This document shows positions 1-47,864 of a stretch of 47,864 nucleotides of DNA, piece by piece. The notes beneath the pieces are model-generated. The model saw only the letters and a list, made by a program, of their open reading frames with translations, was not told where the DNA came from and made no database searches. Position 1 is the stretch's first letter; each line of letters starts with the position of its first letter. Both the position numbers and the translations under genes were made by a program. This DNA is from Anaerolineaceae bacterium (GTDB taxonomy: Bacteria > Chloroflexota > Anaerolineae > Anaerolineales > Anaerolineaceae). The stretch lies in the NCBI GenBank assembly GCA_019429225.1, contig JAHYJK010000009.1:1-47864 (forward strand). The letters run 5' to 3'.

Positions 1-825
1 GACAGAGGTGATACTCTGAGCAGTGGCAACAAAATCCTGCTGAGAAAAGATCTGAAAATCATCTGCTCCCAGATCGGTGCGATGACGGGTGCGCAGGATC
101 TGCGAGATCTCATCGGATGCCTGGTTGACCAGATCCGCGCTGACAGCCTGTACGAGGATAAAATCCACGCGATCGCTGGAACGCCGGATCAGGCGGGATT
201 GGGCTGTTGAGAAAGGTATGATGACAATATTGTCTTCACTACCAAAAGCGCCGCCACCGCGTGGGGTTAACACACCAATGACACGGAATGGTTGTCCTTC
301 GATACGGAGAGTCTCTCCGATTAATCCATCACGATGCCCGAACAATTTATCCGCGACTTCCACACCAATGACGGCTACAGAGCCACGCCCGAGGATATTT
401 TCCTCACTTATAAAATCGCCTTCCAGTAATGAGTAATTTCGCACCTCTAAATATTCAGGTGTGACCCCATTAATGCTGGAACTGATGCTCTCTCCACCAG
501 AGGTTACCGATAAATTGGAACTGATATACGGTGCCACCAACGCGACGGATGGCGCTTGAAAAGGATCTGCGATAGAATCCGCATCTCCACGGGTTAAGGG
601 CTGAGGGTTACGTACATTATCATTGCCACCACGAAATACAAAGAGTAGATTGGAACCCAGACCACTGATGGATCCGGTGATGGTGTTCTGAGCGCCACTG
701 CCGACTGCCAGCATAGCGATCACCGCGGCTACACCAATGACGATTCCCAAAATGGTTAACCCGGAACGCATTTTGTTGGCGTTCAGAGACTCAAGTGCTT
801 CGATGATTGCCTGTCCGATGTTCAT
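1..825 (-). CDS. MacB-type ABC transporter permease, 3' end cut by window edge
   Basis: The reading frame stays open from the ATG at 825 to base 1, giving 275 residues. Translation starts MNIGQAIIEALESLNANKMR, followed by a hydrophobic helix containing GIVIGVAAVIAMLAVGSGAQ, the usual N-terminus of MacB/FtsX-type permeases. The rest is the large periplasmic (MacB_PCD-like) domain, and the C-terminal three helices would lie outside the window. The start codon overlaps the TGA of the ATPase gene by four bases (ATGA), implying translational coupling. With the ATPase and the membrane-fusion protein it forms a MacA-MacB-like exporter in which ATPase and permease are separate polypeptides. The substrate (peptide, lipid or antibiotic) cannot be read from sequence. 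Confidence 0.88.
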   Translation of the reverse strand, partial: MNIGQAIIEALESLNANKMRSGLTILGIVIGVAAVIAMLAVGSGAQNTITGSISGLGSNLLFVFRGGNDNVRNPQPLTRGDADSIADPFQAPSVALVAPYISSNLSVTSGGESISSSINGVTPEYLEVRNYSLLEGDFISEENILGRGSVAVIGVEVADKLFGHRDGLIGETLRIEGQPFRVIGVLTPRGGGAFGSEDNIVIIPFSTAQSRLIRRSSDRVDFILVQAVSADLVNQASDEISQILRTRHRTDLGADDFQIFSQQDFVATAQSITSV

Positions 826-1511
826 GCAGGCACCTCCTCACCAACAACCTTGCCATCAATGAGGTTAATAATGCGTTGTGTCTGCATGGCAATGCTCTGA
901 TCATGTGTGACGATGATGATCGTTGTTTTCCTGGTTTTGTTGAGACTCAGGATCAGATCCATGATTTCCTTGCCAGATTTGGAATCCAGGTTGCCGGTAG
1001 GTTCGTCCGCCATGATGATGGCTGGATCATTGATGAGTGCCCGGGCGATAGCCACACGTTGTTGTTGACCACCGGAGAGTTCAGTGGGTCTGTGGGTAAC
1101 ACGATCTCCCAGTCCAACCGCGGTGAGGGCTTCAATCGCCTTCTGCTTGCGACCTTTGGTGATACCGCCATATCGTAATGGTAATTCTACATTCGCCAGC
1201 GCTGATTGACGCGATAACAAATTAAAACTCTGAAAAACAAAGCCGACCAGATGGTTACGGGCAGCGGCTAGCTGGTCATCGTTCATCTGTGAAACCTGGA
1301 CACCATCCAGAATATAATCACCTTCCGTGGGACGATCCAGGCATCCTAAAAGATTCATCAAAGTTGATTTTCCTGAACCGGAGGGTCCCATGATGGATAC
1401 AATCGAACCACGTTCAATATTAAGATCGACACCATCCAGTGCACGGACCTCAACTTCACCCATCCTGTAAATCTTTTTTAAATTACGGGTTTCAATTACC
1501 CAATCATTCAT
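822..1511 (-). CDS. ABC transporter ATP-binding protein, LolD/MacB class
   Basis: This 229-residue nucleotide-binding subunit shows Walker A GPSGSGKST near residue 42, signature LSGGQQQRVAIARAL near 145, Walker B IIMADEPTGNLDS and the H-loop VTHD. TGNLDS and the N-terminal VRALDGVDL stretch are typical of LolD/MacB-type ATPases rather than importers. Its start is preceded by AGAGGT at good spacing. The upstream membrane-fusion gene ends 8 bases before this start, and the downstream permease overlaps by 4 bases, so the three genes form one operon. It should energise the permease at the inner face of the membrane. Confidence 0.95.
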   Translation of the reverse strand: MNDWVIETRNLKKIYRMGEVEVRALDGVDLNIERGSIVSIMGPSGSGKSTLMNLLGCLDRPTEGDYILDGVQVSQMNDDQLAAARNHLVGFVFQSFNLLSRQSALANVELPLRYGGITKGRKQKAIEALTAVGLGDRVTHRPTELSGGQQQRVAIARALINDPAIIMADEPTGNLDSKSGKEIMDLILSLNKTRKTTIIIVTHDQSIAMQTQRIINLIDGKVVGEEVPA

Positions 1512-1519
1512 TGTTACCT

Positions 1520-2932
1520 CTAGAATCCGCCACCAAAAGGTCCACCCTGAGGTGTGAATTCAGTAGGCGGGTTGAGTACGATCACATCACCTTCTTTGAT
1601 TTCACCTTCCAGTATTTCACTTTGCAGGTCAGATGTTGATCCAATCGTTATATCGACAGGGTTGGGAATCAGTTCTCCTGGTTTAAGAATGTAAACAACT
1701 CTTTGTCCTTCTCTTAGCCGTACAGCGCGGTTGGGAATGATCAAAACATCCTCGATTTCACTAACAACAATATTCACAGCTGCCGTCATGCCGGGACGAA
1801 CAAATTCATCGGCGTTGGTAAGCTCAAGCGTAACCGTGAAATTGACAATACCTGCCGTAATATTAGCAACCTGAGCAACCTGAGTGATAATCCCTTCATA
1901 TTCTTTGTCATTGATCGCATCAAAAGTGATACGGGCTGGCATCCCAATTTTTAAGCGATTGATATCAATTTCTGGAATTTCAACATCCACCAATAATCGT
2001 GATAAATCATCGATACGAAAAGAAACAGCTCCCGGAGCAATTTGGTCACCGGTTTTTGAGCGAACCTCAGTCACTGTTCCATCAAATGGAGCGCGTGAAT
2101 TGATCAGATCAATCGTTGCTTCGATGGCAGCGATGCGAGCCTCAGCAGCGGCAATGTCATCAGGATCCGGTCCGTCTTTGAGACGTTCCCACTCGCGCAA
2201 CGCTTCATTATATTGGGCTTGAGCCAAAGCGAGATTTCCATCAGCAATTTCAATTTCTGATTCATCTGGCAATCCCTGAGCATAACGCCAGTTTGCTTTT
2301 GCACGATCAGCCAGTGTTTTTGCAGCAGCCCATTCAGCAAAAGCAGCTGCCCGTATGGGGTCATCCTCCGGGAGATGATCGACATTGTCGTAACGTTTTT
2401 CCCATTCTTTGGCGTTGTTTTCTGCCACAATATAATTGGCATAGGCTTCATCGATGGTGTTTTGTGAAGCACGTTGGTACTGTTTTGATTCTCGGCGTGT
2501 TTCTGCTTTGTCGAGCGCATCCGTTGTATTGGCCAGGTTCGCCTGAGCCTGCGCCTGTGCTAAGGTGGAATTTATGAGTGTATCAAGATTCCGTTTTGCG
2601 GTCACCAGGTCAGCTTCTGCCAGAATAATGTTTTGAGAGAGGGAAAATTTCTTTAAAGACGCAAGAATTGAATCTGCAGAAACTGTTTCTCCCAAATCAT
2701 AATTAATGGTATTAATCTGGCCTGTCGTTTGCCAGCTGACCAATGCAGTTTGATTGGCGCGCACCGTTCCAGTAGCGCCTACGATAGCAGTCAGGTTTCC
2801 GCGTGAAACGGTGATGGTTTGAAAAGTGGATGCCATATTTTTGGCAGCATTATCCTGCGCAAATCGCACCCCAAAATAGATACCCGTTCCGATTATGGCG
2901 AGGATTAAAATGATTATGATTGTTTTCTTCAT
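1520..2932 (-). CDS. HlyD/MacA-family membrane fusion protein
   Basis: This is a periplasmic-adaptor-type protein of 470 residues from the ATG at 2932. I prefer that start over one 13 codons upstream because AGGGAAG sits just before it and the next residues, MKKTIIIILILAIIGTGIYF, form a signal anchor. A lipoyl/biotinyl half (SWQTTGQINTINYDLGETV) is followed by a long Ala/Gln/Glu-rich coiled-coil hairpin (about residues 105-260), the second lipoyl half (INSRAPFDGTVTEV) and beta-barrel domains. The end is Gly-rich (GGPFGGGF). It is first in the exporter operon with the ATPase and permease. In a single-membrane cell it would act as an extracytoplasmic adaptor rather than bridge to TolC. Confidence 0.9.
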   Translation of the reverse strand: MKKTIIIILILAIIGTGIYFGVRFAQDNAAKNMASTFQTITVSRGNLTAIVGATGTVRANQTALVSWQTTGQINTINYDLGETVSADSILASLKKFSLSQNIILAEADLVTAKRNLDTLINSTLAQAQAQANLANTTDALDKAETRRESKQYQRASQNTIDEAYANYIVAENNAKEWEKRYDNVDHLPEDDPIRAAAFAEWAAAKTLADRAKANWRYAQGLPDESEIEIADGNLALAQAQYNEALREWERLKDGPDPDDIAAAEARIAAIEATIDLINSRAPFDGTVTEVRSKTGDQIAPGAVSFRIDDLSRLLVDVEIPEIDINRLKIGMPARITFDAINDKEYEGIITQVAQVANITAGIVNFTVTLELTNADEFVRPGMTAAVNIVVSEIEDVLIIPNRAVRLREGQRVVYILKPGELIPNPVDITIGSTSDLQSEILEGEIKEGDVIVLNPPTEFTPQGGPFGGGF

Positions 2933-3229
2933 ACTTCCCTTCCTGAACAAATAAAAAATCCAAACAACCATTAAAGAAAATGATTGTGGATAATTTGTTA
3001 TAGATATAGTTTTTAAGGCTTGGTTTTGATCCCCTTGTTTTCAATATCTACTTGTGATTTTCAGGAATCAAATTTTTTCCTTGTTTATTGTAATCCTATT
3101 TTAAAAGTGCAATCGTTAGAAATTTATTAATTACATTCGGTTCAGTGGACATCCATGTTAAAATTATTGCGATAAGAATACCATTAATGTGTAAACGACG
3201 CACTCAATTGTATAATGATTGTATAAAGT

Positions 3230-4492
3230 ATGCAGAGAAATGTAAAAGTCATTGGAAGGAATATTTTTTGGGGACTATTGTTGATTCTTATCCTCAGTAA
3301 CAGCGGCATGCCTTCCTTAAAAACCAGCGAAATTGTGCGGGTGGAAACCCGTTGGATGGAGTTTGATTATGTCTCCTGGACTTTAGAGACATTAATGAGA
3401 AAAGCTGCTCAGATTTCATTGGGTACGCACCGGTATTTGAGCGAAGAACAACAGAAAGTCATTACTTTAAATTATTTCGATTTGATTAATGAACAACGGC
3501 AGTTGAGAGAAGTGATCAATCATATTTACGCAGATCCAGCGATTCTTAATCCACAGTTTCAGGCGGAACCCTATCTGGATAGACAACGCCAGGTTCAGGA
3601 AGAATTGCGCCACGTTGGCTACCTGTATGAAGCCATATTACAGCACCAGGTATCTTATGTAGCCGGTGACAAAAGCCTGGGCTTCATTCACCAACCAATG
3701 CCACCTGTGCAATACCACACCACCTCCATGCCGTATGCATTGATTGTGTCTCCCCGGGACATCATTCGCCAGGACGCAGATATATCCTTGTTGCCAGATT
3801 TGACACTGGATCAGATTGTTGCTCTGGAAAAGGCTGTTGAAGATAAAATGAATGTGTCTGCTTTGGTGGTTCAAATCGGTGGTGTTGGCGTATATCCGAC
3901 CATGGTCATGGAGACCAGCAGCTTAACCTGGTTGTCTGAAGTGGTTTCGCATGAGTGGGTCCATAATTTTTTAACCTTGCGCCCATTAGGGATGCTGTAC
4001 GGTCAGACACCTGAATTACGAATCATCAACGAAACATCAGCCTCGATTGCTGGTAAAGAGCTGGGGAGTGCTGTGATTGAAAACTTTTATCCCGCATTAC
4101 TACCGCCCCCAGTTGCAGCGTCAACATCTGTGGCAGAAGTAATTGTTGAGGAACCCCAGGATCCACCTGCCTTTGATTTTCGGGCTGAGATGCATGAGAC
4201 CAGGGTTACTGCAGATACCTTATTAGCAGAAGGAAAAATCGAAGAAGCAGAAGCTTATATGGAAGATCGACGTATACTATTTGTGGAAAATGGGTACAAT
4301 ATCCGGCTAATAAACCAGGCTTATTTCGCCTTTCATGGGGCCTATGCTGACCAGCCAGGTGGTGCTGCAGGTGAGGACCCGGTGGGAGAGGCGGTAAGAA
4401 ATCTGCGCGCACAAAGTGAATCGCTGGCAGAATTTGTCCGAAGGATTGCCTGGGTTACTTCTTACGAGCGGCTACAACAACTGGTTGATTAA
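3230..4492 (+). CDS. Membrane-anchored or secreted protein with an HExxH motif, putative zinc metallopeptidase
   Basis: I do not recognise a named family for this 420-residue protein. A short basic N-terminus and one hydrophobic helix (about residues 11-25) suggest a signal anchor. HEWVH at 241-245 matches the HExxH zinc-metallopeptidase motif, and Glu268 in NETSAS, 23 residues later, is well placed as a third ligand as in gluzincins. The C-terminal third is helical and rich in Glu and Ala. The gene is alone between divergent and convergent neighbours. No Shine-Dalgarno sequence is visible: TATAAT at 3211-3216 lies only 14 bases before the ATG, so the mRNA may be nearly leaderless. The peptidase call is inferred from the motif only. 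Confidence 0.75.
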   Translation: MQRNVKVIGRNIFWGLLLILILSNSGMPSLKTSEIVRVETRWMEFDYVSWTLETLMRKAAQISLGTHRYLSEEQQKVITLNYFDLINEQRQLREVINHIYADPAILNPQFQAEPYLDRQRQVQEELRHVGYLYEAILQHQVSYVAGDKSLGFIHQPMPPVQYHTTSMPYALIVSPRDIIRQDADISLLPDLTLDQIVALEKAVEDKMNVSALVVQIGGVGVYPTMVMETSSLTWLSEVVSHEWVHNFLTLRPLGMLYGQTPELRIINETSASIAGKELGSAVIENFYPALLPPPVAASTSVAEVIVEEPQDPPAFDFRAEMHETRVTADTLLAEGKIEEAEAYMEDRRILFVENGYNIRLINQAYFAFHGAYADQPGGAAGEDPVGEAVRNLRAQSESLAEFVRRIAWVTSYERLQQLVD

Positions 4493-4509
4493 GTCTGATT
4501 TCAAATAAG

Positions 4510-4539
4510 GATGATTTTATTTACAAACTAAAAATCATC
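4510..4539. terminator. Bidirectional terminator between convergent genes
   Basis: The inverted repeat GATGATTTT / AAAATCATC (4510-4518 and 4531-4539, 12-base loop) lies between the plus-strand HExxH gene and fmdB, with its right arm inside the last codons of fmdB. The A/T-rich outer halves of the arms give U-rich ends in both directions. The stem is weak in GC. Confidence 0.45.
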
Positions 4540-4941
4540 ATCCATTCCACCACCGAAACCACCACCCATACCTGGATCCAGATCATTTGCCAGATCAGGC
4601 AGATCACGTTCGATGTCTTCCGGTGACTGGCCTTTTTCCAACCGATTTACCACCTCATCAAATTCGGGCGGCATATCTTCTCCCAATTCACCGGACATCT
4701 TACGCATCATTTTTCCAAGCGCAACGGGGTCATCTTCCAACCCTTCCAGGCTGGATGGATCAGAGAAATCATCCAACCGGTTATCTTCGGATTTTGCAAT
4801 TCTGACTCTGCCAATTTTGCGGGTTACTCGCTGGCTACCACAGTGTTTACACACAACGGTTTTATTACCATATTCCGCATATGTCATGAATACATCAAAG
4901 CGGCGTTTACATTCCAAACAGCGATATTCATAAAGTGGCAT
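4528..4941 (-). CDS. FmdB-family zinc ribbon protein
   Basis: The protein has 137 residues and begins MPLYEYRCLECKRRF, the signature of the FmdB (CxxC_CXXC_SSSS) regulatory-protein family. It has two CxxC pairs (CLEC and CKHC) forming a single zinc ribbon in the first 40 residues. The remainder is acidic and low-complexity, ending in Gly/Met/Asp repeats (GGGFGGGMDDDF), longer than the roughly 70-100 residues of most members. FmdB was described as a putative regulator of formamidase in Methylophilus, but the role of the family is not established. It is divergent from guanylate kinase. Confidence 0.9.
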   Translation of the reverse strand: MPLYEYRCLECKRRFDVFMTYAEYGNKTVVCKHCGSQRVTRKIGRVRIAKSEDNRLDDFSDPSSLEGLEDDPVALGKMMRKMSGELGEDMPPEFDEVVNRLEKGQSPEDIERDLPDLANDLDPGMGGGFGGGMDDDF

Positions 4942-5013
4942 ATGAGAAAGTCCTTTTTACTCAAGTAATTTTACTGAACTTTTACTCTTAATTGGTTTTC
5001 ACCAGCTAAAAGT

Positions 5014-5041
5014 TTGATGAACAGCTTTTATCTATTATAAT
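5014..5041 (+). promoter_or_regulatory. Probable sigma70-type promoter for gmk
   Basis: TTGATG at 5014-5019 and TATAAT at 5036-5041 are separated by 16 bases, about 90 bases upstream of gmk. A second TCTATTATA copy follows at 5046. Predicted from sequence only. Confidence 0.45.
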
Positions 5042-5128
5042 TTGTCTATTATAGAATCAGAAATATTTTGGCAAATTTGATTCTTTCAGATGAAATACGA
5101 GAAATCAAACAACGAATGTTGAGGTCCA

Positions 5129-5758
5129 ATGAGCGATAAGAACAGTATATCTTTTGACTTACTCAAGCCCGAACCATTGCTGATTGTGCTTTCTGGACCT
5201 TCAGGTGTAGGCAAAGATGTAACCTTACAGGCATTGAAGAAACGCAATATACCCTTGCACTTTGTTGTGACGGCAACCACACGAGAAGCCAGACCGGAAG
5301 AAACACATGGCGTGGACTACTTTTTCTATAGCAAAGAAGAATTTCAAGCCATGATCGATGCAAGTGACTTACTGGAATATGCAATTGTATATGAGGATTA
5401 CAAAGGAATTCCCAAAGAACAGGTGCGCAAAGCCATGCAAAGTGGACTTGATGTTATCCTGCGTGTGGATGTGCAGGGCGCAGCAAAATTAAGAGAATTA
5501 AATCCGGATGCGGTACTCATTTTTCTGTTACCCAGCAGTGTGGAAGAATGGCATGAGCGCCTCAATAATCGCCAGACGGAGACTGAAGAAAGCATGAAAA
5601 TTCGTTTGAACAAAGTGAAGTGGGAATTGGAATATCTGCCTATTTTTGATTACATGGTGGTAAATCGTCATAATTGTTTGGATGAAGCTGTGGATACGAT
5701 TATTGATATCATCCATGCCGAACACCACCGCACCATTCCCAGAAAGATAACCTTATGA
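5129..5758 (+). CDS. gmk: Guanylate kinase, with Asp in place of Ser/Thr in the P-loop
   Basis: Guanylate kinase makes GDP from GMP and ATP. The 209-residue length is usual for the family. The P-loop is GPSGVGKD at residues 23-30. The GMP-binding lid region follows (TATTREARPEETHGVDYFF), and then the LRVDVQGA and LLPSS segments and the RL.. lid all match Gmk. The P-loop ends in Asp30 where most members have Ser or Thr, the Mg-binding position. This may be a lineage variant. GAGG precedes the ATG. The downstream rhomboid gene overlaps its stop codon by four bases, so the two are co-translated. Confidence 0.92.
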   Translation: MSDKNSISFDLLKPEPLLIVLSGPSGVGKDVTLQALKKRNIPLHFVVTATTREARPEETHGVDYFFYSKEEFQAMIDASDLLEYAIVYEDYKGIPKEQVRKAMQSGLDVILRVDVQGAAKLRELNPDAVLIFLLPSSVEEWHERLNNRQTETEESMKIRLNKVKWELEYLPIFDYMVVNRHNCLDEAVDTIIDIIHAEHHRTIPRKITL

Positions 5759-6528
5759 ATGTAATGAAATTCGAAAAAACACCTGAGAGCTACTCCTCAG
5801 CACCTCCTCCACCGCAGCCATCTGTGCGCGTGGAAGTTGATAACCCGGCCTCTACACCTCTGGTTACCTATGTCATTCTGGGTGTAACCGTGGTAGTTTT
5901 TCTGGCACAGTTACTGACTCAGAATACCATGGGAATTGATTTGCCTGCTGCCTACCTGGCGAAGTATAACCAGTTGATTCTGTCAGGACAATTATGGCGG
6001 TTAATCACCCCGGTGCTGGTGCACGGTAGTATCGCTCATATTGGCTTTAATATGTATGCATTGTTTATATTTGGCAGAAATCTTGAATACCAATATGGAC
6101 ATGGTCGCTTCTTTTTGCTGTATTTACTGAGTGGATTTGCCGGGAATGTCGTTTCGTTTGTATTAACGCCCAATCCTTCATTAGGTGCTTCGACCGCTAT
6201 TTTTGGTATGTTATCTGCGCAGGGTGTTTTCATCTATCGCAACAGACGCTTCTTTGGCAGTCGAGCCCGTCCCATCCTGTCGAATATTATCTTTATTCTG
6301 GGTATCAACCTCGTACTGGGATTAAGCCCCATGATTGATAACTGGGGGCATCTGGGTGGCTTGATCGGCGGTCTGGTTTTTGCCTGGACAGCTGGCCCCC
6401 TGTGGGAAATGCGGGCTGAGTTGCAAGGTTTTCGACTGGTGGATCAACAGGAAAAATGGCAGATTCTCATGGGGGCATTAATCGTTCTTATTGCGTTTTC
6501 TGCCTTGGCGATCATACAGTGGTTTTAA
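5755..6528 (+). CDS. Rhomboid-family intramembrane serine protease
   Basis: This 257-residue protein has a Pro-rich cytoplasmic N-terminus (SSAPPPPQPSVRV) and about six membrane helices. Catalytic Ser146 lies in GASTA and His199 in NWGHLGG. His95 and Asn99 of the HIGFN segment form the oxyanion side, so the active site is complete. Rhomboids cleave transmembrane substrates within the bilayer. The start ATG overlaps the gmk TGA (ATGA). The substrate is unknown. The pairing with gmk is probably for expression only. Confidence 0.93.
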   Translation: MNVMKFEKTPESYSSAPPPPQPSVRVEVDNPASTPLVTYVILGVTVVVFLAQLLTQNTMGIDLPAAYLAKYNQLILSGQLWRLITPVLVHGSIAHIGFNMYALFIFGRNLEYQYGHGRFFLLYLLSGFAGNVVSFVLTPNPSLGASTAIFGMLSAQGVFIYRNRRFFGSRARPILSNIIFILGINLVLGLSPMIDNWGHLGGLIGGLVFAWTAGPLWEMRAELQGFRLVDQQEKWQILMGALIVLIAFSALAIIQWF

Positions 6529-6638
6529 TGTTTGTTTTGGATTAATCTTAATATTTTGGAAGAAATTACATAAAATCTAATTACTATTGTAATAATAATG
6601 TCAGTTTCAGTTAGCATGTTTTGATTTCTTGCGACAAT

Positions 6639-8741
6639 TTATGGCAGGACATTGCATTTGAGCAAATTCTGCACCTGATCGTTTACCTTTTCTTTATCAG
6701 ACGAGTATTCAGTAATTGCAAATATTCTTTCCCAATTGGAACAAATGAATGGTTCCATTTTTTCCGTTGCGAAGTAAGCCTTTTCAATGAGATTGTAGGT
6801 CTGATTCCAATCTTTTAGATGGGCATACGCTTCAATGAAGGGTAAGTATTCGGGGCCATAATTGGGTTTCATGTCTTCGTTTTCTGCTATTCTCCAATAG
6901 GATACGACGTCACCCCATCTTTCTTCTGATCTGGCTAAATCTGCAATTTGGAAGTAATAACACCATTTTGGTGTGGGTTCTTCTCCAAAAATATCGATTG
7001 GAACGGGTCGTTCTTCATTAAGGATGAGACCGGTTTTATAGGTGTCAAATAATTGATTTTCAACATCCAACATTAGCGGTTCATCTTTATACACATTGTT
7101 CAAGACCTGAAGGCAACCACGTGCAGGTTTATAAATGACAGGGAGTGCAAACTCCATACTGGAATTAAATCTCAGGTTACGAAATTGAAGATCAATATCC
7201 TTCTGTTTAGGGTATATATCCTTTGTGAAATCAATAATGTCATCGGGGCCATCGAACCACCAATATTTCATTTCTTCACTACTATAACCAGTTGCATACA
7301 ACACATTGGTGGCGTAGGCAATTTGATAATCGGAACTAAACTGGAAAGGCGTATACGGCGAGAGAATGAAGGTTCCTTCTACCAGCGCTGGAGCACGCCA
7401 TTTCAATTGCCAAAAATAGTCTTTTGCATATTGCCAGGTTAGTGAGTATGTTCTTGCGGTACGTATTTGTAATGATACAGATGCCATTAAGAACAGTGCC
7501 ATAATGATACTAAAACCTGCATTTCTTTTCTTTCCAAATATCCAGGATATGATTAACACAAAAATTGGAACAGCTCCCAACACAATACCAAACAAAAAAC
7601 GACTGGACCACAACCCTTTGATCGCCTGACGACCTACAGCCCAGATTGGCAAACCACCCAGCAGCATCGCGATCAGACAAAGGGAAAGAATTAAAAGAGG
7701 ATATGGTTCAGTCTCACTTTCTGTTGATTTCTTTTTGTTATTCCATTGTTGCATGAATATCAATGAAACACCAGCCACAAGGAAACCGACCAGCCATGAG
7801 AGAATGGTTGTCTTGGCATGAATATCAATATCATCTGGAACAATTGTTTGGGACCAAACATATAGGACAGCATAAACAAGGTCCTGCATGATGATTTCAA
7901 CTTGCTGAACCAAAACAACCAGCGGGTTTTGCTGAAATGAACTCAGGATTGAAGGCATATTTTTGACCGTCATTCCTTCTTGCTGGATCAGGGGTAATAC
8001 TGACATTCGAAAGATTACGAATAGGATAAAGACCAATAAGTAAGGTAGCCAATTCAGAAAAGCTTTTTTAATTGCTGTGGAAGTAATGGTATTCTCTCTT
8101 TTAAAGATGTATAAAAGAATCAATAATCGTATTAATTCCAGACCGGTGAAGTATTCGATAATCAACATTTGCAGCATCGCTAAAAATAAGGAAAAAACCA
8201 GATAGATCTTGCGATGTTTTAGTTCCTGTACTGCTTTAATCATCAGCCATATCGAAACACTGAAGAGAAGAAAACTGATGTAATGAACCATGCTGGTGCG
8301 AATGACGAATTGACGGGTAATTCCCGGATACACACCTAATAATAAACCGATCCAACCAATCTCTAACAGGTTCTTCGGCCAAATGCGCAGAAATGATTTG
8401 ACAATAAAGAGTACGGCTGCCCAATTGATCAATAAACCTACCAAATGCCAATTAATGGGTTTTGTGCCCACGAGTGGATTGAACAAAAAATGAATTATTG
8501 ATGAAAATGGACGATCAATCAGGAAGTATCCCCAAATTTGGGGAAAGCTAAACAGTTGCTTTTGTAGTAAAACGCCTTCCCAGTCGTCATAATAAAACCC
8601 GAGGTTGGCTACCAGCAGTTTATGGGCTACAAACATAACCAGTAGCAAAATTACAGCATACAAAGGAAAACCAACTACTGGATGTATCCATTGGATGATG
8701 TGATGGTAAATTTTGTTGATTGCAGATTTGAATTTCGACAT
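6639..8741 (-). CDS. Large polytopic membrane protein, GT-C glycosyltransferase-like
   Basis: The protein has 700 residues. About 11-13 hydrophobic helices span roughly residues 20-440, followed by a soluble C-terminal domain of about 250 residues. An Asp-Asp pair (YYDDW, residues 50-54) lies in the first outside loop just after helix 1, and DRPFS follows. This arrangement is typical of GT-C transferases that use polyprenyl-phosphate sugars, but overall identity to a named family is not evident to me. The C-terminal half has helical repeats that could be TPR-like. GAGGG precedes the ATG. It is a single gene, convergent with the rhomboid gene. Confidence 0.8.
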   Translation of the reverse strand: MSKFKSAINKIYHHIIQWIHPVVGFPLYAVILLLVMFVAHKLLVANLGFYYDDWEGVLLQKQLFSFPQIWGYFLIDRPFSSIIHFLFNPLVGTKPINWHLVGLLINWAAVLFIVKSFLRIWPKNLLEIGWIGLLLGVYPGITRQFVIRTSMVHYISFLLFSVSIWLMIKAVQELKHRKIYLVFSLFLAMLQMLIIEYFTGLELIRLLILLYIFKRENTITSTAIKKAFLNWLPYLLVFILFVIFRMSVLPLIQQEGMTVKNMPSILSSFQQNPLVVLVQQVEIIMQDLVYAVLYVWSQTIVPDDIDIHAKTTILSWLVGFLVAGVSLIFMQQWNNKKKSTESETEPYPLLILSLCLIAMLLGGLPIWAVGRQAIKGLWSSRFLFGIVLGAVPIFVLIISWIFGKKRNAGFSIIMALFLMASVSLQIRTARTYSLTWQYAKDYFWQLKWRAPALVEGTFILSPYTPFQFSSDYQIAYATNVLYATGYSSEEMKYWWFDGPDDIIDFTKDIYPKQKDIDLQFRNLRFNSSMEFALPVIYKPARGCLQVLNNVYKDEPLMLDVENQLFDTYKTGLILNEERPVPIDIFGEEPTPKWCYYFQIADLARSEERWGDVVSYWRIAENEDMKPNYGPEYLPFIEAYAHLKDWNQTYNLIEKAYFATEKMEPFICSNWERIFAITEYSSDKEKVNDQVQNLLKCNVLP

Positions 8742-9274
8742 AAACCCTCGGAAAGAAAGGATGAATTTCCAATTATATACTAGAAATCCCGTGAAGATGA
8801 TTTATACTGCCAACATGACTTGTTTCTTTGTCTCGATAGATAACTAAAGACTAAAAACAGCAATTAAGCATTATGAAAAAACTTGAACGATGGTTATGAT
8901 ATGCAATTCTTTTCCGAAATTTGAATTTCAGTTATTTTGGCAATGCTGTTGCAGATGGATATAGCGAGTAGAACATTTCAGGATTAAATACCAAAAAACA
9001 AATTCTCTTAAACAATCAAAATCTGATTCACACATAATTATTGAATTGAAAAGGTTCCCAGAAATGTAAGATTCGATTAGGAGTTTTTAAATTCATTAGG
9101 ATGAATTCATGGAGTAGAAATTTCCTTTTTAATGTAGAGTTGTTTTTTAAATTTTGAATAATAAGATGGTAATAGTCCTTTTATAAAAAACCATGCCAAA
9201 ACATATGACTCAAGTTAGATGAATCGAACAATATTTTCCATTACATTTAATCTTGAAAAGTTTTGGAGGTAATA
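8742..9274. other. 533-base intergenic region between divergent genes
   Basis: This AT-rich stretch has no open frame I can support and no RNA gene I can recognise. It holds the presumed promoters of the minus-strand GT-C-like gene and the plus-strand desaturase. One small inverted repeat is present, AATTCAT/ATGAATT (9091-9097 and 9102-9108, loop TAGG). It could be an operator or chance in AT-rich DNA. Confidence 0.6.
8772..8777 (-). promoter_or_regulatory. Possible -10 element of the GT-C-like gene
   Basis: TATAAT is read on the minus strand (within GTATATAATTGG), about 30 bases upstream of the 8741 start codon. A convincing -35 box is not visible. Confidence 0.3.
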
Positions 9275-10297
9275 ATGGAAAAAACACAGGAACAATATCC
9301 TGATATGAAAATTCTCAAACCCTATCTGGCGCCTTATACCAGAGCGAGCACAAAAAAGGCGATTTTCCAGATCGTCAATTCGGTTATTCCTTATCTGGCT
9401 TTGTGGGGGTTGATGATCTGGAGTCTACAATATTCTTATTGGATTACCTCAGGCCTGGTCATTATTGCCGCTTTGTTTTTGGTGCGGATTTTTATCCTCT
9501 TTCATGATTGTGGACACAATAGCCTGTTTCCTTCTAAAAAAACCAATCAGATTGTGGGTTTTTTCCTGGGTGTTCTGGTATTTACACCCAGTGAACAATG
9601 GTGGCGGTCACATGCCATTCATCATGCTTCCAGCGGGAATCTGGATAAACGTGGCGTAGGGGATGTGATGACTTTAACGGTTGATGAATACTTATCTAAA
9701 TCTCGTATCGAGAAATTAGGCTACCGTTTGTTTCGTCATCCATTGGTGATGTTTTTGTTAGGACCGATTTACATGTTCCTGATCAGTCATCGCATTCCAC
9801 ATCCCAAACTGGGCAAGAAAGAAACCCAATTCCAAATTTACCATAATCTTGTTCTTTTAGCGGTCATCCTATTTATGGGTTTGGTTCTGGGTTGGAAGGA
9901 ATACCTGATTATTCAATTACCGGTTATCTGGTTAGCAGGTTTGATGGGAATATGGTTATTTTTTCTACAGCACCAGTTTGAAGGCGTTTATTGGGCAAGT
10001 AGTCCAGATTGGAATTATGTTGCTTCTGCATTAAAAGGCGCTTCCTATTACGAATTGCCAAAATGGATGCAATGGTTCAGCGGAAATATTGGATTTCACC
10101 ACATTCACCATCTCAGTCCTAAAGTTCCCAATTATTATCTGGAAACGTGTTATGAGAATGGGGAAGTTTTTAAGAATAATGTGAAGAAGATTTCCTTTTG
10201 GGAAGGTTTTAATTCAATCGGATTAGATCTGATAGACATTCAAAACAATCGCTTAATTCGTTTCAAGGACTTGAAAAAACCTTCTATTGCAAATTAA
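9275..10297 (+). CDS. Membrane fatty acid desaturase
   Basis: The three histidine boxes of membrane di-iron desaturases are all present: HDCGH (77-81), HAIHH (113-117) and HHIHH (274-278). Hydrophobic segments lie between them, and an extra HQFE at 232 is also typical. Length 340 residues. GGAGG lies 6 bases before the ATG at 9275. An in-frame TTG at 9263 sits directly against this ribosome site and is unlikely to be the start. The enzyme would put double bonds into membrane acyl chains using oxygen and a ferredoxin-type donor, implying at least occasional exposure to oxygen. Acyl-lipid desaturase (DesA/DesK-like) is the closest class; regiospecificity cannot be told. Confidence 0.92.
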   Translation: MEKTQEQYPDMKILKPYLAPYTRASTKKAIFQIVNSVIPYLALWGLMIWSLQYSYWITSGLVIIAALFLVRIFILFHDCGHNSLFPSKKTNQIVGFFLGVLVFTPSEQWWRSHAIHHASSGNLDKRGVGDVMTLTVDEYLSKSRIEKLGYRLFRHPLVMFLLGPIYMFLISHRIPHPKLGKKETQFQIYHNLVLLAVILFMGLVLGWKEYLIIQLPVIWLAGLMGIWLFFLQHQFEGVYWASSPDWNYVASALKGASYYELPKWMQWFSGNIGFHHIHHLSPKVPNYYLETCYENGEVFKNNVKKISFWEGFNSIGLDLIDIQNNRLIRFKDLKKPSIAN

Positions 10298-10298
10298 A

Positions 10299-10323
10299 AA
10301 AACAGGAAACGATCTCCTGTTTT
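10299..10323. terminator. Intrinsic terminator, bidirectional
   Basis: AAAACAGGA (10299-10307) pairs with TCCTGTTTT (10315-10323) around a 7-base loop, right after the desaturase stop codon. The T-rich right arm serves the desaturase. Read from the other strand it could also serve the YvlB-like gene. Confidence 0.75.
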
Positions 10324-10365
10324 CTTAGAAATTTGTTTAAGAAATGATAGCCTGGAAGTTTTCGA

Positions 10366-10776
10366 TTATTCAATGAACACTTCGACGCGTTCTCCATCTT
10401 CTTCATCAAAGACATCCACAATCTGGCCGATTTCTCCACTTTCGAGGAATTCATTAATGATACCCGGGTCAATTCCATCGACTTCAGGAGCAAACTTCAT
10501 ACCCATTTTTAAACCTGCGCCGACCAATCCAATTGGTAAGCGAACGTTGACCCGTGTTTTACCTGTGTCCGTATCTGTTACGCGAACACGAAAAAATTTT
10601 CCTGATCGATACCCTCCTCCTCCTCGATCATAAGAGGGAATAGGAGGATTAACTGGTGTTTTAGATTCAGCACCTCTTGATCCTAATGCTTCTAACAACT
10701 TTGCAGCCTGATCTGCATTAATCACACCTTCCTGTAACATGGACAGAATTTTGATTCTTTCTTCTTGGGTTGTCAT
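10366..10776 (-). CDS. YvlB/LiaX N-terminal-like protein with SHOCT-like helical motif
   Basis: The protein has 136 residues from the ATG at 10776. AAGGAG is 8 bases upstream, and a GTG three codons earlier overlaps that ribosome site. Residues 3-27 (EERIKILSMLQEGVINADQAAKLL) match the helix-turn-helix-like motif at the N-terminus of YvlB/LiaX proteins. A Gly/Tyr/Arg-rich linker and a small beta-rich domain (KFFRVRVTDTDTGKTRVNV) follow, then an acidic tail. LiaX is a surface sensor of antimicrobial peptides in Enterococcus, but this protein has no signal peptide, so only the domain resemblance is claimed. It sits 15 bases after the DUF2089 gene, which carries the same helical motif at its C-terminus. 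Confidence 0.82.
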   Translation of the reverse strand: MTTQEERIKILSMLQEGVINADQAAKLLEALGSRGAESKTPVNPPIPSYDRGGGGYRSGKFFRVRVTDTDTGKTRVNVRLPIGLVGAGLKMGMKFAPEVDGIDPGIINEFLESGEIGQIVDVFDEEDGERVEVFIE

Positions 10777-10791
10777 GGCAATCACTCCTTA

Positions 10792-11184
10792 TTATTCGGT
10801 TTTCTTACCTGCTAATTGAGCCTGAGCTTCCTCTGGGCTGATTTCACCACTGGCTAATGCATCTAAAATACGCATTCTCTCTTCAGCTGTGAATTTTACG
10901 GGTTCATCTGCTTTGGGTTCAAACCCTAATAAACGCAAAATATCTTGCAAACGATTTCTCAATGTGGGATATGAAAGACTTAGTTCTTCTTCCATGCGAT
11001 TAAACCTGCCCTCACAGCGAATGAATGTCATTAAAAAATGCATTTGTTCTTGATTAAGCACGTTAAATGGGTTGGCAGTTGGAGCAAAATGTCCCTGGAT
11101 GCTGGTATCACAATTTGGGCAATATAAACCGGTTACCTCCAGATCACTACGGCACATAGGGCATTGGGTAGGTAATTTATTCAT
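10792..11184 (-). CDS. DUF2089-family zinc ribbon / winged-helix regulator
   Basis: This 130-residue protein has an N-terminal zinc ribbon (CPMC and CPNC, about residues 8-26). A predicted helix-turn-helix follows (about 40-85: FIRCEGRFNRMEEELSLSYPTLRNRL). The C-terminal tail EERMRILDALASGEISPEEAQAQL is a second copy of the motif seen in the next gene product. This architecture matches DUF2089, usually taken as transcriptional regulators. AGGAGG precedes the ATG. Role inferred: autoregulated control of the two-gene operon, perhaps in membrane stress, as with yvlB-type operons in Bacillus. Confidence 0.85.
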   Translation of the reverse strand: MNKLPTQCPMCRSDLEVTGLYCPNCDTSIQGHFAPTANPFNVLNQEQMHFLMTFIRCEGRFNRMEEELSLSYPTLRNRLQDILRLLGFEPKADEPVKFTAEERMRILDALASGEISPEEAQAQLAGKKTE

Positions 11185-11319
11185 CGAACCTCCTGAGATT
11201 TCTCATTACTTCTCTTGGTTATCTCGCAATCTCCAATATTGTAAATAAATATTCTTAATCATACATTTCTTTTTATAAATATCTTATCATAAAAAATCAA
11301 TTTGTCAATAATAAACTTT

Positions 11320-11355
11320 AATAATATTTAATATTTTGTGAATAATATTTAATAT
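11320..11355. repeat. Two 15-bp direct repeats with 21-bp period
   Basis: AATAATATTTAATAT occurs at 11320-11334 and again, identically, at 11341-11355, two helical turns apart. They lie in the AT-rich region between the divergent DUF2089 and sixA genes. They could be tandem operator sites or curved DNA. Confidence 0.6.
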
Positions 11356-11481
11356 ACTTAATTAGACTTCTAATTATTCTAAGATTATTAACAAATTGTT
11401 AAAATTAATCTAAAAATTTTGAATCGTGATATACTGCGATTGTTCCAAGCAATATCCAACGGCAATAAATTGAGGGAAGTT

Positions 11482-11973
11482 ATGAAAACATTATTAATTA
11501 TGCGACATGCAAAGTCGAGTTGGAAAGAACAGGAATTGCCCGATCATGACCGTCCACTAAAAAAGAAGGGACGAAAAGATGTTGCCAACATGGCAAAACT
11601 AATCAAGAAAAAGGCTTTGGTTCCTGATTTAATTCTCTCATCGACAGCCATTCGAGCGAAAGAAACAGCTACCTTATTGATGGAGAAGTTGAATCTTAAA
11701 GATCGGCTGGAGTTGGTTGAAGATTTTTACATGGCAGAGCCAGAAACATATATTCAAAAAATAGCCACTGTCCCAAATAAGTTAGAAATATTATTAATTG
11801 TTGGCCATAATCCAGGATTAGAAGGACTGGTTATGACTTTGGGGGATAAAATTTCCTCTTTACCAACCGGGTCGATTGCAAAAATCTATTTATTTATTGA
11901 TAAATGGAGCGAGTTGACAACTGAAACGGCTGGTGAAATAAACAAATTGTGGATTCCAGAAGATTACCGATAA
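11482..11973 (+). CDS. sixA: SixA-type phosphohistidine phosphatase
   Basis: The histidine-phosphatase fold is shown by RHAKSSW at residues 8-14 (catalytic His9) and VGHNPGLE with the second histidine. Length 163 residues, the small SixA class, which removes phosphate from phosphohistidine proteins such as ArcB or PTSNtr. The start at 11482 has GAGGGA 6 bases before it. An upstream in-frame TTG at 11419 adds 21 residues unlike the family. The gene stands alone, followed by a strong terminator. The substrate here is unknown. Confidence 0.9.
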   Translation: MKTLLIMRHAKSSWKEQELPDHDRPLKKKGRKDVANMAKLIKKKALVPDLILSSTAIRAKETATLLMEKLNLKDRLELVEDFYMAEPETYIQKIATVPNKLEILLIVGHNPGLEGLVMTLGDKISSLPTGSIAKIYLFIDKWSELTTETAGEINKLWIPEDYR

Positions 11974-11981
11974 GTGCATTG

Positions 11982-12008
11982 AGAAGCTGAATTTCAGCTT
12001 CTTTTTTT
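11982..12008 (+). terminator. Intrinsic terminator of sixA
   Basis: AGAAGCTG (11982-11989) pairs with CAGCTTCT (11995-12002) around a 5-base loop, followed by a run of seven T. Confidence 0.9.
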
Positions 12009-12154
12009 GTCTCAGAAAATTAAAAGAAAGATCAGTATTCTACCTGAAATAATTGCTTGGACTTATATACTAAAAAATTTAGGTTTGATAATTTCGTTTC
12101 GATGATTTTTCTTTGGTAACTTTTCCTCATGTTATACTGGCTTCAAGGACAAAT

Positions 12155-12844
12155 ATGCTTTATATCGTTTCAACCCCGATTGGAAATTTAGGCGATATAT
12201 CACTTCGCGCCATTGAAACTTTGCGTTCAGTGGATTATGTAGTCAGTGAAGACACAAGAAAGACCGGTATCTTGCTGAAGCATTTTGATATTCACAAGCC
12301 ACAGATATCCTTTCGTGAAGATAATGAAAAAAGAACCTTACCCAAATTAATGGGATTATTAAATGCGGGAAATCATATTGCCCTGGTTTCGGATGCTGGC
12401 ACTCCTTCTGTCAGTGACCCCGGGTTTACATTGGTGCGTGAATCGCTGGCAGCAGACATTGAGATGACTGCCATTCCTGGCCCGACAGCTTTAGTCACAG
12501 CGTTGGTGCTATCCGGTTTAGCGGTTCATAGTTTTACATTTCGTGGATTTCCACCTCGCAAGGCGGGTCCTCGGAAACGATGGTTGGCCATTGATTCTCA
12601 ATCGCCGCATACACTTATTTTTTATGAAAGTCCCTATCGATTAAAAGCATTTCTACTGGATGCTCTGGAGGTCTTCGGGGATCGCCCCGCTGCCATTGCC
12701 AATGACCTGACCAAAAAGTTTGAAACGATGTACCGCGGTACACTGACAGATTTAATTGAACGGTTTAATACCGAATCTATTCTGGGGGAATACTGTGTTG
12801 TAATAGCTGGTAAAACGGACCCACCTGAAAATGAGGAAGCTTAA
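12155..12844 (+). CDS. rsmI: 16S rRNA (cytidine1402-2'-O)-methyltransferase
   Basis: The 229-residue protein starts [16 protein letters not shown], the RsmI hallmark, followed by [21 protein letters not shown] and the [13 protein letters not shown] loop of the tetrapyrrole-methylase fold. It adds the 2'-O-methyl of m4Cm1402 in the ribosomal P site. The ATG at 12155 is preceded by AAGGA; the frame is open 14 codons further but lacks family similarity there. TATACT at 12133-12138 is a plausible -10. Its stop codon overlaps that of the convergent transporter gene. It begins a run of RNA-modification genes. Confidence 0.96.
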
Positions 12845-13569
12845 TTCATCGAGAAAAATTTGAACCGGGTATGATGATCGTAATAATCTTCACTTTCTGC
12901 TTGTTTTAGTTTTGATACGACCAGGTACGTACCCGGTGTCATCAGCGCTTCGATACCAACTTTGAAAATGTAATTGGTGAGCACCAAACTACCCCAAATG
13001 ACCCAGGGGAAAACACCTAATAACGTTGCAACCGTTACAAAGATCAAGGTATCAAATCCCTGTCCGATTAAGGTGGAAGTGATGGTCCGGATCCATAGGA
13101 AACGACCTGCTGTTTTTACTTTGATTTTGGCCAGCGTGACCGAATTGCTAAATTCACCCACCACGTAAGCTAACAAACTCGCGATCACAATGCCACCGGT
13201 GCTCATGCCACCCAGGATTGAGTCGAATGCGCTTTGACCAGCATATTCCTGCCAGGCTGCTTCTCCAGGGAGGATTTTAACGACCGCCAAAACCAGTGAA
13301 CTGAAAGCCAGGGCAGCAAATCCTGCCCAGATAACACGGCGTGATCGACGAAAACCATAAACCTCGGTCAAGACATCTCCAAAGATGTAACTGATGGGGA
13401 ACAGAATAGTGCCAGCATCGAAAGCCAGGGGAATACCGAACAGACTAACGCCCCAATCAACAATCTTGGCTGAAGAGGCGATATTGCTCAAGATCAACAC
13501 GGTCACAAATAGGACCATGATCAGATCATAATAACGATACATTCTAATTTTTTCAGATTCCTGGTTCAA
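12841..13569 (-). CDS. YhhQ/VUT-family queuosine precursor transporter
   Basis: Six or so membrane helices and the motifs [34 protein letters not shown] and [16 protein letters not shown] match the YhhQ (DUF165) family, which imports queuine or preQ0/preQ1 bases. I chose the TTG at 13569 (242 residues) because AAAGGA lies 6 bases upstream. The ATG at 13542 (233 residues, MYRYYDLIM) lacks a clear ribosome site but is a real alternative. A tgt gene lies 4 kb away, consistent with base salvage for tRNA position 34. Its stop overlaps rsmI tail to tail by four bases. Confidence 0.92.
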
Positions 13570-13732
13570 AATTATTCCTTTAAAACATTTTCTCGCATTG
13601 CATGATGGTACTCGAACAGCCGCCAATTCTACTGCTATTTGATGATGTTGACCAGACTCTTCGAGTAAAAAGATCAATTGTACTCATTGGTTATATAATA
13701 ACAAGAATGGGATAATTGTAACTTAAAGCCGT

Positions 13733-14458
13733 ATGAATCACTTTTTTATTGACCCGCAACACATTCAGGAATCGAGAGTCCAATTTCCAGCTGATGTTTC
13801 ACACCAGATCGTCAGGGTTTTACGTTTGAAAATGGATTCAACGGTCATGGTTTTGGATAATCATGGCCAACAATATGAAGTCAGGCTGGAAAAACTGGAT
13901 GCCCAACAATGCATTGGAAAAATCGTGCAAACGCTGAAAATTGAGACGGAACCGGAAACCAGATTGCATTTAATGGTAGCTTTGACTCAGCGTGAGAAAT
14001 TTGAGTGGATTCTTCAAAAATGCTGTGAGATTGGGGTTCATAAAATCACACCCATTTTGAGTGAGCGGTCGTTTCAAATTCCTGTTTCGGATTTTCAGAA
14101 GAAAAAAGACCGTTGGGAACGTATATTGAAGGAAGCCGCTGAACAGAGCCGCAGGGGATTGATCCCAGTGTTAAATGTTCTGGTGCCAATTCAGACAGCA
14201 TTGTATGACCCGGCTCCTATCCGATTAATCGCCTGGGAAAATGAACAAAACAGACGATTAAATGACATTTTTCCAAACCAGAATTCTGCTGAGATTTCTC
14301 TGTTAATAGGACCAGAAGGTGGCTTCAGTGAGCAAGAGATTCAGTCTGCACAATCTAAAGGTTGGATACCATTCAGTCTGGGGAAGCGTATACTTCGCAT
14401 GGAAACAGCTGCCATTGTGGCTTCGGCGTTGATTTTGCATTACTGTGGGGATATTTAA
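13733..14458 (+). CDS. rsmE: 16S rRNA (uracil1498-N3)-methyltransferase
   Basis: The SPOUT-class methyltransferase RsmE is recognised from LIGPEGGFSEQEI (about residue 191) and SLGKRILRMETAAI near the C-terminus, the knotted SAM site. An N-terminal PUA-like domain contains HQIVRVLRLK. The 241-residue length is usual. It methylates U1498 in helix 44 of 16S rRNA. No strong Shine-Dalgarno sequence is visible before the ATG; TATAAT at 13694-13699 may be its -10. It lies head to head with the transporter and tail to tail with the RsmF-like gene. Confidence 0.96.
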   Translation: MNHFFIDPQHIQESRVQFPADVSHQIVRVLRLKMDSTVMVLDNHGQQYEVRLEKLDAQQCIGKIVQTLKIETEPETRLHLMVALTQREKFEWILQKCCEIGVHKITPILSERSFQIPVSDFQKKKDRWERILKEAAEQSRRGLIPVLNVLVPIQTALYDPAPIRLIAWENEQNRRLNDIFPNQNSAEISLLIGPEGGFSEQEIQSAQSKGWIPFSLGKRILRMETAAIVASALILHYCGDI

Positions 14459-14470
14459 TTGTTTGTGATT

Positions 14471-15967
14471 TTAATCAAGATTGTGAATCAATGCTCGTTT
14501 GGGCATTAAGTTTCTTATTCTTTCGCCGGCAGGTTTTCCACGCCCTAAAACTCTTCCCGCATAATCACGCATAATCAAAAGAGGGGCATTTTGTCTGTCT
14601 GGATTTACAAGATCCTCCCCCCGCATCCAGGAGGAGAGTTGACCATCTTCTACCAGGTAAACATTATCACTTGCCAATCGACCAAAGCGTGAGACAAATT
14701 CATGTGAGAGCAGATATTCATTATCTGTAACTTCGGCCAGTGGTAAACCAAGTAATTGAACCGGTAAATCTGGAAAATTTTCAATGAACTTGCCTGGAAA
14801 ACAATGCAGGTTGTTTTTGTATTGCCAGATTTGCCAATCATATTGCTCGATCAGATCTTCCAGATGGATACCGTATAAATTGTATATTTGCTGCAGTAAA
14901 TCTGCCTGTTGTTTTTCAGGATAAAGAAACCAGTTGGCGGATGATAAAGGTCTTGATGGTGGTTGTTTGACTTTGCTCTCGATCTCATTTACTTTAGTCA
15001 TTCGGGCTGCAAAAAATCCTGCTGTTCCAAATCGAAATGGCCAGATGCGTGCTGCGTTTGCAACCTGGGGGTTGAATGCAAATTGTTCGAATTTATCAAT
15101 CGCGGGGGCAGGTTTTTTGAGAAGATCCTCGATCGGGTCAATCTGAATTTGATGGTGAAATTGATTGAGTATCTCATCCAGCACCATTTCATTTTCTTCT
15201 ACTGTCAGTGTACAGGTGGAATAGACAACCTGACCACCTATTTTTAAGGCGTTTAAAGCGCTTTCCAGCAGTTTGCTCTGGCGCCTGGCAAGGTTATTGA
15301 TTTCTTTCTGAGTGATGGATTTGATGGCATGCGCATCACTCTCCCGAAGACCTTGCATGGAACAGGGAGCGTCCAATAAGATGGCATCGAAGGTCTCCGG
15401 GAACCAGGAACCAAAATATTCACCCGGGTAGTTAGTAACAGCCACATGACTGCTGCCCCAATTTTGAAGTACGATACGCAAGGCGGTCAGGCGTTCACGG
15501 CTGGAATCATTGGCGAGGATCAATGCCTGGTCATTCGTGCGGCTGACCAGATGGGTAGTCTTACCACCCGGTGAAGCAGCCATATCCAGAATGAGGGGGT
15601 GGTCCTCAAGTTTGGTGAAGTCAAACAATTCTGCGGGTAACATGGAGGCAGCATCCTGAATATAGTAATGCCCTAAACTGTGTTCGATGGTTTTACTGAT
15701 GGCTGATGGGGAAGCGGTTATCCAGTATCCTGTATCACAAAAAGGCACAGGTTTTAATTGCCATTGGTAGTTTTGTGCCCACTGGTTTACCACCTCAGGA
15801 TGATCAACTTTCAGGGAGTTCATCCGAAAGGATGGGTACAAAGGCTGCTCCAACTCGTTCATCAATGCCTGAACTTCTTCCGAATGTAGCATTGGTAGGA
15901 ATCGTTCAAGCATGGCTGCCTGAGGTTTCTGTGTGTTCTCCTGCTGTTTTTGTTTTCTTTTTGCCAT
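14471..15967 (-). CDS. RsmF-like (NOL1/NOP2/Sun) RNA m5C methyltransferase
   Basis: This 498-residue protein has the SAM motif LDMAASPGGKTTHL (127-140), the DAPC motif with Cys202 and the STCT motif with catalytic Cys252. The C-terminal PUA-like region ends in RVLGRGKPAGERIRNLMP, as in E. coli RsmF (YebU), which makes m5C1407 in 16S rRNA. It could instead be RsmB-class, but the absence of a NusB domain and presence of the C-terminal domain favour RsmF. It follows the second Rmt-like gene by 34 bases on the same strand and is probably the last gene of the tgt operon. C1407 is two bases from G1405, the target of the Rmt family. Confidence 0.92.
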   Translation of the reverse strand: MAKRKQKQQENTQKPQAAMLERFLPMLHSEEVQALMNELEQPLYPSFRMNSLKVDHPEVVNQWAQNYQWQLKPVPFCDTGYWITASPSAISKTIEHSLGHYYIQDAASMLPAELFDFTKLEDHPLILDMAASPGGKTTHLVSRTNDQALILANDSSRERLTALRIVLQNWGSSHVAVTNYPGEYFGSWFPETFDAILLDAPCSMQGLRESDAHAIKSITQKEINNLARRQSKLLESALNALKIGGQVVYSTCTLTVEENEMVLDEILNQFHHQIQIDPIEDLLKKPAPAIDKFEQFAFNPQVANAARIWPFRFGTAGFFAARMTKVNEIESKVKQPPSRPLSSANWFLYPEKQQADLLQQIYNLYGIHLEDLIEQYDWQIWQYKNNLHCFPGKFIENFPDLPVQLLGLPLAEVTDNEYLLSHEFVSRFGRLASDNVYLVEDGQLSSWMRGEDLVNPDRQNAPLLIMRDYAGRVLGRGKPAGERIRNLMPKRALIHNLD

Positions 15968-16001
15968 TATGGAATGATTGTAACCGTTTTAAACATGAAT
16001 G

Positions 16002-16820
16002 CTATTTTCTGATCCAGAAGATTAATTCATTTTCGACCTGAAACTCTTCAACCGACCAATTCAAGTCTTTCAGGGTGTCATAAACCAATCTGCGATGTTG
16101 AACCGATTTATTGTGGCGCATGGTCATGCTGGATGCCGGTAAGGAGACCAGCAGATGTTTGACTTTTAATGCCTGCCAGAAATTGCGATTACAACCACGT
16201 TGGCGTTGCTCAAAGCGATGAGCTTCCTTGAAGAAAAAGGCAACGTCTGCTTCCATTTGAGGTGGGTGGATTAATATATCCTGTTGAAAGGCTAAAATAG
16301 GTCTTTGTAATAAACCAAAAAATGTGTTGATGAATTCCACCCTGGCATTGATGATATCAAAGGCAAAATACTGGCAGTTTTGATCAAGATTCATCCAGGG
16401 GAGACCAAATGGATGGTACCCGCAGGCCAGATCAAGTATGGATCGCGGTTTTCCAACCCTGGAAAAAATTTCCTGATAAAAAACATCCAGGAAGGGGAGG
16501 CGTTCCTGCGTGGAAATATGACTTTTGAGGATTTGTGTACAGACGTTTTTGATTGACTGTTCATCCTGCTGGAAGGCTTTTTTAAGATCCTGAGTTGCCT
16601 GACCATAATCACTGTCACCCAGATAGCCTGCTACGATGTTGTGGAGCTTCTTTCGCACCGCTTTGTGCAAATCCTGAAGCCGTTTATGGTGGGGGGATTC
16701 CTGGATGTAGAGCGACTCGATTAAATCCTGAGGAATATCGATTGCCCGATATTTTGGGGATCGTAAGATTTCCTGAACATATTGCTCGATTTCGTCTTTG
16801 GAAAGCGTCAAGCGGCTCAT
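16002..16820 (-). CDS. Rmt/FmrO-family 16S rRNA methyltransferase homologue, divergent copy
   Basis: The 272-residue protein aligns along its length with the neighbour gene and with the aminoglycoside-resistance 16S rRNA (guanine1405-N7)-methyltransferases. Matching blocks are an N-terminal helical domain with RKKLH, HISTQERL (101-108), LDLACGYHPFGL (129-140) and FFFKEAHRFEQ (186-196). Two hallmark segments are altered. CGLNPLAL is CGYHPFGL here, and the SFPxxSLxGKxKGM segment reads SLPASSMTMRHNKS (206-219), losing the Gly-Lys-Lys-Gly pattern. It may be inactive, have a different target or be a partner subunit. Its ATG overlaps the previous stop by four bases, so the two copies are translationally coupled. 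Confidence 0.85.
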   Translation of the reverse strand: MSRLTLSKDEIEQYVQEILRSPKYRAIDIPQDLIESLYIQESPHHKRLQDLHKAVRKKLHNIVAGYLGDSDYGQATQDLKKAFQQDEQSIKNVCTQILKSHISTQERLPFLDVFYQEIFSRVGKPRSILDLACGYHPFGLPWMNLDQNCQYFAFDIINARVEFINTFFGLLQRPILAFQQDILIHPPQMEADVAFFFKEAHRFEQRQRGCNRNFWQALKVKHLLVSLPASSMTMRHNKSVQHRRLVYDTLKDLNWSVEEFQVENELIFWIRK

Positions 16821-17620
16821 TTTTTAATCAAAAATGCCTGTTCGTTCGGGAAAGAAAAAGTCGAAACATTCCAACCGGTGTTGTGTAATAAAGTCTGGAA
16901 ATGCTCGCTATAGAACTGGCGCATGCCTTTCTTTTTTCCTGACAATGAGACTGCAGGAAAGCTCACCAACAAATTTTGACAGGGTAAATCCTGGAGGATC
17001 TTGGCACCAATGTTTTTATCGATTTGTTCCAGGCAGGGTATGGTCTTTAGCACCAATCCAAGTTGAGCTTTTTCCTGTGGTACTTGTTGTGTGAGATCAC
17101 AGCAGAATGCCTTACCATGGATGTTGAAATGTTCAAAAAAAGCATTTAAAAATTCAATTTGATCCACGTAGATATCGCAGACTATTAATTGAATGGAAGA
17201 GGTGACTGGCATCCATGCCAATGCTAAAGGATTGAGCCCACAGGCAACATCCAGAATGGAGTCGATAGGGGAGAGAGAAGAGAGAGTCTCAAGAAAAAAT
17301 TGATCAAGAATCTGCAAGCGTTCGCGGGTGGAGGCATGATTTCCCATGGTCTGGATTAAAAATCTTCTTACTTCCGGGTTATGAATATCCTGTGGAAGAC
17401 TTTTCATTTCAGAATACAAACGCTCATAGTCGATACCCTGGGGTTGGTACGCTGAACCGACCTGATGGAGTTTGTTGCGTATAGCTTTTACAGTATCTTT
17501 CCAGGATCGACCTTTTTTCAGTTCGTTTCTGGCAATATTTTCAATCAAATCAGGATGAATGAAGCGATATTTTGCGCCATCCTGGACCTGTTTGACCATT
17601 TTTTCTAGTTGTTCATCCAT
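16817..17620 (-). CDS. Rmt/FmrO-family 16S rRNA (guanine1405-N7)-methyltransferase homologue, conserved copy
   Basis: This 267-residue protein resembles RmtB, ArmA and actinomycete FmrO/Sgm from end to end. It has the N-terminal helical rRNA-recognition domain (KYRFIHPDLIENIARNEL), HASTRERLQILD (95-106), SAM-binding LDVACGLNPLAL (123-134), LKTIPCLEQ (181-189) and SFPAVSLSGKKKGM (210-223). In characterised members, methylation of N7 of G1405 blocks 4,6-disubstituted deoxystreptamine aminoglycosides. Every motif I know for the family is intact, so enzymatic activity is plausible. The start overlaps the tgt stop by 8 bases, an odd place for an acquired resistance gene and more like a resident one. 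Activity and site are inferred by homology. Confidence 0.9.
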   Translation of the reverse strand: MDEQLEKMVKQVQDGAKYRFIHPDLIENIARNELKKGRSWKDTVKAIRNKLHQVGSAYQPQGIDYERLYSEMKSLPQDIHNPEVRRFLIQTMGNHASTRERLQILDQFFLETLSSLSPIDSILDVACGLNPLALAWMPVTSSIQLIVCDIYVDQIEFLNAFFEHFNIHGKAFCCDLTQQVPQEKAQLGLVLKTIPCLEQIDKNIGAKILQDLPCQNLLVSFPAVSLSGKKKGMRQFYSEHFQTLLHNTGWNVSTFSFPNEQAFLIKK

Positions 17621-18725
17621 GGGTTATTTTTTGAATCCGTTCGGTTAATTGAGTCATAAAACGTAAATTATGAATAGTTGCCAGACGTAAGAACAGGCTA
17701 TCATTCATCTTAAATAAGTGATGCAGATAGCCGCGTGAGTAACGGCTGCAGGCCAGGCAATCGCATCCTTCCGTTAGAGGTCCAGGATGTTTGATGTGCT
17801 CCTGGTCGTTGATATAAAGATATTTCAGCCAGTTACCCGATAATCCCGCCTGGGGAGTGTCCTGATGATTGGCGAATTGGTACAGACGTCCATGACGGGC
17901 ATCCCGGGTAGGCATGGCGCAATCGAATATTCCGTAACCCAATTGATAGCAAGCCAGCACGTTGTAAGGATGACCAATACCCAATGCATGCATGGGATAT
18001 TGCTCGGGAACTAAATCGCGGGTGTGGGTGAGGATATCTGTGAGTAAGTTGCCTTCGCCGTCCAGTGGCCAGCCACCATACCCATAACCATCAAAACCAA
18101 TTTTCAATAATTCATCCGCACAATGTTTACGTAAATCTTTGAGACCACCACCTTGAATGACACCAAATAAAAGTGGACGGTCTTTGTCATTTAGCTTCTT
18201 TTGGGAAACGAGTTTGTCAAAAGTCTCCCGGCAGCGTTTTGCCCAGGAAATGGTGCGCTCCACACTGAGTTCCTGTTCTGCATCCGATGCATCCACATGG
18301 GTGCAGTCATCCAGGCAAATGACCACATCGGCGCCATAGGCCAGTTGTAATTGAATGCTCTTTTCGGGTGTTAGTTGAAATTTTCGGCTGGACCCTTCGG
18401 GCTGAAAATTGATTCCTTTGGGCGTCATATTTCCGAATTTTGGATTCTGCCGGATCAGAGAATAGGCCTGAAATCCGCCCGAATCGGTAATGATGGGGCG
18501 CCTCCAGCCACTCATGGCGTGCAATCCACCCAGCGATTGAATGGTGCTGGTACCTGGTTTCTGCATCAGGTGGAAAGCATTCATAACGACAGCCTGGATT
18601 TTTGCCTGTTCCAGATCGACACTATCCACTGACCGAACCATACCAAAGGTAGCATCTGGCATGAACACCGGAAATTCTAGGTCCCCATGGGATAAAGAAA
18701 GCGAACGAACGAATGGATAGAACAT
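17613..18725 (-). CDS. tgt: tRNA-guanine transglycosylase, variant substrate loop
   Basis: TGT exchanges G34 of His/Asp/Asn/Tyr tRNAs for preQ1 or queuine. Of 370 residues, TDSGGFQ (80-86), FGVIQGG (187-193), nucleophile Asp268 in FDCAMPTR and zinc ligands Cys321, Cys323, Cys326 and His352 are present. Two places differ from common bacterial Tgt: the base-binding GGLAVGE loop reads GGWPLDG (217-223), and the segment after TDSGGFQ is unlike the usual MSLSKLRKI. It may belong to a lineage subfamily or prefer another base. The gene overlaps the first Rmt-like gene by 8 bases and leads this operon. A GC-rich hairpin (18737-18755) precedes the start. Confidence 0.9.
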   Translation of the reverse strand: MFYPFVRSLSLSHGDLEFPVFMPDATFGMVRSVDSVDLEQAKIQAVVMNAFHLMQKPGTSTIQSLGGLHAMSGWRRPIITDSGGFQAYSLIRQNPKFGNMTPKGINFQPEGSSRKFQLTPEKSIQLQLAYGADVVICLDDCTHVDASDAEQELSVERTISWAKRCRETFDKLVSQKKLNDKDRPLLFGVIQGGGLKDLRKHCADELLKIGFDGYGYGGWPLDGEGNLLTDILTHTRDLVPEQYPMHALGIGHPYNVLACYQLGYGIFDCAMPTRDARHGRLYQFANHQDTPQAGLSGNWLKYLYINDQEHIKHPGPLTEGCDCLACSRYSRGYLHHLFKMNDSLFLRLATIHNLRFMTQLTERIQKITHG

Positions 18726-18736
18726 ACTTAGATTAT

Positions 18737-18755
18737 GCCTGAAGAGAGATCAGGC
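18737..18755 (-). other. Short hairpin just upstream of tgt
   Basis: GCCTGA (18737-18742) pairs with TCAGGC (18750-18755) around a 7-base loop. On the tgt strand its 3' arm carries the only AGG near the start codon. No U-run follows, so it is not a normal terminator. It could affect tgt translation or be chance. Confidence 0.35.
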
Positions 18756-18778
18756 GGCAAGCGATTCCCATCAATTGA

Positions 18779-19396
18779 TTAAATGATTGCTTTTATTCCG
18801 GTTATCATCATGGAGAATCCCACGATGATTAAAAGGATGATGATCAATCGCCCAATTGTTATTTTGATCGCTGGCTTCAGATATCCAATGGTTCCGAAAA
18901 GCGTTATCCAGACCATTGTCGCAGGTATCATAGTTCCATAAAATCCTAAAGCGAAAGATATGCCACGTAAGGGAGAAATTTGCCAACCGGTTAAAATGGT
19001 AGGAACACCGATCGTTGCCCAAAAAATGTAAACATTCGGATTTAGAAAATTCATGGTGATCCCTTTTAGAAATGTCACCCGCTGTCTAATTTGTGGAACA
19101 TCCGATATTGAAATTTCATCTGTCCTTTTTGTTGTTTTATAGGCATCCCAGGCAAGGTATAAAATATAGAAACCCCCGATGATTCTCAAACCATGCGTAA
19201 ACCAGAGTGGCAGCTGTGAAAGCAGAAAGAATAATGATAGCATGACAGGTCCATCGGAACCAAGGGGAATCAATGCCAATGGAAGTGTGCGTTTCCATCC
19301 AGAACGGATGATTTGGGAAAGCAAAAAAGCCTGCATAGGTCCAGGAAGGACTGCAGCATATAAACCGAAAACAATTCCCTGTGTCAGAAAATACAT
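18779..19396 (-). CDS. LysE/RhtB-family amino acid exporter
   Basis: The protein has 205 residues with about six helices. The N-terminal FGLYAAVLPGPMQAFLLSQ and the central LKGITMNFLNPNVYIFW are the conserved PGP and NPK-like motifs of the LysE translocator superfamily. Members export amino acids, their analogues or metals. The family's usual Lys is Asn-Val here. No good ribosome site precedes the ATG. It lies 53 bases upstream of tgt on the same strand and 125 bases after the GNAT gene; I see no terminator on either side, so co-transcription is possible. Substrate unknown. Confidence 0.88.
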   Translation of the reverse strand: MYFLTQGIVFGLYAAVLPGPMQAFLLSQIIRSGWKRTLPLALIPLGSDGPVMLSLFFLLSQLPLWFTHGLRIIGGFYILYLAWDAYKTTKRTDEISISDVPQIRQRVTFLKGITMNFLNPNVYIFWATIGVPTILTGWQISPLRGISFALGFYGTMIPATMVWITLFGTIGYLKPAIKITIGRLIIILLIIVGFSMMITGIKAII

Positions 19397-19521
19397 GTCG
19401 TCAACACAGGGAAAGGCGGGATTTTGTTAAATGATAATTGCTTCAATGCTCTTCATCTTTAAAGTTTAGAGTTGGCAATTATTATACTTCTAAATTATTG
19501 ATGCCAACCAACATAAGAATC

Positions 19522-20013
19522 CTAGTCCAGACGATATTCCAGTTCAATTTCATCATGGATGGGTATACCAAAATAACCGACCGTCGGAATTTCTGGTTTT
19601 TTCTCTCGGGCGCGGTCAGTGGCTCCAATGTTGATTTTCGTCATCTTAAATCCCCTTTTTTGATAAAAGCGCAAAGAGTAGATATTATCATTGGTGGTAA
19701 CCAGAAATAACCTTTTGCAACCCACGTTACGGGCATGCTGTTTCACAGCTTCAATCAATGCAGCACCAATCCCAATACCCTCGCGTAAAGAATCCAGAGT
19801 GACGATTTCACAATCATCTCCATCAAAATTGTAGGTGATCAAACCGAGTGGTTCATCAGAGTTATGGGTCACGGCTATAAATCCTGGCAGATCATAGGGA
19901 TGGAACACAGTATCATGAGAGACGACGATCTCTGCACCCCATTGAAATATAAGCCACCTTTTAATCCATTCCCGATCTTCTTTTTGAACATTTCTAATTG
20001 AAAATAAATCCAT
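19522..20013 (-). CDS. GNAT-family N-acetyltransferase
   Basis: This 163-residue protein contains the acetyl-CoA loop REGIGIGAALIEAV (GNAT motif A, about residues 77-90) and the later FYQKRGFKM motif B. It acetylates an unknown amine. AGAAGG precedes the ATG. It is divergent from thioredoxin and upstream of lysE. GNAT enzymes include aminoglycoside acetyltransferases, but nothing in the sequence ties this one to that class. Confidence 0.9.
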   Translation of the reverse strand: MDLFSIRNVQKEDREWIKRWLIFQWGAEIVVSHDTVFHPYDLPGFIAVTHNSDEPLGLITYNFDGDDCEIVTLDSLREGIGIGAALIEAVKQHARNVGCKRLFLVTTNDNIYSLRFYQKRGFKMTKINIGATDRAREKKPEIPTVGYFGIPIHDEIELEYRLD

Positions 20014-20168
20014 GATAACCCTTCTTTTCTAATCATGCTCGTTAATGAAGCTGACAAATTAGAGCGCTTGGACTATACTTTTATTGTACAAAGCAATGAT
20101 GAAAATTGAAATAGGCATTTTTTTGTTTCTGATTTTTATTATGAAAAAAAATAAGGAAGGGATCCAAA

Positions 20169-20489
20169 ATGTTAGAAATTACTCAAGAAAATTATGAGAA
20201 TCTGGTACTAAAAGCGAGTATGCCTGTGATCATTGAATTTGGTGCTGTATGGTGTGCACCCTGCAAGCGGCTGGAACCAGAATTAGAGAAACTAAACGAT
20301 GTGTGGAAAGATAAATTCGTGCTCGCTCATATCAATGTTGACCAGGATCCTGATATCGCCATGCAGTATTCAGTCATGAGTGTACCCACAACAGTTTTGG
20401 TTAAGAATGGGAATGAAATGGAAAGATTCATTGGTTTTAAGCCATTAGGAAAGATCATTGATCTTTTTGGAAATTTTATTGAAAGGTAA
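20169..20489 (+). CDS. Thioredoxin-family protein
   Basis: The protein has 106 residues with the active site WCAPC (Cys29, Cys32) and the cis-proline loop SVPTTVLV. The usual WCGPC is changed to Ala at the first variable position, which can shift redox potential but is found in other thioredoxins. No signal peptide, so it is cytoplasmic. AAGGAAGGG lies before the start. The S9 peptidase gene follows 9 bases after its stop, so they form an operon. Confidence 0.94.
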   Translation: MLEITQENYENLVLKASMPVIIEFGAVWCAPCKRLEPELEKLNDVWKDKFVLAHINVDQDPDIAMQYSVMSVPTTVLVKNGNEMERFIGFKPLGKIIDLFGNFIER

Positions 20490-20498
20490 GGTTACCAA

Positions 20499-22379
20499 AT
20501 GACCGATAAACAACAAAAACCATATGGACTCTGGGAGAGTCCGATTACTGCATTGAGTGTTTCACAGGGCATCCGACTAAATGAAGTGCAATGGGATACC
20601 AATAGTGAATTTCTGGTCTGGCTGGAAGGTAGATCAGACAGAGGTGTTCTGGTGGCCAGTCAGGTTGGTGAAGCTGGCGTGGACCTGAATGGAGAAATGA
20701 GCTGTCGCGGTGGGGTTGGATATGGTGGCGGTGAATTTGTTGTGCAAAACAATCTGGTGATCTTTGCTGGCAAAGATGGACGATTATATCGTCGCGAATT
20801 AATACCAGAAAAAGCAAAAGCGATTACGCCGGCTTATGGTTCAGTCGCTGCCCCGAAAATTTCTCCGGATGGCAGACATGTTATCTATGTATTCTCGGAT
20901 GGCGAAAATGACGTATTAGGGGTCGTGGACACATCCGGGGTTCAATGGCCACAAAAGCTGGTACAGGGGGCTGATTTTTATATGCAACCTGTTTGGCATC
21001 CACATGGAAAAATGATTGCCTGGGTGGAATGGGATCACCCTAATATGCCCTGGGATGGAACCAGATTGAAGCTTGCTTCTTTGGAGGTCGATGAACTCCC
21101 CAGTATAAAAATCATCCAGACAGTGGCTGGAGATGATGAAACCATCATTTTTCAACCTGAATTCTCTCCAGATGGACAATGGCTCAGTTATATTACCAGC
21201 GCAGGAGAATGGGATGCACTGGTCTTGGTAAATTTGGACACGATGGAAAAGCAGGTCGTTTACCAACCACTTGATTTACATTTGATGGAACCAGCCTGGA
21301 TTCAGGGTGTCAGAACCTATGCCTGGAACACAGATAGCCAATCAATATTCTTATTACAAAATCAATTCGGTTCCAATAGTCTCTGGCGACTAAACGTATT
21401 TACCAAAGAAATTAAAAAAATTGATACCGGTATTTACACCTGGTTAAGACAAATAAGTGTTTCTTCAAAGGGTGAAATTGCTTTGATTGCTACCTGTGCC
21501 AGCGTACCGGCACGCATTATCGTTGGGGATGGCAATTCGTGGCGCGTGGTAGCCAGAAGTTCCGCAGAAAATATTTCACCTGTTTATTTATCCTCACCAC
21601 AGTCAATTTCATGGCAATCAAAAGATGGAGTGGAAGTTCATGGATTATATTACCCACCTTCCAATCCAAATTCCCAGGCAGAAGGTGTGCCACCAGCGAT
21701 CGTATATATTCATGGGGGACCGACATCACAGGTGACGGCTGGTTTCAGTGCAGCGACTGCTTTCTTCACCTCACGTGGATATGGCTGGCTGGATGTCAAT
21801 TATCGCGGGAGCACAGGTTATGGTCATTCCTATAAAAAAATGTTGAATGGTCGTTGGGGAGATGTGGATGTCGAGGATGCTGTGGGGGGAGCCAGGGCAT
21901 TGGTGGAGCAGGGTTTGGCGAATGAAAAACAACTGGTCATTCTGGGTGGCAGCGCAGGTGGTTACACGGTACTGAACAGTCTGATTCGTCATCCTGGTGT
22001 CTTCAAAGCCGGGGTGTGTAACTATGGTGTCTCAAATTTGTTCATGCTGGATATGGATACACATAAATTTGAAGCGCATTACACTGCTTCGATGATCGGG
22101 CAGCTTCCTGCAGCGGCTGAGAAATATCACGCCTGGTCACCGGTCTACCATGCGCATAACATCCGCGATGCACTGGCGGTATTTCAGGGGGCGGAAGATA
22201 AGGTCGTGCTACCAAATCAATCTGAGGTCATTGTTGATAAACTTCGCCAACAGGGTGTTCCCTATATATATCAGTTATATGAAGGAGAAGGGCACGGTTT
22301 CCGCAAAAATGAGACATTATTGGATTACTATCAACGAGTGGAGCGATTCTTGATAGAAAACGTGTTATTTGCCCCGTAA
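20499..22379 (+). CDS. S9-family serine peptidase (acylaminoacyl-peptidase type)
   Basis: This 626-residue cytoplasmic enzyme has an N-terminal beta-propeller with WD/PD40-like repeats (PKISPDGRHVIY, PEFSPDGQWLSY) up to about residue 370, then an alpha/beta-hydrolase domain. The catalytic triad is Ser485 in GGSAGG, Asp567 in GAEDKVV and His599 in GEGHGF. HGGPTSQ forms the oxyanion region. Such enzymes cut short peptides, often releasing N-acylated or other amino-terminal residues. It follows thioredoxin directly and ends at a strong terminator. Confidence 0.93.
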   Translation: MTDKQQKPYGLWESPITALSVSQGIRLNEVQWDTNSEFLVWLEGRSDRGVLVASQVGEAGVDLNGEMSCRGGVGYGGGEFVVQNNLVIFAGKDGRLYRRELIPEKAKAITPAYGSVAAPKISPDGRHVIYVFSDGENDVLGVVDTSGVQWPQKLVQGADFYMQPVWHPHGKMIAWVEWDHPNMPWDGTRLKLASLEVDELPSIKIIQTVAGDDETIIFQPEFSPDGQWLSYITSAGEWDALVLVNLDTMEKQVVYQPLDLHLMEPAWIQGVRTYAWNTDSQSIFLLQNQFGSNSLWRLNVFTKEIKKIDTGIYTWLRQISVSSKGEIALIATCASVPARIIVGDGNSWRVVARSSAENISPVYLSSPQSISWQSKDGVEVHGLYYPPSNPNSQAEGVPPAIVYIHGGPTSQVTAGFSAATAFFTSRGYGWLDVNYRGSTGYGHSYKKMLNGRWGDVDVEDAVGGARALVEQGLANEKQLVILGGSAGGYTVLNSLIRHPGVFKAGVCNYGVSNLFMLDMDTHKFEAHYTASMIGQLPAAAEKYHAWSPVYHAHNIRDALAVFQGAEDKVVLPNQSEVIVDKLRQQGVPYIYQLYEGEGHGFRKNETLLDYYQRVERFLIENVLFAP

Positions 22380-22413
22380 ACTTGTTTAGATGAATGAAAT
22401 TTTCACTTGAAGA

Positions 22414-22451
22414 AAAAAAGTGACCTGGAAATACAAACAGGTCACTTTTTT
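22414..22451. terminator. Strong bidirectional intrinsic terminator
   Basis: A perfect 14-bp stem (22414-22427 with 22438-22451; inner arms GTGACCTG/CAGGTCAC) encloses a 10-base loop and is flanked by A-runs and T-runs. It lies between the convergent S9 peptidase and ProRS-like genes and serves both. Confidence 0.92.
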
Positions 22452-22461
22452 AATCGCCTGT

Positions 22462-24219
22462 TTACTTCACCAGCGATTGTGCGATCTCTCTTTCCATTCC
22501 AAGCAGTGTATGCATTGTTTGCGGGAGAACATCCTCAAGGGAGACGGTTTGTTTTTCCTTTTCATGGCGAATTTTGAATTCTACCTGTCCCTGTGCAAGA
22601 CTCCTTTCGGCAACAGTAATGCGTAATGGGATCCCCAACAAATCGGCATCGTTGAACTTTACCCCGGGACTTTCCTTGCGATCATCAAACAGGACTTCTA
22701 TGCGTGCTCGTTGTAATTCCTGATACAGGTTTTCAGCAAACACCTGTGGTTGATCTGTATTTTTGGAAGGTAAAACGACCAGATGAACCTGGTATGGAGT
22801 GAGGGAATTGGGCCAGATCAGTCCATAATCATCGTTACCGTGCTCCGCCACACCTCCCAGGATGCGCTCAAGATCAAGCCATGCTGAACCAATAAAGATT
22901 GGTTTGAGTTCTCCCGATTCGTCCTGAAAGTTGCAACCCGTTTCCGAAGACATTAAGGTGTCCGGGGAAGTGATTTTACCCACTAAGAATCCGGATTGTT
23001 CTGTAAGAGGTTGATTGCACTGCGGACAGGCATCACCAGTTTTCACAGTTGTGATATCAGCAATTATCTTTGCCTGGAAATCACGACCGTAATTGACATA
23101 CTTGAAATGGTAATCGGTTTCATTCGCTCCCGCGACCAGATTGGGAGAATTCGGAATCAAATCATCCACAATGATCAGCGCATTTATTAAACCTACGGGA
23201 GAAGCAAAACCAGGAACTGCACCAATAGACTGAATTTCTAAATCCGAGGATGGACGTATGTACCATGCGTTAATCACTCTGGCAAGTTTGCTTTCATTCA
23301 AGTCCATATCTCCTCGCACAATAGCCATAACCACTTTTTCAGTTTTTTCACCGTTCTCTATTATGGTGGCCGTCATAAAAACTGCTTTGGCGGTTCGTGA
23401 GGCAGGAATATCCAGAAAATTCGCCAGGTCTTCAATGGTTTTCGTGTTTGGCGTGTGGACTTTTGCCAGGGATTCGAATGGTTCGGGTTCGGAAGGTTGT
23501 TTCACAGCCCTGCCAGATGCTTTGTTTACAAGATATCCACATGATTGACAATGAAGTAATTCGATATCTCCCTGGGGGTGCAGGAAAAAGAATTCAGATC
23601 CTGATTCTGGTTTGGGTTGTTGGTAATCAAATTCGACCGTTAAAACTGGCAATGTGCAGCGTTTAAATACATTCTCGAATGTCTGAATCAGTCGCTGATA
23701 TTGTTGGGTCGCGCTCGACAGATCTTTATCCAGGAAAAATGTTTCCAGCCTGGTCACGGATCTGGTAGACAACAACCCAGTTCGGTTCTGCCTTCCATTC
23801 AACATCCTGGGTTGAATCTGATACAGGAGTCTGGGCAATTGCCGATGTGAGCGGATAGTATGCTGGATAAGATCTGGCAGATAATGATGCGCTGTACTGG
23901 TTAAATACATTTGATGAGATGAAGAATCAGAAACATCCTGCATATCAACATCCAGAAAGGAATGGACTGATCTTTTTGCCAAAATTTCTGCAGACAATAA
24001 TGATGGAATATTCACTTCCTGTCCATTGAGGCGATTGAGTTCCTGCTGAACCATATTTTTTATTTTTTGAAGGCTGCGGGTCGCCAATGGATTGAGAATG
24101 AAAAAATTCGTAGCAACCTGGCGAACATATCCAGCACGTAATAAAAAATGATTTCCAGGCGTGATTGCATCAGCGGGAAGTTCACGCAGGGTTTGATTGA
24201 ACAGTAGTGACATGCGCAT
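22462..24219 (-). CDS. Prolyl-tRNA synthetase-like protein with degraded catalytic motifs and intact editing domain
   Basis: The 585-residue layout is that of bacterial-type ProRS. N-terminal class II core, then a YbaK-like editing insertion (about 255-400, with conserved Lys288 in RTAKAV), end of core, and an anticodon-binding domain (about 470-585, VLFDDRKESPGVKF). The catalytic sites are changed. THEE reads TAHH (109-112), motif 2 FRDE reads MLNG (139-142) with about seven extra residues, GSxSHEF reads ESGSEFFF, GHIFxLGTKYS reads GKITSPDTLMS, and motif 3 GIGxTR reads WLDLER (447-452). It probably cannot charge proline and may edit Ala-tRNAPro in trans. Two zinc-knuckle CxxC pairs (224/227, 408/411) resemble those of some Firmicute ProRS. 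It follows alaX by 9 bases. Confidence 0.88.
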   Translation of the reverse strand: MRMSLLFNQTLRELPADAITPGNHFLLRAGYVRQVATNFFILNPLATRSLQKIKNMVQQELNRLNGQEVNIPSLLSAEILAKRSVHSFLDVDMQDVSDSSSHQMYLTSTAHHYLPDLIQHTIRSHRQLPRLLYQIQPRMLNGRQNRTGLLSTRSVTRLETFFLDKDLSSATQQYQRLIQTFENVFKRCTLPVLTVEFDYQQPKPESGSEFFFLHPQGDIELLHCQSCGYLVNKASGRAVKQPSEPEPFESLAKVHTPNTKTIEDLANFLDIPASRTAKAVFMTATIIENGEKTEKVVMAIVRGDMDLNESKLARVINAWYIRPSSDLEIQSIGAVPGFASPVGLINALIIVDDLIPNSPNLVAGANETDYHFKYVNYGRDFQAKIIADITTVKTGDACPQCNQPLTEQSGFLVGKITSPDTLMSSETGCNFQDESGELKPIFIGSAWLDLERILGGVAEHGNDDYGLIWPNSLTPYQVHLVVLPSKNTDQPQVFAENLYQELQRARIEVLFDDRKESPGVKFNDADLLGIPLRITVAERSLAQGQVEFKIRHEKEKQTVSLEDVLPQTMHTLLGMEREIAQSLVK

Positions 24220-24228
24220 GATGGCGTC

Positions 24229-24951
24229 CTATTCGTCCAGCTTTAAGTAGATACGTTTGTTGATCTTCCCTTTGGACTTGTAATCAACAATATGAGCTTT
24301 ACCAATTTCTGAGGTAGAACGAACATGGGTACCGCCATCTGCCTGAAGGTCAAGCCCCACAAGTTCAATCGTGCGGATTTCGTTAATTCCCTCCGGTAAT
24401 AAGTTAATTTTAGTGCGGATCAAATCAGGGATCTGGAAAGCCTCCTCCCGGGGAAGAATCTGCACACGAATGGGATGATCTTTCTGAATTTCATTGTTAA
24501 CCGACCCTTCGATGACGTGAACCAGGTCTTTGCTGAGAGTCTCAAATTCAAAATCCATTCTCCCTTCCAATGGATCCATGTTTCCACCGGTCACCAGAGC
24601 ACCATAATCGCGAAATACCACGCCACAAAGTACATGCATGGCAGAGTGGGTGCGCATCAGTTGATAGCGGCGACCCCAATTAATTTTGGCACTCAGACTT
24701 GTTCCCGGGCCTGGGAGGTTAGCATCTGGATTCAAGGTATGCCAGACCTGGTTGCCTATTTTTTTTACCCGAATTACATCCATCGAATGACCATCCAGGA
24801 TGATCCATCCCATGTCGTGGGGTTGACCACCACCACCCGGATAAAAGGCAGTTTGATCCAGGCAGATAGCATTAGATTCTGGATCGATGGCTGATACGAC
24901 GGCTTCAAATTCCTGCAAATAACTATCTTTTTGGTAAAGTAATTTGGTCAT
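24229..24951 (-). CDS. AlaX-M-type alanyl-tRNA editing protein
   Basis: This trans-editing enzyme removes Ser or Gly from mischarged tRNAAla. Of 240 residues, the N-terminal glycine-rich part TAFYPGGGGQPHDMG matches the AlaRS C-terminal editing region, and the zinc motif HSAMH is intact. The second zinc half, usually CGGTHV, reads DGGTHV, so Asp replaces Cys; I recall such variants in other AlaX but cannot verify it. The ATG at 24951 has GAGAG upstream; a longer frame begins 13 codons earlier without family similarity. It is the first gene of an operon with the ProRS-like protein. Confidence 0.92.
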   Translation of the reverse strand: MTKLLYQKDSYLQEFEAVVSAIDPESNAICLDQTAFYPGGGGQPHDMGWIILDGHSMDVIRVKKIGNQVWHTLNPDANLPGPGTSLSAKINWGRRYQLMRTHSAMHVLCGVVFRDYGALVTGGNMDPLEGRMDFEFETLSKDLVHVIEGSVNNEIQKDHPIRVQILPREEAFQIPDLIRTKINLLPEGINEIRTIELVGLDLQADGGTHVRSTSEIGKAHIVDYKSKGKINKRIYLKLDE

Positions 24952-25049
24952 AGTTTCTCTCTGTTCAATGGAATGAATGTATTTTAGCATACCATAAGAT
25001 GCGATCTTCTTGAGTGATCAGTCTTATTTGAATGAGGCTTAAAAAATAA

Positions 25050-25071
25050 GAGGACATGGGGATTTGTCCTC
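25050..25071 (-). terminator. Terminator of the ABC importer operon
   Basis: On the minus strand the stem GAGGACA/TGTCCTC (arms 25065-25071 and 25050-25056, 8-base loop) is followed by a T-rich run (TTATTTTTT). It lies just after the stop codon of the substrate-binding protein gene. Confidence 0.75.
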
Positions 25072-25096
25072 CTAAAAAAAGATGATTGCTTACGGA

Positions 25097-26104
25097 TTAT
25101 TTTTTCATCAATAAATCATTGGTGAATGCTTCACTGACATCAATCGGTTGCATGGTTTCGTATTCAACCAATAAATCAACCAATGCTTGCCATTGCTGCA
25201 GATCATGCCATCCAATTGTAATTTCAGCGGTGATCGGACTGCGCAGGTCTTTTAATTCGGAGTCCAACATAAAACGCATGTGGTCCCGATCTGTTTCCGG
25301 ACCCGCATATTTAAGTACAAATTCAACTGCTTCATTAGGATTCTTTTCTGCGTATAAAATCCCCTCAATCGCTGCATCCAGGAAACGAGCCAGTATGTCG
25401 GATTGAGTGGCTAATGTTTCCTCGCTGGTAACATAGGTCAAGCCAATGGAAGGAATGCCATAATCAGCTGCGTCCCAAAGATCAATTTCATACCCCCACT
25501 GCTGCATCATATAAGGCTCATTGGATTTGTAGACAGGATATACATCCACATTTCCTTCCGTCAATATGCGGGGATCGAATCCAACATTCACTAATTCGAT
25601 TTTTTTTAGGTCAGCTCCTGCTGCTTGGATTAAGGCAAATAAATCGGGTGGGGGTGTACCTTTAAATCCGACGATGTGATCTTCCCAATCCAGGGGAGAT
25701 GTGAATCCACTGCTCTTGAGTGCCGCAAAAGCTTGCTGCCCTGTTTGCCCGATTAATCCAATGGACACCAGAGGTAATCCTGGTTCTGATCGACGTTTGA
25801 GCAGGACAGCAGCATCCTGGGTGGTCACCTGAACTTTTCCCTGTGAAACCAATTGCAGATGCTGCCCTGAACCGGGTGAATGTTCTATGGAGACATCCAA
25901 ATTCCGTGCGGCAAAGAACCCTTTTTCCTGTGCGACATATACTCCGACGAATGGTAAATTTGCCTGAGGTTTATAACCTGCCATGAAAGTCATGCTATCG
26001 ATGGTTGGGGTCGTTGTGGGGCTGGCTGTAGGTAAAAGCGGAGTACAACCAGTCAGAAAGATGATGATAAGGATGATGAGCAATGATGATGAGCGCTGTA
26101 ACAT
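25097..26104 (-). CDS. NMT1/THI5-like substrate-binding lipoprotein of an ABC importer
   Basis: The 335-residue protein has a signal peptide ending in the lipobox LTGC (Cys20) and a Thr/Pro/Ser linker. The domain opens with FMAGYKPQANLPFVGVYVAQEKGFF, the NMT1/THI5 pattern seen in ThiY, RibY and SsuA/TauA. The ligand is therefore an aromatic small molecule or sulfonate; pyrimidine HMP or riboflavin are favoured for the NMT1 branch. It is last in the operon, 14 bases after the permease. The regulator at the head has a flavin/pyridoxine-type fold, which hints at a cofactor ligand but does not prove it. Confidence 0.9.
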   Translation of the reverse strand: MLQRSSSLLIILIIIFLTGCTPLLPTASPTTTPTIDSMTFMAGYKPQANLPFVGVYVAQEKGFFAARNLDVSIEHSPGSGQHLQLVSQGKVQVTTQDAAVLLKRRSEPGLPLVSIGLIGQTGQQAFAALKSSGFTSPLDWEDHIVGFKGTPPPDLFALIQAAGADLKKIELVNVGFDPRILTEGNVDVYPVYKSNEPYMMQQWGYEIDLWDAADYGIPSIGLTYVTSEETLATQSDILARFLDAAIEGILYAEKNPNEAVEFVLKYAGPETDRDHMRFMLDSELKDLRSPITAEITIGWHDLQQWQALVDLLVEYETMQPIDVSEAFTNDLLMKK

Positions 26105-26118
26105 AAACTCTCCTGAAA

Positions 26119-26889
26119 TTAAGAATTGGTTTGAGCTGGTTGCCAGAAAACAGCTTTTGCTTCAGACCAGGTGATGATGCGATAAATGATCATTCCCGCG
26201 GCTGCGAGAATGAAAATAGCTGCAAATAAAAAGGGTAAGTTTAAATTGGTGTAGGCCAGCCACATGGTGCGACCTAATCCTCCGGATGCGCCAGTCCATT
26301 CAGCGACAACGGCGCCGATTAACGAAAGCGGACCTGTGATTTTTAATGCGGTAAACAAATACGGGATAGCAGAAGGTGCGCGCAGATAACGGAAGATCTC
26401 CCATCGGCTGGCATTCCAGGACCTAAATAAATCGTAGAGAGCTGGATCCACGCGTTGCATACCACTGAGAACATTGATTAATACGGGAAAAAAGCTCATC
26501 AGAGCTGTAATAATAATCTTGGGTAAAACCCCAAAACCCAGCCAAAGCGTTAATAAAGGTGCAATGGCAACCATGGGGGTGGATTTGATTAAAATTGCCA
26601 GCGTCATGACACCATCTTCAATGCCAGGTAAGAGGGTTAAAATGGATGCCAGAAGGATCCCGGCAAGAACGCCGATCATTAGACCCGTCAGTGCCTCTCC
26701 CAATGTTAAGAAAGTTGCCTGGGCGAATGTATCCGGATGCAAAAAGAGTGTCTGAATCACACGGGATGGCGCGGGTAACAAATATACAGGAGTACCGGTT
26801 AAGAATACACCTAATTCCCAGGCGAGGAAAAAAATGATTACGATGCTCAGCGTGATAACAATGGTTTTTCTGGATTGTTTATGCTGCAT
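26119..26889 (-). CDS. ABC importer permease, SsuC/TauC/ThiX class
   Basis: This 256-residue protein has six helices and the EAA loop (about residues 170-195, FRSWNASRWEIFRYLRAPSAIPY) that docks to the ATPase. I set the start at the ATG at 26889 (MQHKQSRKTIV). It overlaps the end of the ATPase gene by 11 bases; the longer open frame would run deep into that gene with non-homologous residues. It forms the channel with the preceding ATPase and the following lipoprotein. Confidence 0.93.
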   Translation of the reverse strand: MQHKQSRKTIVITLSIVIIFFLAWELGVFLTGTPVYLLPAPSRVIQTLFLHPDTFAQATFLTLGEALTGLMIGVLAGILLASILTLLPGIEDGVMTLAILIKSTPMVAIAPLLTLWLGFGVLPKIIITALMSFFPVLINVLSGMQRVDPALYDLFRSWNASRWEIFRYLRAPSAIPYLFTALKITGPLSLIGAVVAEWTGASGGLGRTMWLAYTNLNLPFLFAAIFILAAAGMIIYRIITWSEAKAVFWQPAQTNS

Positions 26890-27649
26890 AATCGAAATTT
26901 CCGTTTGAATCCTGATGAAGTATGGATCGCAATTTGAATAAAAGTTCTTGAAAATTAGAATTATTTTCAAGTCGGGGGTGAGGAATTGCATTGGGTATAT
27001 CCGCCACAATATGACCTGGTTGTTCAGAAAAAACCAAAATTCGGTCAGATAATTTGATTGCTTCATGGATATTGTGGGTGATCCACAATACGGTAGGAGA
27101 AAAATCTTTCCAGAGTGAGAATAATTCTTCTGTAAGACGTTCGCGGGTCAATTCGTCCAATGCCGCGAATGGTTCATCCATCAGCCAAATAGGAGCATCT
27201 TGAAGTAGTAGACGTGCTAATGCCAGCCTTTGTTGCATACCGCCGGAGAGGGTGTTGGGGTGCTGGTCAGCAGCACCTTCAAGCCCCACACGTTTAAGCA
27301 CCTGTTCGACGCTTAATGGCTGTTGGCCTTTTCCCTTTTGAAAACGTTCTGCCAATCGAAGATTGCCTTCCACGGTTAACCAGGGTAAGAGAGCCGGGCT
27401 TTGTGCCATCCAGGCGACCTGTCCATTTTCTATAGCCTGTCTTGGATGAAAATTGCCAATTTTGATTTCACCTTGCGAAGGAACAATCAGGTTGGCAATC
27501 AGCCGAATTAAAGTTGATTTTCCACACCCGCTAGGACCTATCAGGGCTACAAATTGTTTTTGAGATATATCCAGATAAATATCTTCCAGTGCATGTGTGG
27601 TTTTACCGTTGAAATATTGATGAGAAAGCGATTGAATTGAAATCTGCAT
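26879..27649 (-). CDS. ABC importer ATP-binding protein, SsuB/TauB/ThiZ class
   Basis: In 256 residues it shows Walker A GPSGCGKSTL, Q-loop WMAQSPALLPWLTV, signature LSGGMQQRLALARLL, Walker B IWLMDEPFAALDELTR and H-loop WITHNIHEA. DEPFAALD and the ALLPW segment are typical of nitrate/sulfonate/taurine/thiamine-precursor importers. It begins 3 bases after the regulator's stop codon and overlaps the permease, so expression is tightly coupled. Confidence 0.95.
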   Translation of the reverse strand: MQISIQSLSHQYFNGKTTHALEDIYLDISQKQFVALIGPSGCGKSTLIRLIANLIVPSQGEIKIGNFHPRQAIENGQVAWMAQSPALLPWLTVEGNLRLAERFQKGKGQQPLSVEQVLKRVGLEGAADQHPNTLSGGMQQRLALARLLLQDAPIWLMDEPFAALDELTRERLTEELFSLWKDFSPTVLWITHNIHEAIKLSDRILVFSEQPGHIVADIPNAIPHPRLENNSNFQELLFKLRSILHQDSNGNFDYAA

Positions 27650-27652
27650 GGC

Positions 27653-28780
27653 TTAATTCTTTTCTGCTGCCAGGCCCATCCACCCTCTGAGGGTCTCAGG
27701 GAAGATGGTAAAAACGGTTTCCACCTGGTTGATAAAACGTTGTGGCGTATCCTGCCCCAGATAACGTTGGGATAGTTTACTTAACAATGATGTGCGGGTA
27801 TCAATATCAGCATTGAGAACTTCTTTGGCAGAACCTCGCATCACGATCCGTCTATAAGGAGCCCATGGTTCATCAACAGTGAGAGAAACCTGGGGATTTT
27901 TGCGAATATAATCCACCCACTGACTACCATGCCAGGCAAGAATATTAAATTTTTTCCCATCCCATTCCTGCCAGACAGGTATGACATGCGGATGACCATC
28001 GGGTCGAATACAAGCCAAACGGGCAGTCCAGGGACCGATCAAGAATTGCGTGATTTGAGAATCATTCATCGTGGTGGTGGGTTGGAACGAAGATTGTTGA
28101 TCCTGATGATAGGGGCTATACTGTAGAGCACCCAGCCGATATGAAATACGGGCAGCCATCGCTCGTAATTCCGGCATCCATTCATCCAGTAGTTGTTGGG
28201 TAGCCCAGCGATATTTTGGTACTGTAATTAATAATCCGGCGATTGGCTTGATACCGTCTGCACAGATGGGGACAGCTATTTCTAAATAATCATTATTTTC
28301 TCGTAAACTATATCCGCATTGAATTATTTGATTTTGATAGGGTGGAATTAAAATACGATACGCTGCAGAGTCATCGGAAAGTGGTTCGCCTACGGAATAG
28401 ACAGCTCTGATGACTTGATCCGCCTCTTTTTGATCCAATAATAAGATGCCCTGAGGACCGGGAACTGCCAATCCAAGGGTTTCAGAAAATGTTTTACCGT
28501 GTAATTCCTGTTGAAAAACATTGATCAAAGTCTGGTAAGAGGGTGAATTTGACCCAGACCAGGATAACAAGCGAGGACCAGCGATATAGCGACCACGCGG
28601 TTCAGATTGATCGAGATAGCCGATATCTTTCAATTCTTTTAACAAAGTGAAGAGTGTGCTACGTGAAATTTTGGTTTGTTCTAGAATTTCCTGAGGACTT
28701 AAGCCTTCAGGATTTTGCATAAAAATTTCAAGCAGCGCTAATGTTCTTTCAATTGTGGAGGATAAGGTTTCTTTTTTCAT
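27653..28780 (-). CDS. IclR-type regulator fused to a PNPOx-like split-barrel domain
   Basis: The 375-residue protein has three parts. Residues 8-60 are an IclR-type winged helix (IERTLALLEIF, LSPQEILEQTKISRSTLFTLL). Residues 75-225 resemble the IclR effector domain, with VPICADGIKPIAGLLITVP. Residues 235-375 (FLIGPWTARLACIRPDGHPHVIPVW, PQVSLTVDEPW) look like a pyridoxamine-phosphate-oxidase / flavin split barrel, the fold that binds FMN, F420 or haem. I know of no standard family joining these. It heads an NMT1-type importer operon 3 bases upstream of the ATPase, so it probably senses the imported cofactor or a product. The start has no Shine-Dalgarno sequence and lies against a large palindrome. 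Confidence 0.88.
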   Translation of the reverse strand: MKKETLSSTIERTLALLEIFMQNPEGLSPQEILEQTKISRSTLFTLLKELKDIGYLDQSEPRGRYIAGPRLLSWSGSNSPSYQTLINVFQQELHGKTFSETLGLAVPGPQGILLLDQKEADQVIRAVYSVGEPLSDDSAAYRILIPPYQNQIIQCGYSLRENNDYLEIAVPICADGIKPIAGLLITVPKYRWATQQLLDEWMPELRAMAARISYRLGALQYSPYHQDQQSSFQPTTTMNDSQITQFLIGPWTARLACIRPDGHPHVIPVWQEWDGKKFNILAWHGSQWVDYIRKNPQVSLTVDEPWAPYRRIVMRGSAKEVLNADIDTRTSLLSKLSQRYLGQDTPQRFINQVETVFTIFPETLRGWMGLAAEKN

Positions 28781-28783
28781 AAT

Positions 28784-28825
28784 GAAGTATAATATATTGG
28801 ACTATAGTCCAGTATATCATACTTC
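28784..28825. promoter_or_regulatory. 42-bp near-perfect palindrome, probable operator of the IclR-PNPOx operon
   Basis: The two 21-base halves are reverse complements at all but two positions. The centre TGGACTATAGTCCA (28798-28811) is a perfect 14-bp palindrome, and the outer arms are GAAGTAT/ATACTTC. It ends 3 bases before the regulator ATG. TATACT, readable in its proximal arm on the minus strand, is a possible -10, so binding would block transcription. This is consistent with autoregulation by a dimeric regulator; binding is inferred. Confidence 0.75.
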
Positions 28826-28851
28826 TAAATTAATACAAGAGTTTTAAATGA

Positions 28852-28880
28852 AAAAGGCATCGTCAAAAACAATGCCTTTT
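28852..28880 (-). terminator. Terminator of the small membrane protein gene
   Basis: AAAAGGCAT (28852-28860) and ATGCCTTTT (28872-28880) form a 9-bp stem with an 11-base loop. On the minus strand the 3' arm ends in a T-run. It lies 23 bases after the stop codon of the 68-residue gene. Confidence 0.8.
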
Positions 28881-28902
28881 ATTATTGTTAAATAAGTAGA
28901 GA

Positions 28903-29109
28903 TTATCTCAGGAAAAATGTTAAGACAATCAAAATCCCGATGAAACTACCAGCCAATATACCAATTCTTTTTAAATCCTTTACAACATATGAATAATCAG
29001 GGTTGAAATCAGTACTTGATAAACGATTTCTCGGGCTGTTTACTGCGGCAGCGGGTGTGTTTTCGCCGGTTCTAACAGTTTTAGCTTTTCGGTATTGTTT
29101 TTTTGCCAT
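28903..29109 (-). CDS. Small single-pass membrane protein, unknown
   Basis: The product has 68 residues with a basic N-terminus (KKQYRKAKTVR), a Pro/Asn/Ser-rich middle, and one C-terminal helix (about 47-67, RIGILAGSFIGILIVLTFFL), so it is probably tail-anchored with the N-terminus inside. I do not recognise a family. It is supported as a gene by a GGAG ribosome site, its own terminator, and its position 76 bases after the sortase gene on the same strand. Confidence 0.7.
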   Translation of the reverse strand: MAKKQYRKAKTVRTGENTPAAAVNSPRNRLSSTDFNPDYSYVVKDLKRIGILAGSFIGILIVLTFFLR

Positions 29110-29185
29110 GGGAGACTCTCCTCAACCAAATTCTTCCCCATTCTGAATCAGAATAGGCGACCATATTTATACCACGTTTTTGAAA

Positions 29186-30094
29186 TTATTGGTCTAGCAG
29201 AGTCGCGGATATCACCATTCGATGTGTATCAACCATGTATGGATAACAGGAAATCAGTGTTACAACCGGGTCAGTTGTGTGAGCCATAACCTCAACTTGA
29301 AGAGGGCCAACAACCTGCTGTTGTTGTACGACATAGGTGTAGGCGCGTTGATTGGTGTAAACAATTACTTCATCACCAGGTTGCAGTTGATCCAGATCAC
29401 GGAATATTTCACCAAAAACATCATTGTGGGCCGAGAGAACCAGGTTTCCATTCTGCCCAGGATTGGTTGAATGAATGTATTGCCCAACACCTTTTTTGAG
29501 TTGTTCTTCACCGTCACCCATGACGATTGGTGCATCTACCGAAATAGCTGGGATGCGGATTCGAATTGCCTGTTCCGGGCTTGCGGTTGGTAACGGAAGG
29601 CTGGCCATTGCCTGTACATGAGCGCGAAGGTGCTCCGGTATTTCAGCCTCGTTGAACCGTACACCACCAGGATCAGTTGGAGGCGTGTGTCCGGATGGTA
29701 ACACAACCGCCTGAATGATGGCTGTAGGTGTCAGGGTTGGCAAGGTCATAGAGGCGATTGCTTCCTGATTCAGATTTCGTAAGAGCCCAAAAATATTAAA
29801 GAAAATAAAAATCAAACCAAATACAGCAATCACTTCAATACCCACCAACATTCGGTCAAAAAAAGTACGTCTGGGTTTACGATCCGGCAGATAAGTTTCC
29901 AGATCTTCTTCAGATTGAGACACATCTTCAGATAGTAAACCTGGTGTTGCCGCTGGTTCTAAATTGACCATGCGGTTTGATCGGCGGTATTGAGATGGTT
30001 GACGTGATCTTTCAGCTCTTTGCTTTTCGATAATAATCTGGCGCAATTCCTGAATGGACATATCGTCAACAGATTTTTTTCTTTTTCCAGCCAT
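29186..30094 (-). CDS. Sortase with long cytoplasmic N-terminus
   Basis: The 302-residue protein has about 85 charged cytoplasmic residues, one membrane helix (about 84-106), a linker, and a sortase domain. Catalytic His223 (LSAHND), Cys283 (TLISCYPY) and Arg292 (DTHRMV) are present. TLISC replaces the common TLxTC. Classes D and E are the nearest fits. Sortases attach proteins with a C-terminal sorting motif to the cell wall or to each other; no obvious substrate is in this window. AAAGGA precedes the ATG. The small membrane protein gene follows. Confidence 0.9.
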   Translation of the reverse strand: MAGKRKKSVDDMSIQELRQIIIEKQRAERSRQPSQYRRSNRMVNLEPAATPGLLSEDVSQSEEDLETYLPDRKPRRTFFDRMLVGIEVIAVFGLIFIFFNIFGLLRNLNQEAIASMTLPTLTPTAIIQAVVLPSGHTPPTDPGGVRFNEAEIPEHLRAHVQAMASLPLPTASPEQAIRIRIPAISVDAPIVMGDGEEQLKKGVGQYIHSTNPGQNGNLVLSAHNDVFGEIFRDLDQLQPGDEVIVYTNQRAYTYVVQQQQVVGPLQVEVMAHTTDPVVTLISCYPYMVDTHRMVISATLLDQ

Positions 30095-30152
30095 AAGATC
30101 CTTTTTTGTGATTATACTCTAATTCATATCCTTTCGATAATAAGTGGCTTAG

Positions 30153-30186
30153 GTGTTTTTGGCGTGCAGCCGTACGCCAAAAACAC
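30153..30186. repeat. 13-bp perfect inverted repeat in a divergent promoter region
   Basis: GTGTTTTTGGCGT (30153-30165) and ACGCCAAAAACAC (30174-30186) flank an 8-base loop, 58 bases upstream of the sortase start. It resembles a terminator, but no known gene ends nearby. A 7-bp inverted repeat CCAGGTA/TACCTGG lies at 30242-30248 and 30270-30276. Confidence 0.6.
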
Positions 30187-30389
30187 AAATTGCCCCGATT
30201 TATAGAGATCATACGCTAATTCGGTCATCAATTTTTGAAATCCAGGTAAGAATTTCAGTGCAAGTTCAATACCTGGCAAATTTATCTAATTTGGATTTAA
30301 TTGTAATTTATCCAATCATGCAGGGTTATAATTATCGTCATGAAAATAAGTGGTGATTTTTCAATCTTTCAAATGAATTTGGAGGGAGC

Positions 30390-31310
30390 ATGCGCCGTTT
30401 CCTGTTTGGCATCATTATTTTTGGTTTACTGATTTCGTTTTCTTTGCCAGTCCAGGCACAATCTGAGATTACGATTGAAGAAATGCAGGTAAAAATCTGG
30501 CCTGAATACGATCAGCCATCGGTATTGGTTATCAACAATATATTCTTATCCGGTAATGTGAAGTTCCCGGCACGTGTTAATTTTAATATTCCGGTTGCAG
30601 TTGGTGCGCCACATTCTGTTGCTGTTCGGGAATTGGACGGGCAATTATATCTTTTGGATTATGATATGACGACTTCGGGAGAATGGAACCAGTTGACTTT
30701 TACATCTCCCTATGCGGAAATTTGGATCGAATATTATGATTCATCACTGGATCTGGAAAATCCTCTTCGCAACTATGAATTTAAATGGGTAGGAGAATAT
30801 GCTGTTAATAACCTCTCACTTGAGGTTCAGCAGCCAATAACAGCTACCGATATGACATTTAAAGAAAGTATGGGGCAGCCTCGTGTTGGTACTGATGGTT
30901 TGACCTATTTCACCAACCAGGTAGGTGAGATTAAGGCTAATAAAAAAATTACCTTAAATTTGGAATATACAAAAACAGATAACACACTCAGTTCAAGCAT
31001 GACAGTTCCTGTGCAACCAGTTACTCCATTAACAGAAGATATTACCATCCAGGGAAAGACTTCTTTTACTCAGATATTACCTTTTATTATTGCCGGAGCC
31101 GGTCTGGTGATGTTAGTGATTGGCGTACTCTGGTATATGAACAGGCAAAAAGAAATCTTACCAAAATCACGCCAACGTCATATTAGCAATAAAAGAATGC
31201 CCTCGCATCAGGAAGGGGAAGCGATATTCTGTCACCGCTGTGGCCGTCGGGCGGATTCTGGGGATGTATTTTGTCGATCCTGTGGCACAAAATTGAAAAT
31301 TGAGGAATAA
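30390..31310 (+). CDS. Secreted-domain membrane protein with cytoplasmic zinc ribbon
   Basis: This 306-residue protein has a signal peptide (to about residue 24, ending VQAQS), then an outside domain of about 200 residues rich in beta strands. One membrane helix follows (about 234-252, ILPFIIAGAGLVMLVIGVLWYM), then a basic stretch and a C-terminal CHRCG...CRSCG zinc ribbon inside the cell. The outside domain resembles proteins seen with Chloroflexi cytochrome maturation genes, but I cannot name the family. GGAGGG precedes the ATG, and lepB follows 85 bases later. Confidence 0.85.
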   Translation: MRRFLFGIIIFGLLISFSLPVQAQSEITIEEMQVKIWPEYDQPSVLVINNIFLSGNVKFPARVNFNIPVAVGAPHSVAVRELDGQLYLLDYDMTTSGEWNQLTFTSPYAEIWIEYYDSSLDLENPLRNYEFKWVGEYAVNNLSLEVQQPITATDMTFKESMGQPRVGTDGLTYFTNQVGEIKANKKITLNLEYTKTDNTLSSSMTVPVQPVTPLTEDITIQGKTSFTQILPFIIAGAGLVMLVIGVLWYMNRQKEILPKSRQRHISNKRMPSHQEGEAIFCHRCGRRADSGDVFCRSCGTKLKIEE

Positions 31311-31395
31311 GTTTGTATTCAGATTCTGTAAAATCCTTCCCTTGATTGTATGGTGTATGGGATTTATAATCAAGACAAGAAATTGGGAGTAGATT

Positions 31396-31986
31396 TTGAA
31401 TAACACATATCCGGAACAACCCATTGAGCAGGTTGAAACAACAGAAAAAAAGCCTAAATGGCGCAGCTTCTTTTTGGAAATTTTTCAAACGCTATTTTTA
31501 GCGTTGATATTTTATTTCATTATCGATAGCTTTTTCCCGCGTGTACGGGTGGAAAATATCAGCATGAAACCTACCCTGGAACCGGGAGAATTGTTACTGG
31601 TTAATAAATTAGCCTATGCAATAGGTAACCCACGTCATGGAGATGTAATTGTTTTCCATTACCCTGGGAACCCGGAAGAAGATTATATAAAACGCTTGAT
31701 CGGATTGCCAGGAGATGAGATTAGAGTGGAGGGAGGATTGGTCTATATTAATGGCCAATCACTGGAGGAACCATACATTTCAGCACCACCATCTTATCGA
31801 GGTAATTGGGAAGTACCGTTGGATTCGTTTTTTGTGTTGGGAGATAATCGCAATCAATCATCTGACTCCCATAGCTGGGGCTTCGTACCAAAAGAAAATG
31901 TGGTTGGAAAGGCATTGATCGTTTATTGGCCGATTGATCAAATAAAGATATTAACTCACCCATTAGTTGTAAACGCAGCCCACTAA
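31396..31986 (+). CDS. lepB: Signal peptidase I
   Basis: The enzyme cleaves signal peptides outside the membrane. The 196-residue sequence has one N-terminal helix (about 24-44), catalytic Ser56 in SMKPT, catalytic Lys99 in YIKRLIGLPGD, and the later boxes FFVLGDNRNQSSDSHSWG and VGKALIVYWP. Start is TTG at 31396, with GGGAG 8 bases upstream; no in-frame ATG lies before the catalytic region. The YgiT-like gene follows 7 bases after the stop. Confidence 0.96.
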   Translation: MNNTYPEQPIEQVETTEKKPKWRSFFLEIFQTLFLALIFYFIIDSFFPRVRVENISMKPTLEPGELLLVNKLAYAIGNPRHGDVIVFHYPGNPEEDYIKRLIGLPGDEIRVEGGLVYINGQSLEEPYISAPPSYRGNWEVPLDSFFVLGDNRNQSSDSHSWGFVPKENVVGKALIVYWPIDQIKILTHPLVVNAAH

Positions 31987-31993
31987 AGAGATA

Positions 31994-32302
31994 ATGATGC
32001 GCAGGTCAATTCAAAAAAGTAAAGTGTTTTGCCCTTCCTGTCAGGTAGGTAATTATCATCTCAAGTTGGTAACTTATTATGCCTGGCACAAGAATGATTT
32101 AATTACAGTACCTGATTTTCCAAGTTGGGTATGTGATGTTTGCAACCGAATTGAATACGATGAGAAAGCTGTCAATCAACTTCGATCATTATTGGCTTCT
32201 TCTACAGATGCCCGGGTGGTGGAAAATGCCCGCAAGAAGCCAAAGTCCTTGCAAACATCAATAAAAAATCGACGACCCCATAAAACAAATAACAATCAAT
32301 AA
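31994..32302 (+). CDS. YgiT-type zinc finger protein
   Basis: The 102-residue protein has CPSC (residues 13-16) and CDVC pairs around a beta hairpin (YYAWHKNDLITVPDFPSWVC), matching the YgiT/MqsA N-terminal zinc domain. The basic, Asn-rich C-terminus lacks the helix-turn-helix of MqsA. No MqsR-like toxin gene is adjacent, so a toxin-antitoxin role is not supported. An alternative ATG is one codon later. It is probably co-transcribed with lepB. Confidence 0.82.
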   Translation: MMRRSIQKSKVFCPSCQVGNYHLKLVTYYAWHKNDLITVPDFPSWVCDVCNRIEYDEKAVNQLRSLLASSTDARVVENARKKPKSLQTSIKNRRPHKTNNNQ

Positions 32303-32384
32303 TAAATCTGTTAGGTTGATATTGTTTTTATAAAAAAATGATAGAATAAATAAATTATTATTTTTGCTCATACCCTGGGGGGGC

Positions 32385-34487
32385 ATGACCCAATTCTTAT
32401 CATTTCTTTACCTGATCATTTCACTAATCACAATAACCTTCTTAATCAGTTTTGCTGTTTATGCCATTAGAAATCGCGTTTCTGTTGGAGCAGTTCCATT
32501 TGCTATTTGGCTTGGTTTTACCAGTGGTTGGTTATTTGTTCAAAACCTGATTGCATATTTACCTCAGGATTTGGTGTCCATTGGTCTCAGAATTGAGTTA
32601 TTTTTATTAAGTTTTATTCCCGCAACATTTTTACTTTTCATCCTGCAATTTACTGCACATAAACGCTGGAATAATTCCTGGCGGCAGTCCATGATTTTTA
32701 TTTTTCCTTTGGTGACCATTGTATTTGGATTAAATACCAAATTTGATGAAATGATCTGGAAGAATGTTGAACTATTTTCCTTCAATAATTTAAATATTGT
32801 TGATTTTAATTTCGGTAATTGGTTTTTTGTTTTTTGGATCTATTCAGTTATGCTTTATGGTTTTATTTTTTATGAAATCAACAATCATAGTAAATTGTCG
32901 ATAAACATTGAAAAATCCCAGGCGATCATGTTTAAATTATCAGCAGGAATTTCATTTACCCTCAGTATATTGTGCTTGGTTCCATTATTTCAGCCAGAGA
33001 TCTTAAAAATCACCGCGATCGGTCTTGGCATCAGTGGTATTTTAATTGGATTTTCGATATATCATTATCAACTTTTCGACCTTTCGCCGTTAATTTATCA
33101 TTCTTTGTTGGAAAATATACAAGACGGTATCCTTGTGGTTAATAAAAGCTATCGACTACTACAAATCAATCGAAAGGCTAAAACGGTCCTCAATCTCAAT
33201 GGTGATACAGTTGTTGGTGAAGTATTGCATTCGCTCCTTCCTGTGAGTTCACCCTGGTTGGATGCAATTCTTTTTAAACAAAATGATTTGGTTATCCGAT
33301 CGGAAGATGAGCAGGAAACATATTACGAGATTATTTTCTCACCGTTATCTACTCGTAATCAAAATCCAAATGAACTCATTTTGATTCGTGATGTAACAGA
33401 ATACAAAACCAGTAAAATGGCAGAACAATCTGTTCGAGAAATGGCAGAGATTCGAGCTATGGAGTTGGATGTTTTAAGGAAGGTAGCGGAACAACTCAAT
33501 CAATCGGTCGAATTAAAAGATGTGATGTCAATGGGTCTGGAAGCAATTGTCTCATTGATTGGAGCTCGATTTGGATACGTAATCCTGGCAGATGAATTTG
33601 GCCGGCCAGGATTGGCAGGTTCTTATAAGCTTCCAGAGCCTGTAAAAGAAGCCTTTGATGCATATCCGATTTGCCCGGTTTGTAAATCTTTTGAACGCTT
33701 ATTAAATGGTGAGTATCAGGAGCCAGTGACCTTCATGCCCTGCCGGGTATTGTTTGATGTTTCGATCTCTTATCCTGGTTTAATCAGCATTCCCTTGAAA
33801 TTAGGGGAACGTCGAATTGGATTTCTGCATCTGGTGATGGCGCCAGAGGTTGTGTTTTCTGGTGATGAAATATCATTATTACAAACATTGGGCGACCAAT
33901 TCAGCGCTGCAGTGGAACGCGCCAGGATGTATGAGAACTTTGAAAAAATGGCGATGATTGATTCATTAACCGGGTTATACAACCGGAGACAGTTATTTAA
34001 TCTTGGACAAATAGAATTCAGTCGGGCCTGCCGCTATAACCATTCCATTTCGGTGATTATGCTGGATATCGACTTGTTCAAAAAAGTGAATGATGTATAT
34101 GGCCACATCATTGGGGATCAGGTTCTTCAGCAAATAGCCAACCGTTGCCGTTCAGTGTTAAGAACATCAGATATTATTGGCAGATACGGTGGCGAGGAAT
34201 TTGTCATTTTGCTACCCGAAACAAGCATCCATCATGCGCAGAATATTGCCAACCGCATGCGGTTACTGGTGTTGGACAGACCCATTATGACGGATCGTGG
34301 CGACGTGTCTATATCGGTCAGTTTAGGTATTTCCAGTATGGAAGGGGATTGTGACTCCCGGCTGGAATGGGTGATTGATCAGGCAGACCAGGCTTTATTA
34401 AAAGCAAAAGATTTGGGGCGTAATAGAGTGGTGATCTGGAAAGAAAATCAGCTGCCGTTATATCAAAAAATTGATAAACCTAAATAA
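32385..34487 (+). CDS. Membrane 7TM-PAS-GAF-GGDEF diguanylate cyclase
   Basis: The protein has 700 residues from the ATG at 32385, preceded by a G-run; a TTG seven codons earlier is possible. It has seven or eight helices (1-235, histidine-kinase 7TM type), a PAS domain (240-350), a helix, a GAF domain (360-520) and a GGDEF domain (525-695). The active site GGEEF (602-606) is intact and an RxxD inhibitory site (593-596) lies five residues upstream, so it should make c-di-GMP with product inhibition. The GAF domain has Cys430, Cys433 and Cys453, which could bind metal or respond to redox. It stands as a single gene. Confidence 0.92.
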   Translation: MTQFLSFLYLIISLITITFLISFAVYAIRNRVSVGAVPFAIWLGFTSGWLFVQNLIAYLPQDLVSIGLRIELFLLSFIPATFLLFILQFTAHKRWNNSWRQSMIFIFPLVTIVFGLNTKFDEMIWKNVELFSFNNLNIVDFNFGNWFFVFWIYSVMLYGFIFYEINNHSKLSINIEKSQAIMFKLSAGISFTLSILCLVPLFQPEILKITAIGLGISGILIGFSIYHYQLFDLSPLIYHSLLENIQDGILVVNKSYRLLQINRKAKTVLNLNGDTVVGEVLHSLLPVSSPWLDAILFKQNDLVIRSEDEQETYYEIIFSPLSTRNQNPNELILIRDVTEYKTSKMAEQSVREMAEIRAMELDVLRKVAEQLNQSVELKDVMSMGLEAIVSLIGARFGYVILADEFGRPGLAGSYKLPEPVKEAFDAYPICPVCKSFERLLNGEYQEPVTFMPCRVLFDVSISYPGLISIPLKLGERRIGFLHLVMAPEVVFSGDEISLLQTLGDQFSAAVERARMYENFEKMAMIDSLTGLYNRRQLFNLGQIEFSRACRYNHSISVIMLDIDLFKKVNDVYGHIIGDQVLQQIANRCRSVLRTSDIIGRYGGEEFVILLPETSIHHAQNIANRMRLLVLDRPIMTDRGDVSISVSLGISSMEGDCDSRLEWVIDQADQALLKAKDLGRNRVVIWKENQLPLYQKIDKPK

Positions 34488-34588
34488 AGCCCTTCTCTGG
34501 AAGAAAATTTGGACAGAATGATTGAATTATGTACGGATCTGTCATAAAATGGGTCTTGTTCACAATGAGATGATATTGAGGTATTTGA

Positions 34589-35350
34589 ATGACAGATTAT
34601 TCTTTGTATATTCCAGAAAGTGCGATGGCAATTGTTGCTCATCCTGATGATATTGAATTTTCCTGTGCTGGAACATTAGCACGTTGGGCCAAAGCAGGCA
34701 CACGAGTGGGTTATTTATTATGCACCAGTGGGGATGTAGGTATCGCTACCCCAGGAATGACCCGTGAAAAAGCAGCAAAAATCCGAGAAGCGGAAGCCAG
34801 AATTGCTGCAGATATCGCTGGAGCAAAAGAAATCGTTTTTCTGGGTGAACCAGATGGTTTATTGCAGGCTACCCTGGAATTACGGAAGAAAATTGTTCGG
34901 GAAATCCGCAGGTTTCAACCGGAGGTGGTCCTAACAGGGGATCCTACTGTGGTTTTTGCCAGTGAATATTACATCAATCACCCTGACCATAGAGCAGCGG
35001 CAACTGCTGCTTTGGATGCTGTCTTCCCGGCAGCCGGACAACCGAATCTTTTTCAGGAATTGGAAGATGAAGGATTGCGTGCTCATAAAACCCGCAAGGT
35101 CTTTATTTACGGACAACAACAATCTGAGCTTTACCTCAGTATTGACGAAACCATGGAAACAAAGTTATCGGCTTTACGGGCACATAAGAGTCAGTTCCCC
35201 CAATGGGATCCTGGTGAGCGTGTAAAACAATGGGCATCCGAACGAGCGAAAGATAAAGGAATGCAATATGCAGAAGCATTCCGAGTCATTACGTTAGAGG
35301 ATGATGAAACCTGGGAACGATTACGACATACACAAAACGGTATAGGCTGA
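34589..35350 (+). CDS. PIG-L/LmbE-family deacetylase
   Basis: This 253-residue protein has the zinc motif AHPDD (17-21) and the later NHPDHRAA, so all usual metal ligands of the N-acetylglucosaminyl deacetylase family are present. Members act on GlcNAc-inositol, GlcNAc-malate (BshB) or antibiotic sugars. The substrate cannot be told here, though a thiol-cofactor or glycan role is usual. No partner glycosyltransferase is adjacent. It is convergent with the LCP gene. Confidence 0.93.
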   Translation: MTDYSLYIPESAMAIVAHPDDIEFSCAGTLARWAKAGTRVGYLLCTSGDVGIATPGMTREKAAKIREAEARIAADIAGAKEIVFLGEPDGLLQATLELRKKIVREIRRFQPEVVLTGDPTVVFASEYYINHPDHRAAATAALDAVFPAAGQPNLFQELEDEGLRAHKTRKVFIYGQQQSELYLSIDETMETKLSALRAHKSQFPQWDPGERVKQWASERAKDKGMQYAEAFRVITLEDDETWERLRHTQNGIG

Positions 35351-35360
35351 TTTTTACGTT

Positions 35361-36401
35361 TTATTCTCCAAACATCTCCAATAACAATGGATTAATCATT
35401 TCCCAGTTAGGTATGAGGATATTAGCTCCATCTGCAGTGATGGTGGGATAGACCATCTCACGGGTTATGGTTTGACTGTTGATCGTATCTGAGATGATAG
35501 CCCGTACCAATGCAACGCCTAATCGCGGGATTTCGAAAAATGGGACATTCGTATTGACTGCCTGTAAACCGGTCGTAATGATGAATGGGATCCTTGGCCA
35601 GGCGAGTGGATTGAGCATTTGTTTAACTGCGGCTTTTAGCATCATTTGCCCGCGCTGCATTCTAAAGAAATCATCACTACTCTGACGATCTCTCACAAAT
35701 GCCAGTGCCTGGTCACCATCCAGTTGATAGGTTCCAGGTTCATAACCCGACATGGGCTCTTGAATTTCAATCTTGATGCCGCCCATAGCATTGACGATAT
35801 CTTTAAAACCGTCAAAATTGAAACGGACGTAATAATTAACAGATATTCCAAAATTATCACGAACCGTTTGCACTGCAGCATCAGGTCCAGTGCCGGCAAG
35901 GTTTGCTTCAGCAAAGAAATGAGCCGTGTTAATGCGGTTCTCACCAAAATTCGGAATATTTACCCACAGATCACGGGGGATTGATAATAAATTGACATCC
36001 GGCTTAAGGGGAATCACACTCAATAGCATTATCGTGTCAGTTCTACCAACAAATGTTCCTTCTGGTGATCGATCGACACCCAGGATCAGTACATTGGTGC
36101 GGTAGGGAAATAGTAAAAAGCCAATGATGATGGCCAGTAGCGGAATTATCAATCCCCAAACACAACAACCACAACCTTTTCGCTTCTTCTTCGGTTGAAT
36201 CTCGGGTTCACGTTGCAATGGTAACCGGGAATTGGAAAATTGAATGGGTTGATAATTGGCATTTTTATCATCATGAAAAATCGGCTGTGTATTCGCGAAT
36301 GTTTCCATGGGTTGGGTCACATCCAACGACCGATCTCTTTGCTTTCGGATGGGTTGTGTATCTTCTTCAGAAAAATTTATATGTGGATTATTTTTATCCA
36401 T
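35361..36401 (-). CDS. LytR-CpsA-Psr (LCP) family protein
   Basis: LCP enzymes transfer glycopolymers from lipid carriers to the cell wall. The 346-residue protein has a polar cytoplasmic N-terminus rich in Gln/Asn (about 85 residues), a Cys-rich KRKGCGCCVWG stretch at the membrane face, one helix, and the LCP domain with NVLILGVDRS, RTDTIMLLSV, LSIPRDLWV and FVRDRQSSDDFFRMQRGQ, including the catalytic arginines. I prefer the ATG at 36401 to the GTG at 36413, because GGAG overlaps the latter. It is a cell-wall gene, in line with the sortase. Confidence 0.92.
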   Translation of the reverse strand: MDKNNPHINFSEEDTQPIRKQRDRSLDVTQPMETFANTQPIFHDDKNANYQPIQFSNSRLPLQREPEIQPKKKRKGCGCCVWGLIIPLLAIIIGFLLFPYRTNVLILGVDRSPEGTFVGRTDTIMLLSVIPLKPDVNLLSIPRDLWVNIPNFGENRINTAHFFAEANLAGTGPDAAVQTVRDNFGISVNYYVRFNFDGFKDIVNAMGGIKIEIQEPMSGYEPGTYQLDGDQALAFVRDRQSSDDFFRMQRGQMMLKAAVKQMLNPLAWPRIPFIITTGLQAVNTNVPFFEIPRLGVALVRAIISDTINSQTITREMVYPTITADGANILIPNWEMINPLLLEMFGE

Positions 36402-36499
36402 CGTTTTCGTCACTCCAAATTTGTGTTGACAATGATTATAACCGGATTCAAAGTGGAAGAAACCGATAGGATTCTTTTATCAAGAGTTAACAAAAAAAC

Positions 36500-36528
36500 T
36501 TGACAATAAAGGTAAAGTTAGATAGAAT
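36500..36528 (+). promoter_or_regulatory. Promoter of the csoR-copZ-copA operon
   Basis: TTGACA (36500-36505) and TAGAAT (36523-36528) are 17 bases apart, an almost ideal sigma70-type promoter, with the copper operator directly downstream. Confidence 0.8.
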
Positions 36529-36532
36529 AAAT

Positions 36533-36558
36533 TATCCCCCCCCTATGGGGAGGGGGTA
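36533..36558. promoter_or_regulatory. CsoR-type copper operator
   Basis: A C8 run, TAT, then GGGG-A-GGGGG bounded by TA is the G/C-tract inverted repeat bound by CsoR-family repressors. It covers the expected transcription start, so repression without Cu(I) is expected. Inferred from pattern. Confidence 0.8.
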
Positions 36559-36568
36559 AGGAGATAAG

Positions 36569-36841
36569 ATGCACGACCATAAAGAAACAATTCAAAGACT
36601 AAAAATCGCTGAAGGACATCTCCGGGGTGTTCAGCGCATGGTCGAGGAGGATGCGTATTGTATTGATATCATTCGCCAAATTCAGGCAGTCCAATCCTCG
36701 TTAAATAAAATTAGCACCAGGATTCTCGAAGGACACTTACATTCATGTCTGATCACCGCTGTTAAAGGTGATGATCCAAATGAGAGAGAACGGGTGTTGT
36801 TGGAAATTACCGAGGTTTTTGAAGCAGCAACCAAAGTTTAA
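36569..36841 (+). CDS. csoR: CsoR-family copper-sensing repressor
   Basis: The protein has 90 residues in the all-helical CsoR/RcnR fold. Cys31, His56 and Cys60 reproduce the Cys-His-Cys copper site spacing (25 and 4) of CsoR, which favours copper over nickel. AAGGAG precedes the ATG. Its binding-site-like G/C tract lies just upstream, and copZ and copA follow, so it controls its own copper-efflux operon. Confidence 0.94.
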   Translation: MHDHKETIQRLKIAEGHLRGVQRMVEEDAYCIDIIRQIQAVQSSLNKISTRILEGHLHSCLITAVKGDDPNERERVLLEITEVFEAATKV

Positions 36842-36856
36842 AAAATAGGAGATCAA

Positions 36857-37063
36857 ATGACTGAAATCACATTTAACGTACCCAATATTTCTTGTGGACA
36901 TTGTGTCCATACCATACAAACCGAATTAGTAGATTTAGAAGGTGTTAAGCAAGTAGTTGCTTCCGCGCAAACCAAACAGGTAACTGTCTCATTTGAACAA
37001 CCTGCGGATACCGGTAAAATCAAAGCATTGTTGGCAGAAATCAATTATCCTGCGGCTGATTAG
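36857..37063 (+). CDS. copZ: Copper chaperone, CopZ-like
   Basis: This single heavy-metal-associated domain of 68 residues has the Cu(I) motif ISCGHC (Cys13, Cys16) in the first loop and the expected ferredoxin-like pattern. It should deliver Cu(I) to the copper ATPase next door or to CsoR. The ribosome site is AGGAG. The gaps to csoR (15 bases) and copA (53 bases) suit an operon. Confidence 0.93.
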   Translation: MTEITFNVPNISCGHCVHTIQTELVDLEGVKQVVASAQTKQVTVSFEQPADTGKIKALLAEINYPAAD

Positions 37064-37116
37064 GTTTTAGAGAAAGTTTCACCAGAGTTTGAAGATCATC
37101 ATGAAAGGAATATTTA

Positions 37117-39546
37117 ATGGCTGAGTCAAAGCATGTTGTATTACCCATCACAGGAATGACTTGCGCAAATTGTGTCGCTTCTGTAGAACGAAATATTAAG
37201 AAAGAAAAGGGGATTAATTCTGCTATCGTGAATCTCTCTTCAGAGCGAGCGACGGTTGTTTATGATCCCACTCTGGTGAAACTCCCCATAATCTTACAGC
37301 GTGTAGAACGTGCAGGTTATGGGGTCGCAACGGGTGAGGCAGATCTATTCGTCCAGGGTATGAGCGATGACAATGACGCCAGACGTCTCGAAAAAGCCTT
37401 ATCCGCTCAGGAAGGTGTACTAAATAGCAGTGTAATTTATTCAGCTGAAAAGGCAAAGGTTACTTATATTCCAACCATAATCAGCCAGCAGGACTTACGA
37501 AAAATTATCAAACAGGCTGGTTTTCAGGCAGTTGAAACCGGAGATTCTGCTGTCGATGCTGAAGCACAAGCCAGGGAAGCTGAAATTAATTATCAAAAAA
37601 AGATGCTGATCATCGGTCTGATCTTTACAATCCCACTCTTCATCTTTTCTATGGGATTGGACCTGGGCTTGATCAAAATAGATATGCATAGTAACTGGCC
37701 AAAATGGGTGATGTTTGCCCTGGCAACGCCGGTCCAGTTTTATGTCGGTAGGCAATACTACATTGGGGCATACAAATCTCTGCGTAATGGCTCCGCAAAC
37801 ATGGATGTACTGGTTGCCATGGGGTCCTCAGCTGCCTACCTGTACTCCATACCAATTGTCCTAGGTCTTTTGCCAGGTCATGTATATTTTGAAACCGCGG
37901 CTGTTATCATAACACTGATCAAACTGGGAAAGTATCTGGAAGCTAAGGCTAAGGGTCGAACTTCTGAAGCAATCAAAAAATTAATAAACCTAAGGGCAAC
38001 AACTGCGCGTGTTATCAGAGATGGAAAAGAAATCGAAATCCCAACCGATGAAGTAACCATTGGAGATTATGTTTTGGTACGTCCAGGTGAAAAAGTTCCG
38101 GTGGATGGTGTAGTGATTGAAGGCAAGAGCACCATTGATGAATCCATGTTGACGGGTGAATCAATGCCAGTAGATAAGAAACCTGGTGATATCGTTATTG
38201 GCGCAACATTAAATAAAGTTGGACTCATTCGATTTGAAGCAACCAAGGTAGGCAAAGAAACAGCTCTGGCACAAATCATAAAATTAGTTGAAGAAGCGCA
38301 GGGTAGCAAAGCTCCCATCCAGAAATTGGTTGATAAAATTTCGTCTGTATTCGTACCGATAGTGATTGGCATTGCTGTCGTTACTTTCCTGGTGTGGTTT
38401 TTTGCTGTTCCTCCTGTGGCAGATGCAGAAATATCACAATTCACACGAGCGTTGATCAAGATGATTGCAGTGCTGGTTATAGCCTGTCCCTGTGCCATGG
38501 GATTGGCGACTCCAACAGCGGTTATGGTTGGCACAGGGCTCGGAGCTGAACATGGCATTCTGTTTAAATCCAGTGAAGCACTGGAACGTGCAGGAAAACT
38601 GGATGTGGTCGTTCTGGATAAGACCGGTACCATTACTCGCGGTCAACCTGCGGTTACCGATATTCTTGTTAAGAATTTTCCAGCGGGAGAAGAAGAAATA
38701 TTAAGGCTGGCTGCATCCGTAGAAAAAGGGAGTGAACATCCACTGGGTGAAGCCATTCTGACCGAAGCAAACCAGAGAGGACTTCTCCTCAGCGATCCGC
38801 AAGGGTTTCAGGCGCAGGTAGGATCTGGCGTCACAGCGGAAGTGGATGGAAAAAGAATAGCGGTGGGCAACCTGCGAATGGCAAAAGAGATGAATTGGCA
38901 GATTGATGAATTGCAAACTGATATTCAAAAATTACAGGATGAAGCCAAGACCGTCATGCTGGTTGCGATTGGTGATGTAGTGTATGGATGTATCGCTGTG
39001 GCGGATATGATTAAGTCTGGATCTAAAGAAGCCATTGATGCATTGAAGGCAATGAACTTAACAACAGTCATGATCACTGGTGACAATCTACAGACAGCAA
39101 ATGCAGTAGCTCAGCAGGTTCATCTGGATCAAATAATTGCAGAAGTATTGCCTGCTGATAAAATTGAGAAAGTAAAACAGTTGCAAAAGGATGGCGCAGT
39201 AGTAGCCATGGTAGGAGATGGCATTAATGACGCCCCAGCCCTGGCGCAAGCGGATGTTGGTATGGCAATAGGCACCGGTACAGATGTTGCTATGGCTTCC
39301 GCTCCTGTGGTTTTGATGGGTGGAGATCTAAACGGCGTTCCAAAAGCGATTCGTTTATCTCGTTTGACACTATCGACCATAAAACAGAATTTGTTCTGGG
39401 CGTTTATCTATAACATTCTCCTGATTCCTGCGGCAGCTATGGGATATTTAAATCCAATGTTGGCAGCTGGGGCGATGGCATTCAGCAGTGTGTTTGTTGT
39501 CACCAATAGCTTACGCTTGCGCCGGAAAAAACTGACTGTTCACTAA
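37117..39546 (+). CDS. copA: Copper-exporting P1B-type ATPase
   Basis: The 809-residue protein has an N-terminal metal-binding domain with GMTCANC (Cys16, Cys19). A second ferredoxin-like domain follows (about 68-138), in which the same loop reads GMSDDND, so both cysteines are lost. Eight membrane helices come next, with the CPC motif (457-459), phosphorylated Asp501 in [13 protein letters not shown] with the class-typical His-Pro, and [10 protein letters not shown]. It pumps Cu(I) out of the cell. Its stop codon overlaps that of the convergent LRR gene by four bases. Confidence 0.96.
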
Positions 39547-40067
39547 CGGCGAATAACCAAATCCCGGCGCTCAATCTTTCTTAATGCAGCATGCGTGATT
39601 TTTGGAATTCCCCGCAGATATAGTTCCTCTAATCGCCGCATATCCCCGAGTTTTTTGATACTCAAATCAGTCAGACGGGTGCAGTAACTTAGATCAAGGT
39701 AGCGTATATTGCGCATTTGGATGATGGGATCTATACCATAATCGTTCAATCCACAGGCACTCAGGTTGAGGTGAGAAATTTGCATCAGTAAAGGAATAAA
39801 ACGCATTCCTTTATTACCAACATTGCGGTTTTCGGAAAGGTTGAATGAAAATAGGCCATCCACATTCTGAATTTCTTCGATCAAGCCTTTGATTGTTTCA
39901 TCTTTCAAATTTTTAATGCTAATTTCCGCTATCATGTCGACGGGAATATCAAAAAATCCAGGTCCTTCACCTAATTTAACCCAGTCTGAATCTATCTGGT
40001 TGGCTGGTTTGATCAGTATTTCTATGGGATAACTTGTTTCGATGCGACGATTTGGTTGTTCATTCAT
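39543..40067 (-). CDS. Leucine-rich-repeat protein, unknown role
   Basis: This 174-residue protein has about 70 N-terminal residues without a clear match, followed by four or five leucine-rich repeats ([44 protein letters not shown]). These resemble the cysteine-containing / AMN1-type repeats more than the bacterial SDS22 kind. No signal peptide or membrane helix, so probably a cytoplasmic protein-binding module. It is tail to tail with copA, overlapping by four bases. Confidence 0.82.
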
Positions 40068-40113
40068 ACTGGCATTTTATCATATTTGAAATTTCTACTT
40101 GAATCAGAATAAA

Positions 40114-40147
40114 AAACACATCCAGTTATTATTAGCTGGATGTGTTT
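40114..40147 (-). terminator. Terminator of the aldolase gene
   Basis: The 12-bp stem (40114-40125 with 40136-40147; inner arms CATCCAG/CTGGATG) has a 10-base loop. On the minus strand it is followed by a T-run. It lies 17 bases after the fba stop. Confidence 0.92.
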
Positions 40148-40163
40148 CGTAATTGAATAGGGT

Positions 40164-41111
40164 CTATTTCAAGAATTTTTTGATTTCCGGAATTTGCCCG
40201 GCACTTCCTAATTTCTGATTCTTATCCGCAATAAATTTTGCATATTCTGCCATGAAAACTTTTCCTGGTGGACGAAGATCAAAATTTTCCGGGTGTTCCA
40301 GGAAATATTCGCGATGAACACGAGTCCAAACCAGACGGCCATCAGTATCAATATTGATTTTGGTAACACCCAGTTCTGCAGCCCGTTTGAATTGTCGATC
40401 ATCAACACCTTTGGCACCCATTAGCTTGCCACCTGCTTTGTTTATGCGTTCAACTTCTTCCTGTGGAACTGAACTGGAACCATGCATGACCAAAGGAAAT
40501 CCAGGTAATCGTTTTTGGATTTCGGATAACACATCAAAGCGTAATGCCTGTGTTCCGGAGAACTTGAAAGCTCCATGGCTTGTCCCGATTGCACAGGCTA
40601 AAGAGTCCACACCTGTACGTTCAACAAATTCTTTCGCCTGGTCGGGATCGGTTAATTTTGCATCAGCTTCATCGACAGCAACATGTTCTTCCACGCCACC
40701 CAATTGTCCTAATTCTGCTTCCACCACAATACCCTTAGCGTGAGCAGCATCCACAACACGTTTGGTAATCGCAATGTTCTCGTCAAATGGCTCATGACTG
40801 GCATCGATCATCACTGAGCTATAAAAACCACTCTCAATGCAGTCGTAACAGGTTTGTTCATCGCCATGGTCAAGATGTACAGCAAAGATTGCATCCGGGA
40901 AAATTACATCCGCTGCGCGAATGATTGATTCGAGGACGAATTTATCTGTGTATGAACGTGCCCCTTTACTGATTTGAATAATAAAAGGCGCTTCCGATTC
41001 AACACAACCCCGGAACAAACCCATTGTCTGTTCTACATTGTTGATATTGTAAGCACCTATTGCATATTTTCCATATGCTAAGTCGAATAATTTCTTGGTC
41101 GTTACAATCAT
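40164..41111 (-). CDS. fba: Class II fructose-bisphosphate aldolase
   Basis: It splits fructose 1,6-bisphosphate in glycolysis, or the reverse in gluconeogenesis. Length 315 residues. Zinc and catalytic residues are seen in AVHLDHGD, VEAELGQLGG, IGTSHGAFKF, VMHGSSSVP and KINIDTDGRL. It resembles the class IIB/FbaA-like type; a tagatose-bisphosphate aldolase cannot be excluded. AAGGAG is 8 bases before the ATG. It is a single gene with its own terminator. Confidence 0.94.
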   Translation of the reverse strand: MIVTTKKLFDLAYGKYAIGAYNINNVEQTMGLFRGCVESEAPFIIQISKGARSYTDKFVLESIIRAADVIFPDAIFAVHLDHGDEQTCYDCIESGFYSSVMIDASHEPFDENIAITKRVVDAAHAKGIVVEAELGQLGGVEEHVAVDEADAKLTDPDQAKEFVERTGVDSLACAIGTSHGAFKFSGTQALRFDVLSEIQKRLPGFPLVMHGSSSVPQEEVERINKAGGKLMGAKGVDDRQFKRAAELGVTKINIDTDGRLVWTRVHREYFLEHPENFDLRPPGKVFMAEYAKFIADKNQKLGSAGQIPEIKKFLK

Positions 41112-41219
41112 AGGTATCTCCTTATAATATTTTATTGCTCATTATTTGCATTATTACACAGGTATTAACATTGTAAATCAATTGCCCAGGAAATTCCATT
41201 AAAAGTCGTTATTTATTCA

Positions 41220-42950
41220 TCATTCCATTTGTTTTATTTGTTTATCAAGATTTAGTAAATGAATTTGAAGTTGACTGAGCTCTTCGTTTACCTGATCTAA
41301 AGATTCTTTTTCAGACCGGACAAACCGGGTATAGGGAGCGATAGCAGCATTAATTCTTTCTAAACTGCGGTCCATTTCATGGTTAAATTGGGTGTTCAAT
41401 GTTGAAACCAATTGCTCACGAAGCATTTTTATTTTTTTGGTCAGTTCCAAATTGGCTTTTCTTCTTTTTGCTGGAATCACAAACAATCCCAATACGGCTA
41501 TAGCGCTCGCAACCAAAATACCGGTGACATCAGCAGCAAGGGAAGATGCCAGTACGGCAATCAATGTACCCAATCCCACCGCGCCAACCTCAATGGCTGC
41601 TGCAGCTGCAACTGCGTTTTGTGCACCTTCTGCTATGTTGGCTGCTTCGATTTGATGATCGTAACCGTCTACTACTCGTTTTGCCCGATTAGCAACACTT
41701 TCAATCAGATGTTCCCGATTATATTGGAAGCTTGTGTTCAAGTTATCACCCATGATTTTGCCTTGATGAGCATTTTTGCGTTTATCCAGATGGTCCAAAA
41801 CAGCTTGCCATTGGCGGAAATCTCTTTCAACCATCCAGTCAATGAGTTCCTGAATTTTTTCTTCAATTTGTTGAGGAACTTCAGCAATCACTTCGAGCTT
41901 GAATGCGTTTTGTATTTTTTCCTTCTTTAATAAATCCGGAATACGAGCAATTCTTAAATATTCTTCAAAGAAAATTTGTCCACGTTGTTCCATGGAATAG
42001 AGAATGTTTTCGATGTCTGCCATACGAAAATCAAAATCCTGACGCATATCTCCTTTATAGAAGCTCAATTGTCTTTCCACACTGCTAATGACGTCCCAAT
42101 CCTCATTAAGTAGCTCTAAACGGGATTGAATAACATCCGCATAACGTTGGTTAAGATTTAATCCAACTCCGATTGGATTGAGAAATTTCAAGCGAATTCT
42201 TTCGGTTTCATCTAGAGAATTCTGAATATGTTTTTCCAATTCTTCAAAATGACTGGCATGCCAGAGATGCGGATTTCCCTTTTTAGCCTGTAATGCCAGT
42301 CTTGAGCTGACAGAGAAGATGTCTGGTTGAATGCCTAGCAGTGAGCGCATATTTTCGGTGATGAAATTTTCCACCTGGTGAACTTCTTCGTCATTTTGTA
42401 AGAGATCTACTTTATTGAGCACCAGTACCAATTTCTTTCCCCAATCACGGATTTGTTGTAAAAAAGCCCTCTCGCTTTCTGAAAGGGGACGATCAGCAGA
42501 TGTTACAAATAAAACCAGGTCAGATCGTGGGATAAATTGACTGGTGATCTCTTCGTGTTTACGAACAATCGCATTGGTGCCTGGTGTATCGACAATACTG
42601 ATTTCTTTTAGCAGAGGAATTGGAGCTCCAATCTCTAGAATATTTTTTTCCGAAATCGTTTCCTGGTAATCTTCATGATAGCGAATAATATTGATTTGGG
42701 TTGTGGTGGGAGTAACCCCTTCTTTCAGTAAATTGTCCCCAAGTAAGGCATTGATAAATGAACTTTTTCCTGCATTGAATTCACCGACAATAACGAGCAG
42801 GAACAAATCATCAATTTGACGAATCGACTGACCGAGAGTTTCTAAATCGGCTTTGGATGCTCCAAAACTGACCAAAGCCATTTGTAGATCATTCAGGAGA
42901 TTTCTCTCAAGCGTCAATAAATCTTCTTGGTTTTGTTTGAGTATTCTCAT
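41220..42950 (-). CDS. Bacterial dynamin-like GTPase
   Basis: In 576 residues, the GTPase domain has P-loop GEFNAGKS (56-63), switch Thr in VTPTTTQIN, SIVDTPGTNAI and NKVDLL. Helical stalk regions follow, with a paired hydrophobic paddle (about 440-505, Ala/Gly-rich with VLASSLAADVTGILVASAIAVLGLFVIP) and a C-terminal coiled coil. Bacterial dynamins remodel or repair membranes and some act in phage defence. Many occur in pairs, but this one is alone. No defence genes are near it. Confidence 0.9.
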   Translation of the reverse strand: MRILKQNQEDLLTLERNLLNDLQMALVSFGASKADLETLGQSIRQIDDLFLLVIVGEFNAGKSSFINALLGDNLLKEGVTPTTTQINIIRYHEDYQETISEKNILEIGAPIPLLKEISIVDTPGTNAIVRKHEEITSQFIPRSDLVLFVTSADRPLSESERAFLQQIRDWGKKLVLVLNKVDLLQNDEEVHQVENFITENMRSLLGIQPDIFSVSSRLALQAKKGNPHLWHASHFEELEKHIQNSLDETERIRLKFLNPIGVGLNLNQRYADVIQSRLELLNEDWDVISSVERQLSFYKGDMRQDFDFRMADIENILYSMEQRGQIFFEEYLRIARIPDLLKKEKIQNAFKLEVIAEVPQQIEEKIQELIDWMVERDFRQWQAVLDHLDKRKNAHQGKIMGDNLNTSFQYNREHLIESVANRAKRVVDGYDHQIEAANIAEGAQNAVAAAAAIEVGAVGLGTLIAVLASSLAADVTGILVASAIAVLGLFVIPAKRRKANLELTKKIKMLREQLVSTLNTQFNHEMDRSLERINAAIAPYTRFVRSEKESLDQVNEELSQLQIHLLNLDKQIKQME

Positions 42951-43018
42951 TATTTATTCTCCATTACCCTATAGATCATACTCTTTGAGCGTAAAAAATA
43001 CCAGTTTTTTTAAAAATT

Positions 43019-45181
43019 TCATGAACGAAGGCTGAAGAATTTGTATTGGTTTTTTCCCAATTGTTTGGCTCGATACATGGCTGTATCAGCTTTGTTGATC
43101 AGTTCTTCCGTTGTCGTTCCATCCAAAGGATAAATACTGATGCCAATGCTGGTTGTTAACTGGCAAAGGTTGCCATTGCTTCGGTATGGTTCGGCAATTG
43201 AGTTAAGAATTTTTTCAGTAATTGGTTTTACTGCTTCAATGCTGATAATATTCTCCAGCACAAGAATGAACTCGTCTCCTCCAAAACGTGCAACAGTATC
43301 TGCTTCACGGATATTCGCTGAAAGCCGATTGGCAATCTGAATTAATATCTGATCGCCAATCATGTGCCCAAACATATCATTAATCGTCTTAAATCCATCC
43401 AAATCCAGGAAAAACACAGCAACCTTTGTCTGGTTTCTTTTTGCATGCGCAAGTGCATGATTTAATCGATCGTAAAGCAGAGACCGATTGGCGACTCCCG
43501 TCAATTGATCATGGGTAGAAAGATACTCCAGAAAAGATTCATTATTTTTACGTTCGGTAATATCGATTATAGAGACAAAGATTTTTTCCCAGGTTTCTTC
43601 ATATCCTGGTGCGATCGATAAGCGCAAAACAGTATAAATATTATTGCCCTGGAAATCTTTGTAATGGATTTCGCCAATCCATTGATTTTCACCTTCTGCC
43701 AGAGAAGCATAAATCGCACCATTGGTTGGAACAGATTCTGGAAGAATTATATTTTGGATATTACCAATCAAATCTTTTTTGGAAGCTGCAAGGAATAACT
43801 TTATGGTGGCTTGGTTAACATTGATTACTTTGATCTTTTCCATTAATTGACTTACGATGTCCTGATTAGATGAAAAGAATTCCTGAAAATTTTTCACCCC
43901 CATTGATTTAAAGCGATCAATTTCAATTTTAATTGAACTGAAATCTTCTTCCCACAATGAAATAGGGGAGTCTTCAAACAAACTACGATAGCGCATTTCA
44001 CTTTCATGTAAGATTTTCTCAGCTTTGAATTGGTCTGAAATATCCCGATAAAGTCCTAAAACTCCAACCTTTTCATTATTTACAAATACAGGTACACCTA
44101 AAATTTCTACATGAACTCGACCACCGTCTTTTTGTTTACGAATGCCAACATCTGAAATTCTTATGCTATTCAATGCTTTTTCAGTTAAGGCTTTTGCTGC
44201 ACAAAATTGATCCTCAGGTGCGATTAATGAGTCCAATTCTTGGGATAATGCTTCATTCTGAGAGTAGCCAAACAACTCCTCAAATGCTGGATTAACGGAT
44301 TGTATTCTTTGATTATTGTCCAAGGTCACGGTTGCGATGGGGTTATTAATTACCAGGGAACGAAAATATTCTGCCTGATATTGAAATGCATGAGTTCTTT
44401 CTGAAATGGTTTTCTCCAATTCTTCTTTGTGAACCTGTAGGGCTAAATTAGCAGATTCCAACGCTTCTTTTGTAGCAATAGCATCCAAAATATTCCTGGA
44501 AAGAAGGAAGGCAACCAGTCCTATGACGATTAAGAAACCTACTTCTAAAATGTAGATTGAGTTAATGATTCCAACGCCCATTAAAGTATCATTAACAATG
44601 GCAATAAAAATAATCATCGTAGAAAGAAATAAAGGATGCCTGAACTTATTTTTCTGTCCCCGAAATTGCTGAATAACCAGAATTGTGATGATAAAGAAAG
44701 AAATTACACCTATACCGAAAGTGAATTGTGTGATGATCCCTGGGAGGCTTTCATTAATAATCTGCATATTACCAAAAAAGTTGATCAGGTGAAAATTACT
44801 TTTTCTAAGATTCCAAACAAGTGGCTGGAAAATAAATAATTGGGGGCTTATAGCAAGAATTGCCAGGACAATCCACACCCAGAAATATTTCTTCCAGAAA
44901 GCTACATTGAGATAGTGAATGACGAAATAGAAAAAGGATAAGATAAATAAAATTATTGATGCAATCTGCATCCTTTGAGATAAATTTGCTTCGATCAGCG
45001 TGGATGAATTATATAGCTCAGTGGTGGAAATCCCATATAGCATAACTGCAATGGCAGTGCATCCAAAGGAGATCTGAACTTTATCTATTTTTCTTGTCGA
45101 TGAAATCAATAAAATGAATACGCCTAATGCTCCAGAGATTCCTGTGACGATAATGGGTACGACGGAGAGCAAGGCAATCAT
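43019..45181 (-). CDS. Membrane PAS-GGDEF diguanylate cyclase
   Basis: The 720-residue protein has an N-terminal membrane region of seven or eight helices (1-235), a coiled coil, and a PAS domain (about 270-395, NNPIATVTLDNNQRIQSVNPAFEELFGYS). A second, less typical PAS pair with an insertion follows (about 398-550), then a GGDEF domain. The active site is GGDEF at 634-638, with an RxxD inhibitory site (READ, 625-628). There is no EAL domain. It resembles the other cyclase at 32385-34487 in membrane input but has PAS in place of GAF. Confidence 0.92.
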   Translation of the reverse strand: MIALLSVVPIIVTGISGALGVFILLISSTRKIDKVQISFGCTAIAVMLYGISTTELYNSSTLIEANLSQRMQIASIILFILSFFYFVIHYLNVAFWKKYFWVWIVLAILAISPQLFIFQPLVWNLRKSNFHLINFFGNMQIINESLPGIITQFTFGIGVISFFIITILVIQQFRGQKNKFRHPLFLSTMIIFIAIVNDTLMGVGIINSIYILEVGFLIVIGLVAFLLSRNILDAIATKEALESANLALQVHKEELEKTISERTHAFQYQAEYFRSLVINNPIATVTLDNNQRIQSVNPAFEELFGYSQNEALSQELDSLIAPEDQFCAAKALTEKALNSIRISDVGIRKQKDGGRVHVEILGVPVFVNNEKVGVLGLYRDISDQFKAEKILHESEMRYRSLFEDSPISLWEEDFSSIKIEIDRFKSMGVKNFQEFFSSNQDIVSQLMEKIKVINVNQATIKLFLAASKKDLIGNIQNIILPESVPTNGAIYASLAEGENQWIGEIHYKDFQGNNIYTVLRLSIAPGYEETWEKIFVSIIDITERKNNESFLEYLSTHDQLTGVANRSLLYDRLNHALAHAKRNQTKVAVFFLDLDGFKTINDMFGHMIGDQILIQIANRLSANIREADTVARFGGDEFILVLENIISIEAVKPITEKILNSIAEPYRSNGNLCQLTTSIGISIYPLDGTTTEELINKADTAMYRAKQLGKNQYKFFSLRS

Positions 45182-45388
45182 AAAAATATTTCCCGCGAGA
45201 TTTTATATTGATTATGGTAAAAAATTATGCCCATGTAAAAACTTTCTTAATTATACAATACAGAGAAATTTCGAAATCCATACTCAATTAATGAAAATGT
45301 AAAGTGATTGATCAGATTAAGGCTTGATTGAAAGTTTATTGAGAGTTCAATTTGGATCTCATTGACTATCTTTGCTGTTTAAATAGGA

Positions 45389-45421
45389 AAACAGGTCTCT
45401 GATTGTTCAGAAGACCTGTTT
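45389..45421 (-). terminator. Terminator of pepF
   Basis: AAACAGGTCT (45389-45398) and AGACCTGTTT (45412-45421) form a 10-bp stem with a 13-base loop. On the minus strand it is followed by a short T-run. It lies 22 bases after the pepF stop codon. Confidence 0.8.
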
Positions 45422-45443
45422 GCTTAGTAGGTTAAAAAACGGA

Positions 45444-47249
45444 TTAGATCTCAATGTATCGGTTGACACGCTGCTCAACAATCTTCAGGGATCCTTCCCA
45501 GAATGCCTTGTCACGAATATTGATACCGAACCGATGCGCTAATTCTGCAGCTGAACCCAGTCCAGTACTGGAAAGCAAATCTTTGTATTCAGGAATGAAG
45601 GAATCCCCCCTCTCCTGATAGATGGCATACAAACCGGTACCAAACATTAAACCGAATGCATATGGGAAATTATAAAATGAAAGATGAGCTGAATAGTAGT
45701 GCGGTTTCCATGTCCACATGTATTTATGCAGGTAATTTTCATCCAGACCATCGCCATATGTGGCTTTTTGTGCTCGTTCCATGATGTCACAAAATTCTTC
45801 TGCGGATAGATCCGATTTAACCCGGCGTTCAAAGACTTCTTTCTCAAAAAGATAGCGGGAGTAAATATCAACAATTACCTGTGAATCGCCATTCAGCATA
45901 CCTTCAAGGATGGCTAATTCTTCTTCTTTGCTTTTCACCTGTTTGAGGGAGGCATTTGAAATGATTGTTTCACACATAATCGATGCAGTTTCAGCCATGG
46001 TCATGGGCGTACGTTGTTGCAATTGGGTGCGATTCGCTTTTTCCATACAATCATTATGAAAGCCGTGGCCAATTTCATGTGCCAGCGTTGAAACCTGATC
46101 CAGCGATCCATCAAAATTACTGAGAATGCGGGATTCTCCGGTTCCTGGAATATCCATACAGAATGCTCCCCCCATTTTGCCTTCGCGTTGTTCTGCATCG
46201 ATCCAGTTGTTATCAAACGCACGCGCTGCAAAATCAGCAAGATCTGGAGAGAATTTTGTAAAATGGTCCAGAATAAATTCTCGTGCTTCCAGGAAGCTAA
46301 ATTTGGTGTCCGATTGACCGACCGGAGCAAAAAGATTCCACCAGGGCAATTTTTCCTGGCCGAAGCGTTTTGCCTTTGCCTGAAAATATCGCCTGAACAT
46401 GGGGAAAGAGTCCTGCATGGCAGAAAGCATCGCTTCAAGGGTTTCACGATCAATTCTGGCCATGTCGAGGGAACTTTCAACCGCGTCTTTACGGCCTCTT
46501 TTCTTGTTGAGGGTGATCACAGTGCCTTTAATGCCATTCAGCGCTGCAGCCAATGGTTCTTCGACCGATTTCCAGGCCTGCATTTCCTTTTCATACCCTT
46601 TTTTGCGAACTTCTTCTACAGGATGAGAACGCAAATTAATCAGAGCAGGACCGGGCAATTTCTTTACTTCACCTTCAATTTCCATTTCCACTGACAATTG
46701 GGAAGTGATGACACCCTGTAATTTCTCCCATCCGGAGGCACCACTTAAATTCAGCTCAGATGCGAGTTCTTCTTCTGCCTGGCTCATCAGAAATTGGCTG
46801 AAGTGGATGATTTCTTTCAAAGCAAATTCATGGTCGGCGACCGTTCCACCCAAAGAAATGATCTCATCCATCTTGGTGCTGATCTTTGATAGCCAATTTT
46901 TGAAGACCACATCCTGGTTTTCGAGACGTACGCCCAATTGTTCATATTCCGACATCAGGCGGGTAGCCAATTTGTTGTATGAATCAGTACTGATGAAACT
47001 GTAAATGAAATTGGCCACTTTTCCCACATGTGTTATTGTGAAATTGAGGGTATTTACATACTCTGATAAAGCCTCATTCAGCACTCGTGGATCAGTTTCA
47101 GGTGTAAGGGGAGCTAATTTTTGATGAAAGCAGGACACTAATTCGTCAATTACGTTTGATGTGCCTGAAAATGCCTGCTTAAATTCTTCTGATTCGAGAC
47201 CAGGAAATATATTGGAAAGATCCCAGCGGGTTGGTTGATCATTACTCAT
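45444..47249 (-). CDS. pepF: Oligoendopeptidase F, M3 family
   Basis: This 601-residue cytoplasmic zinc peptidase has HEIGH at 391-395 and the downstream Glu in MAETASIMCET. The N-terminal helical domain and the C-terminal FPYAFGLMFGTGLY and GSAAELAHRFGI segments match PepF. It degrades peptides of roughly 7-17 residues. AGAGGA precedes the ATG. It is a single gene closed by a terminator. Confidence 0.95.
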   Translation of the reverse strand: MSNDQPTRWDLSNIFPGLESEEFKQAFSGTSNVIDELVSCFHQKLAPLTPETDPRVLNEALSEYVNTLNFTITHVGKVANFIYSFISTDSYNKLATRLMSEYEQLGVRLENQDVVFKNWLSKISTKMDEIISLGGTVADHEFALKEIIHFSQFLMSQAEEELASELNLSGASGWEKLQGVITSQLSVEMEIEGEVKKLPGPALINLRSHPVEEVRKKGYEKEMQAWKSVEEPLAAALNGIKGTVITLNKKRGRKDAVESSLDMARIDRETLEAMLSAMQDSFPMFRRYFQAKAKRFGQEKLPWWNLFAPVGQSDTKFSFLEAREFILDHFTKFSPDLADFAARAFDNNWIDAEQREGKMGGAFCMDIPGTGESRILSNFDGSLDQVSTLAHEIGHGFHNDCMEKANRTQLQQRTPMTMAETASIMCETIISNASLKQVKSKEEELAILEGMLNGDSQVIVDIYSRYLFEKEVFERRVKSDLSAEEFCDIMERAQKATYGDGLDENYLHKYMWTWKPHYYSAHLSFYNFPYAFGLMFGTGLYAIYQERGDSFIPEYKDLLSSTGLGSAAELAHRFGINIRDKAFWEGSLKIVEQRVNRYIEI

Positions 47250-47319
47250 GTGTTCCTCTTTTCATTTATGTGTTAATTTTCAAAATTTTTATTTGGGTTA
47301 CCAAAAATTATACATCTAC

Positions 47320-47864
47320 TTAATGATGATGCGACTGTTCCCATTGATTATCAGGGCCGAAATATTTCTGGATCCAAGGATATTTTTGATGACGGGTGGC
47401 CAATAATGCAGCCAATGCAGTTGTAATCGGAATGGATATGAATAAACCAATCGATCCAACCAACGTTCTCACAATTTCTTCTGCAATAAAGCTGATATTG
47501 ATTAACATAGCTGGATCCTGATTACTGATTGAAAATAACAGCAACATCGGTAACGAAGCACCAGCATATGCAAGCACCAGCGTGTTTACAGTAGCTGCAG
47601 CATGATCTTTGCCAATATTCATGGCACGTTTGAACAGAAATCTAAAACTTAAAGATGAATTAGCAGCAAATAATTCGAAGACAGCTGATGCCTGGCTGAT
47701 GACCAGATCATCCAGCACACCCAGGGCACCGATTAACATTCCAGCCAATAACAAGCCTTTTATGTTTATTGTTTGTGTCGACATTTGTGAGAGAAAAAGC
47801 GCGTTCTCATCTCCATAACCAGTCAGTCGGGTAAAATCAACAAAATAGCTGGATAACAAACCCG
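47320..47864 (-). CDS. YibE/F-like membrane protein, 5' end cut by window edge
   Basis: The frame is open to the window end, so the N-terminus is missing. About 180 C-terminal residues are visible. Helices such as GLLLAGMLIGALGVLDDLVISQASAVFEL, SFRFLFKRAMNIGKDHAAATVNTLVLAYAGASLPMLL and the later TLVGSIGLFISIPITTALAALL match the YibE/F family of polytopic membrane proteins of unknown function. The stretch ends QSHHH, which might bind metal but is short. The leucine at 47859 is internal, not a start. Confidence 0.85.
   Translation of the reverse strand, partial: GLLSSYFVDFTRLTGYGDENALFLSQMSTQTINIKGLLLAGMLIGALGVLDDLVISQASAVFELFAANSSLSFRFLFKRAMNIGKDHAAATVNTLVLAYAGASLPMLLLFSISNQDPAMLINISFIAEEIVRTLVGSIGLFISIPITTALAALLATRHQKYPWIQKYFGPDNQWEQSHHH

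Follow-up and report, generated by a model that had tools for sequence, protein, structure and literature searches.

The window analysed here is a 47,864-nucleotide stretch of contig JAHYJK010000009.1, from an Anaerolineaceae genome assembly of 4.2 Mb in 368 contigs that is 97.9% complete. It carries on its reverse strand a gene for a protein resembling bacterial prolyl-tRNA synthetase (ProRS) and, upstream of it, an AlaX-like gene. The ProRS-like protein is made up of a class II catalytic core in two parts, a YbaK-like editing domain (INS) and an anticodon-binding domain (ABD). Relatives were scored for 19 catalytic, 14 INS and 14 ABD positions, with a live relative as reference; the rows of the alignment that we call dead have 0–7 of the 19 catalytic residues and 13–14 of the 14 residues in each of INS and ABD. 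Positions termed live-fixed are those conserved in at least 95% of 43 live rows (126 in the core, 45 in INS and 25 in the ABD). Papers are cited by PMC number.

22462..24219 (-): ProRS-like gene, the proposed editing-only ProRS, 585 aa, with profile, PDB and model matches
23515..24219 (-): N-terminal portion of the class II catalytic core (residues 1-235), without the THEE loop, motif 2 or SHEF segment
23539..23550 (-): first CxxC (C224, C227), flanking INS; present in 100% and 94% of dead rows
23044..23502 (-): INS (YbaK-like) editing domain, residues 240-392, retained; PF04073 67.9 bits, live-fixed positions 40/45
23386..23388 (-): codon of K278 in INS; present in 33/33 dead rows
23107..23109 (-): codon of H371, which belongs to the INS segment GAN...H; present in 33/33 dead rows
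23017..23028 (-): second CxxC (C398, C401), flanking INS; present in 100% of dead rows
22831..23043 (-): C-terminal portion of the class II core (residues 393-463), without GTxYS or the motif 3 glycines
22462..22830 (-): ABD, residues 464-585, retained; PF03129 74 bits, live-fixed positions 24/25
24229..24990 (-): AlaX-like gene (AlaX-M type), 253 aa, 9 bp upstream of the ProRS-like gene; NF040865 278 bits

The window protein has the complete layout of a bacterial ProRS, as a preliminary description of this DNA had stated. It scored 352 bits against TIGR00409, above the cut-off of 306.7, and 424 bits against NF006625, under the cut-off of 558; PF04073 (cut-off 25.5) matched residues 256–376 and PF03129 matched residues 481–565. 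Its best PDB relative was 5znj (residues 1–565, 283 bits). An AlphaFold2 model, calculated from an alignment of 38 window and locus sequences, had a mean pLDDT of 91.7; its TM-score to E. faecalis ProRS 2j3l, normalised by query length, was 0.88. Since that alignment included live relatives, the modelled fold is biased towards that of live ProRS; the model indicates a plausible fold and makes no statement on activity.

The window protein has 7 of the 19 diagnostic catalytic residues and lacks a recognizable class II active site. Alignment to PDB ProRS sequences and relatives revealed that THEE is replaced by TAHH, motif 2 (FRDE...LxRxREF) by MLNG...LSTRSV, SHEF by SEFF, the GTxYS segment by DTLMS, and motif 3 (GIGxxR) by LDLER. 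These are the replacements listed in the preliminary description, with the qualification that the motif 3 Arg remains. Two relatives that are 83–84% identical across all 585 residues show the same catalytic losses, and dN/dS among the three proteins is 0.10–0.26 by domain. The open frame, the shared losses and these ratios together indicate that the losses are due neither to chance nor to sequencing error. The alignments confirm that the aminoacylation site, as read from the encoded protein, has been destroyed.

The pattern of conservation differs sharply between domains. In the 33 dead rows, the mean retention of live-fixed positions was 0.35 for the core, 0.88 for INS and 0.96 for the ABD; the live set excluded 7 outgroup and 5 part-decayed rows, and five loci that are split or cut by contig ends (L056, L057, L062, L068, L074) were left out of the counts. 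All 33 dead rows contain I262, L265, K278, H371 and the GAN triplet of INS, as well as D512, R514, G519, K521, A525, D526, L527, G529, P531 and R533 of the ABD. The window protein itself retains K278, the GAxxGxxxP loop and GAN...H in INS, plus DDRKESPGVKFNDADLLGIPLR in the ABD. We presume that I262, L265 and H371 correspond to the E. coli ProRS pocket residues I263, L266 and H369. A conserved INS Lys had been claimed for this protein, and a Lys is indeed retained; the invariant Lys of the family is K278, and K260 (in PNTKTI) varies even among live relatives. K278 is taken as the putative equivalent of the editing residue Lys279 of E. coli ProRS, whose K279A variant is termed editing-defective (PMC3973320). 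With both CxxC pairs that bracket INS retained, the hinge of this domain may form a zinc knuckle, the two pairs being its likely halves. Judged by sequence only, the window protein thus has the make-up of a ThrRS-ed-type factor, in which editing and anticodon domains are retained and the charging site is lost.

We also compared rates of evolution across the domains. In eight dead pairs, core dN/dS was 0.15–0.26, as against 0.01–0.10 in the eight live pairs that gave a value, such that the core is the slowest-evolving part in live pairs and the fastest in dead pairs. INS (0.06–0.21) and ABD (0.07–0.15) in dead pairs resembled those of live pairs. These ratios are Nei-Gojobori type counts, and several pairs are saturated at synonymous sites. 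The ratios indicate that purifying selection is still acting on dead ProRS genes.

A cell with such a protein would need another ProRS for charging, perhaps one of the archaeal type, as the preliminary description had pointed out; it had named the lack of any other ProRS as a finding that would refute its reading. A search of the genome did not refute it: a different contig encodes an archaeal-type ProRS (477 aa; TIGR00408 579 bits, cut-off 437) with recognizable motifs. No PF04073 editing domain was found in it, or on its contig, by a PF04073 search, so the genome encodes a presumed charging synthetase that lacks an editing domain. No second long, bacterial-type ProRS was detected in the source genome with the P0001 query (E<=1e-20), the dead copy being its only one.

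To assess the spread of dead copies, samples of the family, the order and the phylum (Chloroflexota) were surveyed. The P0001 query matched 68 of 101 family genomes (E<=1e-20), in which 20 copies are dead (1–7/19 catalytic residues), 41 live, 2 part-decayed (14 and 16/19) and 5 cut or split. Full-length TIGR00409 scores fell into a high group (at least 504 bits) and a low group (at most 352 bits) in the order sample of 141 genomes, and likewise in the phylum sample of 151 genomes (at least 494 bits except for one of 410; at most 352 bits). All 12 low scorers retrieved from these two samples proved to be dead (0–6/19); their sources are four further families of the order, one further family of the class, and a different class. 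These 12, the 20 family copies and L109 (HGW-Chloroflexi-3), the gene DNA of which is identical to that of G070, make up the 33 dead rows. L109 came from a scan of genome contigs with a single protein, which reached only close relatives (33 loci); five of these loci were used, L109 as a dead relative and L110, L115, L128 and L132 as outgroups. As a separate observation from the phylum sample, five genomes of one family (G257, G266, G297, G319, G326) each encode two high-scoring, full-length bacterial-type ProRS genes.

Dead copies were associated with the second ProRS. A TIGR00408 ProRS was found in 29 of the 33 dead genomes, in one of them (G006) in two pieces; the four genomes without a match are 61–82% complete. 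In three family genomes that have no TIGR00408 copy of their own (G026, G052, G056), the long ProRS is live. The phylum sample contained 60 genomes with the long type alone, 61 with the archaeal type alone, 28 with both and 2 with neither; copies dead by score occurred in 5 of the 28 both-type genomes versus none of the 60 long-type-only genomes (Fisher p = 0.0025). A further dead copy, in G274, was missed by the cut of E<=1e-40, and there too the archaeal type is present. The predicted combination of a dead synthetase site with retained INS and ABD recurs across the 33 dead rows and goes with the presence of a second ProRS in the genome. A redundant charging site does not have to decay, since both ProRS types are kept by 45 of the 48 non-dead family genomes. 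In five of the 28 both-type genomes of the phylum sample, from three families, archaeal-type and bacterial-type proS genes are adjacent on one strand and 119–875 bp apart (G173:C19, G246:C94, G331:C3, G338:C1, G364:C2). The long copies in these pairs are live by score (574–623 bits), except for that of G173, which is part-decayed (15/19). In such pairs, a ProRS able to edit and one that lacks editing likely share a transcription unit.

We used a tree of the INS and ABD columns, from which L062, L068 and L074 were omitted, to determine how often charging was lost. The dead label required six changes on this tree, at least three of them forced by strong branches. A single origin of the dead copies was disfavoured by the AU test (p = 0.034), a result that is only moderately strong as it comes from a quick tree. 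The genus of the window provides the clearest case: five dead rows and four live ones group with strong support in a single clade, AlaX lies just upstream in all eight genus genomes, and in six of these eight the downstream neighbour is one also found in live relatives from other genera; in this genus, dead and live genes are consequently orthologues at one locus. The tree indicates that charging was lost more than once. Intermediates between live and dead ProRS also exist. In the family of G333, where the gene was found in 22 of 41 genomes (E<=1e-30), catalytic counts of 19, 18, 17, 16, 14, 7, 5, 2 and 1 occur with 18–19 of 19 key INS/ABD residues, and all eight genomes of G333's own genus are dead in this search. 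The homologue in G333 itself lies at G333:C1:2464694-2466031 on the reverse strand. A His to Arg change in AHEF, common to most of this family, may represent lineage drift. We consider it probable that in Chloroflexota a full-length bacterial ProRS was converted, several times independently, to an enzyme dedicated to trans-editing wherever charging passed to an archaeal-type ProRS; with live, half-decayed and fully dead forms present side by side within one genus and within one family, the route would be traceable step by step.

The requirements for recognition of tRNAPro bear on what such a protein could do. Two tRNAPro genes were found in the source genome, among 30 of 43 scanned tRNA loci, with anticodons TGG and CGG, and both have C1:G72, A73 and G35/G36 anticodons. 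The INS of E. coli ProRS has no intrinsic recognition of tRNAPro and relies on the ABD to read G35 and G36 (PMC3973320; review PMC11295145), and changes in the acceptor stem have no effect on its editing; this stem is instead the element read by ProXp-ala, and YbaK lacks specificity for any tRNA (PMC3973320). As INS derives its specificity from the ABD, a protein retained solely to hydrolyse Ala-tRNAPro must retain INS, the ABD and some scaffold, and INS and ABD are the very domains that survive in the dead copies. The source genome also encodes a YbaK-like protein and a ProXp-x-like protein (2cx5, 127 bits). The substrates of ProXp-x are Abu-tRNA and, to a lower degree, Ala-tRNAPro (PMC11295145), so some Ala-tRNAPro editing would be redundant in this genome. 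A second ProXp-x-like gene, at L108 (1465–1710), is a contig-end fragment nearly the same as part of the L105 gene.

No ProXp-ala match was found in the source genome with L174 (itself 100.8 bits to 5vxb) as query at a cut of E<=1e-12. Matches were present in 25 of the 101 family genomes, including 4 of the 20 dead ones, one match (G035) being weak. The long ProRS is absent (E<=1e-20) from 33 of the 101, and 21 of these also have no ProXp-ala match (E<=1e-12). ProXp-ala was rejected as a strict replacement for the missing long ProRS: it occurs in 12 of 33 genomes without and 13 of 68 with a long ProRS, which is the expected direction (p = 0.085). In the seven genomes of genus g15 (G015, G047, G063, G074, G083, G091, G097; 92–99% complete), searches detected neither a PF04073 protein nor a long ProRS. 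Given these seven genomes, Ala-tRNAPro editing is evidently not essential in the group and looks dispensable there.

We favor, at a probability of about four in five, the reading that the window protein is an editing-only ProRS ('ProRS-ed') which removes Ala-tRNAPro in trans on behalf of the archaeal-type ProRS. The archaeal-type enzyme, with its intact motifs, would charge tRNAPro, and the long ProRS, having lost its motif 2, THEE and motif 3 residues, would be unable to make the aminoacyl-adenylate. It would bind tRNAPro through the intact ABD (bases G35/G36) and hydrolyse misattached alanine in the intact INS pocket, the catalytic core being kept as a scaffold that spaces INS and ABD correctly. 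In Chloroflexota, this state would have evolved several times, after a second ProRS had rendered the charging site redundant.

Other readings are less likely. YbaK acts via a ternary complex with ProRS (PMC3973320, PMC11295145), and both YbaK-like and ProXp-x-like proteins are encoded in the genome, so that the dead ProRS could be a non-catalytic tRNAPro-binding partner, one that delivers tRNAPro to YbaK/ProXp-x or stabilises the archaeal-type ProRS, with INS serving a structural role only. We regard this as unlikely, since a role limited to binding gives no reason for all 33 dead rows to contain the proposed active-site residues of INS (K278, H371, the GAN loop, I262, L265). The same architecture and mechanism might instead serve a different mischarged tRNAPro, carrying Cys, aminobutyrate or another analogue; amino acid specificity differs among INS-family members (PMC11295145) and is not safely readable from sequence. 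However, this domain and the Ala-specific INS of live ProRS are orthologues, its pocket positions are unchanged, and the YbaK-like and ProXp-x-like proteins already cover the remaining substrates, making a substrate other than Ala quite improbable.

There is very little chance that the window protein still functions as a ProRS or as a synthetase of altered chemistry. It does exceed the TIGR00409 cut-off and keep the motif 3 Arg, but the motif 2 Arg/Glu, THEE, SHEF, GTxYS and the motif 3 glycines are gone, relatives lose different subsets of residues, down to 0/19, and core dN/dS is about five-fold above that of live pairs. It is equally hard to credit that these genes are functionless pseudogenes in decay: relaxed dN/dS in the core and the loss of the gene from some genomes would fit such a state, but dN/dS lies below 0.27 in every domain, nearly all dead copies have full-length open frames, and INS and ABD are near-invariant across families and one other class.

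Both evolution and context lend good support to the assignment of the window protein as a putative trans-editing factor of the INS type, derived from a whole synthetase. The protein shares layout, INS and ABD sequence and predicted fold with bacterial ProRS that carry INS (E. coli, E. faecalis 2j3l), but is without their aminoacylation residues, charging presumably being left to a second ProRS. Archaeal ThrRS-ed of Crenarchaeota likewise offers editing and anticodon domains in trans to an editing-less synthetase (PMC11295145, PMC7373986); there the amino acid and editing fold are different, whereas the window protein keeps the whole catalytic core as a scaffold, and its presumed charging partner is no split copy but a ProRS of the other type. 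ProXp-ala, YbaK and ProXp-x belong to the same editing domain superfamily and perform the same kind of task in trans, but are single-domain proteins, whereas the window protein carries three domains, including the ABD, on one chain. Anabaena ThrRS T1 without zinc is a complete synthetase whose sole role is to edit in trans for a second one (PMC4787780); there the switch, made by zinc, is reversible, whereas in the window protein the loss is genetic and permanent. Searches of the open-licence literature, including excerpts of PMC11295145, PMC7373986, PMC4787780, PMC3973320 and PMC6344894, turned up no account of a ProRS that only edits. If correct, the assignment would add a new architecture for proline proofreading, in which a whole synthetase is retained for editing alone. 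It would offer a natural dissection of the parts of ProRS needed for editing, and bears on the question, raised in PMC3973320, of how anticodon recognition reaches the distant editing site. Genes annotated as proline--tRNA ligase through TIGR00409 may not charge tRNA, and the repeated, staged loss opens the origin of editing-only factors such as ThrRS-ed to direct study.

The AlaX-like gene scored 278 bits against NF040865, below the cut-off of 300, and had PDB matches to Pyrococcus/archaeal AlaX and to AlaRS; an inner ATG at 24951 coincides with the end given for it in the preliminary description. Its protein contains HSAMH, and the Cys of CGGTH is Asp in all eight genus copies; we take HxxxH and CxxxH to be the metal ligands of AlaX-M. 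Coupling of AlaX to the ProRS-like gene had also been proposed. The adjacency held in 8 of 8 genus genomes, but was seen at none of 60 other loci (flanks of about 1.5–3 kb, shorter at contig ends), and four of the eight genus ProRS are live. As AlaX flanks live ProRS in the same genus, it does not define the dead form, and it was rejected as the defining partner of dead ProRS. The pairing is older than the loss of charging. The substrate of AlaX is tRNAAla, not tRNAPro (PMC7373986). Where the ProRS of the genus is dead (four genomes), AlaX and ProRS make up a two-gene candidate proofreading cassette, their joint action being putative. Elsewhere in the window, a peptidase-like gene (by eye) at 20499–22379 adjoins ProRS in 13 loci, and a substrate-binding protein, a permease and an ATPase at 25097–27649 look, by eye, like one ABC importer.
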